A program made the position numbers and the translations under genes. From Sphingorhabdus sp. (lineage in GTDB: Bacteria; Pseudomonadota; Alphaproteobacteria; Sphingomonadales; Sphingomonadaceae): 64,000 nucleotides of DNA. Below are positions 1 to 64,000 of the stretch, one piece after another; positions within the stretch are counted from its first letter, which is position 1; each line of letters starts with the position of its first letter. Below the pieces are notes generated by a model, which was given only the letters and a program-made list of their open reading frames with translations, did not search any database and had not been told where the DNA came from. The stretch spans positions 248,001 through 312,000 of the forward strand of contig JANQNO010000008.1 of the NCBI GenBank assembly GCA_028279555.1, read 5' to 3'.

Positions 1-173
1 TCCTGCTCCTGCTCCATCCAGTCCATGGTGGCCGCACCGTCATGCACTTCACCGATCTTGTAGCTCTTGCCGGTATAGTAAAGGATACGCTCGGTGGTCG
101 TGGTCTTGCCGGCGTCGATATGCGCCATAATGCCGATATTACGGTATTTTTCGAGTTGATGGCTGCGGGCCAT
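1..173 (-). CDS. fusA: Elongation factor G, N-terminal fragment
   Basis: The first 57 codons are visible on the minus strand; the rest lies beyond the window edge. The protein begins [20 protein letters not shown] and continues [15 protein letters not shown], which is the P-loop (G1, AHIDAGKTT) of translational GTPases in the form typical of EF-G. EF-G drives ribosome translocation and, with RRF, ribosome recycling in the cytoplasm. It follows rpsL and rpsG on the same strand, the usual str-operon order, but it is separated from rpsG by 236 bp that carry a dispersed repeat. The identification is secure, although only the N-terminus is seen. Confidence 0.95.
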
Positions 174-257
174 GATCGTTACTCCAGTGCGTGGGGCGGA
201 TAATGCGCCGCCCTATAGTTGAGGGGGGCAGTGAATGCCAGCCCCCTAATTCGAATT

Positions 258-403
258 CCTCTCCCGCCTGCGGGAGAGGATATGAAGGCTCGGCAGCTTG
301 CCTGCCTAGCCGGAGTTGGAGAGGGCAATGCCCCTCCCGCTGCGACTAGGAACTGCCTGCGGCAAATTCCAAGTCTCCCTGCCCTCCCCGCCTGCGGGGA
401 GGG
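258..403. repeat. Dispersed palindromic repeat, two inverted units between fusA and rpsG
   Basis: Two perfect hairpins bound this segment. One is at 258-279 (arms CCTCTCCCGC / GCGGGAGAGG, 2-nt centre) and the other at 382-403 (arms CCCTCCCCGC / GCGGGGAGGG). Between them lie two copies, in opposite orientation, of a unit containing GGCAGCTTGC followed by TGCCTAG-like sequence. The same unit recurs once at 56209-56365 between pdxJ and acpS. No open frame here looks coding. The element splits the normally compact str operon, and its hairpins could modulate read-through into fusA. Confidence 0.7.
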
Positions 404-409
404 GTGCCT

Positions 410-880
<471 letters not shown>

Positions 881-902
881 TTCTCTATTCTCCCCGTCTC
901 AA

Positions 903-1274
903 TTATTTGGGCTTTTTCGCGCCATATTTGGAGCGCGATTGCTTGCGGTCCTTGACGCCCTGCGTATCAAGCACGCCGCGAAGGACGTGATAGCGAACGC
1001 CAGGAAGATCGCGGACACGGCCACCACGGATCAGGACAACCGAGTGCTCCTGAAGATTGTGGCCCTCGCCGGGAATATAGGAAATGACCTCACGCGAATT
1101 GGTCAGGCGAACCTTGGCCACTTTACGCAGCGCAGAGTTCGGCTTCTTCGGGGTCGTTGTGTAAACACGGGTGCAAACGCCGCGTTTTTGAGGGTTCTGC
1201 TCCATTGCAGGGACCTTCGACTTGGTCTTCTGCGGAGTCCGGCCCTTGCGGACCAGCTGGTTAATCGTTGGCAT
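903..1274 (-). CDS. rpsL: 30S ribosomal protein S12
   Basis: Translation from the ATG at 1274 gives [12 protein letters not shown] and 123 residues, the universal S12 N-terminus and length. A GTG nine bases further upstream would add three residues, but an AAGG Shine-Dalgarno sits 8 nt before the ATG, so the ATG is preferred. S12 is at the 30S decoding centre. The conserved loops [15 protein letters not shown] and [20 protein letters not shown] are intact. The residues where streptomycin-resistance changes usually arise (KKPNSA and the region around RDLPGVRYH) look wild type. It is the first gene of the str operon in this window. Confidence 0.97.
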
Positions 1275-1446
1275 GGGCTTCACCTTGGTTTAGTGTTTAG
1301 GTTACTTTGTATAAAGCCCTGTTCCCGAAAGCGGGCGCGGCGGAGGCTCAGCCTTTGATCCACCCAAAGCGATACACAATGTGCGCTATGTAGTTTCCCG
1401 TGGGCTCGGGCAGACTCGAAAGTTCGCCGAGATCACGGAAGGCGCG

Positions 1447-1475
1447 CGTCTAGCGGGGGCTGCGTAGGGTGTCAA
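1447..1475 (-). promoter_or_regulatory. Putative promoter of the rpsL-rpsG-fusA operon
   Basis: On the minus strand, TTGACA (1475-1470) is followed after 17 bp by TAGACG (1452-1447), in the context CTTGACA...GCTAGACG, which resembles strong housekeeping promoters of alphaproteobacteria. Transcription would start near 1440 and give a leader of about 165 nt before rpsL. The -35 is a perfect consensus; the -10 matches only at its first positions. Confidence 0.45.
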
Positions 1476-1506
1476 GAGCAGCATGCCCCGGGCGGCGTTT
1501 CGCCAA

Positions 1507-1577
1507 AAACAGAATTTTCATTCTATTTATTGACAACAGCATCTGATCAGCATAAACAGAATACCTATTCTATTTTT
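1507..1577 (+). promoter_or_regulatory. Twin TetR-type operators flanking the tetR promoter
   Basis: Two 24-bp direct repeats, at 1507-1530 and 1554-1577, share the frame AAACAGAAT-5 nt-ATTCTATTT. Each contains an inverted repeat: AGAAT/ATTCT at 1511-1524, and AGAATA-CC-TATTCT at 1558-1571. A perfect -35 (TTGACA, 1530-1535) lies between them, with a weak -10 (TAAACA, 1553-1558) at 17 bp spacing, so the second operator covers the -10 and probable start. This arrangement fits autorepression by the TetR protein encoded 15 bp downstream. The binding assignment is inferred. Confidence 0.65.
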
Positions 1578-1591
1578 GATAAGATGTAATT

Positions 1592-2266
1592 ATGACCTCT
1601 AGCCTATGGCAATCCGAGCTGCACTGGCGCCGCGAAGGTCGGCAGGACCGGGCGCACAAAACGCAGAACCGCGTGCTCGATGCGGCGGAAGCACTGTTCT
1701 TCGAACAGGGCTATGACGCCACATCGGTGAACGATGTCGCCAAGAAGGCAAAATGTTCCATCGGTTCGCTCTATCATCATTTCAGGGACAAGAAGGCGAT
1801 TGCCCTGGCCCTGTTCGACCGGATGACGCGCGAATTCGAACTGACGATGAAGGAGGCGTTGAATCGCGATCGTTGGGAGGGCGCGACTATCGCCGATATC
1901 CTGCAGGAATTCATCAAATTTTCCATCCTGAACAACAAGGCCCGGCCCGGTTTCAAGTCGGCCGCGCTGGAAGCCGTCCGGCTCGACCCTTCATTAGGCG
2001 ACCATTTTCCGAAAATGCAGCATCGCGCCAACAAGCAGTTGAAAGCGCTGTTGCTTGCCCGGCGGGAAGAAATCGGCCATCCCGATCCGGAATTTGCCAG
2101 CGGCTACGTCCTCGATCTGCTGATCGCCTTGCTGCGCGCAAGATTTGATCCCCATGTGCAGAAAACGCAGCTGACCCGTTTTTCCGACGACAAATTCACC
2201 GAGCAGGCCCTGGCGCTCGCCGGCTCATTCCTTCAGCTCAAAACCAATGGAAAGACAAAAACATGA
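1592..2266 (+). CDS. TetR/AcrR-family transcriptional regulator
   Basis: The 224-residue protein has an N-terminal TetR DNA-binding domain. The helix-turn-helix spans about residues 45-64 (SVNDVAKKAKCSIGSLYHHF) and is followed by the usual KKAIALALF helix. The C-terminal ligand-binding region is not similar to a family I can name. It is the first gene of an operon: its stop overlaps the next start by 4 nt (ATGA). It therefore probably controls the two dehydrogenases and the cytochrome/sugar-dehydrogenase fusion downstream, and itself, through the paired operators at 1507-1577. The inducer is unknown. Confidence 0.9.
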   Translation: MTSSLWQSELHWRREGRQDRAHKTQNRVLDAAEALFFEQGYDATSVNDVAKKAKCSIGSLYHHFRDKKAIALALFDRMTREFELTMKEALNRDRWEGATIADILQEFIKFSILNNKARPGFKSAALEAVRLDPSLGDHFPKMQHRANKQLKALLLARREEIGHPDPEFASGYVLDLLIALLRARFDPHVQKTQLTRFSDDKFTEQALALAGSFLQLKTNGKTKT

Positions 2267-3144
2267 CTCAGCAGAAAATCGCAATCGTAACCGGCGCCAA
2301 CAATGGTATCGGATTTGAAACCGCCATCGGCATGGCCGAGGCGGGCTATCACACCGTGCTGGCTTGCCGCAACGAGGCCAAGGGTGAGGCGGCCATGGTG
2401 GAAATGCAACTGCGCGTGCCCGACGGGCAATTCACCCTGCTGCTTCTGGACCTCAGTGATTTCGCATCCGTCCGAGATTTTGCCGCTGCGTTTCGCAGTC
2501 AGTTCGAACATTTGGATGTGCTGATCAACAATGCGGGCGTGCTAGATTATTCCGGCCGCAAGGCAGGCAATGGCTATGAGCTGCAGCTGATGACCAACCA
2601 TCTGGGACATATGTTGCTGACTTCACTACTGCTGGATTTGATGCCGGACACACCAGAGTCCCGCATCGTTTCCCTCAGCAGTGTGGCGCACAAGGGCGCG
2701 AAAATCTATTTTGATGATATCCATTGTGAGAACCAGGAAGGGGTCGCCGCCTATGGCCAGTCGAAGCTGGCCTGCCTGCTGTTCGGCGATGAACTGAACC
2801 GGCGGCTGCAGGCGGCTGGCAAGAAAATCCTGTCGCTTTCCGTTCATCCGGGGGGGTCTGACAGCGGTCTGTTCGACGACATGTCGCGCTTGCAATATTA
2901 TACGATGAAGGTTCTGGCTCCCTTCATCATCCATGACAATGCATCGGCGGCAAAGCCTGCTCTCCATGCGGCGCTGTCTGCGAATGTGAAAGGAGGCGAT
3001 TTTTACGGTCCGCAAGGTTTTCAGGAACTCCGCGGTAAGGTTGGACCAGCAAAGCGCGATGCTTCCGCACAAGATCCTTCTGTCGCAGCCAGATTTTGGG
3101 ATGTTTCGGAAGGTCTGATTGGGGAACCGTTCAAACTGAATTGA
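2263..3144 (+). CDS. Short-chain dehydrogenase/reductase (retinol-dehydrogenase-like)
   Basis: This 293-residue classical SDR has TGANNGIG (residues 10-17, nucleotide binding), NNAG (89-92), catalytic Ser in VSLSS (about 140) and YGQSK (Tyr164, Lys168). The spacing and the NHLGHMLLT segment resemble the retinol dehydrogenase/WWOX-like group, which oxidises or reduces lipophilic alcohols and ketones with NADP(H). Its start overlaps the tetR stop by 4 nt, which implies translational coupling. The substrate cannot be read from the sequence; the neighbouring second SDR and quinoprotein-like enzyme suggest a multistep alcohol/ketone oxidation. Confidence 0.88.
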   Translation: MTQQKIAIVTGANNGIGFETAIGMAEAGYHTVLACRNEAKGEAAMVEMQLRVPDGQFTLLLLDLSDFASVRDFAAAFRSQFEHLDVLINNAGVLDYSGRKAGNGYELQLMTNHLGHMLLTSLLLDLMPDTPESRIVSLSSVAHKGAKIYFDDIHCENQEGVAAYGQSKLACLLFGDELNRRLQAAGKKILSLSVHPGGSDSGLFDDMSRLQYYTMKVLAPFIIHDNASAAKPALHAALSANVKGGDFYGPQGFQELRGKVGPAKRDASAQDPSVAARFWDVSEGLIGEPFKLN

Positions 3145-3238
3145 CGCGTCAGTTACAGCGCGAAATCGAGAGCCAAGAGCGAACACCGGCCAGTTCCGGG
3201 TTGAGACTATGGCGCTTGCAAAGAAAGGAGTTGCCGGA

Positions 3239-4078
3239 ATGGCTGACAACCGTGTGATCAAGAAAACCGCGCTCGTTACAGGTGCTTCGAGCGGTATCGG
3301 GAAAGCGACCGCCGAAGCTTTGATACAGGACGGCTATATCGTCTATGCTGCAGCGCGCCGAGTTGAAAAGATGGAAGATCTAAAAAAACTCGGCGGTATT
3401 CCGGTAAAAATGGACGTAACCAAGGACGAAGACCTCATTATGGTGGTTGAGCAAATCAAGCGCGATCACGGAGGGATCGATATACTGGTCAACAATGCCG
3501 GTCTTTCCCTTTATGGATCTGTAGAAGAGGCTCCAAACAGTGAAGCGCGCTACCAGTTTGACGTAAACTTCTTTGGTCCAGCGCGTTTGACGCAACTCGT
3601 TCTACCACACATGCGTGAACAGCGCTGGGGCAAGATTATCAACGTCTCATCTGGCGAAGGGAAGGTTCACGTGCCGCTTGCCGCCTGGTATGTGGCCAGC
3701 AAATTCGCCCTGGAAGGCTTCAGCGATTGTCTGCGGGCGGAGACGGCACAGTTTGACATTGATGTCGTGATTATCGAACCCGGTGCCATCGACACGCCGA
3801 TCACAGGCGGCTTCATTGATCCGTTGCTCGAATATTCCGGTAGCGGCCCCTATGGAGCAATCGCCCAGAAAATGGCTGATTGGTTCCGCAATATGAGCAC
3901 CGAAAAAGGAACTGCATCTCCGCCCAGCCTGATGGGAGAGACGATCCTGAAAGCGATCAAAGCCCCGAAGCCGAAAACCAGATATGCGGAAGGCGTCGGC
4001 GTAAAGCGCGCCATCTTTTTCAAGAAATGGCTGCCCGACCGGATGTTCGACCGCTTCATTATGCGTATGTTGGGGTAA
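3239..4078 (+). CDS. Short-chain dehydrogenase/reductase (classical SDR)
   Basis: The 279-residue enzyme has TGASSGIG (14-21), NNAG (85-88), catalytic Ser in INVSS (about 138) and YVASK (Tyr151, Lys155). The ATG at 3239 is chosen because an AAAGGAG motif lies 8-9 nt upstream; an in-frame ATG at 3209 would add ten residues without a ribosome site. The C-terminal third, with KPKTRYAEGVGVKRAIFFKKWLPDRMFD, resembles SDRs acting on sterols or long aliphatic substrates, but that is only suggestive. It is the third gene of the TetR operon, 94 bp after the first SDR and 3 bp before the cytochrome fusion. Confidence 0.87.
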   Translation: MADNRVIKKTALVTGASSGIGKATAEALIQDGYIVYAAARRVEKMEDLKKLGGIPVKMDVTKDEDLIMVVEQIKRDHGGIDILVNNAGLSLYGSVEEAPNSEARYQFDVNFFGPARLTQLVLPHMREQRWGKIINVSSGEGKVHVPLAAWYVASKFALEGFSDCLRAETAQFDIDVVIIEPGAIDTPITGGFIDPLLEYSGSGPYGAIAQKMADWFRNMSTEKGTASPPSLMGETILKAIKAPKPKTRYAEGVGVKRAIFFKKWLPDRMFDRFIMRMLG

Positions 4079-4081
4079 ACC

Positions 4082-5605
4082 ATGAAAAAGCGGTATAAAA
4101 TCCTGATCGGCCTGCTCGTTGTGGCGCTCGTCGGCGGCGCATTCGGCTATTGGTATTTCTCCACCGCTGCCAGCCGCGAAGTATCGCTGGTGGCCTGGAA
4201 CGAACATTGTGCCAGCTGCCATGGCAAATCGCTGGAGGGTACGGATCAGGCCGCAGCGCTTGTCGATGCGGAGCTCAAACATGGCGATAGCGTCGAGGAG
4301 ATGATGGCCATCATTGCCAAGGGCGTGCCCGGCACGACGATGACCGGCTGGGACGAGAAGCTGTCACCCCAGCGGATCAAGGCGCTCGCTCTGTTCATCA
4401 GCGAGCATCGCCAGAAATTCCCGACCACATCCGCTTCCTACGGCATGGAGCCGGGCGAAAGCCGGGTCATCACATCGCAGCATCATGATTTCAGGCTGGA
4501 ACGCGTTGCCTTGCTGGAGAGCCGGCCCTACTCGCTCGCGCCCATGCCCGATGGCAATGTGCTGGTTGCCGAGAAAGTCCGGGGGCTGTCGATCGTCGGG
4601 CAGGACGGCAAGCAAAGCCCGCTGATCACCGGCACGCCGGAAGTGTGGGACACGATCATCAGCGCCGGCGGCTCCTGGTTCAATCTCGGCACCGTGCTCG
4701 ATGTCGAACTGCATCCGGACTATGCGGAGAATGGCTGGATCTATCTGTCGCACACTGACCGCTGCAACTGGATGTGCGGCTGGGTCGTGCCGGGAACCAT
4801 GGTCCGGGTTGTCCGCGGGCGCATCAAGGACGGCAAGTGGACGGATCAGGAGGTCATCTGGTCGGTCCACACCGACCATTACACGCCGGTGCCGGATGCA
4901 GTCGCGGCCGGACGGCTGGCCTTCGACCGCAAGGGCCATCTCTATATCTCGATCGGCGGCAAGAACACCTATGGCAAGCTGCATGACCTGAATACGCCCT
5001 TCGGCAAGGTCCACCGCGTCCGCGATGATGGCAGCGTGCCCGAAGACAATCCCTTCTGGGTCGCCGCAGACAAGCGCGCGGAGACGTCCACCATCCACAC
5101 GGTGTGGAGCTATGGCCACCGGACGGGCCAGGGGCTCGACGGGCATCCCGATAATGGCGAAATCTGGAATACAGAGATGGGCCCGCGCGGCGGCGATGAG
5201 ATCAACCATATCCTGCGCGGCGAGAATTATGGCTGGCCGCTCTACACCAACGGTCTCGACTATAATGGCGAAGAGGTAGCGATCGGCAAGGATCTGGGCC
5301 TCGATTTCCCGATCGAGGATACCATTTTGCCGGCCGTCGATTTTACGCCCGCGCCCGCCGTTTCGAACTTCACCTTTCATGAGGGCACGCAGTTTCCCGG
5401 CTGGAACAATGATCTGCTCGTCGGCACGCTGAAGGCGGCGACGCTATACCGCGTCCGCATCGAGGATGGGAAGCAGGTCGAGCAGGAAAAGCTGATCACC
5501 GGTTTCGGGCGTATCCGCGATGTCGCGATGGGCGCGGACGGATTTGTCTATATCGTGCTGGAGCATAACGAGACAGGCTCGCTGTGGCGTATGGTGCCGG
5601 TTTAG
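4082..5605 (+). CDS. Membrane-anchored cytochrome c / PQQ-type sugar dehydrogenase fusion
   Basis: The 507-residue protein has an N-terminal membrane anchor (residues 7-26). A small class I cytochrome c domain follows, with CASCH haem-binding site at 43-47 and a likely axial Met in TTMTGW. From about residue 135 there is a glucose/sorbosone dehydrogenase-like six-bladed propeller: LAPMPDGNVLVAEK, GRLAFDRKGHLYISIGG and WNTEMGPRGGDEINH are typical of the soluble PQQ glucose dehydrogenase/YliI fold. It probably oxidises a periplasmic alcohol or aldose and passes electrons to its own haem. It ends the TetR operon, 3 bp after the second SDR. The substrate is unknown, and PQQ dependence is inferred from the fold. 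Confidence 0.85.
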   Translation: MKKRYKILIGLLVVALVGGAFGYWYFSTAASREVSLVAWNEHCASCHGKSLEGTDQAAALVDAELKHGDSVEEMMAIIAKGVPGTTMTGWDEKLSPQRIKALALFISEHRQKFPTTSASYGMEPGESRVITSQHHDFRLERVALLESRPYSLAPMPDGNVLVAEKVRGLSIVGQDGKQSPLITGTPEVWDTIISAGGSWFNLGTVLDVELHPDYAENGWIYLSHTDRCNWMCGWVVPGTMVRVVRGRIKDGKWTDQEVIWSVHTDHYTPVPDAVAAGRLAFDRKGHLYISIGGKNTYGKLHDLNTPFGKVHRVRDDGSVPEDNPFWVAADKRAETSTIHTVWSYGHRTGQGLDGHPDNGEIWNTEMGPRGGDEINHILRGENYGWPLYTNGLDYNGEEVAIGKDLGLDFPIEDTILPAVDFTPAPAVSNFTFHEGTQFPGWNNDLLVGTLKAATLYRVRIEDGKQVEQEKLITGFGRIRDVAMGADGFVYIVLEHNETGSLWRMVPV

Positions 5606-5632
5606 TTTGCTGTGGCGGTATGAAATTTCGGA

Positions 5633-5661
5633 TTGCATTTGTTCCACTCTTGTTCTAGCGG
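5633..5661 (+). promoter_or_regulatory. Promoter of the R-M operon with an SOS (LexA) box
   Basis: GTTC-N7-GTTC, the direct-repeat LexA box of alphaproteobacteria, lies at 5641-5655 in the context TTGTTC...TTGTTCTAG. It fills the 17-bp spacer between a possible -35 TTGCAT (5633-5638) and a possible -10 TAGCGG (5656-5661), a position where a repressor would block RNA polymerase. The box matches the known consensus exactly; LexA control of this operon is inferred. Confidence 0.6.
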
Positions 5662-5706
5662 AGCATTTATGACATGGAGTCAGAAAATGACCCAGGGAGA
5701 GCAGCA

Positions 5707-6942
5707 ATGTCCGAGTTTTCAAGACTGAGGAAACAGGCCGGGTTAAGCAAAGCCGAGGCGGCACTGATACTCCAGCAAAGCGAGCGCCAGATTTATCGCT
5801 GGGAAAACGGCGAATGCTTCCCCAAGGCTCCCGTTCTCGAAATGCTGAGGCAGCTTCGCAAGAACAGAGCTTCTCCCGATAATGAAAATCACGATTTCAC
5901 ATTCATTGACCTGTTCGCCGGAATTGGGGGCCTGAGAAAGGGTTTCGAAGCCATCAACGGCAAATGCATCTTCACCTGTGAATGGGACCGTTTTGCGCGC
6001 GAGACCTACCGGGCAAACAATCCGCTCGACGACCATGAAATTGCCGGTGACATCCGTGAAGTCGCGATGAAAGACATACCGGCACATGATGTGCTGCTGG
6101 CTGGTTTCCCCTGCCAGCCATTTTCCATAGCAGGTGTTTCAAAGAAGAACGCCCTGAATCGGCCACACGGTTTTGCCTGCGACGCCCAGGGAACATTGTT
6201 CTATAATGTGGCTGAAGTTATCAAACACCACAGGCCCAAGGCTTTCCTGCTGGAGAACGTCAAGAATCTGGTGAACCATGACAAGGGACACACCTTCAGG
6301 GTTATCCGTGACGTTCTTGAAAAAGAGCTCGGCTACCATATCGACTGGAAAGTCATAAATGGCAAAAGCTGGGTTCCCCAGAACAGGGAACGTATCTTTA
6401 TTGCCGGTTTCCGTGACGATACGGATTTCAGCTTCGATGGCATTGAGATTCCGGACTTACTGGACGGTCCCAAGCTATCCACTATCCTGCATCCGGAAGA
6501 TGGCAATGAAGCAGTGGAGAGGCGATATACCGGCGGCAATATCGCCCATGTTCTGGAGAAATACACGCTCTCTGAAAAACTATGGACCTATCTGCAAGGC
6601 TATGCGGCAAAGCATAGGGAAAAAGGCAACGGTTTCGGCTTCGGGCTATTCGGCCCAGATGATGTGGCCAGAACTTTGTCTGCAAGATATTACAAGGATG
6701 GCTCGGAAATCCTGATCCAGCAGGAAGGTAAAAGGCCGCGCCGCCTGACGCCGCGTGAATGCGCCAGGCTCATGGGATTTGACGAGCCAGGCAAAAGTGA
6801 CTTTTCCATTCCGGTTTCCGACACCCAAGCCTACAAGCAGTTTGGTAATTCTGTGGTGGTTCCCGCAGTGAAGGCTGTGGCAAAGCACATGGAAACGCAC
6901 ATCAAAGGCACAGCAAAAGCTGGAAAGAAGGCTGTTGCCTGA
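5707..6942 (+). CDS. DNA (cytosine-5) methyltransferase with N-terminal HTH, EcoRII/Dcm type
   Basis: The 411-residue protein has an N-terminal helix-turn-helix (about residues 3-50, LRKQAGLSKAEAALILQQSE) fused to a C5-methyltransferase. Visible motifs are I DLFAGIGG (68-75), IV PCQP with nucleophile Cys136, VI ENV (183-185), VIII in QNRERIFIAG and X in FGNSVV (379-384). Together with the EcoRII-type nuclease two genes on, this predicts methylation of the inner cytosine of CCWGG. The ATG at 5707 is preferred over 5674 because GGGAG lies 7 nt upstream. The HTH probably lets the enzyme repress its own promoter, as reported for M.EcoRII. Codon use is less GC-rich than in neighbouring genes, a sign of transfer. 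Confidence 0.93.
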   Translation: MSEFSRLRKQAGLSKAEAALILQQSERQIYRWENGECFPKAPVLEMLRQLRKNRASPDNENHDFTFIDLFAGIGGLRKGFEAINGKCIFTCEWDRFARETYRANNPLDDHEIAGDIREVAMKDIPAHDVLLAGFPCQPFSIAGVSKKNALNRPHGFACDAQGTLFYNVAEVIKHHRPKAFLLENVKNLVNHDKGHTFRVIRDVLEKELGYHIDWKVINGKSWVPQNRERIFIAGFRDDTDFSFDGIEIPDLLDGPKLSTILHPEDGNEAVERRYTGGNIAHVLEKYTLSEKLWTYLQGYAAKHREKGNGFGFGLFGPDDVARTLSARYYKDGSEILIQQEGKRPRRLTPRECARLMGFDEPGKSDFSIPVSDTQAYKQFGNSVVVPAVKAVAKHMETHIKGTAKAGKKAVA

Positions 6943-7402
6943 TGTAGTTTCTCCCGAAGTCCGCAGTCGCATGATGGCTGGTATCGGCGGGAAGAATACC
7001 AAACCAGAGTTGCAGGTCAGGAAGGCCTTGCACAGATTGGGATTCAGATATTCCCTTCACGCTAGGGATTTACCGGGCAAACCCGACCTCAAACTGCCCA
7101 AATACAATGCTGTGATTTTCGTGAATGGCTGTTTCTGGCACGGCCATGACTGTCATTTGTTCAGGTTGCCTGCAACCAGAACCGAATTCTGGAAAGACAA
7201 AATTGAAGGCAACAGAAAACGTGATCTGAATACAAGGACAGCACTTGCCAATAATGGATGGCGTGTGCTTGATATTTGGGAATGTGCAATAAAGGGAAAA
7301 ACATCGCTGGAAACTGCCGTCTGGGTTGGGAAGATTTCCGAATGGCTGACAGGCGACTCAGATCGTCTCGATATCAAGGGGAATGACATTGGCGCTTGCT
7401 AA
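6935..7402 (+). CDS. vsr: Very short patch repair (Vsr) DNA mismatch endonuclease
   Basis: The 155-residue protein matches the Vsr family over its full length. It has GKPDLKL with catalytic Asp51 at the same number as in the E. coli enzyme, then the NGCFWHGHDCHLF zinc/active-site segment (about residues 64-76) and PATRTEFWKDKI. Vsr nicks 5' of the T in T:G mismatches made when 5-methylcytosine deaminates at Dcm sites. The TTG at 6935 gives the canonical N-terminus and overlaps the methyltransferase stop by 8 nt, as vsr overlaps dcm in E. coli. It lies between methyltransferase and nuclease, so mutation repair is coexpressed with the methylation that makes it necessary. Confidence 0.93.
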   Translation: MPDVVSPEVRSRMMAGIGGKNTKPELQVRKALHRLGFRYSLHARDLPGKPDLKLPKYNAVIFVNGCFWHGHDCHLFRLPATRTEFWKDKIEGNRKRDLNTRTALANNGWRVLDIWECAIKGKTSLETAVWVGKISEWLTGDSDRLDIKGNDIGAC

Positions 7403-8621
7403 TCTTGCAGACTGGATAGACATGTTCGGACGGCAAGGGGCCGTCTGGTATGCCAAGCGCCTTGCAGCCAATGACACGCTAGCCAGCGGCGGACATCAGG
7501 CCGGTCCATATATTCCGAGGGAATTTCTCTTCGAACTATTACCAGACCTAAACAGGCCAGAACAAAAGAACCCCGATGTGCATTTCCAGCTCTACATCGA
7601 CTCGCACATATCGGAATTCTCGCACCGGAATATCCGTGCGGTCTGGTACAACAACAAGCTGCATGGAGGAACACGAAACGAAACGCGCCTGACGGGATTC
7701 AGTGGTGGTGGCTCTGCGCTGCTTGACCCAGACAATACCGGCGCGCTGGCTGTTTTTGCCTATTATCGCCCGGATGAAGATGCTCCTTTTGAATGTCATG
7801 TCTGGGTCTGTGACGATGAGGTGCAATCCGACCTGTTCGAGGAAAGGCTGGGCCCTGTTGAACCCGGCGAGTATGTCATCTGGCGTCCGGGAATGGCCGC
7901 CTTGCAGGGAGATTTGTTTTCGGCTCAGGTTGCCCCGCACGGCAGCTGCTGGCTGACACGCGAGCAGATACCTGATGACTGGCTGGTCAAATTTCCGACC
8001 GGCAGGGAAATTGTCCAGAAGACGATTGAACTTCGGCCCGCAACCGCAACGGATGTTGATACCAGGCTGCTCAGACGCCGGGACTGCGAATATGAGATGT
8101 TCCGAAGTGTGGAACAGGAATTTTACCGGGACAGGGTCACTGGCGGTTTTGGGAACATGGATGATTTCATAAGTCTCGCCAATACCGTTTTGCAAAGCAG
8201 AAAGAGCCGGTCGGGGAAATCGCTCGAATATCATACGATCGAAATTTTGACCGAAGAAGGCTTCCGGCAGGATCAGGATTTTGCATGGAATGTCGAGATC
8301 GATGGCAAGCGTCCCGATTTCCTTTTTCCATCACTAGAAGCCTACAATGACAGCTCATTTCCTTCAAACAAACTTACAATGCTTGCAGCAAAAACAACCT
8401 GTAAAGATCGCTGGCGGCAAATTCGTGACGAAGTTGATCGTGACAGAATACCGCTACTCTATCTGCTTACTCTTCAGGAAGGAGTGTCCAAAAACCAGAT
8501 GGCACAAATGCAGGAGGCCGGTGTTCAACTTGTAGTGCCATCGGCACTCCACAAAAGCTACCCTGCCGCCGTTAGGGAATCTCTCCAAACCCTTGATACT
8601 TTTATCACTTCGCTCCGATGA
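7383..8621 (+). CDS. EcoRII-type restriction endonuclease
   Basis: The 412-residue protein is close in size to EcoRII. The C-terminal nuclease domain keeps the EcoRII catalytic spacing: Asp312 in RPDFLFP, Tyr321 in AYND, Lys337, Lys341 and Arg343 in AAKTTCKDRWRQ. This corresponds to the D-x8-Y-x15-K-x3-K-x-R pattern of EcoRII. Residues about 1-180 would form the effector-binding domain that makes EcoRII need two sites. It should cleave unmethylated CCWGG. The start overlaps vsr by 20 nt, so translation is probably coupled and the nuclease is made last. All catalytic residues are present, so activity is expected. Confidence 0.92.
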   Translation: MTLALANLADWIDMFGRQGAVWYAKRLAANDTLASGGHQAGPYIPREFLFELLPDLNRPEQKNPDVHFQLYIDSHISEFSHRNIRAVWYNNKLHGGTRNETRLTGFSGGGSALLDPDNTGALAVFAYYRPDEDAPFECHVWVCDDEVQSDLFEERLGPVEPGEYVIWRPGMAALQGDLFSAQVAPHGSCWLTREQIPDDWLVKFPTGREIVQKTIELRPATATDVDTRLLRRRDCEYEMFRSVEQEFYRDRVTGGFGNMDDFISLANTVLQSRKSRSGKSLEYHTIEILTEEGFRQDQDFAWNVEIDGKRPDFLFPSLEAYNDSSFPSNKLTMLAAKTTCKDRWRQIRDEVDRDRIPLLYLLTLQEGVSKNQMAQMQEAGVQLVVPSALHKSYPAAVRESLQTLDTFITSLR

Positions 8622-8947
8622 GCATATTGATCCCGATTCAATTTTCCTACACGCCGTAAATCTGCTTGTATCGCTATTACGGCTCTTTGACATTTGCCGG
8701 AAACGCGCTGTTTCGTGCTTCTTACGACTCCATATTTTCTCGCGTTGATTCTGCATTTCAGTATCGCCAGCAATCTCTGGTCTTTGCGGCAAACCGACCC
8801 TAACCTTCCTTACCTTTCGACACGCTCAAGACAGGCCTTTGGAAGATTATTTCCTACACCCTTAAAGCCTCGCTTCTACATCCCCGATTGACAGCAAGGC
8901 TCCATCTGCGAAAACTCAGAGCGACCAGACACCAAGAGGCACACCCC
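8622..8947. other. AT-rich spacer after the R-M operon, no gene seen
   Basis: These 326 bases have a lower GC content than the flanks and no convincing reading frame in any direction. A short segment near 8817-8838 (TTCGACACGCTCAAGACAGG) resembles a degenerate copy of the dispersed repeat at 44506-44575. The segment probably marks the right edge of the transferred island and holds the promoter of the carotenoid oxygenase gene, but no -35/-10 pair stands out. Confidence 0.4.
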
Positions 8948-10417
8948 ATGAATATCGCCGTCAAACCTGTTCCCGCCTCGCTGCCGCCCAACGACCATCC
9001 CTATCGCAATGGCCCCTGGACGCCGCTGCATGAGGAGGTCGATGCGCGCGATATGGAGGTGATCGGCGAAATCCCTGCCGATATCGACGGCGTCTATATC
9101 CGCAACACCGAAAATCCGTTGCATCCCTCCATCGGCCGCTATCATCCCTTCGATGGCGACGGCATGCTGCATATGATGCGCATTTCGGGCGGCAAGGCGG
9201 AATATAAAAACCGCTTCGTGCGCACCAAGGCTTTTGGCGCGGAGCAGGAGGCGGGCGGGCCGCTCTGGCTGGGCTGCATGGGCCGCGCGGACGAGACCTC
9301 ACCGCCGGGCTGCGGCATGACGGGGCATATCAAGGATGCCTCCTCCACCGATGTCGTGGTGCATGCCGGCGAGGTGCTTTCGACGCATTGGCAATGCGGC
9401 GAAGGTTACCGGCTCAATCCCGCGACGCTGGAGACGCTGGGCATCGAGGGCTGGGTGCCCGCGAACGGTATTTCCGCGCATCCCAAATTCGATCCGCATA
9501 CGGGCGAGCTGCTCTTCTTCAACTATGCGACGAGCAAGCCCTATATGCAGTATGGCGTGGTCGGGCCGGACAATGCGCTCAGGCATATCACCGATATCGA
9601 CCTGCCGGGGCCGAGGCTGCCGCATGACATGGCCTTTACCGAGCGCTATGCGATCCTCAACGATTTGCCGATGTATATGTCGCAGGCCGTCATCGACAAG
9701 AAGGTCTATGTGCCGACCTATCACCCCGATGAAAAATCGCGCTTCGGCATCCTTCCGCGCATGGCGGACGGCAGCGAAATCAAATGGTTCGAGGCCGAGC
9801 CGACCTATATCCTGCATTTCGTCAATGCCTATGAGGATGGCGAGACGGTTGTGATGGATGCCTATTTCGAAGGCCAGCCCGACCCGCCGCCGCTGGAGGA
9901 TGAAAATATCGCGCCGGAATATCGCAAGATGGCGGCGAATATCGACCTGCATTCGATGCAGACGCATCTCAGGCGCTGGCGCTTCGACATGGCGACGGGC
10001 GAGACGCGCGAAGAAGTGCTGTATGACGATGAATATGTCGAGTTCGGCACGATCAATCCGAAGGTTGCGGGGCGCAAATACCGCTATGTCTATGACGTGG
10101 TCGGCAAGCCCGGCTGGTTCCTTTTTACCGGACTCAGAAAGCATGATCTGGAAACCGGCGAGACGCAGAAATATGATTTCGGCGAGGAGCGCTATGGCAG
10201 CGAAAGCCCCTTCATTCCGCGAAAAGGGGCCGCGGCAGAAGATGATGGCTATCTGGTCAGCTTCGTCACCGACATGCGCGAGGACTGCAGCGAATGCGTG
10301 ATCCTCGATGCGCGTGACATCACCCAGGGGCCGATCGCGCGGATCATGCTGCCGCACCGGATGTCGAGCGGCACCCATGCCGTGTGGGCCGAGGCGGAAG
10401 AATTCGAGGCAGGATGA
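8948..10417 (+). CDS. Carotenoid oxygenase family protein (cleavage dioxygenase)
   Basis: The 489-residue protein begins with the family's DGVYIRNTENPLHP and RYHPFDGDGMLHMM segments. It carries the four iron-binding histidines in the expected order: GISAHPKFDP, PHDMAFTERY, ILHFVNAYED and, near the C-terminus, SGTHAVW. Members cleave a double bond in carotenoids, apocarotenoids or stilbenes with O2 and a mononuclear Fe(II). In sphingomonads, relatives act on lignin-derived stilbenes or on carotenoids; the sequence alone does not decide. The ATG at 8948 fits the family N-terminus; the frame stays open upstream to 8888 but without a good start signal. Confidence 0.88.
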   Translation: MNIAVKPVPASLPPNDHPYRNGPWTPLHEEVDARDMEVIGEIPADIDGVYIRNTENPLHPSIGRYHPFDGDGMLHMMRISGGKAEYKNRFVRTKAFGAEQEAGGPLWLGCMGRADETSPPGCGMTGHIKDASSTDVVVHAGEVLSTHWQCGEGYRLNPATLETLGIEGWVPANGISAHPKFDPHTGELLFFNYATSKPYMQYGVVGPDNALRHITDIDLPGPRLPHDMAFTERYAILNDLPMYMSQAVIDKKVYVPTYHPDEKSRFGILPRMADGSEIKWFEAEPTYILHFVNAYEDGETVVMDAYFEGQPDPPPLEDENIAPEYRKMAANIDLHSMQTHLRRWRFDMATGETREEVLYDDEYVEFGTINPKVAGRKYRYVYDVVGKPGWFLFTGLRKHDLETGETQKYDFGEERYGSESPFIPRKGAAAEDDGYLVSFVTDMREDCSECVILDARDITQGPIARIMLPHRMSSGTHAVWAEAEEFEAG

Positions 10418-10438
10418 TCCGAATGAGGCGGCCAAGGC

Positions 10439-11623
10439 ATGTCTGACGAAGTCGAGGCCCTGGGCACCGCGGCGGAAGGTGCGCTGCTGGGTGCAGCAGT
10501 AGAAAGGGAACGCGAAGGCGGCGGCAAGGGTAAAGAGGGTGGCACCGTCTGCCTCAATTGCGGCGCGGCGCTGACCGGAGCCTATTGCAGCAATTGCGGG
10601 CAAAAGGCGGACATCCACCGCAGCCTTGCGGCGATCTGGCACGATATTGCGCATGGCGTTCTGCATTTCGACGGCAAGCTGTGGCGCACCCTGCCGATGC
10701 TGGCCTTCAAACCGGGGCAGCTTACGCGGCGTTATATCCACGGCGAGCGCGCCGGGTTTATCTCACCCATGGCCCTGTTTCTTTTCTCGATTTTCCTGAT
10801 GTTCGCGATTTTCAGTTTTACCGGCGGACCGGGCCTCGATTCCGGCACGAGCGAGAGCCTGTCGTCCGGCCTCGACGAACAGCTGGAAAAGAACGAAACC
10901 GATATTGCCAGGCTGGAAGAAGATGTGACAACCGGCAGGCTCGAAGGGAGCGCGCTGGAAAAGGCCGAAGCCGACCTCGCCGGCCTCAAACGCGAAAGCA
11001 ACAGCATAGCGATGGCACGCGCGAAGCCGCTGCCCTATCCCGACGCCGGGCTGGGCCAGGGCGCTGCAGTTGACAACAAAGCGGAAAGCAGCGGCGGGCC
11101 AATAACCGGGACGCTGACCACAACAACAACGTCAGGCGAAGTTATTCAAACCTCCAACGACTTTGCGACCGGCTGGAAATGGCTGGACGACGCGCTGATC
11201 ATGGGAGCCCAAAAGGCCAATAAGGAACCGAAACTGCTGCTCTACAAGCTGCAATCGAATGGCTATAAATTCGCCTGGCTGCTCATCCCGCTCTCGCTCC
11301 CCTTCGTCTGGCTGGTCACGGCAGGTGCCGGCGGCAGTCTGCGCGCTTACCGCTTCTACGATCACGCGGTGTTCGCAACCTATTCACTCAGCTTTATGTC
11401 GCTGCTCTTTCTTGTTTGCGCCCTGTTTTCGCGGATTGGGCAAGACTGGGCATGGGCGGCTTTGGGAATTATTTCGCCGATCCATCTCTACAAACAGCTG
11501 AAGAATAGCTACGGTCTCAGCCGGACCGGTGCTCTACTAAGGCTCTTCCTGCTGCTGATCTGCATCAATATCATACTGACGCTTTTCTTCCTGATACTTC
11601 TGCTGCTCGGAATACTGGGATAG
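10439..11623 (+). CDS. DUF3667 membrane protein with N-terminal zinc ribbon
   Basis: The 394-residue protein has a two-CxxC zinc ribbon (CLNCG...CSNCG, about residues 38-55). The DUF3667 core follows: HDIAHGVLHFDGKLWRTLPMLAFKPGQLTRRYIHGERAGFISP, then a membrane helix. A charged, probably coiled-coil segment (about 138-190) comes next, and about four further hydrophobic helices in the C-terminal half. It starts 21 bp after the carotenoid oxygenase gene and may be cotranscribed with it. The function of the family is unknown. The layout suggests a membrane protein with a cytoplasmic zinc ribbon and one large loop. Confidence 0.82.
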   Translation: MSDEVEALGTAAEGALLGAAVEREREGGGKGKEGGTVCLNCGAALTGAYCSNCGQKADIHRSLAAIWHDIAHGVLHFDGKLWRTLPMLAFKPGQLTRRYIHGERAGFISPMALFLFSIFLMFAIFSFTGGPGLDSGTSESLSSGLDEQLEKNETDIARLEEDVTTGRLEGSALEKAEADLAGLKRESNSIAMARAKPLPYPDAGLGQGAAVDNKAESSGGPITGTLTTTTTSGEVIQTSNDFATGWKWLDDALIMGAQKANKEPKLLLYKLQSNGYKFAWLLIPLSLPFVWLVTAGAGGSLRAYRFYDHAVFATYSLSFMSLLFLVCALFSRIGQDWAWAALGIISPIHLYKQLKNSYGLSRTGALLRLFLLLICINIILTLFFLILLLLGILG

Positions 11624-11636
11624 CGTCGATAAATGC

Positions 11637-12608
11637 TCAGCGATTGAAGCGGCAATAATAGACCTGGCTGTTATAGCGTCCGCGCGAGATGTTTCGTTCA
11701 AGCGTTTTGGCGCAGGAGCGCACAAGCCGGGTCTGACAATCCAGTTCTTTCGCCTCCCTTTTTGCCTTGCGTATATCCGTCCCGGCTGCTTCGAGCTTGC
11801 ATTTTGCCTTCATGCTTCGCACCCAACTCGAATGACGGGCATCGAGCTGCTGCTGAATGTCTTTTGGCATCGCCAGCCACACGGCGCCTATCCGGTCGGA
11901 TGCCAGCTTCCTGTCCGCTTTTGCCGCCGCAAGATCGGCCGACGCCTCGGCATTGAACGCCTCATCGACTTCCCTCTCGCGCTCCTGCTCGGCGCGTTCC
12001 TTGTCGCGCTTCTTTTTTTCCTCCGCAGCCTCGGCCTGATCCTGGGCAATCTTCTCTTCGCGAATTTCGTCGGACAGCAGATAGGACGCGAGAACTTCTC
12101 CCAGAAACTTCATGGACGGCGCATCGTCATCCAGTTCGGCGACCAGTTTCTTGCCATCATCGGTCGGTTGAATGAAATAATCGAAATCGGTGGTGTAATT
12201 CTGCCCCTTGCGCTTCATCTTGTACCGGTTGGCCAGCTTGCGCACATTGACCATTTCGGCCATTGCGCGCGTTTCATTGGCTTCTTTTTCAACCCGGTCG
12301 GGAATATCGAGTTTCAGCGTTGCGCTGCAGCTATAGCGATCGCTATCGGGGTCATCGCGCGACGTCCTGACATCATCCAGGGAGATGTTGAGGCGCTGAA
12401 CAGCATCTTCAAGTTCAGTCGAATCGTAGGACCCAAGCTGTTTCTGCGAATCCAGCTCATTCTGGACGCTATATTCAAGTTCTTCCTTGAAAAGCTTGTC
12501 TATGACTTTCTTAGCCTCGGGGCTGCCGCATTCCGCATATTTGGTTTTGGTGCACCCAGCCGCTCCGAAACACAAACCAGCCATGAGAATAATGCCGAGC
12601 TTGTTCAC
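11637..12608 (-). CDS. Putative lipoprotein with charged coiled-coil region, unknown function
   Basis: The GTG at 12608, preceded by GGGGGG four bases upstream, gives a 323-residue protein with a lipoprotein-like signal (MAGLCFGAAGC). The mature part contains a long Glu/Lys/Ala-rich helix-forming segment (about residues 195-250, AAEEKKKRDKERAEQEREREV) and several cysteines near the C-terminus that could form disulfides. I do not recognise a named family. It is convergent with the DUF3667 gene (13 bp gap) and downstream of the PhoX-like gene on the same strand. The frame extends further upstream to 12689, but that part has no signal-peptide character. Confidence 0.65.
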   Translation of the reverse strand: MNKLGIILMAGLCFGAAGCTKTKYAECGSPEAKKVIDKLFKEELEYSVQNELDSQKQLGSYDSTELEDAVQRLNISLDDVRTSRDDPDSDRYSCSATLKLDIPDRVEKEANETRAMAEMVNVRKLANRYKMKRKGQNYTTDFDYFIQPTDDGKKLVAELDDDAPSMKFLGEVLASYLLSDEIREEKIAQDQAEAAEEKKKRDKERAEQEREREVDEAFNAEASADLAAAKADRKLASDRIGAVWLAMPKDIQQQLDARHSSWVRSMKAKCKLEAAGTDIRKAKREAKELDCQTRLVRSCAKTLERNISRGRYNSQVYYCRFNR

Positions 12609-12728
12609 GAATCCCCCCAAAAGTCGTTTTACACAGTTTGAAAATATGACTTTGAGAGTCAAGAGTTTCGAAAATTTTCTCGCGCGCAATTCCGGCTGTA
12701 GCGAAGCTGCTTTGGCAAAACGGAGTTG

Positions 12729-14096
12729 CTAGCCGCTCACCACGCGATCCCAGGGCCCGGTGATCGCAAAGGTCGTCGTCGGTGCATACAGATTGACAAA
12801 AAGCGTCGATCCATCGGGCGAGAAACAGGCACCGGCAAATTCGGTCTGGATTGCGCTGCGCGCGAAACGATAAGTCTCGCCAGCCGGCGTGACGCATCGC
12901 AGATGATTGTCAACGATTGGAGTATATTGATCCTCGCTTACCATCAGATGGCCATTGGGCATGACTGCGATATTGTCGCCCAGATTGTAAAGCGCCGGAT
13001 CTTGTGATTCCAGAAACAGCTCCAGCATGCCTTGCTTGCCTCGGCCGCCCTCGTGCTTGGACGGCGTATAGCGGAATATCTGCCCATATCCCTTGGCACC
13101 GCCGCTCGTCGCTGTGAAATATATCTCCTTGTCCTTGTCGTCCCAGAAGATGCCCTCGCCGCGAACAAATTTGGTGCAGCCAAGCTTGGCTCCACGAATA
13201 CGCAAATCATCCTTGGGCGATTCCGGATCATCGAGCGTTATCCAGCTAGCACGATGCTTCTCATTCAGCCTGATCTGGACCGCATCTTTGTTTCCTGTGT
13301 CGCTGATGTCTTTCAGAGCCAGTGCCTGCAGCTTTCCGCCTTTGGCAAGCTTGCCTTTTTCGTTTGGAATAAAGCGATAGAACAAGCTGTCATTGCGATC
13401 CTCGGTCAAATAGGCGATGCCAGTGCGCGGATCAATGCAAGCCGCTTCATGGTTGAAACGCCCCATCGCCCTTAAGGGCACCGGGTCGGCCATTCCTCCC
13501 ATCGTCGCTGGCACCTCGAAGATATAGCCGTGGTCTTTGCCTACGCCGTCGCCCGCCTTGTCAACGCTTTCTTCGCAGGTAAGCCAGCTTCCCCAGGGTG
13601 TTATGCCGCCTGCGCAGTTGCGAATGGTGCCTGCGAGGCTCAAAAATTCGCGTTCCACCTTGCCGCTCTGCATATCATAGATCAGCGTCGTCGTTCCGCC
13701 AGGGAGCGGTGCTTTTGGCTTCTCGGTCATATAGTCGTAGGCTTTGAAGCCCTCGCCAGGTCGCGAACGATACGGCCCGCCGCGCAGCTGGCTCGGTGTC
13801 AGTTCATGGTTGCGAATCAATGCGACCTTGCCGTTGCCCATATCGATCGAGCCCATGCCGTCAGCCGCATTCGGAACGACCATACCATTTTCCATAACAT
13901 TACCCAGCCGGGAGATCACACGATATGAGAATCCTTCCGGAAGATCGAGCAGCCTGTTCGGGTCGGCAATCAAATCGCCATAGCCAGGCACCTCATTGCG
14001 GCTGGCAGCCGGAATATTCGCATATGCCCTCGCTGCAAGACCGGCAAATGCCGAGCCCAGCATCGTCGCTCCAAATTGACGGCGGGATATGGCCAT
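12729..14096 (-). CDS. PhoX-family (DUF839) secreted protein, Tat-exported
   Basis: The 455-residue product from the ATG at 14096 has AGGAG 7 nt upstream. It starts with a twin-arginine signal (MAISRRQFGATMLGSAFAGL, cleavage likely after ARAYA). The mature part matches the PhoX/DUF839 propeller family, with LPEGFSYRVIS, LIRNHEL, GGTTTLIYD and NCAGGITPWGSWLTCEES. Characterised PhoX enzymes are Ca/Fe-dependent alkaline phosphatases. The NCAGG and TCEE metal-site segments are present, so phosphatase activity is plausible but not proven. It stands alone on the minus strand between the lipoprotein gene and the CBS-domain gene. Confidence 0.85.
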   Translation of the reverse strand: MAISRRQFGATMLGSAFAGLAARAYANIPAASRNEVPGYGDLIADPNRLLDLPEGFSYRVISRLGNVMENGMVVPNAADGMGSIDMGNGKVALIRNHELTPSQLRGGPYRSRPGEGFKAYDYMTEKPKAPLPGGTTTLIYDMQSGKVEREFLSLAGTIRNCAGGITPWGSWLTCEESVDKAGDGVGKDHGYIFEVPATMGGMADPVPLRAMGRFNHEAACIDPRTGIAYLTEDRNDSLFYRFIPNEKGKLAKGGKLQALALKDISDTGNKDAVQIRLNEKHRASWITLDDPESPKDDLRIRGAKLGCTKFVRGEGIFWDDKDKEIYFTATSGGAKGYGQIFRYTPSKHEGGRGKQGMLELFLESQDPALYNLGDNIAVMPNGHLMVSEDQYTPIVDNHLRCVTPAGETYRFARSAIQTEFAGACFSPDGSTLFVNLYAPTTTFAITGPWDRVVSG

Positions 14097-14183
14097 ATAG
14101 CAACTCCTGTTAATCAAAATGCCAATGCACGAGCAGCCTACTTTTTCTCATGTCGACATGACAGAGATATGTCACCGCCGCCA

Positions 14184-15494
14184 TTATTCCGGCTCAGCCT
14201 TCCGCCGGACGCGCAATTTGTCGATCTTGCGGCCATCCATGTCGATCACCTCGAACCGCCAGCCCTGATCTTCAAATGCCTCTCCTTCCCGGGGAAGGTG
14301 TCGCAGAACATGCAAAGCGTGCCCTGCGACCGTAGCATAATCGCGTTCATCGGACAGCGCAATTCCCAGTTCTCCCGCCATAGAATCTGCCGACATCGCG
14401 CCGGAAATCAACATCGAACCATCGTCCAGGTTGATGATACTTGGTGCGCTCCCCTGCTCCTGATCCGACGCAAATTCACCAGCAATTGCAGAAAGTAGGT
14501 CATTGGGTGTGACGATCCCCTCAAAATGTCCATATTCATCATGGACCAAAAGCATTGGAACCTCGGCAAGCCGCAATATCTCAAGCGCGTCCATGGCATC
14601 AAGCTGATCCGGGACAATTTCGGCCTTGCGCATCAATTTGCGGATATTGAGCCCGTTGCCTGAAGTCTGCGCAACAACGATGTCGCGCGCCTGTACCACA
14701 CCGATGATATCATCGATGCTGCCTTCGGCGACCGGAAGGCGGGTATGTGGCGACTCAACCAGCATCTCACTGATGTCTTCAGCAGATGCATCTGCGGCCA
14801 GCCAGTCTACATCGGTGCGCGGCGTCATGACCTCCCGCACTGGCCGATCCGCCAACCGGACAACACCCGATATGACCTTATGTTCATGTTCTTCAATGAG
14901 CCCTGCATGGGTCGCTTCGGCGAAAACCATCCTCAATTCTTCTGCGGATAAGGCCTGTCGGCTATCCCGTTTCAGCCCGATCAACCGGAAAATCAGTGCA
15001 CTCGATGTATCGAGCACCCAAACGAAGGGCGCTGCGATCTTCGCCAGAAGCGACATCGGCTGTGCCATAAGCGTGGCCAGCCTTTCAGGTGCCACCAGCG
15101 CAATCTGCTTGGGTACAAGCTCGCCAATCACCAGCGAGAAATAGGTCGTAACCCCGATAACAAGCCCAAACCCCAATGTTTGCGCCAGTGCGGGCTCGAC
15201 GCCCAGCAGCGCAAGCCGCTGTCCAACCGGTCCGCCCAGGCTTGCTCCGGAATAGGCCCCGGCAATAATCCCTATGAGCGTGATGCCGATTTGAACCGTG
15301 GATAAAAATTTGCCGGGGTCTGCGGCCAGTTCAAGCGCAACCCGTGCCCCCTTGCTGCCCTTGTCCGCTTCGGCCTGCAGCTTGGCGGTTCGCGCCGAAA
15401 CGATCGCCAGTTCGGACATGGCGAACAGGCCATTCAGAGCGATCAGCGCCAAAATGATCGCTGCCTCTATCCAAGGGAAGGGGTCCAGGTTCAT
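14184..15494 (-). CDS. Hemolysin-family (CNNM/CorC-like) membrane protein with CBS domains
   Basis: This 436-residue protein has the CNNM (DUF21) membrane domain over about residues 5-200, with four hydrophobic helices. A CBS pair follows (about 215-335, including the start REVMTPRTDVDWL), and then a C-terminal CorC/HlyC transporter-associated domain (about 350-430). The family moves Mg2+ or other divalent cations, or regulates such transport; the label hemolysin is historical. It appears to be monocistronic, divergent from the OmpA-like lipoprotein gene, with 131 bp between them. Confidence 0.9.
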   Translation of the reverse strand: MNLDPFPWIEAAIILALIALNGLFAMSELAIVSARTAKLQAEADKGSKGARVALELAADPGKFLSTVQIGITLIGIIAGAYSGASLGGPVGQRLALLGVEPALAQTLGFGLVIGVTTYFSLVIGELVPKQIALVAPERLATLMAQPMSLLAKIAAPFVWVLDTSSALIFRLIGLKRDSRQALSAEELRMVFAEATHAGLIEEHEHKVISGVVRLADRPVREVMTPRTDVDWLAADASAEDISEMLVESPHTRLPVAEGSIDDIIGVVQARDIVVAQTSGNGLNIRKLMRKAEIVPDQLDAMDALEILRLAEVPMLLVHDEYGHFEGIVTPNDLLSAIAGEFASDQEQGSAPSIINLDDGSMLISGAMSADSMAGELGIALSDERDYATVAGHALHVLRHLPREGEAFEDQGWRFEVIDMDGRKIDKLRVRRKAEPE

Positions 15495-15625
15495 CGAACT
15501 TTTCCAGCATTAGGACAAAGTCGAGCCTATTGGCAATAATTTACCACGCCATTCAGGCTGCCGACAGTAAACCGCATGCAAGAAACCGTTCAGGCCCGGA
15601 TGACTGTATGTTCAGGAGAATGAAG

Positions 15626-16291
15626 ATGACATCTGCAAAACTGGCGGTTTCGGCCGCATTGATCGCCTCCGTTTCGCTTGCTGGCTGTGTAACCAATCCC
15701 GAGACCGGGAACAAACGCGTTTCAAAGGCGGCAATCGGGGGCCTGGGCGGTGCGCTTGGTGGTTATCTGCTGGGCGATTTGATCGGCGGCAGGAACGACA
15801 GGACCGAGAAGATTCTCGGTGCCGGTATTGGCGCTATCATCGGCGGCGGGGTCGGTTATTATATGGATCAGCAGGAGAAAAAGCTCCGCGAACAAACAGC
15901 GGGGACCGGAGTAAATGTCGTTAGGGAAGGCGATAATCTTGTTCTCGACATGCCAGCGGAACTCACCTTCGCGATCGATGATGCCACCGTACAGCCAGCC
16001 TTCCAGAATACGCTGGATCAGGTCGCAGCGACGCTCACCCAGTATGAGAAGACCTATGTCGATGTTCTCGGCCATACGGACAGCACGGGCAGCGATGCCT
16101 ATAATCAGGGTCTTTCCGAACGCCGGGCGCAATCGGTTGCAAACTATCTTGGCAGCCGCGGGGTCAATCCTGCCCGCATGGCAACCAGGGGCTACGGCGA
16201 AAGCCAGCCCAAAGCTTCAAATACTACCGAAGAAGGGCGCGCAGCCAACCGCAGGGTCGAGATCAGGCTGGTGCCGGTGACGCAAGGCTAA
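15626..16291 (+). CDS. OmpA-family outer-membrane lipoprotein
   Basis: The ATG at 15626 has AGGAG 7 nt upstream. The 221-residue precursor has a lipobox (SVSLAGC). Next come glycine-zipper repeats (about residues 35-75: GGLGGALGGYLLG, GAGIGAIIGGGVGYYM) and a C-terminal OmpA peptidoglycan-binding domain (about 110-221) with DVLGHTDSTGSDAYNQGLSERRA and the closing NRRVEIR. It should tether the outer membrane to peptidoglycan. Earlier in-frame starts at 15530 and 15620 lack a ribosome site at proper distance. The gene is convergent with the small lipoprotein gene 12 bp downstream. Confidence 0.9.
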   Translation: MTSAKLAVSAALIASVSLAGCVTNPETGNKRVSKAAIGGLGGALGGYLLGDLIGGRNDRTEKILGAGIGAIIGGGVGYYMDQQEKKLREQTAGTGVNVVREGDNLVLDMPAELTFAIDDATVQPAFQNTLDQVAATLTQYEKTYVDVLGHTDSTGSDAYNQGLSERRAQSVANYLGSRGVNPARMATRGYGESQPKASNTTEEGRAANRRVEIRLVPVTQG

Positions 16292-16303
16292 CCTCGCCAG
16301 GCG

Positions 16304-16879
16304 TTATTTGGCGACGAGATATGTGCGGGCATTTTTCTTCGTCTGCTCGTCGCCGACAATCGTCTCGCGCAGGCTGACCGGACTTTCAGGGTAAATCTGC
16401 CAAACAACATCATCGAGTTGCCATTCTCCGCGCTCGCGGAAAAGGATCAACCTGTCTTTCCAGTCGCCTTTTCCTTCCGGGCCAGAATAGGTCAGGTTCA
16501 TTTCCACCTCCGCCGTCGGCCCGTCTATGCGAATAGCCGCGACATCATAGCCTGTTACACCCTCATAATTGCCAACGAAAACCGGCCCCTCCCTGATCAG
16601 TTTTTCATCCGTCGTGCGGACCTTCGCCAGTCGTAACTGAATATCCAGATAGGGGCACAGTATATCGCGAAGCTGCCCGGAAAGCTGGTCAGCGAACTCA
16701 AAGGAAGAACAGGCGGATCCGGCAAAACGAGCGCCGCGAAAAGCCTCGCTGGAATAAAGGCCCTGAACCAAGTTTGAGATCGCAGGTTCATGATCCACAG
16801 TCACCGAAGCACATCCTGAAGCTGCCGCCACAAATATCGCAAACCCTGCAAAACCATGAAACTTTCGCACGCCCATCAA
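16304..16879 (-). CDS. Small putative lipoprotein of unknown function
   Basis: The 191-residue protein has an N-terminal signal with a possible lipobox (FVAAASGC). The mature part, containing ITRVEMNLTYSG-like beta-rich sequence (actual AEVEMNLTYSGPEGKG) and WQLDDVVWQIYPESPVSL, looks like a small globular domain related to DUF3828/SnoaL-like exported proteins; that is a guess. The start overlaps the stop of the UbiH-type hydroxylase by 4 nt, so the two are cotranscribed. No catalytic motif is visible. Confidence 0.65.
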   Translation of the reverse strand: MMGVRKFHGFAGFAIFVAAASGCASVTVDHEPAISNLVQGLYSSEAFRGARFAGSACSSFEFADQLSGQLRDILCPYLDIQLRLAKVRTTDEKLIREGPVFVGNYEGVTGYDVAAIRIDGPTAEVEMNLTYSGPEGKGDWKDRLILFRERGEWQLDDVVWQIYPESPVSLRETIVGDEQTKKNARTYLVAK

Positions 16880-18120
16880 ACCGGCAATCCTTTCAACAGT
16901 TTCGGCAGATCGCCGCTCTCGCCGCGTGCTTCGGCCATGAAGAAATCTTTGACCGGCGGCGCGCTCTGGATCAGGTTCATCCCGAAGCGCCTGACAGCAG
17001 AGGCGGTTTTGCCGGGCACCGAATAGATGCGGTTGAGCGTGTCAGTCGCCATCGCCACCGCCAGCGTGTCGACGCTGCGCCAGCGGGCATAGCGTTCCAA
17101 TAGCTGCGCATCGCCGGGTTCTAGCCCCAGCCGCGCGCCATCGACAAGCACTTCGGTCAAGGCAGCAACATCGCGCAGGCCGAGGTTGAGCCCCTGTCCG
17201 GCTATCGGGTGGATACCATGCGCACTGTCGCCGACGAGCACCAAACGCTTGTCAGTGATCTGCGCAGCATGATGGAAGCCCAGCGGATAGGTGGACAGCG
17301 GTGCCGCCATCTCGACCCTGCCAAGGCTGCCTCCCATTGCTTTTTCCAGCTCTGCGCAAAAGGCGCGATCCGAGAGCTTCAAATAGGCCGGAGCATCTTC
17401 ACGCGCCTGCGACCAGACTATTGCCGATCGATGCCTGCCATCAAGGTCGAGCATGGGCAGAACGGCAAATGGGCCTGTTTCATAGAAAATCTCATAAGCA
17501 ACATTGTTATGAGGTCGTTCATGGAAAATAGCGCCGACAATCGCGCTGTGATCATATTGCCAGCTCACGGTGCGAATGCCGGCCTCTTCACGGGTAATGC
17601 TGCGGCGCCCTTCGGCCGCGACTAGCAGCTGGCCCTGCAATGTGCTTCCGCTCGAAAGCGTAACAGCAACCCCAGCGTCGCTGCGGTGCTTCTCCGCAAT
17701 ATCGACCGGCATATGCAGTGAAATCAATTGATGCGCCTTGGCAGCGCCATAGAGCGATTGCCGGAGCAGCCGGTTTTCGAACATCTGCCCAAGAAAGCCG
17801 TCATCCTCTTCAGGAACGAAATCGAGCGCGCCAGGCTTGAGCTGATCGCTCACCCAGATTTGCGCAATCGGGCAGCCTTTTCCTTCCAGAGTCTTATCCA
17901 GACCAATCGCCTGAAACATGGCGTAGCTGGTCGAAGAAATGGCCGAGGTCCGCCCATCGAAGCCCGCTGCCATCATTGCTTCCGGGTCAGCGCGATCGAT
18001 GACATGGCTGGAAATGCCATGCATCGCGAGCGCCAATGCCTGCGTCAGGCCTATAAGCCCGCCGCCAATGATGATGATATCGCGATTCTGACTCTGCATC
18101 TTGCCTTGAATAGTCGGCAT
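16876..18120 (-). CDS. UbiH/UbiF/VisC-family FAD-dependent hydroxylase (ubiquinone biosynthesis)
   Basis: The 414-residue flavoprotein monooxygenase starts with an FAD dinucleotide-binding motif (DIIIIGGGLIGLTQALALA). It has the family's DGRTSAIS segment (about residues 55-62) and the second FAD motif LVLVGDSAHGIHPIAGQGLNLGLRD (about 285-310). These are the signatures of UbiH, UbiF and UbiI/VisC, which hydroxylate the ubiquinone ring. Which ring position is used cannot be decided here. The ATG at 18120 is taken as start; 18099 (MQSQNRD) is an alternative. It is followed with 4-nt overlap by a small lipoprotein gene and is divergent from ftsK. Confidence 0.88.
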   Translation of the reverse strand: MPTIQGKMQSQNRDIIIIGGGLIGLTQALALAMHGISSHVIDRADPEAMMAAGFDGRTSAISSTSYAMFQAIGLDKTLEGKGCPIAQIWVSDQLKPGALDFVPEEDDGFLGQMFENRLLRQSLYGAAKAHQLISLHMPVDIAEKHRSDAGVAVTLSSGSTLQGQLLVAAEGRRSITREEAGIRTVSWQYDHSAIVGAIFHERPHNNVAYEIFYETGPFAVLPMLDLDGRHRSAIVWSQAREDAPAYLKLSDRAFCAELEKAMGGSLGRVEMAAPLSTYPLGFHHAAQITDKRLVLVGDSAHGIHPIAGQGLNLGLRDVAALTEVLVDGARLGLEPGDAQLLERYARWRSVDTLAVAMATDTLNRIYSVPGKTASAVRRFGMNLIQSAPPVKDFFMAEARGESGDLPKLLKGLPV

Positions 18121-18274
18121 AATACCGCTTGTCAGCCCAAAGCGCGTTGCAAATTGCGAATTGGCGATTCAGGGTCAGGTGTTGCATAAATATAATACAC
18201 CGACTCTTGACGCGGAGTCCCGGATTCCTCATTGTGCATCGAAACGCGGCAGAAGCGGGGTTAGGGCAAGAAAA

Positions 18275-20584
18275 ATGGCGACCAGAGCGCCAAAATCATC
18301 GCAGACCGGATGGCGCGAAATGATGCGGCTGTCGATCCTGCGCAGCGGCGCACTGATCGGTGCAGTCATCCTTGGCCTTTTCGCGCTGTTCTACACCATT
18401 TCCCTGCTGAGCTATTCGCCGGCAGATCAGGCCTTCAACACCGCCGCCGAAGGTGTTTCGCAAAACTGGATGGGCCAGGCCGGTGCCTATATCGGCGATG
18501 CGGCGCTGTTTCTATTCGGGTTGCCGGCGATCCTGCTTCTTCCGCTCATGCTCGTGCTTACACGGCGGCTTTGGCGCGATATTCCACAACCCCGCTGGAA
18601 ACGGCAGACCCTGGTCTGCATTGTCGGCATTTTGCTGACGGGCTTCGGCCTCGCTTTCTGGCAGCAAGGCAACGACAACGGCCTTCCGGCTGGATGGGGC
18701 GGGATCGTTTCCCTGTTGCTGAACAATGGTGCGAACGCACTTTCGGCGACGCTCGAGAGCGGATGGCAGAGCTTTGTCAATTTCATGTTGATTGCTGCAA
18801 GCATAATTGGCGGATTGTTCCTCGTAGTGCGATCTCTGGAGCTGGACAGGCCGCTATTGCGCATTCCCGCCGTCAAGTTGCCTATCCCGCTGCGCAAATC
18901 CGGTGGCAATGATACCGCATCTGGCGCACAGGCCGACGCCCAAAATGACGAAGAACCCGCTCCGCGAAAAATTGTCGAACCGTCAAAGCGCAAAGCGCCA
19001 AAGATTGCCGACCGCAAGCTGGCACCCAAAAAGGCCGCCTTTTCAACAGGCGCGAGGCAAGGTGACTTTTTCGGAAGCTATGCCCTGCCCTCGATCGAGC
19101 TGCTCGATACCGTTCCTGAAAACAACGCGCCGCAGCTCGATAAAGCAGCTTTGGAGGCTAACGCCCGATTGCTCGAATCGGTACTGGACGACTTTCATGT
19201 GAAGGGCGAAATCACGGCGGTCAGGCCGGGACCCGTCGTCACCATGTATGAGCTTGAACCCGCCGCCGGCATCAAGGCAAGCCGCGTCATCCAGCTTGCC
19301 GAAGACATCGCGCGTAACATGTCGGCTCTATCGGCCCGGGTTTCGACCATTCCGGGCCGTACCGTGATGGGTATCGAGCTGCCAAATCATGATCGCGAAA
19401 TGATCTCGCTCAACGAAATGATCGCATCTGATACTTTCGCCGAGCAAAAAAGCGCGCTTCCCATCATTCTGGGGAAGAATATTCAGGGCGATCCGGTAAT
19501 CGCCGATCTCGCGCCCATGCCGCATCTGCTGGTCGCCGGCACCACAGGATCGGGCAAATCAGTTGGCCTCAACAGCATGATACTGTCGCTACTTTACAGG
19601 CTGACACCGGACCAGTGCCGCCTGATCATGATCGATCCAAAGATGCTGGAATTGTCGATTTATGACGACATCCCCCATCTGCTATCGCCAGTTGTCACCG
19701 AGCCTGCCAAGGCGGTTCGTTCGCTCAAATGGGCGGTTGAGCAAATGGAAGAGCGCTACCGGATGATGAGCTCGCTTTCGGTGCGCAATCTGGCGAACTT
19801 CAATGAAAAGGTTCGCGCCGCCAAAGCCAAGGGCAAACCGCTGGGCCGAAAGGTGCAGGTCGGCTATGACCCGATGACCGGCCAGCCCGAATATGCCGAA
19901 GAGAGCCTCGAATATGAGCCCATGCCGCAAATCGTTATTGTCGTTGACGAACTCGCCGACCTGATGATGACCGCAGGCAAGGAAGTCGAATTTCTGATCC
20001 AGCGGCTGGCGCAGAAGGCGCGTGCTGCCGGCATTCACCTGATTATGGCAACACAGAGACCGTCGGTGGATGTCATAACCGGTGTGATCAAGGCAAACTT
20101 GCCCACGCGCATTTCTTTCCATGTGACCAGCAAAATCGACAGCCGCACTATTCTGGGCGAGCAGGGCGCGGAGCAACTGCTTGGCAAGGGCGACATGCTG
20201 TATATGGCCGGCGGCAAGGGGCTGACGCGTATCCACGGTCCCTTTGTCAGCGATGACGAAGTTCGGCGTGTTGCGGATCATTGGCGCGAACAGGGCCAGC
20301 CGGAATATATCCAGGCTGTCACAGAGGAACCCGAAGACGGCGGTTTTGCGCTGGAAGGCATGCCCGGTGGCGGCAATCCGGAAGATGAGCAATATCGCAA
20401 GGCTTGCCAGGTTGTCATCGAAAGTCAGAAAGCCTCGACCAGCTGGATTCAAAGGCAATTGCGGATTGGCTATAACAGCGCGGCACGGCTGATCGACCGG
20501 ATGGAAGAAGACGGTATCGTGACGCCGCCCAACCATATCGGTCGGCGCGAAGTTTTGCGTGATCGCAATGGCGATCCGCTCTAG
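18275..20584 (+). CDS. ftsK: DNA translocase FtsK
   Basis: The 769-residue protein has four N-terminal membrane helices (about residues 20-185) and a short linker. The RecA-like motor follows, with the alpha domain (QLDKAALEANARLLESVLDDF), Walker A GTTGSGKS (about 422-429), Walker B IVIVVDELADLMM, and a C-terminal winged-helix gamma domain (STSWIQRQLRIGYNSAARLIDRME). FtsK couples chromosome-dimer resolution to septation. The linker is short (about 130 residues), as in many alphaproteobacteria. The frame is open from 18161, but the ATG at 18275 fits the membrane topology. It is followed by lolA and xthA. Confidence 0.95.
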   Translation: MATRAPKSSQTGWREMMRLSILRSGALIGAVILGLFALFYTISLLSYSPADQAFNTAAEGVSQNWMGQAGAYIGDAALFLFGLPAILLLPLMLVLTRRLWRDIPQPRWKRQTLVCIVGILLTGFGLAFWQQGNDNGLPAGWGGIVSLLLNNGANALSATLESGWQSFVNFMLIAASIIGGLFLVVRSLELDRPLLRIPAVKLPIPLRKSGGNDTASGAQADAQNDEEPAPRKIVEPSKRKAPKIADRKLAPKKAAFSTGARQGDFFGSYALPSIELLDTVPENNAPQLDKAALEANARLLESVLDDFHVKGEITAVRPGPVVTMYELEPAAGIKASRVIQLAEDIARNMSALSARVSTIPGRTVMGIELPNHDREMISLNEMIASDTFAEQKSALPIILGKNIQGDPVIADLAPMPHLLVAGTTGSGKSVGLNSMILSLLYRLTPDQCRLIMIDPKMLELSIYDDIPHLLSPVVTEPAKAVRSLKWAVEQMEERYRMMSSLSVRNLANFNEKVRAAKAKGKPLGRKVQVGYDPMTGQPEYAEESLEYEPMPQIVIVVDELADLMMTAGKEVEFLIQRLAQKARAAGIHLIMATQRPSVDVITGVIKANLPTRISFHVTSKIDSRTILGEQGAEQLLGKGDMLYMAGGKGLTRIHGPFVSDDEVRRVADHWREQGQPEYIQAVTEEPEDGGFALEGMPGGGNPEDEQYRKACQVVIESQKASTSWIQRQLRIGYNSAARLIDRMEEDGIVTPPNHIGRREVLRDRNGDPL

Positions 20585-20694
20585 CCAACGCGCCAGGCGA
20601 ATATTATATGCCTTCGGTGAATATGCGGTTCAGCAAATATTCAATGCGTTACCGGTAGCTGGAACCCCGAACAGATTTGAAGGAAATGATGCAA

Positions 20695-21312
20695 ATGAAC
20701 AGGTATTTGGCTTCCGCTCTGGCCGCACCGATAGTGCTGTTTGCGACTGCGCCAACATCCGCGCAGAAGGCCGATCCGCTGGCCCAGGTTGCCAGCCATA
20801 TGCAAGCGGTCAAGACTATGACGGCAACCTTCACCCAGACCAATCGCGCGGGAAAATCGGTGACCGGCAAGCTGCTGCTCAAACGGCCCGGTCATATCCG
20901 CTTTCAATATCAAAAGGGCGTGCCCCTGCTTATCGTCGCGGATGGCCGCGCGCTGACCATGATCGACTATGAAGTCAGGCAGGTGCAACGCTGGCCGATC
21001 AAGAACAGCCCGATGACTGCGCTACTCGATCCCGGCCGTGATCTTTCAAAATACGGCAAGCTGCAGCCGACGACGAACAAGAATGTCATCAGCGTAAGGG
21101 TCAAAGACCCCAAGCGTCCGGAATATGGCACAATGACGCTAATATTCATCAGGAAGCCTGGGGCACCTGGCGGACTGACACTAAACGGCTGGGTCGCTCT
21201 CGACAGCAAAAACAATCGCACCACTGTCCGACTCGCGAATGTGAAATTCAATACACCCATCGCAAATTCGCAATTCCGCTGGAAAGACCCGCGTCCGAAA
21301 CGCCGGAGATAG
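20695..21312 (+). CDS. lolA: Outer-membrane lipoprotein carrier protein LolA
   Basis: The roughly 205-residue precursor has a cleavable signal peptide (MNRYLASALAAPIVLFATAPTSA) and the LolA fold: VKTMTATFTQTNRAGKSVTGKLLLKRPGHIRFQYQ and the hydrophobic-pocket strands through LTLNGWVALDSKNN. LolA shuttles lipoproteins from LolCDE across the periplasm. Three ATGs (20686, 20689, 20695) follow an AAGGA; 20695 gives a 10-nt spacing and the cleanest signal peptide, and 20689 is possible. It lies 110 bp after ftsK, a common alphaproteobacterial order. The very basic C-terminus (RPKRRR) is typical of sphingomonad versions. Confidence 0.9.
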   Translation: MNRYLASALAAPIVLFATAPTSAQKADPLAQVASHMQAVKTMTATFTQTNRAGKSVTGKLLLKRPGHIRFQYQKGVPLLIVADGRALTMIDYEVRQVQRWPIKNSPMTALLDPGRDLSKYGKLQPTTNKNVISVRVKDPKRPEYGTMTLIFIRKPGAPGGLTLNGWVALDSKNNRTTVRLANVKFNTPIANSQFRWKDPRPKRRR

Positions 21313-21611
21313 TGCTTTACAAGCAGTTAATCTCGACGAACCGATATTCTGCACCGACCAGATGCCTTCCTGAACGTAGCTGTTAATCTGCGGGACAGGT
21401 TGCAAGGAGTAATTTGTAAATATCGAAAGTCGGCAGTTTGTGTGGTTTTCCCCCTGTTGCCCATGACGAGACGCTGGCTTTTCGATATCGCGTGACGAAC
21501 GCAAGCTTGGCCCTCATCCCAAATGCCCCCGGGATGGGGGCTTTGCTATTCCGGGCCGAATAATATCTGGCCACTTGCTCTTGCTCCAGCCTGTGCCTAA
21601 GCAACCAAGCC
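21313..21611. other. Gene-free spacer lolA-xthA with a GC-rich hairpin
   Basis: No reading frame here looks coding. At 21525-21541 a strong hairpin (GCCCCC-GGGAT-GGGGGC) is preceded by AAAT and followed by TTTG. It could be a weak terminator for lolA or the end of a small RNA. The rest shows no repeat or tRNA-like fold that I can recognise. Confidence 0.4.
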
Positions 21612-22406
21612 ATGCCACAAACGCTCAGGATCGCTTCATGGAATATCAACTCGGTTCGCGCCAGGACGGCAATCGTCGAACGATTTCTGCGTGAGGAAGC
21701 GCCGGATATTCTGTGCCTACAGGAAACCAAGGTTGCCGATGATATCTTCCCCGAAGGCGTTTTCCGGCAGCTGGGCTACAACCATATCGTCATCAACGGG
21801 CAGCCGGCCTACCACGGTGTGGCCACGATCAGCCGGGTGCCGGTGCACGAGCGCAATGTCAGGGACTGGCAGGCCAACGGAGAAGCGCGCCATGTTGCCG
21901 TCAGACTCGACAATGGCGTCGAGCTCAACAATGTCTATATCCCTGCGGGCGGAGACATTCCCGACCGCGACGAGAATCCCAAATTCGGCCAGAAGCTGGA
22001 TTTTCTCACGCGTATGACCGAATGGTCGGGCGACGTTGCGGAGAAAACGATTTTGACAGGTGATTTCAACGTTGCTCCGCTTGAGCAGGATGTCTGGAGC
22101 CACAAGCAGCTGCTCAAGGTGGTGAGCCACACGCCAATCGAATGCGAGCATCTGGACCGGCTTCAGAAGGCGTCGGGATGGGTCGACCTGGCTCGCCAAT
22201 TCATCGACCCGGAAGAAAAGCTATATACCTGGTGGAGCTACCGCGCGCGCGATTGGGAGGCATCGGATCGCGGCAGGCGGCTCGATCATATGTGGGTTAC
22301 GCCCGACCTAAAGGACAAAGCCGTATCGCATAGGGTCCACCGCGACTGCCGCGGCTGGACCAAACCATCGGACCATGTGCCGATCGTAACGGAATTCGCT
22401 TTTTGA
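21612..22406 (+). CDS. xthA: Exodeoxyribonuclease III
   Basis: The 264-residue enzyme belongs to the ExoIII/APE endonuclease-exonuclease-phosphatase family. Motifs are SWNINSVRAR, catalytic Glu in LCLQETK, YHGVATIS, the LTGDFNVAP metal site, RRLDHMWVTP and the final SDHVPIV with catalytic His. It acts in base excision repair as an AP endonuclease and 3'-5' exonuclease. The stop overlaps the ribA start by 4 nt, so the two are coupled. Length and motif order are those of bacterial XthA. Confidence 0.95.
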   Translation: MPQTLRIASWNINSVRARTAIVERFLREEAPDILCLQETKVADDIFPEGVFRQLGYNHIVINGQPAYHGVATISRVPVHERNVRDWQANGEARHVAVRLDNGVELNNVYIPAGGDIPDRDENPKFGQKLDFLTRMTEWSGDVAEKTILTGDFNVAPLEQDVWSHKQLLKVVSHTPIECEHLDRLQKASGWVDLARQFIDPEEKLYTWWSYRARDWEASDRGRRLDHMWVTPDLKDKAVSHRVHRDCRGWTKPSDHVPIVTEFAF

Positions 22407-23455
22407 ACGAGATGATCGCAGCCGCCCGCCGCGCGGCGCGCGCCATAGACGCGCTGCGCCGAGGATGGAGCATCACCATAAAGGGTGAAGCGGCAGCAAT
22501 GCATCTGCGTGCCATCGAAACAGCGATAGACTACGACGCGAGCGCAGTTCTGCTTTCGGCAAGCCGCGGTGCAACGCTTAAGCTTGTCAATCAACGAGCG
22601 GCTGCCAATATCGCTCACCCTGTTATGATTGCCGCGCCAGAGGACCTCGATGGGGCGCTGGCGACCGCAATCGCTGACCCGGTTCTGGATCTGCGCCGCC
22701 CAATGAAGGGTCCTTTTTCGGCGCTGGAGCTACCAGACAGCGCTGCAGCAACTGCGGCGATGGAGCTGGCAAGACTGGCTGGTTTGCTCCCTGCCTTTCT
22801 GGTCCTTGATGAAGCCGAAGCAAACAGCATTGTCGTCACACCTGCCGATATTGCGGCCTTCCCACGGCCGGAATTGTTGCATATTGCCACACAAGCGAAA
22901 CTGCCGGTCGGTGTAAGCGAAGATGCGCAGATATTCGCGTTTCGCAGCGATGCCGACGCTGCCGATCACGTCGCCTTGATTGTCGGGCATCGAGATGAGA
23001 GCATTCCGGTTGTCAGGCTCCACAGCGAATGCCTGACGGGCGATATGTTGGGCAGCCTGAAATGCGATTGCGGTCCGCAATTGCATGAAGCACTCGCCCG
23101 GATGACCCAGGCAAGCTGGGGTATCTTGCTCTATCTGCGGCAGGAGGGGCGCGGAATTGGCCTCGTCAACAAGCTGCGCGCCTATGCCCTACAGGATCAG
23201 GGCTATGATACCGTCGATGCCAATACACGCTTGGGCTTTGCCGTCGATGCACGCAATTTCGGCATCGCCGCCAGAATGCTCGATTTACTGGGCGTCAAGG
23301 AACTCAAATTGCTCACCAACAATCCTGAAAAAGTCACTGGATTGGAAGCAGAGGGTGTCAAAGTGGTCGAGAGGTTACCGCTTAAAATTGCTGCCAACCC
23401 GCATAACGAGAAATATCTGGCGACCAAGAAAGACCGGACCGGGCACCAACTCTAG
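22403..23455 (+). CDS. ribA: GTP cyclohydrolase II
   Basis: The C-terminal 200 of 350 residues form GTP cyclohydrolase II. The zinc site is C-x10-C-x-C in HSECLTGDMLGSLKCDCGP, followed by the GTP-binding LRQEGRGIGLVNKLRAYALQDQG and DANTRLGF, and catalytic segments to LTNNPEKV. The enzyme opens GTP to start riboflavin synthesis. The N-terminal 150 residues are an extra domain found in alphaproteobacterial RibA, faintly like a degenerate DHBP-synthase half but without its catalytic motifs. The start is a TTG at 22403 overlapping the xthA stop; the ATG at 22412 is the alternative. Confidence 0.92.
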   Translation: MNEMIAAARRAARAIDALRRGWSITIKGEAAAMHLRAIETAIDYDASAVLLSASRGATLKLVNQRAAANIAHPVMIAAPEDLDGALATAIADPVLDLRRPMKGPFSALELPDSAAATAAMELARLAGLLPAFLVLDEAEANSIVVTPADIAAFPRPELLHIATQAKLPVGVSEDAQIFAFRSDADAADHVALIVGHRDESIPVVRLHSECLTGDMLGSLKCDCGPQLHEALARMTQASWGILLYLRQEGRGIGLVNKLRAYALQDQGYDTVDANTRLGFAVDARNFGIAARMLDLLGVKELKLLTNNPEKVTGLEAEGVKVVERLPLKIAANPHNEKYLATKKDRTGHQL

Positions 23456-23456
23456 T

Positions 23457-23471
23457 GCTTTGAGCCAAAGC
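23457..23471. terminator. Possible short hairpin terminator between ribA and PBP1A
   Basis: GCTTTG-AGC-CAAAGC lies between the two convergent stop codons and is followed by TTCT on the plus strand. It is short and lacks a long U-tract, so terminator activity is uncertain. Confidence 0.3.
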
Positions 23472-23473
23472 TT

Positions 23474-25576
23474 CTAATAGATTCCGCCATCTCCTGGCGG
23501 CGAAGCGCCCTTGTTTTTGGGCGGTGCAACGTCATCCGGCAATTGCGGTCTCACTTTGGGTTGCGTAGCGGAAGGCGGGCGGTCTTTGGGTTGCCGCCCC
23601 AGCGCCCTGTCGAGCCAATCCTGATCCAGCGTTTCGGGTTCGATAGCCGGCCCAATTCCGCCTTCTATGTCCGGCTCGCCCTCGATTGGCATGCCATTTT
23701 CATCGAGCAATAGCTCATCGCTGAGCAGCTCCTCCTCCTCGGTCAGGCTGAGCTCGCCATCCAGCCGCTCAGGAAAGGTCACGTCGGTTGCAAATTTCAC
23801 TATCGGCCGCTGTGCGGTAGCGATCTTCATAAAGGAAGCAAAAGCTCTGGCAGGTGCCCGCCCACCTTCCAACCCGCCGATGGGGCGGGCATCGTCTCGG
23901 CCAATCCAAACGCCCGTGGTCAGCCCGCTTGAGAAACCCAGAAACCAACCATCCTTGTTGCTGCTGGTGGTGCCCGTCTTGCCGGCAACTGGGCGCCCGA
24001 TCTGAGCCGCCCTGCCCGTCCCGGCCGAGACCGCACTTTGCATCAAATCGGTCATTCCCGCCGCAACATAGGGCTGCACCAGCTGCAGGCGTTTAGGCGG
24101 TTTCGCGCGGTAAATGACATCGCCGTCTATCGTCGTCACTTTGGTAATGCCATAGGGCATCAGGCTTTTACCGCCCGCCGCCACCTGTGCGAAAGCGCGC
24201 GTCATCTCGATAACCCGCGCTTCAGAGGTGCCAAGCACCATCGATGGACTGGTATTGACCGGAGTGGTAATTCCGAAGCGCCGCGCCATTGAGGCGATCG
24301 TGCTTGTCCCCAGCTCATTGCCGATCCTGGCGGCCACCGTGTTCTTGGAATAGGTAAAGGCAGTCCGCAGCGAAATTTCGCCGGCATAGCGCCCTCCGCT
24401 GTTGCGCGGTTGCCAGCCATCGATCTCGATCGGCTCATCATCGACGCGGTCATCCGGACGAAACCCGGCCTCCAGGGCGGTCAGATAGACAAACAGCTTG
24501 AAAGCGGATCCGGGCTGCCGAACCGCAGTAACGGCGCGGTTATAGTTGCTGGTCGCATAATCCGTACCACCAACCATGGCCCGAACGGCTCCGTCGCGGT
24601 CCAGTGAAACGAGCGCGCCTTGCGCCCCGCGCGGCGCGTGTGTCTGGATCGCAGCCACCGCTGCTCGCTGCATACCCAGATCCAGCGTTGTATAGATGTT
24701 GATCGGCTTTTCGCGCTCGTCGATGAGGACATCGAGTTGCGGCAAAGCCCAGTCGGTGAAATAGCGAACACTGTCCTGGCGGGGCTGAATCGACAATTTG
24801 ACCTCGGCAGGCCTGACCTGTGCCGCTTCTGCGGCGGTGATCATTCCCGCATCTTGCATGACTTCGACAACCACGCTTGCGCGTCCGAGCGCGGCCTGCG
24901 CATCGGCGGTCGGCGAATAGCGCGAAGGTGCTTTGACCAATCCAGCGATCACAGCCGATTCAGCGAGCGTCAATTCCTCTGCGCCATGGTCGAAGAATCG
25001 CCGTGATGCTGAATCGACGCCGAAGGCCCCGCCGCCGAAATAAACCTTATTCAGATAGAGCTCCAGGATCTGGTCTTTGGTCAGCCGCGTCTCCATCGCC
25101 ATCGCGAGAACCATCTCGCGAAGTTTCCGGCCAATTTCCTTGTTGTTGTTGAGATAAACATTTCGCACCAGCTGCTGCGTTATGGTCGACCCGCCCTCGG
25201 TCCAGCGCCCTTCCTTGAAACGCACATAAAATGCGCGGGCAACCCCGATCGGATCAACTCCGGGGTGATAGCGAAACCGCCGGTCCTCCACCGCAACCAT
25301 GGCATCTTTCATTTCCGAAGGAAGCTTGTCGAGCGGCAGCCAACGCCCAAAGCTTGGTCCCAACCGCTGGATCACTGTCCCGTCGGCAGCGCGCACCGTG
25401 ATCATCTGGCCGTTGGGCGATTTTTTCAGATCGGAAAAGCTGTCAATTTCATTTCTGGCTATGGCAACAAAGACAGCGACGATGATCAGGCCCAAAATGG
25501 CGAGCAACAGGCCCAGCTTGAAGAGCCGCCAGAACCAAAGACCGAACTTGCCCGACGCGGTTGATGCTTTTGCCAT
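23474..25576 (-). CDS. Bifunctional penicillin-binding protein 1A (glycosyltransferase/transpeptidase)
   Basis: The 700-residue class A PBP has a cytoplasmic tail and one membrane helix (about 18-40). The glycosyltransferase 51 domain follows, with VAVEDRRFRYHPGVDPIGVARA (catalytic Glu97) and GGSTITQQLVRN. The penicillin-binding transpeptidase domain has SxxK in PGSAFKLF, SKN in TYSKNTVAA and KTGT in AGKTGTTSSNKDGWF. It polymerises and cross-links peptidoglycan in the periplasm. The final 80 residues are Pro/Glu-rich and likely disordered. It is shorter than E. coli PBP1A and lacks an obvious OB insertion, like other sphingomonad PBP1A proteins. It is convergent with ribA. Confidence 0.93.
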   Translation of the reverse strand: MAKASTASGKFGLWFWRLFKLGLLLAILGLIIVAVFVAIARNEIDSFSDLKKSPNGQMITVRAADGTVIQRLGPSFGRWLPLDKLPSEMKDAMVAVEDRRFRYHPGVDPIGVARAFYVRFKEGRWTEGGSTITQQLVRNVYLNNNKEIGRKLREMVLAMAMETRLTKDQILELYLNKVYFGGGAFGVDSASRRFFDHGAEELTLAESAVIAGLVKAPSRYSPTADAQAALGRASVVVEVMQDAGMITAAEAAQVRPAEVKLSIQPRQDSVRYFTDWALPQLDVLIDEREKPINIYTTLDLGMQRAAVAAIQTHAPRGAQGALVSLDRDGAVRAMVGGTDYATSNYNRAVTAVRQPGSAFKLFVYLTALEAGFRPDDRVDDEPIEIDGWQPRNSGGRYAGEISLRTAFTYSKNTVAARIGNELGTSTIASMARRFGITTPVNTSPSMVLGTSEARVIEMTRAFAQVAAGGKSLMPYGITKVTTIDGDVIYRAKPPKRLQLVQPYVAAGMTDLMQSAVSAGTGRAAQIGRPVAGKTGTTSSNKDGWFLGFSSGLTTGVWIGRDDARPIGGLEGGRAPARAFASFMKIATAQRPIVKFATDVTFPERLDGELSLTEEEELLSDELLLDENGMPIEGEPDIEGGIGPAIEPETLDQDWLDRALGRQPKDRPPSATQPKVRPQLPDDVAPPKNKGASPPGDGGIY

Positions 25577-25636
25577 GCATTGCCTTGTTATAACGTCAGC
25601 GAATCTGCCACAAGCCGAATTAATGCCGCTGCCGGC

Positions 25637-26038
25637 TCACCCGTCATCCGGCTCGAAATCGAGCGCGGCGCTATTGATGCAATAGCGCAATCCGCCTGCA
25701 TCGGATGGCCCGTCAGGGAAAACATGTCCCAAATGACCGTTGCATTTCGCGCAGCGCACCTCGGTGCGGATCATGCCATGCGATGTATCGCGATGTTCAT
25801 CGATTGCATGGATATTGGAAGGGGCAGTGAAACTTGGCCAACCGCAACCGCTGTCATATTTGCAATTTGATTCAAACAGTTCCGTTCCGCAGCCCGCACA
25901 GAAAAACCGGCCCTCGCGCTTTTCATCGGTCAGAATTCCCGTAAAGGCTCGCTCAGTTCCGGCTTCGCGCAGCACATGATACTGCATGTCATCCAGCTGT
26001 TTGCGCCATTCTTCGTCGCTTTTGGTAATCTTATCCAT
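25637..26038 (-). CDS. msrB: Peptide-methionine (R)-S-oxide reductase
   Basis: The 133-residue enzyme starts at the ATG at 26038 (MDKITKSDEEW). It has two zinc CxxC pairs (Cys47/50 and Cys96/99), the GCGWPSF substrate segment (64-70), and catalytic Cys120 in GLRYCINSAAL. It reduces methionine-R-sulfoxide in proteins with thioredoxin. The length is normal for a stand-alone cytoplasmic MsrB. It lies 60 bp upstream of the PBP1A gene on the same strand and is divergent from the DUF4402 gene. Confidence 0.94.
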   Translation of the reverse strand: MDKITKSDEEWRKQLDDMQYHVLREAGTERAFTGILTDEKREGRFFCAGCGTELFESNCKYDSGCGWPSFTAPSNIHAIDEHRDTSHGMIRTEVRCAKCNGHLGHVFPDGPSDAGGLRYCINSAALDFEPDDG

Positions 26039-26131
26039 AAGCTGAATCTGGGTTCCCCGCCGATCAGAAACAAGAGGTTGCACCCGCCGCCATTAACCGC
26101 GCCTTTACCATGGCAAGATGATAATGGCGCT

Positions 26132-26662
26132 ATGTCCGTCTGCTTGAGACCCCTTGCAGCCTCGATGCTAGTAGCCATTGCCCCCTTTATCGGCGGCGCT
26201 GCGGCCCCTTCATGCATGCTGTGCAGCGAAGATGAAACGGCAAAAAATCAGGCCGAAAGGGCAGGCAAGCCGCTGAAAATCTCGGTTACATCGAAACTGA
26301 ATTTCAGCCGCCTGGCGTTGACCGGCCAGGGCAGCGCGCAGGTCGCCGTTGATCCGGAAAGCGGGATGCGCAACATCAACGGCGAGATTATCGGGCTCGG
26401 CGGTTATCCTGCTGCTGCAGAGGTTTTGCTGATCGGCGAAGCCGGGCGCAATGTGCGCATCGACTTACCGTCCAAAATCAGCATGCACTCTTCGACCGGA
26501 GGGGCAATCTCGATTGTCGATATCCGCACCACGCTAGGTCCATCTCCGAAACTGGACAGCAATGGTCAGCTAAAATTTTCCTTTGGCGGCCGTCTGCAAT
26601 TGAGCGGCAATATAGCAGGCACCTTCCGAGGCCGGATCCCGATCACCGCCAATTATGAGTGA
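26132..26662 (+). CDS. Exported DUF4402-family protein
   Basis: The 176-residue precursor has a signal peptide (LAASMLVAIAPFIGGAAA). The mature domain is beta-rich, with FSRLALTGQGSAQVAVDP near its start and FGGRLQLSGNIAGTFRGRIPITANYE at its end, the pattern of DUF4402 (a pilin- or surface-like beta domain that often ends in the motif tolerating GxYxGxxxITVxY). Its function is unknown, with surface or fimbrial roles usually guessed. A CMLC dithiol motif sits just after the signal. The ATG at 26132 is chosen because the upstream open frame has no signal peptide. It is convergent with holA (2 bp gap). Confidence 0.75.
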   Translation: MSVCLRPLAASMLVAIAPFIGGAAAPSCMLCSEDETAKNQAERAGKPLKISVTSKLNFSRLALTGQGSAQVAVDPESGMRNINGEIIGLGGYPAAAEVLLIGEAGRNVRIDLPSKISMHSSTGGAISIVDIRTTLGPSPKLDSNGQLKFSFGGRLQLSGNIAGTFRGRIPITANYE

Positions 26663-26664
26663 GC

Positions 26665-27702
26665 CTAGCGAGCCCGCGCAGCGGCGCGGGCGATCCGCGT
26701 CAGTTCCTCCTCCAGTATCACGCCGCCAAGCTCGGCCTTGACCTGCATCAAACGCTTCTCGGTTTCAAGGATATGACCATTCAGCCGGGCAAGCCGCGCT
26801 GATGGCCAGCGCATCAGCTGCGTCTTTATGGCGGGCTTCTCTTTCCAGAAGATCGCAGGAGAATTCACCACATTGTCGGGGGACTGGCCAGCATCCACCT
26901 TGCCGCGCAGCCCCATGAGCATGGCGATGCGCCGCTGCAAGGCGCGGATAATGCGAATGGCGTCGATTCCGGTCTGGCGCACGCTGGCAAGCTCGCTGCC
27001 CAGCATACGCATATCGCCGCCGAGCACGCGGTTTACCAGCATGCCGATATTTTCCTCGTCATTTTCGGCACAAAGCGCTTCAAAATCCTCCGGCTCCACG
27101 GTCTTTGCATTGCCCGATGCGGCATCGTAATAGAGAGCGAGCTTTTCAATCTCGATGGCTGCGAGCCGGCGATCTTGCCCGGTGGCCTGCGCGATCCGCA
27201 TCGCCATCGAACGATCAATGCTGAGGCCTGCCTCCTGCGCCATCCGCGCCACCAGCGGTGCCATTTTACCTTCGTCGGGCACATAGCAGATATGCGTCAG
27301 CGCGCGCGGGTGGCTTTCCGCCAGCTTGCGAATTTTGCTCGTTTTTTTAAGATCTCCTGCGCTGGCAATGACAGGATTTCCGTCTCGTTCCTGCGCAAGC
27401 AGATTCTCGATTGCCTCCAAACCCTCTTCCCGGCGAATGGTCAGGCGGATAAAGCGCGCGCCGCCAAAAAGCGACAATGATCCTGCTTCGTCCGCCAGCA
27501 GAGCCGGATCCTTGCGCAGCTGATCGCTGTCGATATCGATCCGTTCTGCATCCTCGGCGAAGGAAGAGCACATTTTTGCAGCAATCTCAGCAACGGCGGA
27601 CTCGTCTGGTCCGAACACCAGGAATAACCGGATATCGGCCCGTGCCTCCGCGCTGCCAATAAATTCGGCCTCGGATAGTTTGCGCGGGGCCCGCCCGCTC
27701 AT
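26665..27702 (-). CDS. holA: DNA polymerase III, delta subunit
   Basis: The 345-residue protein matches the clamp-loader delta subunit: LVFGPDESAVAEIAAKM near the start, LADEAGSLSLFGGARFIRLTI, and the helical collar region with RRIAMLMGLRGKVDAG. Delta opens the beta clamp. The start overlaps the lptE stop by 4 nt, and the genes leuS-lptE-holA form a tightly packed operon widely conserved in proteobacteria, which supports the call. It lacks the nucleotide-binding Walker A, as expected for delta. Confidence 0.9.
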   Translation of the reverse strand: MSGRAPRKLSEAEFIGSAEARADIRLFLVFGPDESAVAEIAAKMCSSFAEDAERIDIDSDQLRKDPALLADEAGSLSLFGGARFIRLTIRREEGLEAIENLLAQERDGNPVIASAGDLKKTSKIRKLAESHPRALTHICYVPDEGKMAPLVARMAQEAGLSIDRSMAMRIAQATGQDRRLAAIEIEKLALYYDAASGNAKTVEPEDFEALCAENDEENIGMLVNRVLGGDMRMLGSELASVRQTGIDAIRIIRALQRRIAMLMGLRGKVDAGQSPDNVVNSPAIFWKEKPAIKTQLMRWPSARLARLNGHILETEKRLMQVKAELGGVILEEELTRIARAAARAR

Positions 27703-28202
27703 CGGGCAGCTTCGCCGCGTGCCTGGCCGGCAAAAAGCGAAAGCCGCGCGACGATCTGATCGGCCACTTCCCTGCTCAGATTTTCAAGCGCGGTATTTTC
27801 AGCTGCAATGGTCGCATATTCGCTCGACACAACATCAATTCCTGCATCGGAGCCGGCTGTCGCATCGAGCACAATCTTGCCCGATGCCAGGTCGACGAGC
27901 TGATAACGCGCGCGCAAGGTCCGCCTTTCGCGCGTAACCGTATCGTCTGCCCGCACGCCGAACCCTTCGATATTGTCGTCCAGCTTTACCTTCAGGGCGT
28001 ATCGCGTTTCGCCTGCTCCCGCTGCCTCCAGCCGGTCATTGAGCGCGTTGCGCATCAGCCATCCGGCACGCCCCTCTATAGGGTCCACCGAAACACCGCG
28101 CAGCAGGCTCGCCACCGCACCCTGTTGGCCGCCGGAATAGAGAGGTTGCAAGCCGCATGACGCGAGCAGCGGCAGCAACAAAAGGGCAACAAATTGTCTC
28201 AT
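27699..28202 (-). CDS. lptE: LPS-assembly lipoprotein LptE
   Basis: The 167-residue precursor has a short signal and lipobox (LLPLLASC) followed by GLQPLYSGG, the usual mature N-terminus of LptE. The rest alternates beta strands with a C-terminal helix ([22 protein letters not shown]). LptE plugs the LptD barrel and completes the outer-membrane LPS translocon. It overlaps leuS upstream and holA downstream by 4 nt each, the conserved leuS-lptE-holA order. Confidence 0.9.
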
Positions 28203-30733
28203 ATTACGATATTCACCAGCCGGTCGGGCACAACAATCACCTTGCGGATTTCCGCTCCATCGATGTTACGCTGCACCTTTTCCGAAGCGAGCGCAAGCGC
28301 CTCCAGCTCGTCCTTGGGCAACCCCTTGGCGGCGGTAACGGTATCGCGCAACTTGCCTTTGACCTGCACTGCGATGGTCACTTCATCCTCGATCAGCAGG
28401 CTTTCATCGACTTGTGGCCATCGCTCATTAGCGACAAGCCCACCCGGGCTCGGAGCGATTGCCCAGGCTTCTTCTGCAATATGCGGCATCATCGGGGCAA
28501 CAAGCAACCTCAGTACATGTATGGCCTGTGATCGACTTGCCGAGAATGATGCTTTTTCGATTGCATTCGTCAGGTCGTAAATGGCTGCTACTGCTTTATT
28601 GAAAGCCAGTGCCTCGATATGCTCGGAGACACTCGCAATCGTCTGGTGCAACTTGCGGTCCAAAGCCCGGTCAACCTCTGCATCCGCGCCGGCACCGCCA
28701 GCACCTATCTGTCCAAACAGTCGCCACAGCCTTTGCACAAAGCGCCAGCAGCCCTCGATTCCTGCCTCCGACCATTCGAGATCGCGCTCGGGCGGGCTAT
28801 CCGACAGCATGAACCAGCGCACCGCATCGGCACCATACTGATCGACAATGTCATCTGGATCGACGACATTCTTTTTCGATTTCGACATTTTCTCGACGCG
28901 GCCTGCGGTGGCAGGCGTATCGTCGGCAATGACAATCCAGTCGGCACCATTCTTTTTCACTTCGTCCGGGGTCAGCCAACTGCCATCGCCATGTTTGAAC
29001 GTCTGATGCGTCACCATCCCCTGCGTGAACAGGCTTGCAAATGGCTCCTTCACATCGAGCATGCCAATCCGGGTCAGCGCCCGCGTCCAGAAGCGCGCGT
29101 AGAGCAGGTGCAAAATTGCGTGCTCCACGCCGCCGATATACTGACCCACCGGCAGCCATTTGGCGATAACATCCGGGTCGAAGGGCCTATCCTCCGGCTG
29201 GCTCGCAAAGCGCAGGAAATACCAGCTCGAGTTGACGAATGTATCGAGCGTATCGGTTTCGCGCACTGCCGGTTTGCCGCTGATAGGACAGGTGACATGT
29301 TTCCATGTCGGATGGCGGTCAAGCGGGTTGCCCGGCGCACTGAAATCGATATCCTCGGGCAGTGCAACCGGCAGCTGGTCCTCGGGCACCGCTACCGGGC
29401 CATAGTCCGGGCTATGGATGATCGGGATCGGCGTGCCCCAATAGCGTTGCCGCGAAACACCCCAGTCGCGCAGGCGATACTGCACCTGTCCTTCGCCCCA
29501 GCCCTCCTCTTCGGCGCGCGCAATGATCGCCGCCTTTGCTTCTTCGACGGCCAGCCCGTCAAATTCGCCGCTATTGACGAGCACGCCGTCGCCTGGTTCT
29601 GCTTCACCATCGAAAGGCTTGCAGGCATCGGCGGCGTCCTGTGCCACGACGCGGATGATCGGCAGGTCATATTTGCTGGCAAAATCAAAATCGCGTTGGT
29701 CATGACCGGGAACGCCCATGACCGCGCCCGTGCCGTAATCCATGAGCACGAAATTGGCGATATAGACCGGCAGCTGTTTGCCAGGGTCAAACGGATGCTG
29801 CGCGGTCAGCCCGGTATCAAAGCCCAGCTTTTCCGCTGTTTCGAGCTCGGCAGCCGTCGTGCCGCCAGCCTTGCATTGTTTCACGAAAGCCGCCGCTTTT
29901 TCGTCTGCCTCCGCCGCAGCCTGCGCAATTGGATGATCGGCTGCGACCGCCATGAAGCTCGCGCCGAAAATAGTATCCGGGCGGGTCGAAAAGACCTCGA
30001 TCGTTTCGCCATTGGACAGGCCAAAGCGAAGAAGCCCGCCTTGCGATTTCCCGATCCAGTTTTCTTGCATCAGCCGGACCTTGTCGGGCCATTTGTCCAG
30101 GCTGCCGAGCCCGTCCAGAAGCTCGTCGGCAAAATCGGTGATCTTCAGGAACCATTGCGACAATTTGCGCCGTTCGACTTCGGCACCGCTGCGCCAGCCC
30201 TTGCCATCGATCACCTGCTCATTGGCAAGCACCGTCATGTCGACCGGATCCCAATTGACCTCGCTTTCCTTGCGGTAGACCAGCCCGGCCTCGAACAGCT
30301 TCAGGAAAAGCGCCTGCTCATGCCCGTAATATTCCGGCTCGCAGGTCGCGAATTCGCGGTTCCAATCGAGCGCGAAGCCGAGCCGCTTGAGCTGCGCCCG
30401 CATGTTTTCGATATTCTCGCGAGTCCAGCTACCTGGATGGACGCCCTTTTCCATCGCGGCGTTTTCTGCGGGCATGCCAAAAGCGTCCCAGCCCATCGGA
30501 TGTAGAACTTCATGCCCTTGCATCTTGCGGTAGCGTGCCAGAACATCACCCATCGTATAGTTGCGGACATGGCCGATATGGATGCGACCCGACGGATAGG
30601 GAAACATCTCCAGCACATAGGAGCGCGGCTTGTCGCTGGCATCATCGGCGACGAAAGTGCCCTGCTCTTCCCATATCTGTTGCCACCGCGTGTCGGCGAC
30701 ATGCGGGTTAAAACGCGTTGCTTCGCTCATCAC
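28199..30733 (-). CDS. leuS: Leucyl-tRNA synthetase
   Basis: The 844-residue class I synthetase has the HIGH signature in [17 protein letters not shown] and KMSKSKKN near residue 620. The CP1 editing domain lies between, including the threonine-rich [19 protein letters not shown] and the [16 protein letters not shown] segment. The length is normal and no frameshift is apparent. It charges tRNA-Leu and removes misactivated norvaline/isoleucine. The gene is second in the DUF3576-leuS-lptE-holA operon, 16 bp after the DUF3576 gene. Confidence 0.97.
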
Positions 30734-30749
30734 TATGCTTTCGCGAGAA

Positions 30750-31181
30750 TTACCCGGTAATTGCGTTACGCCGCAGATCGCGCGCCTTGGTCAGAATGAT
30801 CGCTTCCATCTTCTGAACCGTGGCCGCGCGCAGAGGCGCATCGACCCACTGGCCATTCCGTGCGACCTGCCGGGATCCGGCGACGCGCAAAGCATCGGCG
30901 CGGAGATCCTGATCGAGGATGGAAATCGTCAACTTGACCCGCTCCCCCGGGCTGTTCGGATTGACATACCAGTCGGTGACAATCACGCCGCCCGATGAAT
31001 CGGTCTGCAGGAGCGGCATGAAGGACAGCGTATCAAGGCTGGCGCGCCACAAATAGGCGTTGACGCCGATCGTGGTAACCTTGCTGGCGGCGATCTGCGC
31101 TTCGGGCCGGTCTCTGCCTCCGCATGCGCTGAGCGCAAGCGCCGTTCCAGCCATCATCAGCGCGATTGTTTTTGTCTTCAT
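30750..31181 (-). CDS. DUF3576 putative lipoprotein
   Basis: The ATG at 31181, with AAGGA 6 nt upstream, gives a 143-residue precursor with a lipobox (ALALSAC). The mature part matches DUF3576: [44 protein letters not shown]. Members are found next to leuS-lptE in alphaproteobacteria, so an envelope role connected to LPS or outer-membrane assembly is plausible but unproven. It is the first gene of that operon; the long spacer to the divergent unknown gene probably holds its promoter. Confidence 0.82.
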
Positions 31182-31443
31182 TGCCTGTCCTTGATTCAAG
31201 TCACCGAAAATCGCAACCCTCTATATCGGCTTTGCTGGCGGGGGCAAGCTTTCACAATGCTGAACCGGACGTGGATGCCGCCTCCAAAATAGATGCAAAA
31301 ATGCCACCAATTGCTTCAATTTACCGCCGATTGTGTGGGTTTTGCCACAGATTCGTAAAATATGTTCAGTAACCGTTCAAATGCCTTGGGCGAACAGCCA
31401 AACGGGTCTACTAAAAAGTGCCTGGATTCGAAATAGAGTGAAG

Positions 31444-32208
31444 ATGGTGAAAACAGGGTCGAGAAACAGGGGTAAATTGGCAGTCGGAGCGTCGCTGGCG
31501 CTTGGTGCTGGTGTGCTTGGCCTTACTTCCCTTTTTGCACCTGCTTTCGCGGCAAAAATCGATGCGACACTGTCGCAGGCACCCATCGTCTTTTTCGAGC
31601 AGTTCACTCCGGCCGGCGTCGACAGTCGGCTCGCCGAAAAATTCGAAGAACGCAATAGCGCGATCAGTTCTTCCAACTTTCCTTTTACGCCTGCCGGTGC
31701 CAGCCAGCAGGGCCGCACGCTGACGGTTGCGGCACGCAGCCAACGTTCATCGAGCGGAAGCAACGCCATCTCGGTTCGCAATTCGATTACGGCTGTGGAA
31801 GCCGGCCAAGGGAAAAATCGTCTGAAGAAGATCGAGTTCCGCTTGACCTCTGCGAAGGGCTGGCAGGGCTTCAACCTCGTTCCCGATCGCCGCGCGGCTG
31901 TAAAAGCGCCTTTGATTACTGATCTGGGCAAGAGCAGCTTCCGTCTCGACAAGGGGCCGAAGAACAAGCCCAGCCGTTTCCAGCCTGATATTGCTGTCGA
32001 CAAGGATCGCAGCGCAACGCCAGCCGCCCGCGGTAATGCAGCGCCGGATGACTACAAGCTCGATGTCGGCGGCAGCTTCAGGATTTCCAAGAAAGTCGAT
32101 GTGACCGCCGGGGTTCGCTATAAGAGCGAGCGTGATCGTATCGCGCCGGTGAGCGATGACAGGCAGGATAGCGAGGCTGTCTATATCGGCACGAAGATCC
32201 GCTTCTGA
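31444..32208 (+). CDS. Exported protein of unknown function, possible outer-membrane barrel
   Basis: I do not recognise a family. Translation from the ATG at 31444 gives 254 residues with a clear signal peptide (LAVGASLALGAGVLGLTSLFAPAFA). A Ser/Arg-rich middle follows, and the C-terminus has alternating polar/hydrophobic strands (YKLDVGGSFRISKKVDVTAGVRYKSERD, EAVYIGTKIRF) ending in phenylalanine, like an outer-membrane beta hairpin. The similar ending of small sphingomonad surface proteins supports an envelope location. The frame is open from 31333, but that part is neither signal-like nor preceded by a ribosome site. It is convergent with the ThiE/TenI-like gene. Confidence 0.65.
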   Translation: MVKTGSRNRGKLAVGASLALGAGVLGLTSLFAPAFAAKIDATLSQAPIVFFEQFTPAGVDSRLAEKFEERNSAISSSNFPFTPAGASQQGRTLTVAARSQRSSSGSNAISVRNSITAVEAGQGKNRLKKIEFRLTSAKGWQGFNLVPDRRAAVKAPLITDLGKSSFRLDKGPKNKPSRFQPDIAVDKDRSATPAARGNAAPDDYKLDVGGSFRISKKVDVTAGVRYKSERDRIAPVSDDRQDSEAVYIGTKIRF

Positions 32209-32236
32209 TCTGCTGCGTTCCCGCTAACCATAGCTG

Positions 32237-32797
32237 CTATTTTCTAGAGAAAGCGCTGATCGCGGCCCAGCCGTGAGTTCGGCGTCGGCCAAGCATTTGC
32301 GCGCGCGCGCGGTTCATTCCCCCCAGCGCAACCACCTTTGATCGTGACATATGGGCAAGCCGGCCAAACTGCATGGGTCCAAGCGGTCGCTCCCCGGCGT
32401 GGGACGTAGTAGCGTGAAGCGGCGATAAGAGCTGTATGTCTGCGCCAGTCTGGTTGGCCTGCCCTATCTCAGCTGCATTGTGCACCGGCATGCTGACCAG
32501 AAACCCGGTCTGGCCTTTCACCTTGCGCTGGCGATCATGAACACCATCTGCATGCCACCGCATCGCAGTGGCGCGGTCACCCGACAGGAGCAAACAATGG
32601 CCGCGCTGACGACAAACCCGGCGCAGCGCCGCAAACACCTTCCTCCGCGCGCCAGGATTGAGCGAATAGTGCCGGAAGATCACGCCCGAGCCGCGCGGGA
32701 GCCGCCTCACTATTGCGGCCAGATCGCCGCCTAGCCTTTCGTCCGTCATCAGCCAAATGCGCGGCAGGCCCAATTTTGCATGCTGGTATGTCGGCAT
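32237..32797 (-). CDS. Thiamine-phosphate-synthase-like (ThiE/TenI) protein
   Basis: The 186-residue protein from the ATG at 32797 begins LPRIWLMTDERLGGDL, the first strand of ThiE/TenI proteins. It ends with VVALGGMNRARAQML, the conserved VxALGG phosphate-binding loop. The middle contains LLSGDRATAMRWHADGVH, matching the family's ND..A...GADGVHLG segment but without the usual ND and with H-D-R instead of LGQ. That deviation argues for a TenI-like or altered-function member and not a certain thiamine phosphate synthase. Only 23 bp separate its start from that of divergent yggS. Confidence 0.7.
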   Translation of the reverse strand: MPTYQHAKLGLPRIWLMTDERLGGDLAAIVRRLPRGSGVIFRHYSLNPGARRKVFAALRRVCRQRGHCLLLSGDRATAMRWHADGVHDRQRKVKGQTGFLVSMPVHNAAEIGQANQTGADIQLLSPLHATTSHAGERPLGPMQFGRLAHMSRSKVVALGGMNRARAQMLGRRRTHGWAAISAFSRK

Positions 32798-32821
32798 CGC
32801 CTTGCCTATAGGCGCATGCCA
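32797..32821. promoter_or_regulatory. Divergent start region of thiE-like and yggS genes with TATA palindrome
   Basis: The perfect palindrome GCCTATAGGC (32804-32813) lies at the centre of the 23 bp between two divergent ATGs. Read on either strand it contains TATAGG, a plausible -10 positioned so that transcription would start at or within a few bases of each ATG. No clear -35 is seen on either side and no ribosome site precedes yggS, so both mRNAs may be leaderless. Confidence 0.4.
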
Positions 32822-33492
32822 TGCAGGATGCGAATCCCGAAAGCCCGCTCGAAGCGGTTGCGGCCAAAATTGCACGCGCAGCAAAGATTGCCCAGCGTGA
32901 AGGCAATGATATTGAATTGATCGCCGTTTCGAAAACGCGCACGCCGGATGAAATAGCGCCACTTCTAAGAGCGGGACATCGCCTTTTCGGAGAGAACCGT
33001 GTTCAAGAGGCCGCAGCCAAATGGCCAGAACTGAAGGCCGCCTATCCTGACACCACGCTCCATCTCATCGGGCAGCTACAATCAAACAAGGCAGCAGATG
33101 CCGTGCAGATTTTCGATTGCATTCATTCGGTGGATCGCATCTCGCTTATCAAGGCGCTCGGCAAAGCCATGCGGCAAGCCGGCAAAAACCTGCCCTGTTT
33201 CTTGCAGGTTAACATCGGCGCAGAAGAACAGAAGGGCGGATGCACTATTGATGACATTGCGAAGCTGCTGGAGGCCGCGAACAGCCGCGACATCAGTATA
33301 ATCGGTCTGATGTGCCTTCCACCAGCCGGGGTCGAGCCTGCGCCTTATTTTGCCTTGCTCGCAGAGCTGGCCGCGCGGCATGGACTTGAAAATTTGTCGA
33401 TGGGCATGTCAGGCGATTTTGAAACGGCGATTATGCTGGGTGCTACCCATATTCGCGTCGGCACGGCGCTCTTTGGCCCGCGCAAAGACTGA
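32821..33492 (+). CDS. yggS: YggS-family pyridoxal-phosphate homeostasis protein
   Basis: The 223-residue PLP-binding barrel has the cofactor lysine Lys38 in LIAVSKTRTPDE, FGENRVQEAAAKWPEL, LHLIGQLQSNKA and the closing LSMGMSGDFETAIMLGATHIRVGTALFG. YggS/PLPBP proteins balance the PLP pool and affect amino-acid metabolism without known catalysis. The length is typical. It has no clear Shine-Dalgarno. It is divergent from the ThiE/TenI-like gene and convergent with the antiporter gene. Confidence 0.94.
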   Translation: MQDANPESPLEAVAAKIARAAKIAQREGNDIELIAVSKTRTPDEIAPLLRAGHRLFGENRVQEAAAKWPELKAAYPDTTLHLIGQLQSNKAADAVQIFDCIHSVDRISLIKALGKAMRQAGKNLPCFLQVNIGAEEQKGGCTIDDIAKLLEAANSRDISIIGLMCLPPAGVEPAPYFALLAELAARHGLENLSMGMSGDFETAIMLGATHIRVGTALFGPRKD

Positions 33493-33505
33493 CGGCCCCG
33501 ACCGC

Positions 33506-35353
33506 TCAACCCTCCTTTTGATCATTCTTCGCCGGCTTGGCTTCCCGGGCCGCCTTGCGCTCTTCAGGTGAATCCGGTCGAACAAAACTGATTACCAAAT
33601 CTTCCGGTTCTACCGGCGGCTGGGTATCAGTGGTAAAAAGCAGGAGCCGCTTGTCGGCTTTGAGGATCGCCACGGCTTCTTCGTCCTCATCGAGATTGGC
33701 CAGGAATTCTTTCCAGCCGAATTTTTCGGTAATGTTGGTGCAGCTGAAAACCCAACCATCGCGAACAAGCGCTTCCAGTTCGTCCAGGTGACGGCCCGAT
33801 TGAAGCAATACCCGGGCACGACCCCTGTAGCGCGTGTCGTCAGCATCGCCGGCAATAATGGTGATCTGCTCGAACCCCATTTCGGGGCCCAGATCGCTGG
33901 CAATCAAGCGGTTTTCGGCATCATTGTCGGCTGCAGCGACGATATGCTGAAAGCTGCCCATATCGATATCTTGGCCATGCGCCTCTTCGACAACGTCACC
34001 ATAATAGGATTGCAGCTCGGCACTTTTGGCCAATCTGAGCGCAGTGCGGTTTTGGTCTGCAACCGTCACATCGATGCCTTGCTTCTTCAGCGTCTGGGCA
34101 AGCGCAACGCTGAACCGGTTGGCCCCTGCAATCAGGACAGACCGGCCGGGGCCCTGATCGATATCAAGCCATTTGGCAACTCTGGGCGCAGAAAATCCAT
34201 GCGCAATAATCGTGACGATCACGACTGCGAAAACGAGTGGTATCAGCGCATCTGCACCCTCATAGCCCAAATCGACCAGGCGGATTGCAAAGAGAGAAGT
34301 TACCGCAATCGCGACTACGCCGCGCGGGGCAATCCAGGCAATAAACAGCCGTTCGCGCCACGGGATTTTAGTGAAAAGCAGGCTGATCAATACTGTCAGC
34401 GGGCGAACAACGAAGAGCAGCAGGATCAGGAATATCAGGAAGCGACCCTGGAAATTCTGGATCGTTTCCCAATCGAGCGTGGCCGCAAGCAGAATAAACA
34501 CGCCCGAGATCAACAGGACCGTCAGGTCCTCCTTGAACCGGCGAAGCGCCTTGGACGAGAAGGTCGGCCTGTTCGCCATGACGAGGCCCATGACAGTAAC
34601 CGTGACCAGACCGGATTCATGCATGATCAGGTCGGCACCGACAAAGCCAGCGATGACCGTGATAAAGAGTATCGGCGCTTTTAAAAACTCTGGCACCAAT
34701 CCGCGCGGGAATAGCCAGGTGAGCCCCCATCCGAGAATCGCGCCTATCATGCCTGCAAGATAGGTCGCACCCAAAACATTGAAGGCGACCTCGGCAACAT
34801 CGACATTGCCGTGCGTCTGGCCATACTGAATCGCGGCAAATATCCCGACGGCCAAGAGCGCGCCGATGGGATCGTTGACGATCCCCTCCCATTTCAGGAT
34901 ATCCCGGACGCGGTTTCCCACACGCAGGCTGCGCAGCATCGGGCCTATCACCGTCGGTCCGGTGACGACCAGAATGCCGCCAAATAACGCCGAAACGCCA
35001 AGCGTCAGCCCAGCGCCATAATGTAGCGCCGCCGTGCCAAGCGCCCAGCCAATGGGAACGCCGAAAATGACCAGCCTCAAGACGCCGCTACCGGCATGGC
35101 GCAGATCCTTGAAATTCAGGCTTAGCCCGCCCTCGAACAGAATAACGGCCACCGCCAGCTTGACCATCGGCTCGAGCAGGTCACCGAAATCCTTTTCAGG
35201 ATTGATCAGCCCCAGAACCGGGCCTGCCAGAATTCCGGCAAGGAGCATTAAACCGATCGCCGGCTTGTTGATCCGCCAGGCAATCCACTGGGCCCCTATG
35301 CCCAACACGCCAATCAACGCTATTTTCAGGATGAGCGATTCGAGATCGAACAT
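33506..35353 (-). CDS. CPA-family Na+/H+ (or K+/H+) antiporter with RCK domain
   Basis: The 615-residue protein has about 12-13 membrane helices in the first 400 residues. The NhaP-like motifs are LAVAVILFEGGLSLNF, TGPTVIGPMLRSL and WEGIVNDPIGALLAVG, the last with the conserved ND ion-binding pair. A TrkA-N/RCK domain follows (about 405-520, VLIAGANRFSVALAQTLKKQG), and then a charged tail. It exchanges monovalent cations for protons at the inner membrane, probably gated by nucleotides or ions bound to the RCK domain. The ion preference cannot be read from the sequence. Confidence 0.88.
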   Translation of the reverse strand: MFDLESLILKIALIGVLGIGAQWIAWRINKPAIGLMLLAGILAGPVLGLINPEKDFGDLLEPMVKLAVAVILFEGGLSLNFKDLRHAGSGVLRLVIFGVPIGWALGTAALHYGAGLTLGVSALFGGILVVTGPTVIGPMLRSLRVGNRVRDILKWEGIVNDPIGALLAVGIFAAIQYGQTHGNVDVAEVAFNVLGATYLAGMIGAILGWGLTWLFPRGLVPEFLKAPILFITVIAGFVGADLIMHESGLVTVTVMGLVMANRPTFSSKALRRFKEDLTVLLISGVFILLAATLDWETIQNFQGRFLIFLILLLFVVRPLTVLISLLFTKIPWRERLFIAWIAPRGVVAIAVTSLFAIRLVDLGYEGADALIPLVFAVVIVTIIAHGFSAPRVAKWLDIDQGPGRSVLIAGANRFSVALAQTLKKQGIDVTVADQNRTALRLAKSAELQSYYGDVVEEAHGQDIDMGSFQHIVAAADNDAENRLIASDLGPEMGFEQITIIAGDADDTRYRGRARVLLQSGRHLDELEALVRDGWVFSCTNITEKFGWKEFLANLDEDEEAVAILKADKRLLLFTTDTQPPVEPEDLVISFVRPDSPEERKAAREAKPAKNDQKEG

Positions 35354-35385
35354 ATTGTTGTTATGCGCCTTTGATGATTGATTGG

Positions 35386-36072
35386 CTAGGCAGGTGTCAT
35401 GGCGGTAGACGCCACTGCAAATTTGGCGATCCGCGATCCTAGCGGCACAAGCGCCTCCGCTCCCGCTCCCAAACCGGCCGCTTCTATCACTGCTTCAACG
35501 TCCAACCCGCCGGTGAGCGCGCCGAAAGCCGGCAATATCAGCCGGTTGCCCGCACGCAGAAAACAGCGCCGCGAAACCAGTTTTCGCCGCACATGCATGC
35601 GTATCTTGGGATGAAAATGCCCGGAAATTTCAGGCCGATTGTCGCTGGAGCAAATGTTATGCCGCAGCATGATACCGTCAACTTCCATCTCCTTATGCAG
35701 GTGGCCGCCCCACCTTGCCTTGATTGCCGGATCATGGTTGCCGAGTATCCAATACCAGTCATACTCCCTTGTCATCTGTTTCAACCGCTCTGCTGCCTCG
35801 CCGCAAAGCCGCACCTCACCTCCGTCATCGTGAAAATTATCGCCCAGGCAGAATATTTTCCCGGCGCGGAGTTCCTTTGCTTTTTTCTGAAGCTCGGTCA
35901 GCGTAGCATTGCTGTCATAGGGTGGCAGCATCTGACCGCTGGTCATCGCATAGCTCGATGCCTTCTCCAGATGCAGATCGGCCACGAGCAGGGCGTTTTG
36001 CGCCGGCCAAAATAGTGCGCTTTCGCCGGCTGTAGCAAAGGTGGTGCCGCCAAACCCGAACATATTACTCAT
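35386..36072 (-). CDS. pdeM: Ligase-associated DNA damage response metallophosphoesterase PdeM
   Basis: The 228-residue protein from the ATG at 36072 (MSNMFGF) is a calcineurin-like phosphoesterase: LLVADLHLEKASSYA (metal motif DxH), LGDNFHDDG, ILGNHDP (GNHD) and ISGHFHPK (GHxH). This matches PdeM, a nuclease encoded together with a ligase and Lhr-type helicase in a bacterial DNA repair cluster. The helicase partner is 2 kb away on the same strand (38079-40628), separated by trhO and a protease gene. The upstream open frame to 36423 has no supporting features. It is divergent from trhO with 89 bp between. Confidence 0.87.
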   Translation of the reverse strand: MSNMFGFGGTTFATAGESALFWPAQNALLVADLHLEKASSYAMTSGQMLPPYDSNATLTELQKKAKELRAGKIFCLGDNFHDDGGEVRLCGEAAERLKQMTREYDWYWILGNHDPAIKARWGGHLHKEMEVDGIMLRHNICSSDNRPEISGHFHPKIRMHVRRKLVSRRCFLRAGNRLILPAFGALTGGLDVEAVIEAAGLGAGAEALVPLGSRIAKFAVASTAMTPA

Positions 36073-36161
36073 GTGCCATCTATGCGGCGCTGGGACGGTT
36101 TCTGCAAGGAGCGTGACGGCGGCCTTTGCAAGCAGAACAGATTGGTATAATCGCGCGAGCG

Positions 36162-36980
36162 ATGAAAAATGCCCCGATAGCCGTTGCCGCCTTCTATCAC
36201 TTTGCGCCGCTGCCCGATTTCGAGAATCGCAAACAGGCGCTGCTCGATCTTTGCTTTCATCATAGCCTAAAGGGTACCATTCTGTTGGCCGACGAGGGCG
36301 TGAACGGAACCATCGCTGGAGGCCGCAAGGGGATCGATGCGGCGCTGGTCCATATCCGCCAATGGCCGGGATTTGGAAAAACCGACGCGAAATTTTCGTC
36401 CGCCAACGCGATGCCTTTCGCAAGGATGAAAGTGCGGCTCAAGAAAGAAATCGTTGCGATGGGCGTGCCCGGGGTCGATGCTGCCGCTAATCCGGGAACC
36501 TATGTCGATCCGCATGATTGGGATGCACTGATTTCCCAGCCCGACACTATTGTCATCGATACGCGCAATGATTTCGAAGTTGCAATGGGGAGCTTTCCCG
36601 GCGCTATCGATCCCGAAACGCCGTCATTCCGGGATTTTCCGGGATGGTTTCGCAAGCAGGCGGACATATGGAAAAGGGACGGGAAGCAGCCCAAGATCGC
36701 CATGTTCTGCACCGGCGGAATCCGATGCGAAAAAGCCACTGCCTTCGTCAGGCAAGAGGGGTTCGAAGACGTCTATCACCTCAAGGGCGGTATCCTGAAA
36801 TATCTAGAAGAAGTGCCCGCCGGGCAAAGCAGCTGGCAAGGGGATTGTTTCGTTTTCGACGAAAGAATCAGCCTGGGTCAGGGCCTCGAAATCACCGGCG
36901 AGGATAAGGATATCGCGGTGGTTCGCGACTCATTTCACAATGCTGACGGGTCTTTCAGGGCGAGCCGTAAGGGCGATTGA
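36162..36980 (+). CDS. trhO: tRNA uridine(34) hydroxylase TrhO (rhodanese-like)
   Basis: The 272-residue protein has the N-terminal acylphosphatase-like domain of TrhO/YceA (FYHFAPLPDFENRK, GTILLADEGVNGTIAG). A rhodanese domain follows (about residues 115-215), with catalytic-loop Cys183 in MFCTGGIRCEKA. TrhO makes 5-hydroxyuridine at the tRNA wobble position with O2. The ATG at 36162 is chosen as the family start; a 12-residue upstream extension to 36126 looks spurious. Its 3' end overlaps the convergent protease gene by 46 bp. Confidence 0.92.
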   Translation: MKNAPIAVAAFYHFAPLPDFENRKQALLDLCFHHSLKGTILLADEGVNGTIAGGRKGIDAALVHIRQWPGFGKTDAKFSSANAMPFARMKVRLKKEIVAMGVPGVDAAANPGTYVDPHDWDALISQPDTIVIDTRNDFEVAMGSFPGAIDPETPSFRDFPGWFRKQADIWKRDGKQPKIAMFCTGGIRCEKATAFVRQEGFEDVYHLKGGILKYLEEVPAGQSSWQGDCFVFDERISLGQGLEITGEDKDIAVVRDSFHNADGSFRASRKGD

Positions 36981-37969
36981 AGCCGCGAGCGCTTTTTCAA
37001 CTGGAACACAACGCGCTTGTTCGCAAAGTCGATTTCTACATTGTCGAACAGCTTCATTGCATCCATGCCCAAAAGCATGGCGGGCCGCCGCGTCAGATCC
37101 AGTGCCCGAAAGGCATGCTGCTCGGTAAAGGTCACGGGCAGGTCGGTGATGGTCAGGCCGCCCATCACGATTTCCTTGATCTGCGTGAAGTCGCCGACTA
37201 TGCGCTCGCCGGTCACGCTGGTCAGACCGACCTGGACATAATCCAGCCGGCGCTGCGAACGGCCCAGCCGTTTGCGCAAGGCGCGGTTGCCCATGCTCGA
37301 CTGGGCACCTGTGTCGATAACAATATCGACGCGCATGCCGCCAATCGTTGCATCGGTCAGCACGAGCCTGCCGGCGCGGCGGCGAGCATTCACGATAATC
37401 GTGTTGCGATCAACGCGGCGAATGTTGCGTTTTTTCTTGGACGGCAGCACATCCATGAGATTTTTGGTGAAATCGATGCGTACCTTGTGCTTTTCAAGAC
37501 TGTCGATACCGAGCAAACCGTAGGCACCCAGATTTCGCCGCTTGAGAGCAGGTGCCTCCAGATTGCGAATATTGACAGCAGACATGCTGAGTTCGCCAAC
37601 CCTGTAGCTGTTTACGGTCGTCGGGCCGGAAACGGTAACAAGCCTCAATTCCGGGCCGTCGGAAAGCGACAGCAACTGACCTAAATCATTGGCGATCACG
37701 GTGCGTTCAGCTCCCGTGTCGACGATAAAGGGATAGGGATCGCTGCCATTGATACGCACCGGAACCGTCATACGCTCGCTGTCATCGACAATGAATTCCT
37801 GCGTCGCAAGCGGTGCCGTTGGGAGGTCTAAGGCTGCCACTTCGGGGGCCAGCTTCGGTGCGCTGCTACTCGGCTCGGAATCCGCTTCCTGAACTGTCCC
37901 GCCAAGGACAACCGGGGCTGCCAGCAGGAATGCTGCTTTGGTCAATGCTGCCAGGCACGTTTGGGCCAT
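36935..37969 (-). CDS. Retropepsin-like aspartic protease family protein, exported
   Basis: The 344-residue precursor has an N-terminal signal (LAALTKAAFLLAAPVVLG) and two retropepsin-like half domains. Each has an active-site motif: FIVDTGAERTVI (about residue 85) and IVIDTGAQSSMG (about 215), the second followed by a family-typical RAL.RLG.S segment. With two DTG halves in one chain the active site could form intramolecularly, as in pepsins, where most bacterial retropepsins dimerise. Substrates are unknown. The stop lies within convergent trhO. Confidence 0.8.
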   Translation of the reverse strand: MAQTCLAALTKAAFLLAAPVVLGGTVQEADSEPSSSAPKLAPEVAALDLPTAPLATQEFIVDDSERMTVPVRINGSDPYPFIVDTGAERTVIANDLGQLLSLSDGPELRLVTVSGPTTVNSYRVGELSMSAVNIRNLEAPALKRRNLGAYGLLGIDSLEKHKVRIDFTKNLMDVLPSKKKRNIRRVDRNTIIVNARRRAGRLVLTDATIGGMRVDIVIDTGAQSSMGNRALRKRLGRSQRRLDYVQVGLTSVTGERIVGDFTQIKEIVMGGLTITDLPVTFTEQHAFRALDLTRRPAMLLGMDAMKLFDNVEIDFANKRVVFQLKKRSRLQSPLRLALKDPSAL

Positions 37970-38036
37970 CGTCTCTCTCCCGTTCGTCCTACAGACTATG
38001 CCGAATTTTCTGCTCTGGCAAGCTGGCCGCCGATCC

Positions 38037-38081
38037 TAGGCCACATACCCATATACGGGACGGATTTGGGTATGTGGCCTA
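38037..38081 (-). terminator. Long perfect hairpin overlapping the helicase stop codon
   Basis: A 15-bp perfect stem (TAGGCCACATACCCA at 38037-38051 with its complement at 38067-38081) encloses a 15-nt loop. The helicase TAG stop (38081-38079) is inside the stem. There is no U-tract, so it may act as a 3' stabiliser or protein-binding site more than an intrinsic terminator. It resembles no other repeat in the window. Confidence 0.45.
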
Positions 38082-40628
38082 AGGCGTCATCGCCAGTCCG
38101 GCCATGCTCTCCGCCTCCATGATCAGCGCGTCATCGACGCTGCCTTGCGCGACGCTCTCCCGTCCGATCATGACCATCAGCGGCACGGCAAGCGGGCTGA
38201 CACGGTCCAACTCGACATGCAGCATGGTGTCGGCTGCACGATCAAGCAGATCGCCTAGCCGCCCGACATCGGTAAGCCGCGCCCGCGCATCGTGCCAAGC
38301 CGCTTCCAGAAGCAGATGATCGGGTTCGTATTTGCGCAAAACGTCATAGATCAGGTCAGTCGAGAAAGTGACCTGCTTGCCCGATTTTCGTTTGCCGGGA
38401 TGTTGGCGCTCGACCAGCCCGCTTATCACCGCGACTTCGCGAAAAGCGCGCTTCAACAGATAGCTGCTCTCGACCCACTCGGCAAACTCATCGGCCAATA
38501 TGTCCGCGCTGAACAGCGGCACCGGATCGGCCACGGGATCAAGACTCCAGACGCCGAGCGCATAGTCGCTGGCAACGAATCCCATCGGTTTCAGCCCGCG
38601 ATCTTCCATGCGCCGCGTCAAAAGCATGCCGAGCGATTGATGCGCATTCCAGCCTTCGAAGGGATAGCAGACCATATAGCTGCGCTCTTCATGCGGAAAG
38701 GTCTCGACCAGCAGCTGTCCTGGTTCCGGCAGGCTGCTGCGGTGACCCTGCATCTCGAGCCATTCGCGTACATCATCCGGGAAGCGGGCCCATCCTGCCC
38801 TGTCGGTCAAAAATTCGCGCACGCGCCCGGCCAGATGGGTCGTGAGCGGCAGCCGCGCGCCCATATAACTCGGGATTTGCGACGCCTTCTTCGCGGCACG
38901 GACAATCAGATCCATGTCCTTGATGGCCTCGACCTCAAGCGCCATTCCGGCAAAGGTGAAACTGTTACCGGGCGATAAAGTCGCGGCAAAATTTTCCTCC
39001 ACCTTGCCCAAGCTGCGACCGTTGCGAAAACGGACGGTGAGCATCGGAACGTCGACGATGATGCCAGCATTGAAGCGGTGCTGCGCGATAAATTTGGGAT
39101 GGGCGACATGCCATGTCCCATCCTTGTCGCGGCGCAGCTTCTTGAACTTGTCGTAGGCCTTGAGCGCATAGCCGCCGGTGGAAACAAATTCGATAACCCG
39201 GTCAAATACGGCCTTGTCGACCGCGCTATAGGGCAGCGCGGACCGGATTTCGTCGAGCATCTCCACCTCGCCGAATGGTGCCGCACAGGCGCAGCCCATG
39301 ATATGCTGGGCCAGCACATCCAGACCGCCTTCGCGAAATGTCTCTCCATCGCGCACGCCTTCGGTCACGGCATCATAGGCAGCCTGCGCTTCCAAATATT
39401 CGAAGCGGTTCCCGGGAACCAATATGGCTCTCGATGGTTCATCCATTCTGTGGTTCGACCGGCCGATGCGCTGAAGCAAGCGCGATGATCCCTTGGGCGC
39501 TCCCATCTGGATGACGCAATCGACATCGCCCCAGTCGACGCCGAGATCGAGACTGGCCGTACACACCAATGCGCGAAGCTCGCCGCGCGCCATCCCGGCT
39601 TCTACCTTGCGGCGGGCCTCCACAGACAGGCTGCCATGATGAATGCCGATGGCGAGGTTGCTCTCGTTGATCTCCCAAAGTTTTTGAAAAATGAACTCGG
39701 CGAGAAAGCGCGTGTTGCAAAAGACCAACGTGGTTTTGTTCGCGGCCACCTGCTCCATGATCTGCTGGATGGCGTAATGACCGCTATGCCCGGCCCAGGG
39801 CACGCGGCCTTCGGGCAGCAATATACCTAAATCAGGTTCGGCAGCAGCCTCACCCTCGACCAGCGCCACCGCACCGATATCGCCATAGGGCGCAAGCCAG
39901 GCGCGGTAAGCATCGGGATCAGCGACCGTAGCCGAGAGCGCAACGCGCTGCATATCGGGAGCGATTTTCTGCAGCCGCGCCAGACTGAGCGAGAGCAAAT
40001 CGCCGCGCTTTCCATTCGCGAAAGCATGCACCTCGTCGACGATCACGCGCTCGAGCCCGGCAAACATCTGGAAGCAATCTTCATGGCTGAGCAGCAGCGA
40101 CAGCGATTCCGGCGTGGTCAGCAGGATATGCGGCGGCCGGGTGCGCTGCCGCGCCTTGCGGTTGGATGGCGTATCACCAGTGCGTGTTTCGACGCGGATA
40201 TCGAGACCCATCTCCTCAATCGGCGTGAGCAGATTACGCTGCACATCGACCGCGAGCGCTTTCAAGGGCGAGATATAGAGGGTGTGGAGCTGATCCTGGC
40301 CTTTGATACCGTTGTCGTCACCCCCGCGCAGGCGGGGGTCCAGATTCGGCATTTCAGTGCGCACATTAGCTTTTGGAGCTGGATTCCCGCTTTCGCGGGA
40401 ATGACGGTCTGGTTTAACAATTCCTCCGCCCTCACAAAACTCCGCCCCTGAAAAATCACATAACGTCGGCAAAAAACCGGCAAGCGTTTTCCCCGCCCCG
40501 GTCGCCGCAACGAGCAGCGCATGCTTGCCCTCTCGCGCGATTCCCAGCATCTCCAGCTGATGCCGCCGCGGCTGCCATCCGCGCGATGCGAACCAGTTGG
40601 CTATCGTTGGAGGGATCGGATCAGCCAC
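38079..40628 (-). CDS. Ligase-associated DNA damage response DEXH-box helicase (Lhr-like)
   Basis: The 849-residue protein is a superfamily 2 Lhr-type helicase. Motif I is AATGAGKTLAG (about 41-51), Ia YISPLKALAVDVQRNLL, II DEVHAFA, III ALSATVADPDAYRAWL and VI QRIGRSNHRMDE. The Lhr-specific winged-helix and C-terminal domain follow, with the DUF4326-like region HPKFIAQHRFNAG. It is the helicase partner of PdeM in the ligase-associated repair cluster. Residues about 74-106 (PDRHSRESGNPAPK to DPRLRGGDDNG) are encoded by a dispersed palindromic repeat inserted in frame between motifs I and Ia, where relatives have a short loop. Confidence 0.9.
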   Translation of the reverse strand: MADPIPPTIANWFASRGWQPRRHQLEMLGIAREGKHALLVAATGAGKTLAGFLPTLCDFSGAEFCEGGGIVKPDRHSRESGNPAPKANVRTEMPNLDPRLRGGDDNGIKGQDQLHTLYISPLKALAVDVQRNLLTPIEEMGLDIRVETRTGDTPSNRKARQRTRPPHILLTTPESLSLLLSHEDCFQMFAGLERVIVDEVHAFANGKRGDLLSLSLARLQKIAPDMQRVALSATVADPDAYRAWLAPYGDIGAVALVEGEAAAEPDLGILLPEGRVPWAGHSGHYAIQQIMEQVAANKTTLVFCNTRFLAEFIFQKLWEINESNLAIGIHHGSLSVEARRKVEAGMARGELRALVCTASLDLGVDWGDVDCVIQMGAPKGSSRLLQRIGRSNHRMDEPSRAILVPGNRFEYLEAQAAYDAVTEGVRDGETFREGGLDVLAQHIMGCACAAPFGEVEMLDEIRSALPYSAVDKAVFDRVIEFVSTGGYALKAYDKFKKLRRDKDGTWHVAHPKFIAQHRFNAGIIVDVPMLTVRFRNGRSLGKVEENFAATLSPGNSFTFAGMALEVEAIKDMDLIVRAAKKASQIPSYMGARLPLTTHLAGRVREFLTDRAGWARFPDDVREWLEMQGHRSSLPEPGQLLVETFPHEERSYMVCYPFEGWNAHQSLGMLLTRRMEDRGLKPMGFVASDYALGVWSLDPVADPVPLFSADILADEFAEWVESSYLLKRAFREVAVISGLVERQHPGKRKSGKQVTFSTDLIYDVLRKYEPDHLLLEAAWHDARARLTDVGRLGDLLDRAADTMLHVELDRVSPLAVPLMVMIGRESVAQGSVDDALIMEAESMAGLAMTP
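40317..40405. repeat. Dispersed palindromic repeat inserted in frame in the helicase gene
   Basis: The element is bounded by GTCA and TGAC and has two hairpins: CCCCCGC-GCAG-GCGGGGG (40321-40338) and ATTCCCGC-TTTC-GCGGGAAT (40383-40402), joined by about 44 bp. Sequences of this type (GTCATTCCCGCGAAAGCGGGAATCC) are abundant interspersed repeats in many proteobacterial genomes. Here the element keeps the reading frame and adds about 30 residues to the helicase. Confidence 0.8.
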
Positions 40629-40720
40629 CCGTCCGATTATAGGGTTGCGTGCAATATCGGGAAGAGAGGATTTGGCTGCTCATACATACCCGGTCATGTG
40701 AAGAAAAATAGATCGACCTG

Positions 40721-40758
40721 TTGACATAATAGGATCAAATGAGACATTATTGTCTCAT
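40721..40758 (+). promoter_or_regulatory. Promoter and TetR operator of the second TetR operon
   Basis: A perfect -35 (TTGACA, 40721-40726) is followed 18 bp later by CATTAT (40745-40750), a 4/6 match to the -10. An inverted repeat with 8-bp arms ATGAGACA/TGTCTCAT spans 40739-40758 and so covers the -10 and the probable transcription start. The predicted start coincides with the ATG at 40757, which implies a leaderless, autorepressed tetR mRNA. Confidence 0.65.
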
Positions 40759-41317
40759 GGCTAGCAAGATTCGCCCCTCGGCAGAACAATCCGTCATCGA
40801 AGCCGGATTCGATTTGCTCAATGACAGTCCCAAGGCATCGCTGGCGGAAATCGCCAGCCATGCAGGCGTCGGCCGTGCCACGCTACACCGCCATTTTGCC
40901 GGTCGCGAAGACCTGATCCGGGCCATGGCCTGGGCGGCAATTCGCAAAATGGATGAAGCAGTGGAAGCGGCCTGCGCGGACGCCTCCTCATACTCCGACG
41001 CGCTCTACTGCATGCTGGATGCCTTGATCCCGCTCGGCGACCGCTATCGATTTCTGATGCATGAGCCGGTTGCAGATCATCCTGATCTTGCAGCGGAATT
41101 CGACAAGCAACAGCGTGAAACGCACGAGATGGTCGAGGCGGCGAAGAAGGAAGGGCTGTTCGACGGCAACGTGCCCACCAGCTGGATCGTGCATGCCTAT
41201 GAGAGCCTGCTCTATGCCGCATGGGAAAGCGTGAAGGCACAGCAATCGACGCCGTCGCAGGCCTCCGGTCTTGCATGGCGGACCCTCACCCAAGGATTAG
41301 GAAGTCAAGGCAAATGA
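40757..41317 (+). CDS. TetR/AcrR-family transcriptional regulator
   Basis: The 186-residue protein from the ATG at 40757 (MASKIRPS) has the TetR HTH at about residues 27-47 (SLAEIASHAGVGRATLHRHF), followed by GREDLIRAMA. The ligand domain is not assignable. An ATG at 40739 is in frame, but it is the first half of the operator palindrome and has no ribosome site; the internal ATG at the end of the palindrome is preferred. The stop overlaps the desaturase-family start (ATGA), so the regulator probably controls the two membrane proteins that follow. The ligand is unknown. Confidence 0.88.
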   Translation: MASKIRPSAEQSVIEAGFDLLNDSPKASLAEIASHAGVGRATLHRHFAGREDLIRAMAWAAIRKMDEAVEAACADASSYSDALYCMLDALIPLGDRYRFLMHEPVADHPDLAAEFDKQQRETHEMVEAAKKEGLFDGNVPTSWIVHAYESLLYAAWESVKAQQSTPSQASGLAWRTLTQGLGSQGK

Positions 41318-42186
41318 ATATGTCAACAATCGAACAACTGCACGATCAGCTGGATCTGGGATTCTCGATGATTGCCATCGCCCTATTCGGCGTAGAGCTC
41401 CTGAAGGGCTTCTTTTCACGCACACTTAAAAAGCGCGGCTTTCTGGACATGATCGCCAATATATCGACCCAAATCCCCTCTGTGTTGGCAGAAATACTGA
41501 TATTCTCGGCTATCTATGCCGGCTATGTGCTTGTCCAAGAGACTTTTGTCAGCTGGGCTTTTCCCATCACCATTCCGGTGTTCTTTCTGACGCTATTCGC
41601 AGCCGATTTTGCCTATTATTGGGAACACCGCATCGCCCACAGAGTCCGGCTTTTCTGGACACAACATGCGGTCCATCACTCGTCGCGCGAAATGAATGTG
41701 TCGGTATCAATCCGCTTCGGCCCACTAGAAGGCGTAGTCGCTGTGCTCACCCATTTCCCGCTGGTGCTGATCGGTTTCCCGGCGGAAATGGTCGTTTTCA
41801 GCATGATACTTGTGCTGTCCTATCAGGGCTGGATTCATACCGAACTGATCGGCAAGCTGGGCTTTCTGGAGGGCATATTGAACACACCCTCCAACCACCG
41901 CGTCCATCATGGCTGCGATGATAAATATATCGACAAGAATTATGGCGGTGTCCTGATCATCTGGGACCGGATCTTCGGCACCTATCAGCGCGAGGAAGAA
42001 ACGCCGCGCTATGGCCTGAAACGCGATTTCGAAAGCGTGAATCCGCTCGTTGTCTGGTTTTCCGAATTGCCGCAATTCTTCCGCGACGTTGCCGGAGCCA
42101 AGACGTGGCGCGATGCCTTGGGCTATATATTCCGCCCGCCAGGCTGGACACCCGAAGATGCGGCCTCGCCTGCCCAGAAACAGTAG
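41314..42186 (+). CDS. Sterol desaturase / fatty-acid hydroxylase family membrane enzyme
   Basis: The 290-residue protein has about four hydrophobic helices and the histidine clusters of the family: EHRIAHRVRLFWTQHAVHHSS and NHRVHHG, followed by DKNYGGVLIIWDRIFGTY. These bind a di-iron centre that hydroxylates or desaturates lipids with O2. The start overlaps the tetR stop by 4 nt, so expression is coupled to the regulator. A related enzyme is encoded at 62777-63685. The substrate is unknown; hydroxylation of membrane lipid, ornithine lipid or carotenoid would be family-consistent. Confidence 0.87.
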   Translation: MNMSTIEQLHDQLDLGFSMIAIALFGVELLKGFFSRTLKKRGFLDMIANISTQIPSVLAEILIFSAIYAGYVLVQETFVSWAFPITIPVFFLTLFAADFAYYWEHRIAHRVRLFWTQHAVHHSSREMNVSVSIRFGPLEGVVAVLTHFPLVLIGFPAEMVVFSMILVLSYQGWIHTELIGKLGFLEGILNTPSNHRVHHGCDDKYIDKNYGGVLIIWDRIFGTYQREEETPRYGLKRDFESVNPLVVWFSELPQFFRDVAGAKTWRDALGYIFRPPGWTPEDAASPAQKQ

Positions 42187-42200
42187 TCAAAACCCTCATC

Positions 42201-43073
42201 ATGTTGCAGAACAAACGCCTGTCGATCGGAACGCTCGCGCGCATATTCTGGCGGCAAATTACCGTCACATGGGGTCTGACTCTGCTGGAGACGGCAATGC
42301 TGGCTTCGCTGCCATTGCTGATGGGCAGCTCGATTGACGGATTTCTAAATGACCATTGGCAGCCTTTTTTCTGGCTGATTGGCGCAATGGCCTTGTTGAT
42401 CGTCCTGGGGGTATCTCGGCGCATCTATGACACGCGTGCCTATGGCACAATGCGTGTCGAACTGGGGGCTGCGGTTGTCGACAACGGAAAAAATCAGCCT
42501 CTGTCGGCCACCAATGCGCGGCTGGATATGAGCGGAGAACTGGTCGAGTTCCTCGAAGGCGAGGCACCTCTGGTCCTGACGGGCATCGTCCAAACCATCG
42601 TTTCCATATTGGTCCTTTTGACTTTCGACAGCTTGCTCGCCGCAACGGCCGCCGGCGCAACCATTATGGCGCTGCTTATCTACTGGCTTTTCAGCCAGCG
42701 TTTCTTTCATCTCAATCACGCGCTCAATGAACAAACCGAAAAACAGGTGTCTGTTCTGGAGAAGGCACGGCCCAGCGAAATTCGCAATCACCTGTCTCTG
42801 CTCAGGCTGCACAGGGTGCGCCTGTCAGACACCGAGGCGCTGGTTTATGGCCTGATATTCCTGGTGCTGCTGTCGATGCTGGGTTTCAACCTGTGGTTTG
42901 CCACGACCCAGACGGGCGCTTCCCCGGGCCAGATATTCTCCATTGTTGTCTATTCCTACGAATTTATTGAATCGGCCGTCATCCTACCCGTCGCGATGCA
43001 GAGCATGACGCGTATTTCTGAAATCACCCAGCGGATCAATTTGGCCCGGCCCGAGCAACAACAGGTCTTGTGA
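42201..43073 (+). CDS. ABC-exporter-like six-helix membrane domain without ATPase
   Basis: The 290-residue protein looks like the transmembrane half of a type IV ABC exporter. It has about six hydrophobic helices, and FLEGEAPLVLTGIVQTIVSILVLLTF resembles the intracellular-loop/TM3 region of MsbA-like proteins. It stops where an ATPase domain would follow: there is no Walker A, signature or Walker B, and the next gene is on the other strand. It is 14 bp after the desaturase gene in the TetR operon. Truncation looks old and clean (no remnant downstream), so it may be a real stand-alone protein; a partner ATPase would have to come from elsewhere. Confidence 0.75.
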   Translation: MLQNKRLSIGTLARIFWRQITVTWGLTLLETAMLASLPLLMGSSIDGFLNDHWQPFFWLIGAMALLIVLGVSRRIYDTRAYGTMRVELGAAVVDNGKNQPLSATNARLDMSGELVEFLEGEAPLVLTGIVQTIVSILVLLTFDSLLAATAAGATIMALLIYWLFSQRFFHLNHALNEQTEKQVSVLEKARPSEIRNHLSLLRLHRVRLSDTEALVYGLIFLVLLSMLGFNLWFATTQTGASPGQIFSIVVYSYEFIESAVILPVAMQSMTRISEITQRINLARPEQQQVL

Positions 43074-43086
43074 GAGTCAAGCCTGG

Positions 43087-44484
43087 CTAATGCCCCACGC
43101 TATCCCCGCGCTTGAGCCCGCTTTTGGCAAGCTGGTCATCGATCTGCGCCATAAGGCGGTCAAGCCCTTTCTCGCTTGATGCCTCGGCGCGGGCAACGAG
43201 CACATCCTGCGTATTGGATGCGCGCAGCAGCCACCAGCCATCTTCGGTGTTAACCCGCGCGCCATCGGTGTCATTCACATCCGCGCCTTCGGCTTTCAGG
43301 CGCTCAAGCACTTCATCGATCACGGCAAATTTGCGGCTTTCATCGACCTGAAAGCGCATTTCCGGCGTGTTGATCATCTCCGCCATCTCGGCGCGCATCT
43401 GCGTCACGCTCTTGCCCAGATTGGCACTCGCGCGGATCAGGCGCAGCGCGGCATAGATCGCGTCGTCGAAACCGTAATAATCATGCTTGAAAAAGACATG
43501 GCCGCTCATTTCACCCGCCAGTGGGCAGCCTGTTTCCTTCATTTTGGACTTGATCAGGCTATGCCCGGTTTTCCACATCAGCGGCTTCCCGCCCAGCGCC
43601 GCGACGCGGTCATAGAGCGCCTGGCTCGCCTTCACATCAGCGATAATCGTGGAGCCCGGTAGCTCTTTGAGCACATCTTCGGCAAATACCTGGAGCAGCT
43701 GATCGCCCCAGATAACATTGCCCATTGCATCGATGGCACCGATCCTGTCCCCGTCGCCATCGAAAGCCACTCCAAAATCGAGCTGCTTTTCCGCGACAAG
43801 GCGCTTCAAATCATCCAGCGTCGCCTCGTCGGTAGGATCGGGATGATGATTGGGGAACTGGCCATCCACATCCACAAACAGAAGGTGATGCTCTCCGGGC
43901 ATCATCTGTACCAGACGCTCGATCACCGGTCCTGCCGCACCGTTGCCCGCATCCCAACCAATGCGCAAAGGGCAATCGGGCAACCCTTCAAGGAGGCGAG
44001 CGACATAATCATCCAGTATCTCCTTGCTCGCCGCATGGCCCACACCGCTTTCCCAGTCGCCCTCCGCTGCCAGTTGACCCAGCTTCTGAATGTCCTTTCC
44101 GAAAAATGGGCGGCCCATAAATACCATTTTGAAGCCGTTATAATCGGGGGGGTTATGACTGCCGGTTATCTCTATGCCGCCATCGACATCATCAAGGCTG
44201 GCCTCGGCATAATATAGCATCGGCGTGGGTCCCATCCCGATGCGAAGGGCGTCTATCCCGGCCTCGTTAAGGCCGCGCACCAATGCTTCCTCAAGGCCCG
44301 GCGAACTCAGCCGCCCATCATAGCCGACTGCGACCTTCTTGCCGCCTTCGCGCGCCAGCATGGTCGCGAAGCTGCGCCCGATGGCATAGGCATCATCCTC
44401 ACCTAGCGTCTCGCCGATGATACCGCGAATGTCATATTCCCTGAGCGACGTCGGATGAAAATTATGATTGTCGGGAGAGGTCAT
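43087..44484 (-). CDS. Phosphomannomutase/phosphoglucomutase
   Basis: The 465-residue alpha-D-phosphohexomutase has all four signatures: phosphoserine loop EITGSHNPPDYNGFK, metal loop AFDGDGDRIGAID, sugar loop in GEMSGHVFFK and phosphate loop WWLLRASNTQDVLVARAEA. This is the AlgC/ManB-like bifunctional type, giving mannose-1-P and glucose-1-P for exopolysaccharide and LPS. The ATG at 44484 has AGGA 6 nt upstream; a GTG one codon earlier is also in frame. It is convergent with the ABC membrane-domain gene. A dispersed repeat lies just upstream. Confidence 0.92.
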   Translation of the reverse strand: MTSPDNHNFHPTSLREYDIRGIIGETLGEDDAYAIGRSFATMLAREGGKKVAVGYDGRLSSPGLEEALVRGLNEAGIDALRIGMGPTPMLYYAEASLDDVDGGIEITGSHNPPDYNGFKMVFMGRPFFGKDIQKLGQLAAEGDWESGVGHAASKEILDDYVARLLEGLPDCPLRIGWDAGNGAAGPVIERLVQMMPGEHHLLFVDVDGQFPNHHPDPTDEATLDDLKRLVAEKQLDFGVAFDGDGDRIGAIDAMGNVIWGDQLLQVFAEDVLKELPGSTIIADVKASQALYDRVAALGGKPLMWKTGHSLIKSKMKETGCPLAGEMSGHVFFKHDYYGFDDAIYAALRLIRASANLGKSVTQMRAEMAEMINTPEMRFQVDESRKFAVIDEVLERLKAEGADVNDTDGARVNTEDGWWLLRASNTQDVLVARAEASSEKGLDRLMAQIDDQLAKSGLKRGDSVGH

Positions 44485-44505
44485 CACTTTTCCTACTACA
44501 ACTCA

Positions 44506-44575
44506 CCGTTAGCCCTGAGCCTGTCGAAGGGCGCTTGTAAGGCTAGGCGTGCTTCGACAGGCTCAGCACTAACGG
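44506..44575. repeat. Dispersed palindromic repeat (TTCGACAGGCTCAG family)
   Basis: Two arms of 24 bp (44506-44529 and 44552-44575) match at 22 positions as an inverted repeat around a 22-nt loop. The core CTTCGACAGGCTCAG is a very common interspersed repeat in proteobacterial genomes. It lies between the phosphomannomutase and J-domain genes on the same strand and could form a strong RNA hairpin at the end of the upstream transcript. Confidence 0.75.
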
Positions 44576-44604
44576 TATCTAATATGGAGATTATTCAATA
44601 ACCC

Positions 44605-45009
44605 TTAACCTGTATTCTTCTCAATTTCACTTAGCAAAATATCGCGCGCCTCATTCAACTGCCGCGCCCGCTCCTCGCTGCCGCCCATATCGGGATGATT
44701 TTCCGCCATCAATTTGCGGTGGCGTTTTCTTATCATTTCTGCATCGTCGCGCGCAGAAGCGCCCAGCAAATGCCGCGCCTTGTCGATCGCATATTGGCGG
44801 CTCTGGTCCTTGGATATGCGGCGGCGGGTACCGGCAAACCATGCTGCCCCAATCGCAATCGCACCGATGCCGACGGGAAACTGCCCGCGCGCTGCAAGCG
44901 CGGCCCCGGCAATCATGAGGCCGATCGGAAGAATTTGCCTAGTGTTTATTCTGCCGGTCCACCAAGCCCAGAATAAGAGTCCGGCAAGCAAGGCCAGTAT
45001 GACGGCCAT
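44605..45009 (-). CDS. Membrane-anchored J-domain protein
   Basis: The 134-residue protein has one or two hydrophobic helices near the N-terminus (about 2-60). The C-terminal J domain (about 70-130) has the HPD motif in MAENHPDMGGSEERARQLNEARDIL, as in DjlA/TIM14-like proteins. It should recruit DnaK to the membrane. The ATG at 45009 shares one base with the mipZ stop, so translation is coupled; the pairing with mipZ is found in other alphaproteobacteria. Confidence 0.85.
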   Translation of the reverse strand: MAVILALLAGLLFWAWWTGRINTRQILPIGLMIAGAALAARGQFPVGIGAIAIGAAWFAGTRRRISKDQSRQYAIDKARHLLGASARDDAEMIRKRHRKLMAENHPDMGGSEERARQLNEARDILLSEIEKNTG

Positions 45010-45791
45010 CAAACCAGCCGTTCGCTGTAGCGATCCGGTAGCTGCAGCCCCGTGACCAGCTCACGCAACTCCTGACGCGCGACAACATGTGCCGTGCCGA
45101 GTTGGCCCAGATACCCCTTGTCGATCAGCGTCAAGCCGGATGGAAAGAGCTCGCGATAGATCACGCGTTCATTAAGACCGGTGAGCGCGCGAAACCCGAC
45201 CCGTTTGGAAAGCTCCTCGATTGCGCGTGCCATCCGCAGCTGATTGCGCGCTTCCATATTATGCAGCCGGTTCCTCAGCACCACCCAGTCGATGGTGACA
45301 CCATCCGACTTGGCGCGCGCCTTGCGCGCTTCCCAGATCAGTTCGGCATAGAAGGATAGCCGTTTGACCTTGAAATTTTCCGGATCGACCTGCCCTATAA
45401 GGTCGAAATCGACGAAGCTGTCATTCATCGGCGTGACCAGCGTGTTCGCCCTTGTGGCGACGAAACGCGCAAATTTGTCGTCACGACCGGGCGTGTCGAA
45501 AATCAGAAAATCGGCGTCCTTTGACAGCCGCTCGATCTGCGTTCCCAGCCGCGCCAGCGTATCATATTCGAAAGCCTCGAATTCGGGGATCGGGAGATCG
45601 ATCTTTCGCCGCTTCATCGTTGCAACGCGGTTCTCCAGATAGCGGAACATTGTGCGCTGCCGGGTATCGAGATCGATACAGGCGACCCGCGCGCCGCGCG
45701 CCGCAAGCGCAATTGCCACATGCACAGCGGTGGTGGATTTGCCTGTTCCCCCTTTTTCGTTGGCAAATACAATTTTGTGCGGACTGGCCAT
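45009..45791 (-). CDS. mipZ: Division-plane positioning ATPase MipZ
   Basis: The 260-residue ParA/MinD-type ATPase has a deviant Walker [11 protein letters not shown] (11-20) and a switch region with [15 protein letters not shown]. It also has the MipZ-specific [38 protein letters not shown], which distinguishes MipZ from ParA. MipZ forms a bipolar gradient through ParB and inhibits FtsZ away from midcell. It lacks an adjacent parB and overlaps the J-domain gene by one base. The length is close to that of Caulobacter MipZ. Confidence 0.92.
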
Positions 45792-45893
45792 TCGCTGCCC
45801 GGTTGCCCCCCATTTTTTCAGTTTGCGCTTGAACTGCGTAACGGCGCAGGTTTAGCCTCCAAGGCAAAGTTCCATAAACAAGGCATTCGCGCC

Positions 45894-46733
45894 ATGCAAA
45901 TCATCAATCACCTGGGCCCTTTGAGAGACAGAATTGACCAATTGCGAGAAGATGGCGCGCATGTTGCCTTGGTGCCGACAATGGGCGCACTGCATGCCGG
46001 GCATATGTCGCTCGTGCGCGCTGCCAAAGCGAGGGCCGACGCCATTGTCACCTCCATTTTCGTGAATCCGACACAGTTTGGCGAAGGCGAGGATCTCGAT
46101 GCCTATCCGCGCACTTTGGAAGCCGATGCCGCCATGCTGGCAGCAGAGGGTGTAGACATTGTCTGGGCACCGCCTGTCTCGGAAGTCTACCCGGAGGGTT
46201 TTTCAACCAGCATTCATATGACTGGCCTGAGCGATGATTATTGCGGAAGCGCCCGCCCCGGACATTTTGACGGCGTTGCGCTGATTGTCGCAAAACTGTT
46301 CAACCAGGTGCGACCCGCCCTCGCCTTTTTCGGTGAAAAGGACTGGCAGCAACTGGCAGTGATCCGCCGCATGGCGAGCGATCTCGATTTTGATCTTGAG
46401 ATAGCCGGCGTTCCCATCATGCGCGATAAGGACGGGCTCGCCCTTTCTTCGCGCAACCGTTATTTGAGCGACGAGGAACGCCAGGCCGCCATCGTGCTTC
46501 CACAGGCCCTGGCAGCGGCTGCGGAAGAAATCCGGCATGGCGGAGATGTTGCGGAAATTCTGGAAAAGGCGATCGCAAAGCTGGTGGCGGCAGGATTTGA
46601 TCAGCCCGACTATTTTGCTCTCGTGGACTCGGTCTCATTGGAGAGGCTCGGCGCACCGACTGCCGGCCCCATGCGGCTGCTGGCTGCTGCAAAGATCGGC
46701 CGGACCCGGCTCATCGACAATCTGGAAGTGTGA
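45894..46733 (+). CDS. panC: Pantothenate synthetase
   Basis: The 279-residue enzyme has the nucleotidyltransferase motif [20 protein letters not shown], the [10 protein letters not shown] segment, [16 protein letters not shown] and the KMSKS-like SSRNRYLS. It joins pantoate and beta-alanine with ATP. The ATG at 45894 gives the family start; the open frame further upstream overlaps the mipZ control region and has no support. It is divergent from mipZ with 102 bp between and appears monocistronic. Confidence 0.95.
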
Positions 46734-46819
46734 TTTGGAAACGGAGACAGGCCTTGTTGAGGATGGCCACACGAAGATGACCGGGCCTGCCTCCGCCCCA
46801 ATTCCAGCAAGTTGCGACC

Positions 46820-47185
46820 CTAGAAGGACTCGCCGGAAATCTCGATCCGTTTGTTCCGGTTTGCCCCAATCACCGTAATCCCCCGAATACCGGTGATCCC
46901 GGACAGCGGGACCGATCGCTCGAATTCGAGCGATATATCCGCCTTGCCCGCATCATTCGCGGGTTTCGGCAGTTTTGTTACCGCCACCTCGATTCCCCAG
47001 TAATCGGGGTGGTCATCATAAACACGCGGTGCCAGCTTGATATCGAAGTCGGGACCGGGCGACATGCCCTTCACCCACAAATGCAGATCGCCCTGAAATG
47101 GCAGTTTCCGCAATTCTGCTTCTTCAAAGTCAATGATCCGCCCGTCGGGGACGCTGGAAAGCGATCCACCCACCGAGCTGCTCAT
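46820..47185 (-). CDS. Conserved-looking small protein of unknown function
   Basis: The 121-residue soluble protein has no signal peptide or membrane helix and no family I recognise. It is rich in beta-strand pattern (DLHLWVKGMSPGPDFDIKLAPRVYDDHPDYWGIEVAV). It has a charged C-terminus (VIGANRNKRIEISGESF). Codon use is like that of neighbouring genes, which supports a real gene. It is convergent with panC across 86 bp and divergent from infC across about 480 bp. Confidence 0.65.
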   Translation of the reverse strand: MSSSVGGSLSSVPDGRIIDFEEAELRKLPFQGDLHLWVKGMSPGPDFDIKLAPRVYDDHPDYWGIEVAVTKLPKPANDAGKADISLEFERSVPLSGITGIRGITVIGANRNKRIEISGESF

Positions 47186-47661
47186 ATGGCGGCTCCAAAT
47201 AAAGAAATTATATTGCGTGTGAGAAGAATTTAATTTTTCAACTCACAAACTATATGTCGCGTTATACTCGAATTTACCAAAACGTAAAGTGAACGGGCAT
47301 GTAATAAAATGTAAAGTAACGTATCGCAATGAAAAAACTGCGAAATTTCTTGCAATTTTCTGATAGTTCCGTCGGTCTTTCTGGACCTGCCTGGTGCCAG
47401 CGCCGTTCCCGCAGGTACTTGATGGGAAAATCCTTCCGAATCGCCCAGGCCAGATTTGAACCGCCGCCCGATAGAGAGATTGCCGACTGGGGCGACGATG
47501 CAGGTGGCGTCGAAGGGCTGGGGCGACGGGTGGTTCAACTCAAGTGGATCATGCCTCGGGCACATTTCGGAAGATTCGCGCTACCAACCGCCAAAGACCT
47601 TTATCTGGCAGACAAAACCCTATATTGAGACCAATGTAAGTCGAACAAAGGAGTTACTACT
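47186..47661. other. infC leader / intergenic region, partly AT-rich, no confident gene
   Basis: The first 150 bases are unusually AT-rich and carry TGTGAG...CTCACA (near 47217-47247) and two copies of GTAAAGT (47284-47290 and 47311-47317) in similar contexts. A 99-codon plus-strand frame (47329-47628) and a 111-codon minus-strand frame (47230-47565) overlap each other; neither has a ribosome site or recognisable domain. The region probably contains the infC promoter and a structured leader. Confidence 0.4.
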
Positions 47662-48207
47662 ATCGCTGCCCCACCAAACAGGCGCATGATGTCGCCACCT
47701 GCCAAATCCGGCCCCCGTTACAATAATCTGATCCAGTCCGAAAAAGTCCGCGTCATCGACCATGAGGGCGAGAATCTTGGGGTAATGTATACGCGCGAAG
47801 CGATAGAACAGGCCGCCGAAGTGGGGCTCGATCTGGTGGAAGTTTCCCCCAATGCGGATCCGCCGGTCTGCAAGTTTCTGGACATAGGCAAGTACAAGTA
47901 TGAGGCGCAGAAAAAGGCCAATGCCGCGCGCAAAAGCCAGAAGACGCAGGACATCAAAGAAATCAAGATGCGGCCCAATATCGACGATCACGACTATGAC
48001 GTGAAAATGCGCAAGGTCGTCCAGTTCATAGAAAATGGTGACAAGGTCAAAGTGACGCTCCGCTTCCGCGGCCGCGAGATGGCGCACCAGCAGCTGGGCA
48101 TGCAGCTGCTTGACCGGGTCAGGGAACAGATGGCGGAAACCACCCGCGTAGAAGCGCATCCCCGTCTCGAAGGGCGGCAGATGCTGATGGTGCTGGCACC
48201 GAAATAG
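47662..48207 (+). CDS. infC: Translation initiation factor IF-3, probable AUC start
   Basis: The 181-residue protein has the IF-3 N-domain (GPRYNNLIQSEKVRVIDHEGENLGVMYTREAIEQA), the lysine-rich linker and the C-domain (KEIKMRPNIDDHDYDVKMRKVVQFIENGDKVKVTLRFRGREM). A strong AAAGGAG (47647-47653) is 8 nt before an ATC codon at 47662, in frame with the first ATG at 47686, which itself lacks a ribosome site. An AUC start would add IAAPPNRR. IF-3 in many bacteria starts with AUU or AUC, which lets the factor repress its own translation. The gene is convergent with surf1. Confidence 0.92.
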   Translation: MAAPPNRRMMSPPAKSGPRYNNLIQSEKVRVIDHEGENLGVMYTREAIEQAAEVGLDLVEVSPNADPPVCKFLDIGKYKYEAQKKANAARKSQKTQDIKEIKMRPNIDDHDYDVKMRKVVQFIENGDKVKVTLRFRGREMAHQQLGMQLLDRVREQMAETTRVEAHPRLEGRQMLMVLAPK

Positions 48208-48257
48208 CAGGCCTGATACTGGCCCAATACTGGCAATGAGATCGTGAGGCGTGAGCT

Positions 48258-48845
48258 TCAGGTTCCCGTTTTTGTTGCCAACCGCTTGCGCAAGGCCAGC
48301 ACATAAATCACCGCCGCGGCAAAGGCGAAAATAAACCACTGTATCGCATAGAGCAGGTGATTGTTGGGAATGCTCTCGGTCGAGGGCGGAGCCAGCTTTT
48401 GCAGACCCTCCACCTCGTCGGTCGCGACCAATCTGATCAGGCGCTCCTTGTCTGGCGCGATCACGCCTTCAACATTGCCGCCCCGCCACGCGGGTTCTTC
48501 TGGCCGATTGCTCCAGCCGAGCGCGATCAATGCTCCGGGGCCTTTACCGCCTCCGGTGGCGCATTCGGCCAAATGGGCAATGCCTGCCTGCCCCTCCTCG
48601 CTCTTGCCCGACACCGCCTGCCAGCCGGTAACCTCTGTGCAGTTGACGGAAGATCGCCGGAATAATGGCAGGTCGCCCGGCTCGGGTACCGATGGCCAGG
48701 CTACCGGCGGCAAACCCTGAGCGGCCTCAAAACGGGAAATCGCCGCTTCCTTTTCGCCCTTGCGCTGCAATTGCCAGATGCCGAGGCCAATCATGGTCGC
48801 AACCGCAGCCGCCACCAGAATTGTCGGGATCGCGGGCCAGCGCAT
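48258..48845 (-). CDS. SURF1-family cytochrome oxidase assembly protein
   Basis: The 195-residue protein from the ATG at 48845 has a first membrane helix (about 7-25, TILVAAAVATMIGLGIWQLQRKGEKE, the SURF1 start motif). It also has a large periplasmic domain and a C-terminal helix after NNHLLYAIQWFIFAFAAAVIYVLALRKR. The GxWQxxRxxxK and NxHxxYAxQW signatures are those of SURF1, which delivers haem a to subunit I of the aa3 oxidase. It is the last gene of the cox operon. The protein is shorter than mitochondrial SURF1, as usual in sphingomonads. Confidence 0.9.
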   Translation of the reverse strand: MRWPAIPTILVAAAVATMIGLGIWQLQRKGEKEAAISRFEAAQGLPPVAWPSVPEPGDLPLFRRSSVNCTEVTGWQAVSGKSEEGQAGIAHLAECATGGGKGPGALIALGWSNRPEEPAWRGGNVEGVIAPDKERLIRLVATDEVEGLQKLAPPSTESIPNNHLLYAIQWFIFAFAAAVIYVLALRKRLATKTGT

Positions 48846-49231
48846 TATTTCAAATCTCTTCCGCCTGCCTCGCCCGCGCCGCGCCGATGCTCTGCGATAA
48901 GCAGCAGTCCCTTCGCCACGCGCAGCGAAAATATGGTCACCGCAACTGTGACCGGAATCCAGATGATGACATGCACCCAAAAGGGCGGTCGGGCCGCAAT
49001 ATCAAAGAGGATGGCAAGCACGATGACCAGTGCGCCAACGCCCATGGTGACAAAAGCCGCCGGGCCATCACCGACATTATAGCTCGAATAATCGAGGCCG
49101 CAGGAATCGCATTTTTCGGAAAAGCGGCTGACGCCGGAAAACAGGGTTTTCGCTCCGCATTCGGGACACAAGCCGAAGACGGCAGCCGCCAGCATCGCCG
49201 GTTGCTTTCTTGCAGATTTGCTATCTGGCAT
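48845..49231 (-). CDS. DUF983 membrane protein of the cytochrome oxidase operon
   Basis: The 128-residue protein has a zinc-ribbon-like pair of CxxC motifs (CPECG and CDSCG, about residues 20-45) and two hydrophobic helices (about 65-110), the DUF983 layout. It is encoded between ctaE and surf1 and its stop shares a base with the surf1 start, so it should be cotranslated with the oxidase. Its role is not established; a function in oxidase assembly is suggested by conserved position only. Confidence 0.85.
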   Translation of the reverse strand: MPDSKSARKQPAMLAAAVFGLCPECGAKTLFSGVSRFSEKCDSCGLDYSSYNVGDGPAAFVTMGVGALVIVLAILFDIAARPPFWVHVIIWIPVTVAVTIFSLRVAKGLLLIAEHRRGAGEAGGRDLK

Positions 49232-49253
49232 GATCTGCCGGCGACGTTTGGCG

Positions 49254-50135
49254 CTAGTGAACCGGCGCGCCCCAGCCGCCCCAGACATAGATGACGACAA
49301 AGAGGAACAGCCACACGACATCGACAAAATGCCAATACCAGGCCGCAGCCTCGAAGCCGAAATGCTGCTGCGGCGTGAAATGCCCCTTATAGGCGCGGAA
49401 GAGGCAAACCATCAGGAAGATTGTGCCGACAATCACATGGAACCCGTGAAAGCCCGTCGCCATGAAGAAGGTCGTGCCATAGTTGAGATTGGCAAATGGG
49501 AATGTTGCTTCCGCATATTCGACGGCCTGCAAGGTTGTAAAAAGCAAGCCGAGGATAATGGTTAGCCACAGCCCTTTGATCAGGCCGTCGCGATCACCGT
49601 TGATAAGCGCATGATGCGCCCAGGTCACCGTCGTGCCGGAGCAAAGCAGGATAAGCGTATTGAGCAGCGGCAGCTTCATAGCCGCCAGCACTTCTACCCC
49701 CTTGGGCGGCCATTGCAGCAAGGCATCCGCGCCCTCCTGCCCAAACAGGCTCTCGGTCACCATCTGGCCATCAATTTCTGTGATCTGGATCGGTGCGGGA
49801 AAGAGCGAATAGTCAAACCAGGCCCAGAACCAGCCCACGAAGAACATGACTTCCGACGCTATGAACAAAATCATTCCATAGCGCATATGCAGCTGAACCA
49901 CTGGCGTGTGATCGCCGGAATGCGCCTCATGCACCACATCGATCCACCAGACCACGAAAGTATAAAGGACGCCGATCAGGCCAGCACCGAAAACCAGGCT
50001 GCCATATCCGCCGAAAAACTCCGGCTGAAACATCATCACCATGCCGAAGAACATGACGAAAGCCGCTATCGAACCGATCAGCGGCGTGACGCTGGGTGGC
50101 AGAATATGATAATCGTGATTTTTGGCACCCGCCAT
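49254..50135 (-). CDS. ctaE: Cytochrome c oxidase subunit III
   Basis: The 293-residue protein has seven predicted membrane helices and the subunit III signatures: MVGM-like first helices, WWIDVVHEAHSGDHTPVVQLHMRYGMILFIASEVMFF (with the conserved SEVMFF), GTTVTWAHHAL and the C-terminal WYWHFVDVVWLFLFVVIYVWG. Subunit III stabilises the aa3 oxidase and its proton uptake. It is the fifth gene of the operon, after ctaG. Confidence 0.96.
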   Translation of the reverse strand: MAGAKNHDYHILPPSVTPLIGSIAAFVMFFGMVMMFQPEFFGGYGSLVFGAGLIGVLYTFVVWWIDVVHEAHSGDHTPVVQLHMRYGMILFIASEVMFFVGWFWAWFDYSLFPAPIQITEIDGQMVTESLFGQEGADALLQWPPKGVEVLAAMKLPLLNTLILLCSGTTVTWAHHALINGDRDGLIKGLWLTIILGLLFTTLQAVEYAEATFPFANLNYGTTFFMATGFHGFHVIVGTIFLMVCLFRAYKGHFTPQQHFGFEAAAWYWHFVDVVWLFLFVVIYVWGGWGAPVH

Positions 50136-50183
50136 TGCTACTTCCCCACTAACATATGCGCCCGAAGCGCTACCTGAATTGCC

Positions 50184-50732
50184 TTAGCTCCCCTTCTTTT
50201 CCTCGTCCACAGGATAGAAGGTATAGCTCAGCGTGATTTCCTGAATGTCCCGCGTGTTGGGGTCATCCATGATTTTCGGATCGACATAAAACAGCACCGG
50301 CATGCGAACCTGTTCGCCCGGCCGCAATGTTTGTTCGACAAAACAGAAACACTGAATCTTGCTGAAATATTGTCCCGCCTGCGCTGGCGACACATTGAAA
50401 GTCGCCATGCCGGTGACCGGGCGCGCCGAATTGTTCTTTGCCAGATAAACGGTCATATCCCTGGCCCCGATCGTGACTTTTTCAGTAGGATTTTCCGGCT
50501 TGAATTCCCATGGGAGCCCGCGCTGGTTGGCATCGAAGCGGATCGTCATTTGCTTGTTCGTCGCCTTGATCGTGGCGGCCTGTGCCTCGCTGGCGCGCAT
50601 CGTCGTTCCGCCAAAGCCGGTAACCTGACAGAAAATCTGGTATAGCGGCACGGCGGCAAAGCCCATGCCCACCATTCCGATTGCAATCATGCCCGCCATC
50701 AGGGCGGTCTTGGTATTGGCCGTCACGCTCAT
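50184..50732 (-). CDS. ctaG: Cytochrome c oxidase assembly protein CtaG (Cox11)
   Basis: The 182-residue protein starts at the ATG at 50732 (MSVTANTK), which overlaps the upstream 51-codon gene by 4 nt. It has one N-terminal membrane helix (about 8-30) and a periplasmic beta domain with FCQVTGFGGTTM and the copper site IQCFCFVEQTL, a C-x-C motif. Cox11 inserts copper into the CuB site of subunit I. It lies between the small gene and ctaE, the usual place. Confidence 0.93.
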   Translation of the reverse strand: MSVTANTKTALMAGMIAIGMVGMGFAAVPLYQIFCQVTGFGGTTMRASEAQAATIKATNKQMTIRFDANQRGLPWEFKPENPTEKVTIGARDMTVYLAKNNSARPVTGMATFNVSPAQAGQYFSKIQCFCFVEQTLRPGEQVRMPVLFYVDPKIMDDPNTRDIQEITLSYTFYPVDEEKKGS

Positions 50733-50884
50733 CCCCATACCCCGATCTTGACGATGGTGATGGCGAAAAACAGCACACAAAAACCAAGCAGAATCACGCC
50801 CATTACGCGCGCCCGGCCCGCCTGTCGCTCGCGGATGATACGGCTCTCCTCGAGCGTATAGGCACGGGGTTCGGCTTCGCTCAT
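50729..50884 (-). CDS. Small single-helix protein of the cox operon
   Basis: This 51-codon gene fills the gap between ctaB and ctaG and overlaps each by 4 nt (ATGA at both junctions), which is strong evidence for translation. The product begins [20 protein letters not shown], then has a basic stretch, one membrane helix (about residues 28-47, [20 protein letters not shown]) and a short tail. Proteins of this size and place (CoxF-like) occur in alphaproteobacterial oxidase operons. Its function is not known to me; a role in CtaG action or oxidase assembly is an inference. Confidence 0.82.
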
Positions 50885-51786
50885 GCGATCAACATCCGGT
50901 CTGCGGCGAACACCGCAAAAAGCAGAAACAGATAAAGGATCGAAAAGCTGAACAGCCGCTTCTCCGCTTTCATCCCGGATGCCTGTGTCGCCTCGTTCCT
51001 CCAGACATCGATGGCGAGGAGGAAGAAGATGCCGGAAAGAAGGATGGCCGCACCGCCATAGATGGCGCTTGTCTCACCCAGCACGAATGGCGCAATAGCC
51101 GCGCCGGCCATGGGAAGCGTATAGAAAACAATCTGCCGCCGCGTTGCCCTGCGTCCGGCCACATTGGGGAGCATCGGCACGCCTGCTGCGCCATAGTCCG
51201 ATTTCATGAAGAGCGCGAGCGACCAGAAATGCGGCGGCGTCCAGAGGAAGATAATGGCAAACAACAGCAAGGGCACAAGCGTCACATCACCGGTTACCGC
51301 CGCCCAGCCGATCACTGGCGGGAAGGCCCCCGCCGCACCGCCAATGACGATATTCTGCGGCGTGTTCGGCTTCAGCCACATGGTGTAGACGACGGCATAG
51401 AAGAAGATCGAAAAGACCAGCAGACCAGCAGCAAGCCAGTTGACCGCGACCCCCATAATCAGCACCGAAAAGGCCGACAGTCCGATACCGAACTGCAATG
51501 CTGCCTCGCGGTCCATCCGGCCAGCAGGCAAAGGGCGCGCGGAGGTGCGCTTCATCTTCGCATCGAGATCAGCCTCATACCATTGGTTGAGCGCACCGGC
51601 TGCGCCCGCAGCCATGGCAATGCACAGGATCGCGGTAAATCCGATCACCGGATGAATGGCACCCGGTGCCGCCAGCAGGCCGCAAAGCGAGGTAAAGACG
51701 ACAAGGCTCATCACCCGGGGCTTGGTCAGCGCCCAGAAGTCCCGCCAGTGGGCGGGCAGTTCAAGCTCTTGCGTTAGTTGCGTCAT
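50881..51786 (-). CDS. ctaB: Protoheme IX farnesyltransferase (haem O synthase)
   Basis: The 301-residue UbiA-family prenyltransferase has about nine membrane helices. The first Asp-rich motif is [25 protein letters not shown], and [29 protein letters not shown] contains the second conserved loop. It makes haem O from haem B and farnesyl-PP, the first step to haem A of the aa3 oxidase. Its stop overlaps the start of the 51-codon gene by 4 nt, and it is 41 bp after ctaD. Confidence 0.95.
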
Positions 51787-51827
51787 ATCTCAAAAAACTC
51801 GTTCATCCCCGGCAAGGAAATGGCCGG

Positions 51828-53489
51828 TTATTTCACGACCGGCAGGGTTTCGAACTGGTGGAATGGCGGCGGGCTCGAAAGCGTCCATTCGAGCGTCGTT
51901 GCGCCTTCGCCCCAATAATTGCCCTCCGCCTTGCGTCCTGCGGCAAAGGCCCAGAACACATTGATGAAGAAGATAATCACGCCGACACCCATGATGGCAT
52001 AGCCCCAGGAGGCAATCTCGTTCCAATAGGCATAGGCATCGGTGAAATCTGGATAGCGACGCGGCATGCCCTGATTGCCGAGGAAGTGCATCGGGAAGAA
52101 GAGCACATTGACGCCGATGAAGAAGGTCCAGAAATGCAGATGGCCGAGAAACTCGTTGAGATGCCGTCCGCTCATCTTCCCGAACCAGTAGTAGAAACCG
52201 GCAAACAGGGCGAAGACCGCACCCAGCGAGAGCACATAGTGGAAGTGGGCAACCACATAATAGGTATCGTGCAGATTATCGTCGAGGCCGCCATTGGCGA
52301 GCACAACGCCGGTCACGCCGCCAACGGTGAACATGAAGATGAAACCCATCGCCCAGACCATCGGCACCTTGAAGCTGACCGAGCCGCCCCACATGGTGGC
52401 TATCCAGCTGAAGATCTTGATACCGGTCGGCACGGCGATCACCATCGTTGCCGCGGTGAAATACATCTTCATCTCAACGCTCATGCCCACCGTGAACATG
52501 TGATGCGCCCAGACGACAAAGCCGACAACGCCGATCGCGACCATGGCGTAGGCCATACCCAGATAGCCAAAGACCGGCTTTCTGGAGAAAGTGGCAACGA
52601 TCTGCGAGATGATGCCAAAGCCCGGCAGGATCATGATGTAGACTTCCGGGTGTCCGAAGAACCAGAAGAGATGCTGATACAGGACGGGGTCTCCGCCCGC
52701 CGCCGCATCGAAGAAAGCGCCGCCGAAATTGCGGTCGACAAGCAGCATCGTGATCGCAGCAGCGAGCACGGGAAGCGCGAGCAGCAGCAGGAATGCCGTC
52801 ACCAGCACCGACCAGACAAAGAGTGGCATTTTATGCAGCGTCATGCCGGGCGCGCGCATGTTGAAGATGGTGGTGATGAAGTTGATCGCCCCCAGGATAG
52901 AGGCAGCGCCGGCCAGATGGAGCGAGAAGATCGCCATATCGACCGCCGGCCCGACCGAGCCGCTCGTCGAAAGCGGCGCATAGACCGTCCAGCCTGTGCC
53001 TGCGCCTAGCCCCGTTCCGCCTGGAACGAAGGTCGAGCCGAGCAGCATCAGGAAGGCGGCAACGGTCAGCCAGAAGGAAATATTGTTCATCCGCGGAAAT
53101 GCCATATCGGGCGCGCCGATCATCAGCGGCACGAACCAGTTGCCAAAGCCGCCGATAATCGCAGGCATCACCATGAAGAAAACCATGATCAGGCCATGCG
53201 CGGTGATCAGCACATTCCACATATGCAGCGCCTGATCCCAGGTTGCTTCCGAACCCTGCAGCCAGGTCGTCCACTGCCCCAGATACTGCACACCGGGCTG
53301 GGCCAGTTCGAGCCGCATCATGCCGGAAATCAGGCCGCCGATCACACCGGCAAAAATCGCGAAGATCAGATAGAGCGTGCCGATATCCTTGTGGTTCGTC
53401 GACATGAACCATCGCGCGAAGAAGCCGGGCTTGTGGTCCGCGTCATCATGCGCGCTCATGTCGCCGGGATTTGCAGCAATCGTCGTCAT
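51828..53489 (-). CDS. ctaD: Cytochrome c oxidase subunit I
   Basis: The 553-residue protein has twelve predicted membrane helices. The haem-copper motifs are [19 protein letters not shown] (low-spin haem His), [17 protein letters not shown] (CuB His and the His-Tyr crosslink) and [21 protein letters not shown] (haem and CuB ligands). FGHPEVYI with the Glu of XGHPE...ILP marks an A-type oxidase. It forms the aa3 catalytic core with the adjacent subunits II and III. It is the second gene of the operon, 21 bp after ctaC. Confidence 0.97.
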
Positions 53490-53510
53490 AGTTTCTCGAC
53501 CTTCCAGATC

Positions 53511-54635
53511 TTAATTGGTGGCGGCCGCATCGGCGGCTTCTGCATTGTCGTTGGCGGCATCGGCTGCCGGTTCGGCCTCGGCTGCAGCAGCTTCAGCCGT
53601 CGCCTGCTCTTCAGCTGCTTTTTCCGCTGCCGCATTGGCGGCTTCTTCCGCCCTGATCTCTTCCGGCATCTTGCCGCCTTTCGATCTGACCCAGTTGGCA
53701 AATTCGGCAGGCGGAAGCGCCTCGATCGCTATGGGCATATAGCCATGGCGGGCACCGCACAGCTCGTAGCATTGCCCAAAATAAATGCCCGGCTTCTCGA
53801 TGGTCAGGGCCTGCTCGTTCAGGCGTCCGGGCACGGCATCGAGCTTGAACCAGAGCGAGGAAACGCCGAAGCTATGAATGACATCCGCAGCCGTCGTCTG
53901 GATGCGCAGCGGCACCCCGGCGGGGACGACCATGCGGTTATCAACTGCAAGCTGGTTCGGACCATCGGCGTCGGTGCGGAAACGCTCGCCCTCGCCGACT
54001 TCATGCTCTTCCTTGAGCATGTTGGAAACGATCTCGAAGCCGCCATGATCCGGATAGGTATAGGTCCAGTACCACTGATAGCCCGTCGCTTTGACCGTCA
54101 CCGCATTTTCGGGTGCAGGCTTGAACTGTTTGGCGAGAAGATCGAGCGAGGGATAGGCTATCCCCAGAAGGATCAGCGCGGGCACCAGCGTCCAGACAAT
54201 CTCTATCGTCGTGTTGTGGGTGGTTTTCGACGGCACCGGATTGGCGCGGCGATTATAGCGGATGATGACCCACAGCAGCAGCGCCAGTACAAAGAGCGAA
54301 ATCGCCACGATGATCGGCAGCAACACCGAGTTGTTGATCCATTTGGCGTAAGCACCGGTGGGGCTGTATTGTTCCTGAAAATCGATTCCCCTGTCGACGG
54401 GTTTGCCGACATTCTCCGCCGTCCGCGCATCCATTGGCGTATGGGTCGGTAGCACCTCGGCGGCTTCTTCTGCCGCCGGGGCGGCGGCGTCTGCGGCGGG
54501 CTGCTCCAACGGCGCTGCGACAGGCGCACTTGGCGCTTCGGCAACAGGGGCCGCAGGTTCCTGTGCTACCGCAGAGGCTGAGAGTGACAGCATCGCCAGG
54601 CTGAAAGCCAACAAAAATTTATTCAAAATACTCAT
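53511..54635 (-). CDS. ctaC: Cytochrome c oxidase subunit II with Ala-rich extensions
   Basis: The 374-residue precursor has a signal (LLAFSLAMLSLSASAVA), a long Ala/Pro linker (about 25-75) and two membrane helices (about 97-190). The periplasmic CuA domain has HSFGVSSLWFKLDAVPGRLN and the CuA site GQCYELCGARHGYMPI. After the domain come about 45 extra residues of Ala/Glu repeats that most subunits II lack. The ATG at 54635 is preferred over upstream frame extension to 54692. It is the first gene of the cox operon, with 228 bp to divergent pyrE. Confidence 0.94.
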   Translation of the reverse strand: MSILNKFLLAFSLAMLSLSASAVAQEPAAPVAEAPSAPVAAPLEQPAADAAAPAAEEAAEVLPTHTPMDARTAENVGKPVDRGIDFQEQYSPTGAYAKWINNSVLLPIIVAISLFVLALLLWVIIRYNRRANPVPSKTTHNTTIEIVWTLVPALILLGIAYPSLDLLAKQFKPAPENAVTVKATGYQWYWTYTYPDHGGFEIVSNMLKEEHEVGEGERFRTDADGPNQLAVDNRMVVPAGVPLRIQTTAADVIHSFGVSSLWFKLDAVPGRLNEQALTIEKPGIYFGQCYELCGARHGYMPIAIEALPPAEFANWVRSKGGKMPEEIRAEEAANAAAEKAAEEQATAEAAAAEAEPAADAANDNAEAADAAATN

Positions 54636-54863
54636 ACCCTTCGCCCCGTTTTTTTTCTTGAAAGCGCCTGGTTTCACCAAGGAAGCTCCCAAAAAATTCC
54701 AGCCCCGCCATGCGGACTCGCGCGGTCTTTAAGCCAAGCTTGTAACAGCCTCAAGCGCTATTCCGGCAAATTTATGGATTTATTTGTGGCAAATTTCCAC
54801 CTATTCGCGTTGCAAGCTGAAACATCATGATTGCATGAAACAAAAAGGACAAACACTCTCCCC

Positions 54864-55451
54864 ATGACCGAAGACGATATTCTCTCCGAATTCCGCGCCG
54901 CAGATGCGCTGCTTGAAGGGCATTTTCTGCTCTCCTCCGGGCGTCACAGCGCGCATTATCTGCAATGCGCCCGGCTGCTGATGAATCCGGAACGTGCCGC
55001 CAGAATCGCTGTCGCCATGATCCAGAAAATCCCGCGCGAGATTCGCAGCGAGATTGGATGCGTGGTGTCGCCTGCAATGGGCGGCGTGATTATCGGGCAT
55101 GAAGCTGCGCGCGCGCTCGGCGTCGATGCGCTGTTTGTCGAGCGCCCCGAAGGCAGCTTCGAACTGCGCCGGGGCTTTGCGCTCGAGAAAGGCACAAAAG
55201 TGCTGATGGTCGAAGATGTCGTGACGACCGGACTGTCCTCGCGCGAAGCCATAAAGGCGATCGAAACAGAAGGCGGTGATGTCGTTGCCGCTGCCTCTGT
55301 GGTGGATCGCTCGGCGGGCACCGCCGACCTGCCCGTGCCTTTCTTCCCGCTGATCCAGCTCAATTTTCCAACCTATGCGCCGGACGAGCTCCCACCTGAA
55401 TTGCAGCGAAGCGAAGCGGTCAAACCCGGCAGCCGCAAGGTGGCCGTCTGA
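54864..55451 (+). CDS. pyrE: Orotate phosphoribosyltransferase
   Basis: The 195-residue enzyme starts MTEDDILSEFRAADALLEGHFLLSSGRHSAHYLQCARLL. It has the PRPP-binding motif VLMVEDVVTTGLSSREA, with a preceding flexible loop FALEKGTKVL. It makes OMP from orotate and PRPP. The ATG at 54864 is favoured over an in-frame ATG at 54831. It is followed after 2 bp by pdxJ, so the two form an operon continuing to acpS and lepB. Confidence 0.94.
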   Translation: MTEDDILSEFRAADALLEGHFLLSSGRHSAHYLQCARLLMNPERAARIAVAMIQKIPREIRSEIGCVVSPAMGGVIIGHEAARALGVDALFVERPEGSFELRRGFALEKGTKVLMVEDVVTTGLSSREAIKAIETEGGDVVAAASVVDRSAGTADLPVPFFPLIQLNFPTYAPDELPPELQRSEAVKPGSRKVAV

Positions 55452-55453
55452 CA

Positions 55454-56194
55454 TTGGCCAGCCATCTCCGCCTTGGGGTCAATATCGATCATGTCGCGAC
55501 CATCCGCAATGCGCGTGGCGGCGATCATCCAGACCCGGTGCGCGCGGCGGAGATCGTCGCTGCGGTCGGCGGCGACGGGATTACCGCACATCTGCGCGAG
55601 GATCGGCGGCATATCCGCGATAGCGATCTGCACCGGATCATGGAATCCACCGATCTGCCGCTCAATCTGGAGATGGCGGCAACCGAGGAGATGCTGCAAA
55701 TCGCGCTCGATCACATTCCGCATGCCGCATGCATCGTGCCGGAAAAGCGCGAGGAGCGGACGACCGAAGGCGGGCTCGATGCCGCCGGCCAGCACAATCA
55801 TCTCGCGCCGATTGTGGGGCAGCTTGGCGAAGCAGGAATTCGCGTCAGCCTGTTCATCGAACCCCATGCGCGCCAGATCGAGGCGGCGATCCACCTGAAG
55901 GCACCCGTCGTCGAATTTCACACCGGGCGCTATGCGCATTTGCTGCTCGATGGCGACAATGAAGGCGCGCAGGCCGAACTGCGCCGGATCAGCGATGCCG
56001 CGGCGCTGGCCGCAAAGAATGGTATCGAGCCGCATGCCGGCCACGGCCTGACTTTTGAAAATGTGCAGCCGATTGCCGCCATCCCGCAGCTGGCCGAGCT
56101 CAATATCGGGCATTATCTGGTCGGCGAGGCGATCTTCATCGGGCTGGAAGAAAGCATCCGCAAGATGCGCGCGCTCATGGATGAAGCGCGGTGA
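55454..56194 (+). CDS. pdxJ: Pyridoxine 5'-phosphate synthase
   Basis: The 246-residue barrel enzyme starts with a TTG and reads LRLGVNIDHVATIRNARGGDHPDPVRAAEI, the canonical PdxJ N-terminus including catalytic-site residues. It continues with GGDGITAHLREDRRHIRD, MAATEEMLQIAL, CIVPEKREERTTEGGLD, VEFHTGRYA and HAGHGLTFENVQPIA. It condenses deoxyxylulose phosphate with aminoacetone phosphate. No ATG is available near this position, so the TTG start is the only reasonable one. It lies 2 bp after pyrE. Confidence 0.95.
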   Translation: MASHLRLGVNIDHVATIRNARGGDHPDPVRAAEIVAAVGGDGITAHLREDRRHIRDSDLHRIMESTDLPLNLEMAATEEMLQIALDHIPHAACIVPEKREERTTEGGLDAAGQHNHLAPIVGQLGEAGIRVSLFIEPHARQIEAAIHLKAPVVEFHTGRYAHLLLDGDNEGAQAELRRISDAAALAAKNGIEPHAGHGLTFENVQPIAAIPQLAELNIGHYLVGEAIFIGLEESIRKMRALMDEAR

Positions 56195-56208
56195 GAGATT
56201 GTGCAACC

Positions 56209-56365
56209 CATACCCCTCCCTCCTTCAGGGGGGAGGCAGTGAGACTTGGCAGCTTGCTGCCTAGTCGCAGCGGAGGGGGGGTTGGCCGTCTGTGCCAGAG
56301 CCATGCTGATAGCCCCCTCTCCTTCCGCCGCTTCGCGGCTCCCTCCTCTCCCCTGAAGGGGCGAG
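56209..56365. repeat. Dispersed palindromic repeat between pdxJ and acpS
   Basis: This spacer has GACTTGGCAGCTTGCTGCCT, then AGTCGCAGCGG, the same unit seen in two inverted copies at 258-403. It also has hairpin-forming borders (CCCCTCCCTCCTTCAGGGGGGAGG-like near 56215-56237 and CCCCTGAAGGGG at 56350-56361) and an internal CGCCGCTTCGCGGC-like hairpin. It has no coding potential. It lies inside an otherwise tight operon. Confidence 0.65.
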
Positions 56366-56375
56366 GGTTATCGGC

Positions 56376-56786
56376 ATGATCATCGGTCTCGGCTCTGACC
56401 TCTGCAATATTGAGCGCATCCAGAATTCGCTCGAGCGTTTCGGCGAGCGCTTCGAAAAGCGCGTCTTTACCGAGGCGGAGCGCGCCAAGGCCGCAAAGCG
56501 CCCCTACACCAGGGCGGGAACCTATGCGAAACGCTTCGCCGCCAAGGAAGCTTTTTCAAAGGCAGTCGGAACGGGATTCCGCAGCGGCGTTTTCATGAAG
56601 GATATCGGCGTGGTCAACGCGCCATCGGGCGCGCCGACACTGGCGCTGACGGGCGGCGCAAAGGAACGGCTCGACGCGATGATTCCCGCAGGCTATGATG
56701 CGCATATACATTTGACGTTAACCGACGATCATCCATGGGCGCAGGCCTTCGTTATTATCGAGGCGCAGCGCGCCGATACGAATTGA
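56376..56786 (+). CDS. acpS: Holo-[acyl-carrier-protein] synthase
   Basis: The 136-residue enzyme starts [26 protein letters not shown], with the metal-binding Asp8, and has [17 protein letters not shown] with the catalytic-site Glu and Lys. The length is standard for AcpS. It transfers phosphopantetheine from CoA to ACP. It lies 4 bp before lepB, the conserved pdxJ-acpS-lepB arrangement of alphaproteobacteria, here interrupted by the repeat upstream. Confidence 0.94.
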
Positions 56787-56790
56787 CAAT

Positions 56791-57747
56791 ATGACCGACA
56801 CAGCCACCCCTGCCGACAGCGCAAATCTTGAGCCGGATGAAAAAGCCGAACAGGCAGCCAGGAAACCATCGCGCTTGCGCAGCCTCTGGGAAGAGGTGAA
56901 GGGCCTGCTTTTGCTGCTGGTCGCGGTGCTGGCCTTTCACAGCTTTGTCGCCAAGCCTTTCTATATACCCTCCATCTCGATGATGCCCAACCTGCTCGTG
57001 GGCGACCGGCTGGTGGTCAGCAAATATCCCTATGGCTGGAGCTTTGTTTCGCCGACCATTCCCAATCCGGTTGCGATTTTCCGCTGGCTGGTTTTGCGCG
57101 AGGATGTCGAGGCGCTGGCCTTCACCGTCCCCGAACGCAAAGGCCGGGTATGGGGCGCAATGCCGAAGCGCGGCGATATCGTGATCTTCACGCCCGAGGG
57201 TTACCAGCAGGATTGGATCAAGCGCGTGATCGGCCTGCCTGGCGACACCATTGCGGTGAAAGACGGCCAGGTGATCCTGAATGGCGAGCCGGTCAGGCAG
57301 GAAATCCAGCCCAAACTGGTCCTGCCGGTCGATGCGAACAACCCATGCGACGAGTCCGATTTCCCTGGCGCGCTGGGCCGCGAAGCCGATGGCAGCCTGA
57401 CCTGCGCGCTCAATATCGTTCGCGAGACGCTGCCAGGTGGCGTAAGCTATGATGTGATCGATGCCAGCGAGAGCGATGCAGACAATATGGAAGAAATCCG
57501 CATTCCGGCCGGCCATCTGTTCATGATGGGCGACAATCGCGACAACAGCTCGGATAGCCGGGTCGCGCGCTATGAAGGCGGTCTAGGCGGACCGGTGGCC
57601 TGGGAACGCATCGGCGGCCGCGCGGAAATCGTGACGTTTTCCGTCGACGGTACCACCGGCCTCAACCCGGCAAGCTGGATATCATCGCTGCGTGGCGGCA
57701 GGGCTGGCACCAGCCTGCGCCCGGATCGCGCCCAAGAGGCGCAGTAG
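56791..57747 (+). CDS. lepB: Signal peptidase I
   Basis: The 318-residue protein has a cytoplasmic acidic tail and one membrane helix (about 36-52). The catalytic serine lies in PSISMMPNLLVGDRLVVSKY (Ser63), the catalytic lysine in DWIKRVIGLPGD (Lys144), and the box-E motif in FMMGDNRDNSSDSR. It cleaves signal peptides on the periplasmic face. It is longer than average through an insert around residues 180-225. It is followed after 3 bp by a small membrane-protein gene. Confidence 0.95.
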   Translation: MTDTATPADSANLEPDEKAEQAARKPSRLRSLWEEVKGLLLLLVAVLAFHSFVAKPFYIPSISMMPNLLVGDRLVVSKYPYGWSFVSPTIPNPVAIFRWLVLREDVEALAFTVPERKGRVWGAMPKRGDIVIFTPEGYQQDWIKRVIGLPGDTIAVKDGQVILNGEPVRQEIQPKLVLPVDANNPCDESDFPGALGREADGSLTCALNIVRETLPGGVSYDVIDASESDADNMEEIRIPAGHLFMMGDNRDNSSDSRVARYEGGLGGPVAWERIGGRAEIVTFSVDGTTGLNPASWISSLRGGRAGTSLRPDRAQEAQ

Positions 57748-57750
57748 CCC

Positions 57751-58020
57751 ATGGCCGTAGTCCTCTGCTTCCTTCTCGGCATAGCCAATTTCGCGATGCA
57801 CAAGGCGGTGATCGATTCCAGCCATCCCTTCGTTGAGGACACCAAGCTTTATTTTGGCCGCTATCTTGGAAAGTCGGGAAGCTATGTCTTTGAATTCCTC
57901 CTGCTTCTCGGTGCCATGATCTTTGCCAATCTGGGATCGACGATCATCGTCGTCTTTTATGTTCTTTATTCCCTGCTCAATATGCTGGCAGCTTGGCTCC
58001 TGCTGTCTGGTCGAGTGTGA
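57751..58020 (+). CDS. Small membrane protein of unknown function
   Basis: The 89-residue protein has hydrophobic segments at about residues 3-17 and 47-86, with a polar middle containing HPFVEDTKLYFGRYLGKSGSYVFEF. I do not recognise a family. It begins 3 bp after lepB on the same strand, so it is probably cotranscribed with it, and it ends about 110 bp before the TonB-dependent receptor gene. The sequence ends GRV without unusual composition. Confidence 0.65.
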   Translation: MAVVLCFLLGIANFAMHKAVIDSSHPFVEDTKLYFGRYLGKSGSYVFEFLLLLGAMIFANLGSTIIVVFYVLYSLLNMLAAWLLLSGRV

Positions 58021-58131
58021 CTACAATTGTGGTCGTTTGTCAGTCGGCGATAGCCGCTCGTCGAAATTCGCTAAACCGTTCAGCTGGTTGCTCGTAACGC
58101 GCAGTTGCGACGCAAGGGAGGGATCGCAAAT

Positions 58132-60270
58132 ATGGCCACATCGATCAGGCGTTCCAGCCTCGCCCGCCCTTCCCTTTTGCGGATGGCTTCCAGCGCCATC
58201 GCGGTTGCTACATGCGGCCTGCCGGCCGCGCTTTCGGCGCAAGATGCCGACAGCGAAAATATACCCGCCGCAAGTACGAATCTCGAACCGCGCGCAGAGA
58301 ACGGCAAGCAGATTTACGACGCAGCGCAATTTACGCGCTTTGCGCCGCGCACGGCGCTCGACATGGTCCGCCAGGTGCCCGGCTTCACCATCGATAGCGG
58401 CGATAGCAGCCGACGCGGGCTTGGTCAGGCGGACGAGAATGTCCTGATCAATGGCCAGCGCGTGTCCGGCAAGGACAATGACGCACGAACCGCACTTGGC
58501 CGAATTTCGGCCGACAATGTCCTGCGCATCGAGATTGTCGACGGCGCAACGCTCAGCATCTCCGGACTGTCCGGTCAGGTGCTCAATCTCGTGACACGCC
58601 AGGATGCCGATCAGGGCATCAGCGGTCAATTCAAATGGCGGCCTGTCTGGCGCGATTCGGGCAATAACTGGTTCGATAGCGAGGCCTCGATCAGCGGGAA
58701 AATCGGCAAGGGCAATTTCAACCTGGCATTCGAAAATGACGCCTTCCGTCCAGGCGCGGAAGGACCGGAAGATGTCACCGACCGTCTGGGCAACCTGATC
58801 TTTCAAAGGTTCGAAGAGGCGCGGGTAGAGGGCGATCGCCCAACGCTCAGCTTTCATTTTGATCGCACCAGCGAGGCCGGATCGATTTTCAATTTCGATG
58901 TGAAGGGACAGATCTTCCGTTATCGCGAACGCGTGGATACGCGCCGCGTGCAAATAGGGCAGAGCGATATTTTCGAGCTCTTTCAGGGCGGAGAGGACGA
59001 ATGGAATGCCGAGGTCAGCGCGGACTATGAATTCGCGCTGGGTGGAGGCCGGCTCAAGCTGATCGGTCTGCAACGCTTCGAAAATAGCGAGTTTGAAAAT
59101 TTCTTCGGTCAGACCTTCACCGACGGGACCTTGCCAAATGGCAGCCGCTTCGACCGCACCGGATTTGAAGGCGAGAGCATCCTTCGCGCCGAATATAACT
59201 GGAAAACCAAAGGCGGCACCGACTGGGGTATTTCCGCAGAAGGCGCTTATAACTTTCTCGACAATGAAGGCGCTCTTTTCTCGCTTGATGCAATGGGAAA
59301 TTTCCAACCCATTCCGATCGCCAATGCCAACAGCAAGGTGGAAGAATATCGCGGCGAAGTCATTGGCACCTATGGCCGCCAGCTTTCCAGCAATTTGACG
59401 CTGCAGGCGGCCGTCGGAGGTGAGTATAGCCGCATCAGCCAAACCGGCGCGCGGGGCCTTACGCGGTCCTTTGTGAGGCCCAAGGGCTCGCTGTCATTCG
59501 CCTGGAAGCCTTATCCCGATCTCGATTTCAGCCTGAAGATTGCGCGCGAAGTCGGACAGCTCAACTTTTTCGATTTCATCGCATCTGCCGATGTCGTCAA
59601 TAACGCTGACAATGCCGGCAATCCCAATCTGGTCCCGCCGCAAAAATGGCTGGTCGAGCTCGAAGCGCAGAAGCAGCTGGGTAACTGGGGTTCGACAACA
59701 ATCACTTTCACGGCGGAGAAATTCAGCGACATAGTCGATTCCATTCCGATAACGGCGACAACCGAAGCGCGCGGCAATCTCGACAGTGCAGAACGCTACG
59801 GCGTGGCGCTGGTGGCGACATTGCTGCTCGATCCCATCGGCTGGAAAGGCGCGAAGATCGACATCGAGGCCGATGCGCGCACAAGCAGCCTGCGCGACCC
59901 GCTGATCGGAAATTTCCGGCCCATCAGCAACCAAAGAAAATACCGCTATGAAGCATCCTTGCGCCATGATGTCCCCGGCAGCGACTGGGCCTGGGGCGCG
60001 GGTGCCGAAGAATGGCGACCGACCGTCGATTTCCGGCTCGACCAGCAGACGCTTTTTCAAAATCAGGGGCCTTATGTCTGGGCCTTTATCGAACATAAGG
60101 ATGTGGCGGGCCTGACTGTCAATTTCAATCTGGGCAACTTGCTTGGCCGCGGCGAACGTTTCACCCGGACGGCCTTTGTCGACCGCCGAGACGGCCCGAT
60201 CGATTTCGTCGAAGACCGCGTGCGCGAATTTGGCCTGATCTACCGCCTGACAATCAGCGGAAGTTTCTAG
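58132..60270 (+). CDS. TonB-dependent receptor-like outer-membrane protein
   Basis: The 712-residue precursor has a signal (ASSAIAVATCGLPAALSA). A plug domain follows (about 55-165: TALDMVRQVPGFTIDSGDSSRRGLGQADENVLINGQRV, then the RIEIVDGATLSISGLSGQVLNLVTR end). A large beta-barrel runs to the C-terminal phenylalanine (TISGSF). It should import a ligand such as a siderophore, sugar or vitamin with TonB energy. The ATG at 58132 follows AAGGGAGGG by about 10 nt. No clear TonB box is seen and no transporter is adjacent, so the ligand is unknown. Confidence 0.85.
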   Translation: MATSIRRSSLARPSLLRMASSAIAVATCGLPAALSAQDADSENIPAASTNLEPRAENGKQIYDAAQFTRFAPRTALDMVRQVPGFTIDSGDSSRRGLGQADENVLINGQRVSGKDNDARTALGRISADNVLRIEIVDGATLSISGLSGQVLNLVTRQDADQGISGQFKWRPVWRDSGNNWFDSEASISGKIGKGNFNLAFENDAFRPGAEGPEDVTDRLGNLIFQRFEEARVEGDRPTLSFHFDRTSEAGSIFNFDVKGQIFRYRERVDTRRVQIGQSDIFELFQGGEDEWNAEVSADYEFALGGGRLKLIGLQRFENSEFENFFGQTFTDGTLPNGSRFDRTGFEGESILRAEYNWKTKGGTDWGISAEGAYNFLDNEGALFSLDAMGNFQPIPIANANSKVEEYRGEVIGTYGRQLSSNLTLQAAVGGEYSRISQTGARGLTRSFVRPKGSLSFAWKPYPDLDFSLKIAREVGQLNFFDFIASADVVNNADNAGNPNLVPPQKWLVELEAQKQLGNWGSTTITFTAEKFSDIVDSIPITATTEARGNLDSAERYGVALVATLLLDPIGWKGAKIDIEADARTSSLRDPLIGNFRPISNQRKYRYEASLRHDVPGSDWAWGAGAEEWRPTVDFRLDQQTLFQNQGPYVWAFIEHKDVAGLTVNFNLGNLLGRGERFTRTAFVDRRDGPIDFVEDRVREFGLIYRLTISGSF

Positions 60271-60330
60271 TTTCCTTAAGGCGGAAGCATCGCTTGGTAA
60301 ATCGGCGCTGCATCCCTATATCCGCCAGCC

Positions 60331-62154
60331 ATGCCGCCGGACTATACAACCACGACCGATACGGAACCGCCGCTGCTTCCCACGCTGAAGCGTTTTCTTC
60401 CCTATCTTTGGCCGAAAGACGCGCCGGCTTTGCGCTTTCGCATTGTGCTTGCGGCGCTGCTCGTGCTCGCAGCCAAGGCGGCGATATTGTCGATGCCCTT
60501 TGCCTATAAGGCGGTGGTCGACGGGATGGCCGAGGGGCAGGACGTTGTCCTCACCATCCTGCTCCTGCTGGTTGCTGCCTATGGTCTGGCCCGTTTCGGC
60601 CAGGTCCTGTTCGACAATTTGCGCAACATCGTTTTTGAAAGGGTTGGCGGCGAAGCAGCCCGGCGGCTTGCCAGCGATACATTCCGGCATCTGCACGCGC
60701 TCAGTCTGCGCTTTCATCTTTCCCGCCGGACGGGCGAAGTCACCAAGGTCATCGAACGCGGCACGAAGAGCATCGACATCATGCTCTATTTCCTGCTGTT
60801 CAATATCGCGCCTACGCTGATCGAGCTGATCGCCGTACTCGTAATTTTTCAGCTGAAATTCGGTTTCGAACTGGTGGCTGCGACGATCATCATGGTGACA
60901 ATCTACATCACCTTCACCCGCAAGGTCACCGACTGGCGCAACAAGCTCCGCGCCGAGATGAACGATATGGATACCCGCGCCATCGGGCGTTCGGTCGACT
61001 CGCTGCTCAACTATGAAACGGTGAAATATTTCTCCGCCGAAGCGCGCGAGCAGGCGCGCTATGATGGCGCGGTCAAAGACTGGATGGAAGCCGGTATCAA
61101 GTCCGAAAACTCGCTCGGCCTGCTCAATGTCGGGCAGGCATTGATCACCAATCTGGCGATGGTCGGCGCTATGGCTTACACGGTGTGGGGATGGTCGCGG
61201 GGCCTGCTTACGGTTGGCGATCTTGTGCTTGTCAACACGCTCCTCATGCAGCTTTTCCGCCCTCTCGATCTGCTGGGCATGGTCTATCGCACCATCCGGC
61301 AGGGACTGGTGGATATGGACGCGATGTTCCGCCTGATCGACCGGCCGGCGGAGATCACCGATGCGCCGGGCGCGAGCGATCTGGCCGTTACAGATGGCGA
61401 AGTCGAGTTTACCGACATTTCCTTTGCCTATGACGATGACCGGAGAATACTGGACCGCCTCTGCTTTTCCGTACCGGCAGGCGAAACGCTGGCCATAGTT
61501 GGCCCTTCGGGCGCGGGAAAATCGACAATCGCGCGGCTGCTCTTCCGCTTCTATGATCCGGCTGGCGGTAATATCCGCATTGACGGACAGGATATTGCGG
61601 GCGTGACGCAGGCCTCTCTGCGCGCCGCGATCGGTATTGTTCCGCAAGACACCGTGCTATTCAACGACACGATCGGCTACAATATCGGATATGGCCGCGA
61701 AAAAGCGAGCCAGCGGGACATCGAGGAAGCGGCGCGCGGCGCAGCCATAGACGATTTTGTCGCATCGCTGCCGGACGGGTATGAAACGCAGGTCGGCGAA
61801 CGGGGCCTCAAGCTTTCTGGCGGGGAGAAACAGCGCGTGGCGATCGCCCGCACGCTTCTCAAAAACCCGCCGATCCTGATACTGGACGAGGCGACCAGCG
61901 CGCTCGACAGCAAAACCGAAGAGGCCATCCAGGATACGCTCAACCGGATTTCGGAAAAACGCACCACCATCATTATCGCCCACCGCCTGTCGACGATCAC
62001 CCATGCCGACAATATCATCGTGCTCGACAAGGGCCGGGTCGCCGAACAAGGAAACCACCCGGCGCTGCTCGCACAAGACGGCCTCTATGCGCAGCTATGG
62101 CACCGCCAGCAGGCCGAACAGGAAGAGGTGGTGGCAGTGCCAGCCGGAAGCTGA
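60331..62154 (+). CDS. Atm1/ABCB7-type ABC exporter (ATPase and permease)
   Basis: The 607-residue half-transporter has six membrane helices (about 25-310). Its ATPase domain has Walker A VGPSGAGKSTIARLL (about 392-406), signature LSGGEKQRVAIARTLL (about 495), Walker B ILILDEATSALDSKTE and H-loop IIIAHRLSTI. The segment NYETVKYFSAEAREQARYDGA is characteristic of the Atm1/HMT1 group, which exports glutathione-linked sulfur or metal compounds. It acts as a homodimer at the inner membrane. It is followed after 15 bp by the DUF442 lipoprotein gene. Confidence 0.93.
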   Translation: MPPDYTTTTDTEPPLLPTLKRFLPYLWPKDAPALRFRIVLAALLVLAAKAAILSMPFAYKAVVDGMAEGQDVVLTILLLLVAAYGLARFGQVLFDNLRNIVFERVGGEAARRLASDTFRHLHALSLRFHLSRRTGEVTKVIERGTKSIDIMLYFLLFNIAPTLIELIAVLVIFQLKFGFELVAATIIMVTIYITFTRKVTDWRNKLRAEMNDMDTRAIGRSVDSLLNYETVKYFSAEAREQARYDGAVKDWMEAGIKSENSLGLLNVGQALITNLAMVGAMAYTVWGWSRGLLTVGDLVLVNTLLMQLFRPLDLLGMVYRTIRQGLVDMDAMFRLIDRPAEITDAPGASDLAVTDGEVEFTDISFAYDDDRRILDRLCFSVPAGETLAIVGPSGAGKSTIARLLFRFYDPAGGNIRIDGQDIAGVTQASLRAAIGIVPQDTVLFNDTIGYNIGYGREKASQRDIEEAARGAAIDDFVASLPDGYETQVGERGLKLSGGEKQRVAIARTLLKNPPILILDEATSALDSKTEEAIQDTLNRISEKRTTIIIAHRLSTITHADNIIVLDKGRVAEQGNHPALLAQDGLYAQLWHRQQAEQEEVVAVPAGS

Positions 62155-62169
62155 TAACGGCGAAAGGCG

Positions 62170-62730
62170 ATGAAAAAAACTCTACTGCCTTTGTTATTGA
62201 TTGCAGCGCCGGTCCTCCTGGCCGGGTGCGATGTGCAACAGACTGAACAGCCAGAAGAGACATCTGAGAAGAAAGCCACCACCATGTTCCGCACGCTCGA
62301 AGCCGATATGCTTGCCAGCCCGCAAATCTCGGTCGCAGATGTAGCAGCTGCAAAAAATGCAGGCGTAACGCTGATTATCAACAACCGGCCGGACGGCGAA
62401 GATCCGACAGCGCCGCAGGGCGACGAGATCGCAGCCGCAGCCAAGGCGGCGGGCATCGATTACATCGCAATCCCAGTGACCCATGCCGGTTTCTCGCGAT
62501 CCCAAATCGACGCCACCAATGCCGCGTTAGACAAGGCCGAGGCGGCGGGCGGAAAGACGCTGGCCTATTGCCGCTCGGGTACCCGCTCGACTTTGCTCTG
62601 GTCGCTGGCGCAGGCCGCCAAGGGAGAAAGCCCGCGCGTTATCGCCGCCAAGGCCGCCGATGCCGGCTATGACGTCGCACCTATCCAGATGATGCTCGAT
62701 ACGCTCGCTGGTGCCGCGAAAGCCGAATAA
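62170..62730 (+). CDS. TIGR01244/DUF442-family lipoprotein phosphatase-like protein
   Basis: The 186-residue precursor has a lipobox (VLLAGC, Cys20). The mature domain matches the TIGR01244/DUF442 beta-lactamase-hydrolase-like family: ASPQISVADVAAAKNAGVTLIINNRPDGED and the phosphatase-type loop YCRSGTRSTLLW (CX5R). Relatives occur fused to persulfide dioxygenase or near sulfur metabolism genes. A lipoprotein form is less common. The neighbouring Atm1-type exporter, which handles sulfur compounds, makes a sulfur link attractive but unproven. Confidence 0.82.
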   Translation: MKKTLLPLLLIAAPVLLAGCDVQQTEQPEETSEKKATTMFRTLEADMLASPQISVADVAAAKNAGVTLIINNRPDGEDPTAPQGDEIAAAAKAAGIDYIAIPVTHAGFSRSQIDATNAALDKAEAAGGKTLAYCRSGTRSTLLWSLAQAAKGESPRVIAAKAADAGYDVAPIQMMLDTLAGAAKAE

Positions 62731-62776
62731 AGCGGCATACTCGACATGCCGCTGACATCAATGTAAGCAGGGCAGC

Positions 62777-63685
62777 ATGCCCGACCTTCCGAGCCCGGTT
62801 ACCTATGCAATTCCCTTCTTCGTGATCACGCTGATCATAGAGATGTGGCTGATCCGCAAACGGCGCAACATCAAAGGCTATGAGTGGCGTGATACCGCTA
62901 CGTCGCTGCTCATGGGGACAGGCAGCCAGGTTGCCGGCCTCCTTACGATCGTTCCGACGTTGGCGATGGCCTACTGGCTGAACAGCCATGCGCTGTTCGA
63001 TATCGGTTTTGTCTGGTGGGCCTGGATTGCGTGCTTTGTCCTTGATGATCTGGCCTATTATGTTTTTCACCGCGCCGCGCACCGTGTCCGCTGGTTCTGG
63101 GCAGCACATGTCAACCATCATTCAAGCGAGCATTACAATCTTTCCACGGCGCTCCGGCAAACATGGACGGGCTTTATCGCTCTCAGCTTTGTTTTCCGAC
63201 TTCCCTTGCTCCTCGTCGGATTTCCGGTGGAGATGCTGCTTTTCTGCGGCGGGCTGAACCTGATCTATCAATATTGGTTTCATACCGAAGCGATTCACAA
63301 GATGCCGCGATGGTTCGAATGGCTGCTTAACACACCGTCGCATCACCGCGTTCATCATGCGACCAATGCCCGTTATCTGGATGCGAACTATGCCGGTGTT
63401 TTCATGATCTGGGACCGGATGTTCGGCACCTTTGTGCCGGAGGACGACGCCGACAAAATAGAATATGGGCTGGTCAGAAATATCGGCAGCTTCAACCTCT
63501 TCAAGGCTGTATTTCACGAATGGGCGGCCATCGCGAAGGATGTCTGGCAAGCGCCGTGGAAGCACAAGCTGTCCTATATGTTTCGCGAGCCGGGCTGGTC
63601 ACATGATGGCAGCCGCGAAACCAGCGCGATGATCAAGGCACGCGCGCTGCGCGAGGGCAAACCCGGGCTTTCAACAGAAAAATGA
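62777..63685 (+). CDS. Sterol desaturase / fatty-acid hydroxylase family membrane enzyme (second copy)
   Basis: The 302-residue protein has about four hydrophobic helices and the di-iron histidine motifs HRAAHRVRWFWAAHVNHHSSEHYN and HHRVHHATNARY. It then has LDANYAGVFMIWDRMFGTF, very like the paralogue at 41314-42186 (LLNTPSxHRVHH and NYxGVxxIWDRxFGT are shared). The C-terminus has a longer basic tail. It stands alone between the DUF442 lipoprotein and the GST gene. The substrate is unknown. Confidence 0.87.
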   Translation: MPDLPSPVTYAIPFFVITLIIEMWLIRKRRNIKGYEWRDTATSLLMGTGSQVAGLLTIVPTLAMAYWLNSHALFDIGFVWWAWIACFVLDDLAYYVFHRAAHRVRWFWAAHVNHHSSEHYNLSTALRQTWTGFIALSFVFRLPLLLVGFPVEMLLFCGGLNLIYQYWFHTEAIHKMPRWFEWLLNTPSHHRVHHATNARYLDANYAGVFMIWDRMFGTFVPEDDADKIEYGLVRNIGSFNLFKAVFHEWAAIAKDVWQAPWKHKLSYMFREPGWSHDGSRETSAMIKARALREGKPGLSTEK

Positions 63686-63742
63686 ACCGCGACAGAGCGA
63701 TAGCCCTTCCCAAGTGGGGGATTAGCGCTTACCCCCCAAACC

Positions 63743-64000
63743 ATGTGGCATCTTCACCAGTTTCCGCTTTGCCCCTTCTCGCGCAAGGTTCGCCTGCTGA
63801 TGGGGGAAAAGGGCGTCGCCTATTCGCTGGTGCGCGAGAATCCCTGGGAGCAAAGGGACGAATTCGTTCAGATGAACCCGGCGGCGCGCACACCCGTAAT
63901 GACCGATGACAAGGGGCTTGTGCTCGTCGATAGCGTTGCGATCTGCGAATATATCGATGAAACAGTCGAGAAAAATCCGATGATCAGCGGGACTGCCGCC
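63743..64000 (+). CDS. Glutathione S-transferase family protein, N-terminal part
   Basis: The first 86 codons are visible; the gene runs past the window edge. The sequence MWHLHQFPLCPFSRKVRLLM is the thioredoxin-like start of GSTs, with PCxFS-like active-site residues (CPFSRKV). It continues EKGVAYSLV and the cis-Pro/glutathione segment MNPAARTPVM and LVDSVAICEYIDE. The C-terminal helical domain is not seen. It starts 57 bp after the desaturase-family gene. Confidence 0.85.
   Translation, partial: MWHLHQFPLCPFSRKVRLLMGEKGVAYSLVRENPWEQRDEFVQMNPAARTPVMTDDKGLVLVDSVAICEYIDETVEKNPMISGTAA

What the first reader, a model, noticed from the sequence alone, without database searches (positions are those of the whole stretch)
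5633..5661. SOS box in the promoter of a type II restriction-modification operon
A perfect GTTC-N7-GTTC lies in the 17-bp spacer between a plausible -35 and -10 ahead of the methyltransferase-vsr-nuclease operon. LexA control of a restriction operon would link restriction, methylation and T:G repair to DNA damage. Type II systems are usually controlled by C proteins or by the methyltransferase, not LexA, so this would be unusual.
Basis: partly seen in the sequence, partly recalled or inferred. Interest (0 to 1): 0.75.

Follow-up and report, generated by a model that had tools for sequence, protein, structure and literature searches.

The report
DNA-damage switch on a restriction operon
A bacterial DNA-cutting defence operon carries in its promoter the same DNA-damage (SOS) control sequence as the recA repair gene, and many related operons in other bacteria carry one too, so this kind of defence is probably switched up when the cell's DNA is damaged.

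Summary
Window 5641-5655 is GTTCCACTCTTGTTC. The bare pattern is not rare (51 sites in this genome), but this exact 15-mer occurs only twice: here and in the recA promoter (19 bases shared). In 99 family genomes it occurs 13 times: 12 before recA, once here. Scored with a matrix from other genomes' recA and lexA promoters, it ranks joint second of 51, level with recA. An exact box lies just upstream of the homologous methyltransferase in 33 of 83 alphaproteobacterial loci; ten control patterns give 0 or 1. Homology to the nearest relative begins at the box while the flanks differ, so the operator travels with the module. A second element at the inferred -10 resembles the M.SsoII autoregulatory site. 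Most likely: a methyltransferase-Vsr-EcoRII operon under dual control, LexA repression plus methyltransferase autorepression. Extensions: an unrelated methyltransferase family (NaeI-like nuclease beside one member) has boxes in 9 of 14 loci; beta/gamma-type boxes precede 6 of 74 non-alpha homologues (0.25 expected). Type I-like methyltransferases: 0 of 30. No binding or induction was tested. Prior art: predicted SOS-linked hsdS (gut) and damage-induced vsrA in Caulobacter.

The parts
5641..5655 (+). LexA (SOS) box GTTCCACTCTTGTTC
   Evidence: conserved upstream of homologous methyltransferases
5638..5656 (+). 19-bp stretch identical to the recA promoter of the same genome
5650..5655 (+). candidate -35 (TTGTTC), overlapping the second half of the LexA box
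   Evidence: inference from spacing to the conserved dyad and from the homology boundary at 5638
5673..5678 (+). candidate -10 (CATGGA; CATAGA in L106), 17 bp from TTGTTC
   Evidence: inference
5670..5682 (+). dyad TGACATGGAGTCA, probable operator of the methyltransferase's own HTH domain
   Evidence: at most 2 mismatches in 53 of 72 homologues; same layout as the M.SsoII regulatory site AGGACAAATTGTCCT (PMC6100179, passages)
5707..6942 (+). C5-cytosine methyltransferase with N-terminal helix-turn-helix; possible RBS AGGGAG 5694-5699 (an upstream ATG at 5674 is not conserved in L106)
   Evidence: motifs PCQ, ENV, QxRxR, GNS present
6935..7402 (+). vsr, T:G mismatch endonuclease (overlaps the methyltransferase end)
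7383..8621 (+). EcoRII-type restriction endonuclease (overlaps vsr end)
   Evidence: EcoRII-N, EcoRII-C; 1na6, E 7.4e-94; KTTCKDRWRQ
5638..8539 (+). stretch homologous by blastn (83% identity) to L106 (uncultured Erythrobacter); its left edge is at the LexA box, flanks unrelated

Best explanation
This is a horizontally mobile EcoRII-type restriction-modification module (HTH-methyltransferase, Vsr, EcoRII nuclease, overlapping genes) whose promoter carries two operators. LexA binds the recA-grade box at the -35 region and represses the operon in unstressed cells. RecA-driven LexA cleavage during DNA damage relieves this, so methylation, T:G repair and restriction rise together with recA. The methyltransferase's own N-terminal domain binds the dyad over the -10 and caps expression. 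Shown by sequence: the box, its identity with the recA box, its conservation, the LexA gene, the dyad, the gene order. Inferred: co-transcription, LexA and methyltransferase binding, repression, induction, and the purpose. I think the purpose is most likely to raise defence and keep new repair DNA methylated when damage or incoming DNA triggers SOS.
For: Same 15-mer at recA and here only, 19 bp shared; 12 of 13 copies in 99 genomes are at recA. GTTC-N7-GTTC stands at the promoter position before recA in 26 of 30 and before lexA in 28 of 30 fetched family loci. Own LexA present, equivalog TIGR00498, with its own box. Matrix rank joint 2 of 51. Exact box upstream in 33 of 83 alphaproteobacterial homologues, controls 0-1; for HTH-bearing ones 32 of 72 exact and 55 of 72 with at most one mismatch, controls 0-1 and 6-16. 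The rate elsewhere in the same 77 family and class loci predicts 0.46 boxes against 29 seen. The box occurs in both orientations; the tree needs at least 14 changes of box presence, 7 forced by starred branches. The preceding gene is on the + strand and ends at 5605, so no divergent neighbour explains the box. The box moves with the module.
Against: No binding, transcript or induction data. The distance from box to dyad centre varies from 17 to 60 bp (one locus, L216, has its best but poor dyad upstream of the box), and in many loci the box lies upstream of the inferred -35, so repression by simple occlusion is less certain there. 47 of the 80 loci in the tree lack an exact box, and box presence is clustered on the tree (0 of 500 shuffles as low), so part of the conservation is plain inheritance. 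Of 30 Vsr loci fetched, 25 show no operon box in the stretch held. The -10 is weak. The published Caulobacter vsrA promoter P1 is not damage-responsive (PMC12907096, passages).
Confidence: 0.88

Rival explanations
1. The GTTC repeat is the operator of the methyltransferase's own helix-turn-helix domain, not of LexA.
For: The methyltransferase has an N-terminal HTH, and methyltransferases of this kind repress their own promoters through such a domain (PMC3874152 and PMC6100179, passages).
Against: A separate dyad with the layout of the M.SsoII site is present in most homologues with or without the GTTC box. The box is identical to recA's. Boxes also occur before relatives whose HTH region did not align (4 of 11) and before an unrelated methyltransferase family (9 of 14). 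The box flips orientation.
Confidence: 0.04
2. Chance: 51 such motifs exist in the genome, and one fell before this operon.
For: The motif as such is not enriched.
Against: Identity with the recA box, matrix rank, conservation in 33 of 83 loci against 0-1 for controls.
Confidence: 0.02
3. The box is conserved only because TTGTTC is a usable -35 hexamer; LexA plays no part.
For: One half-site can be read as -35 here, in L106 and L097, and as ATGTTC in L095.
Against: The second half-site at exactly 7 bp is what is conserved; spacings 4, 5, 6, 8, 9 and 10 give 0-1 of 83. In many loci a TTG hexamer downstream of the box can serve as -35.
Confidence: 0.04
4. LexA binds but the effect that matters is Vsr repair of T:G mismatches; restriction is a passenger.
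For: vsr follows the methyltransferase directly in 72 of 83 alphaproteobacterial loci, while a strong match to the EcoRII nuclease is seen in 13 of 83 (many stretches end too early to tell). Caulobacter vsrA is damage-induced (PMC12907096, passages).
Against: L307 and L308, of the NaeI-like family, showed no Vsr match but carry the box; against that, genome G036 has a Vsr match about 1 kb behind its member of that family, a locus (L389) that the script did not place. The five operon boxes among 30 Vsr loci lie before the linked methyltransferase, not before vsr. L190 and L097 have the box without a directly following vsr.
Confidence: 0.2

Closest known systems
EcoRII / Dcm-Vsr type restriction-modification (CCWGG)
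   Same: EcoRII two-domain nuclease, C5-methyltransferase of the dcm superfamily, Vsr
   Different: LexA box in the promoter; three overlapping genes in one direction. No LexA control of EcoRII is described in the passages I saw (PMC3874152); 'LexA' does not occur in the main text of the review PMC12707154.
SsoII / Ecl18kI type autoregulation by the methyltransferase N-terminus
   Same: N-terminal HTH and a dyad xGACAnnnTGTCx at the methyltransferase promoter (PMC6100179, passages)
   Different: here a LexA operator is added, and the nuclease follows in the same direction rather than across the regulatory intergenic region
Caulobacter crescentus vsrA/scmA (PMC12907096, passages)
   Same: damage-induced Vsr and an exact GTTC-N7-GTTC, also an alphaproteobacterium
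   Different: there the box is inside the vsrA ORF, the mapped promoter has none, and the methyltransferase is described as solitary
SOS-linked type I hsdS predicted in the human gut meta-regulon (PMC3998124, passages)
   Same: a predicted SOS-restriction link
   Different: type I, from gut metagenome data; here type II in Alphaproteobacteria, and type I-like N6 methyltransferases (PF02384) showed 0 of 30 boxes
SOS-controlled toxins such as symE (PMC3874152, passages)
   Same: a toxic module hooked to LexA
   Different: RNA-regulated toxin, not a restriction nuclease

Membership tests
Alphaproteobacterial LexA (SOS) regulon | GTTC-N7-GTTC box matching the lineage's recA/lexA boxes | tested here: met
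   GTTCN7GTTC given for Caulobacter in PMC9578287 (passages)
Alphaproteobacterial LexA (SOS) regulon | box in the promoter region and conserved in homologues | tested here: met
   exact in 33 of 83, so not universal
Alphaproteobacterial LexA (SOS) regulon | LexA present in the genome | tested here: met
Alphaproteobacterial LexA (SOS) regulon | LexA binds and represses; operon induced by damage | not testable with these tools
   needs EMSA, footprint, RNA after mitomycin C
EcoRII-type RM | EcoRII-N plus EcoRII-C nuclease and C5-methyltransferase | tested here: met
EcoRII-type RM | recognition of CCWGG | not testable with these tools
   inferred from the nuclease and Vsr families only
Methyltransferase-autoregulated RM (SsoII/EcoRII mode) | N-terminal HTH and dyad operator at own promoter | tested here: met
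   (the HTH match is 26.1 and 23.5 bits, at about the Pfam cut-offs of 27 and 23)
Methyltransferase-autoregulated RM (SsoII/EcoRII mode) | methyltransferase binds the dyad and represses | not testable with these tools
   no binding data
C-protein controlled RM | separate small HTH controller gene with C-boxes | tested here: inconclusive
   only about 100 bp lie between the preceding gene and the methyltransferase, and the one HTH found is fused to the methyltransferase; other ORFs of 50 aa or more in 5606-8960 mostly overlap the three genes and were not scanned against the family libraries

The most novel reading that the evidence does not exclude
LexA control is a recurrent, repeatedly acquired feature of mobile type II restriction modules. 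Unrelated systems (EcoRII-type with Vsr; a NaeI-like system found beside nrdB) have hooked themselves to their host's SOS circuit, using whichever LexA motif the host lineage has (GTTC-N7-GTTC in alphaproteobacteria, CTGT-N8-ACAG in beta/gamma), so that restriction and protective methylation are damage-inducible.
Probability: 0.6. Interest if true: 0.85.

Novelty: new variant of a known kind. Interest (0 to 1): 0.73.

Why it matters
Type II restriction is described as controlled by C proteins or by the methyltransferase itself (PMC3874152, passages). Widespread LexA operators would make restriction, methylation and T:G repair part of the DNA-damage response. That bears on gene transfer under stress, on prophage induction, on post-segregational killing (where restriction itself triggers SOS, so feedback is possible), and on transformation of these bacteria in the laboratory. 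The claim is testable with ordinary reporters.

Tried and rejected
Capture of a whole recA promoter: rejected, similarity is only 19 bp. Bare-motif enrichment as evidence: rejected, the motif is rarer than the reversed control. Box specific to HTH-bearing methyltransferases: rejected, 4 of 11 relatives whose HTH region did not align (L069, L071, L188, L206; L206 has a longer frame) and 4 of 17 other C5-methyltransferase loci (L307, L308, L313, L317) also have one. One search gave 4 of 18; L079 was dropped afterwards because the script picked a wrong frame there. L307 and L308 belong to the NaeI-like family and recur as L379 and L385. RM systems in general: rejected, PF02384 methyltransferases 0 of 30 (the N6/N8 spacing control gave 3). 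Vsr alone as the driver: the operon boxes among the 30 Vsr loci (L319, L328, L329, L343, L344) lie about 1.3-1.6 kb from vsr, at the linked methyltransferase; one more box (L328, +414) lies near the end of vsr. Deeper sampling of Gammaproteobacteria: one search failed and was not replaced. My notebook says recA 27/30 and lexA 29/30; recounted, 26 and 28 of 30 are at the promoter position (plus L277, a truncated lexA locus with a box). 30 of 37 recA places and 30 of 41 lexA places found were fetched.

Full report
WHAT IS THERE. Window 5641-5655 reads GTTCCACTCTTGTTC. It lies 35 bp after a glucose/sorbosone-dehydrogenase-like gene that ends at 5605 on the same strand, and 51 bp before the likely ATG of a C5-methyltransferase at 5707. 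The methyltransferase has an N-terminal helix-turn-helix and is followed, with overlapping ends, by vsr and an EcoRII nuclease with both EcoRII domains. The expected sequence motifs are present in all three. The operon is lower in G+C (0.48-0.52) than the three neighbouring stretches measured (0.59-0.61).

IS IT MORE THAN CHANCE. The bare motif is not. The window has 2 against 1.18 expected, and the genome has 51 against 81 for the reversed pattern. The full sequence is. Of the 51 sites only two are GTTCCACTCTTGTTC: this one and the recA promoter; the best local alignment of the two regions is 19 bases. In 99 genomes of the same family the 15-mer occurs at 13 places; 12 are followed by recA and the thirteenth is this operon.

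IS GTTC-N7-GTTC THE LEXA BOX OF THIS LINEAGE. In 30 recA and 30 lexA loci from the family (of 37 and 41 places found), the pattern stands at the promoter position in 26 and 28. The genome has one LexA match, with a box just upstream (C5:360592). A weight matrix from 25 recA and 27 lexA boxes of other genomes ranks the operon's box joint second of 51, level with recA. Rank 1 is before an S24, CI-like repressor; rank 4 a PA0069-type radical SAM gene; lexA is 7, an mmcB-like gene 9, a radA-like gene 10, rmuC 18, an imuA-like gene 19, a uvrD-like gene 23. From about rank 11 on, sites inside genes are mixed in, so the list is not clean.

CONSERVATION. The methyltransferase was sought in 397 genomes of the family (59 places in 54 genomes), in 385 of the class (21 places, own included) and among named genomes (80 loci kept of 192 relatives). 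Of 83 alphaproteobacterial loci (57 family, 20 class, 6 named; L095 and L096 are copies; L097's record names no class and was included by similarity), 33 have an exact box within 160 bp upstream. Six other spacings and four other motifs give 0 or 1 each. For the 72 with the HTH domain the counts are 32 exact and 55 with at most one mismatch, against 0-1 and 6-16 for controls. The rate elsewhere in the same 77 family and class loci predicts 0.46; 29 were seen. On the tree of 80 proteins box presence needs at least 14 changes, 7 forced by starred branches, and both orientations occur. It is also clustered (0 of 500 shuffles as low), so inheritance accounts for part of it. I read this as several gains and losses on top of inheritance.

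THE MODULE. Against the nearest relative (L106, uncultured Erythrobacter, methyltransferase 93% identical) blastn homology runs from 5638 to 8539. The 60 bases before the box match at 17 of 60, the box at 14 of 15. The operator is therefore the left edge of the shared unit. vsr directly follows the methyltransferase in 72 of 83 loci; a strong match to this EcoRII nuclease is seen in 13 of 83, with many stretches ending too early to tell. The constant part is methyltransferase plus Vsr.

SECOND OPERATOR. Between box and start codon most homologues have a dyad TGACA-N3-TGTCA (0-2 mismatches in 53 of 72; about 3% of shuffles). It has the layout of the M.SsoII regulatory site AGGACAAATTGTCCT, which binds the methyltransferase N-terminus (PMC6100179, passages). 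At up to 3 mismatches it is found in 64 of 72; five control dyads give 12-20, but one related arrangement, TGTCA-N3-TGACA, gives 53 at that loose cut. In L068 (TTGAAC-17-CATAAT) a plausible -10 sits inside the dyad. By the same spacing the window's promoter would be TTGTTC (5650-5655) - 17 - CATGGA (5673-5678). This assignment is inference.

OTHER SYSTEMS. Control loci brought a surprise. An unrelated C5-methyltransferase, followed in L307 by a NaeI-like nuclease and preceded there by nrdB, has an exact box directly upstream in 9 of 14 homologous loci (3 loci not placed by the script, 2 without; L379 and L380 are 97% alike). The nuclease was tested in L307 only. Two further C5-methyltransferases (L313, L317) also have a box. 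Type I-like N6 methyltransferases (PF02384) have none in 30. Of 74 non-alpha homologues, six have CTGT-N8-ACAG within 400 bp upstream, where 0.25 are expected from the rest of the same loci and two neighbouring spacings and one other dyad give none; that expectation does not correct for the A+T-richness of promoters. In three of the six (L121, L150, L151) a divergent vsr lies on the other side of the box.

MECHANISM. I infer LexA repression at basal level and SOS induction of all three genes, with methyltransferase autorepression as a cap. Basal expression must persist, because the host needs methylation; an operator like recA's is compatible with that. Purpose is open: defence raised when damage or incoming DNA triggers SOS, methylation of repair DNA, T:G repair, or a selfish link to host stress.

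LITERATURE. Ten searches showed no report of a LexA box in a type II RM promoter in their listings or in the passages I read; most listed papers were not opened, the library holds only open-licence papers, and da Rocha 2008 on the Caulobacter SOS regulon was not held. Nearest prior art, seen as passages: PMC12907096 (Caulobacter vsrA damage-induced, box inside the gene) and PMC3998124 (hsdS predicted in the gut SOS meta-regulon). PMC4405046 (passages) describes a Vibrio cholerae island with LexA sites at its recA and umuDC and a type II restriction gene elsewhere on it, without a LexA site named for that gene. Names that I use beyond the record titles (Sphingomonadaceae for family f1) are recalled, not from a call.

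Noticed in passing
L379-L381, L383-L388 (box begins 30 to 55 bp before the methyltransferase start): A C5-methyltransferase family whose L307 member is followed by a NaeI-like nuclease carries exact LexA boxes in 9 of 14 loci, in both orientations; in L383-L387 directly behind a TTGAC.
   Followed up: partly
L042:1983-1997 (G000:C6:203482): The best-scoring LexA box of the genome precedes an S24-peptidase, CI-like repressor gene (212 aa), perhaps a second damage-responsive repressor.
   Followed up: no
L020/L021 (G000:C4:73801 and 73835): Two LexA boxes 34 bp apart between a gene that reads like ribosomal protein S2 (by eye) and an unknown 80-aa ORF without a Pfam match.
   Followed up: no
L118, L121, L127, L094, L150, L151 upstream of the methyltransferase: CTGT-N8-ACAG (beta/gamma LexA type) before homologous methyltransferases, in three of them with a divergent vsr beyond it.
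   Followed up: partly
G183 (L174 and L213): One genome holds two closely related copies of the methyltransferase, one with an exact box and one without.
   Followed up: no
L022:1531-2238: A 236-aa protein without Pfam or NCBIfam match lies 15 bp behind a high-scoring box GTTCTTTTTTTGTTC; a possible unknown SOS gene.
   Followed up: no
window 31364-31378: The second GTTC-N7-GTTC of the window lies inside an ORF and scores low (11.39); probably chance.
   Followed up: yes
window 5692-5696: A CCAGG (possible own methylation site) lies in the leader; a CCCAG core recurs in many homologues but often without the following G of CCWGG.
   Followed up: no
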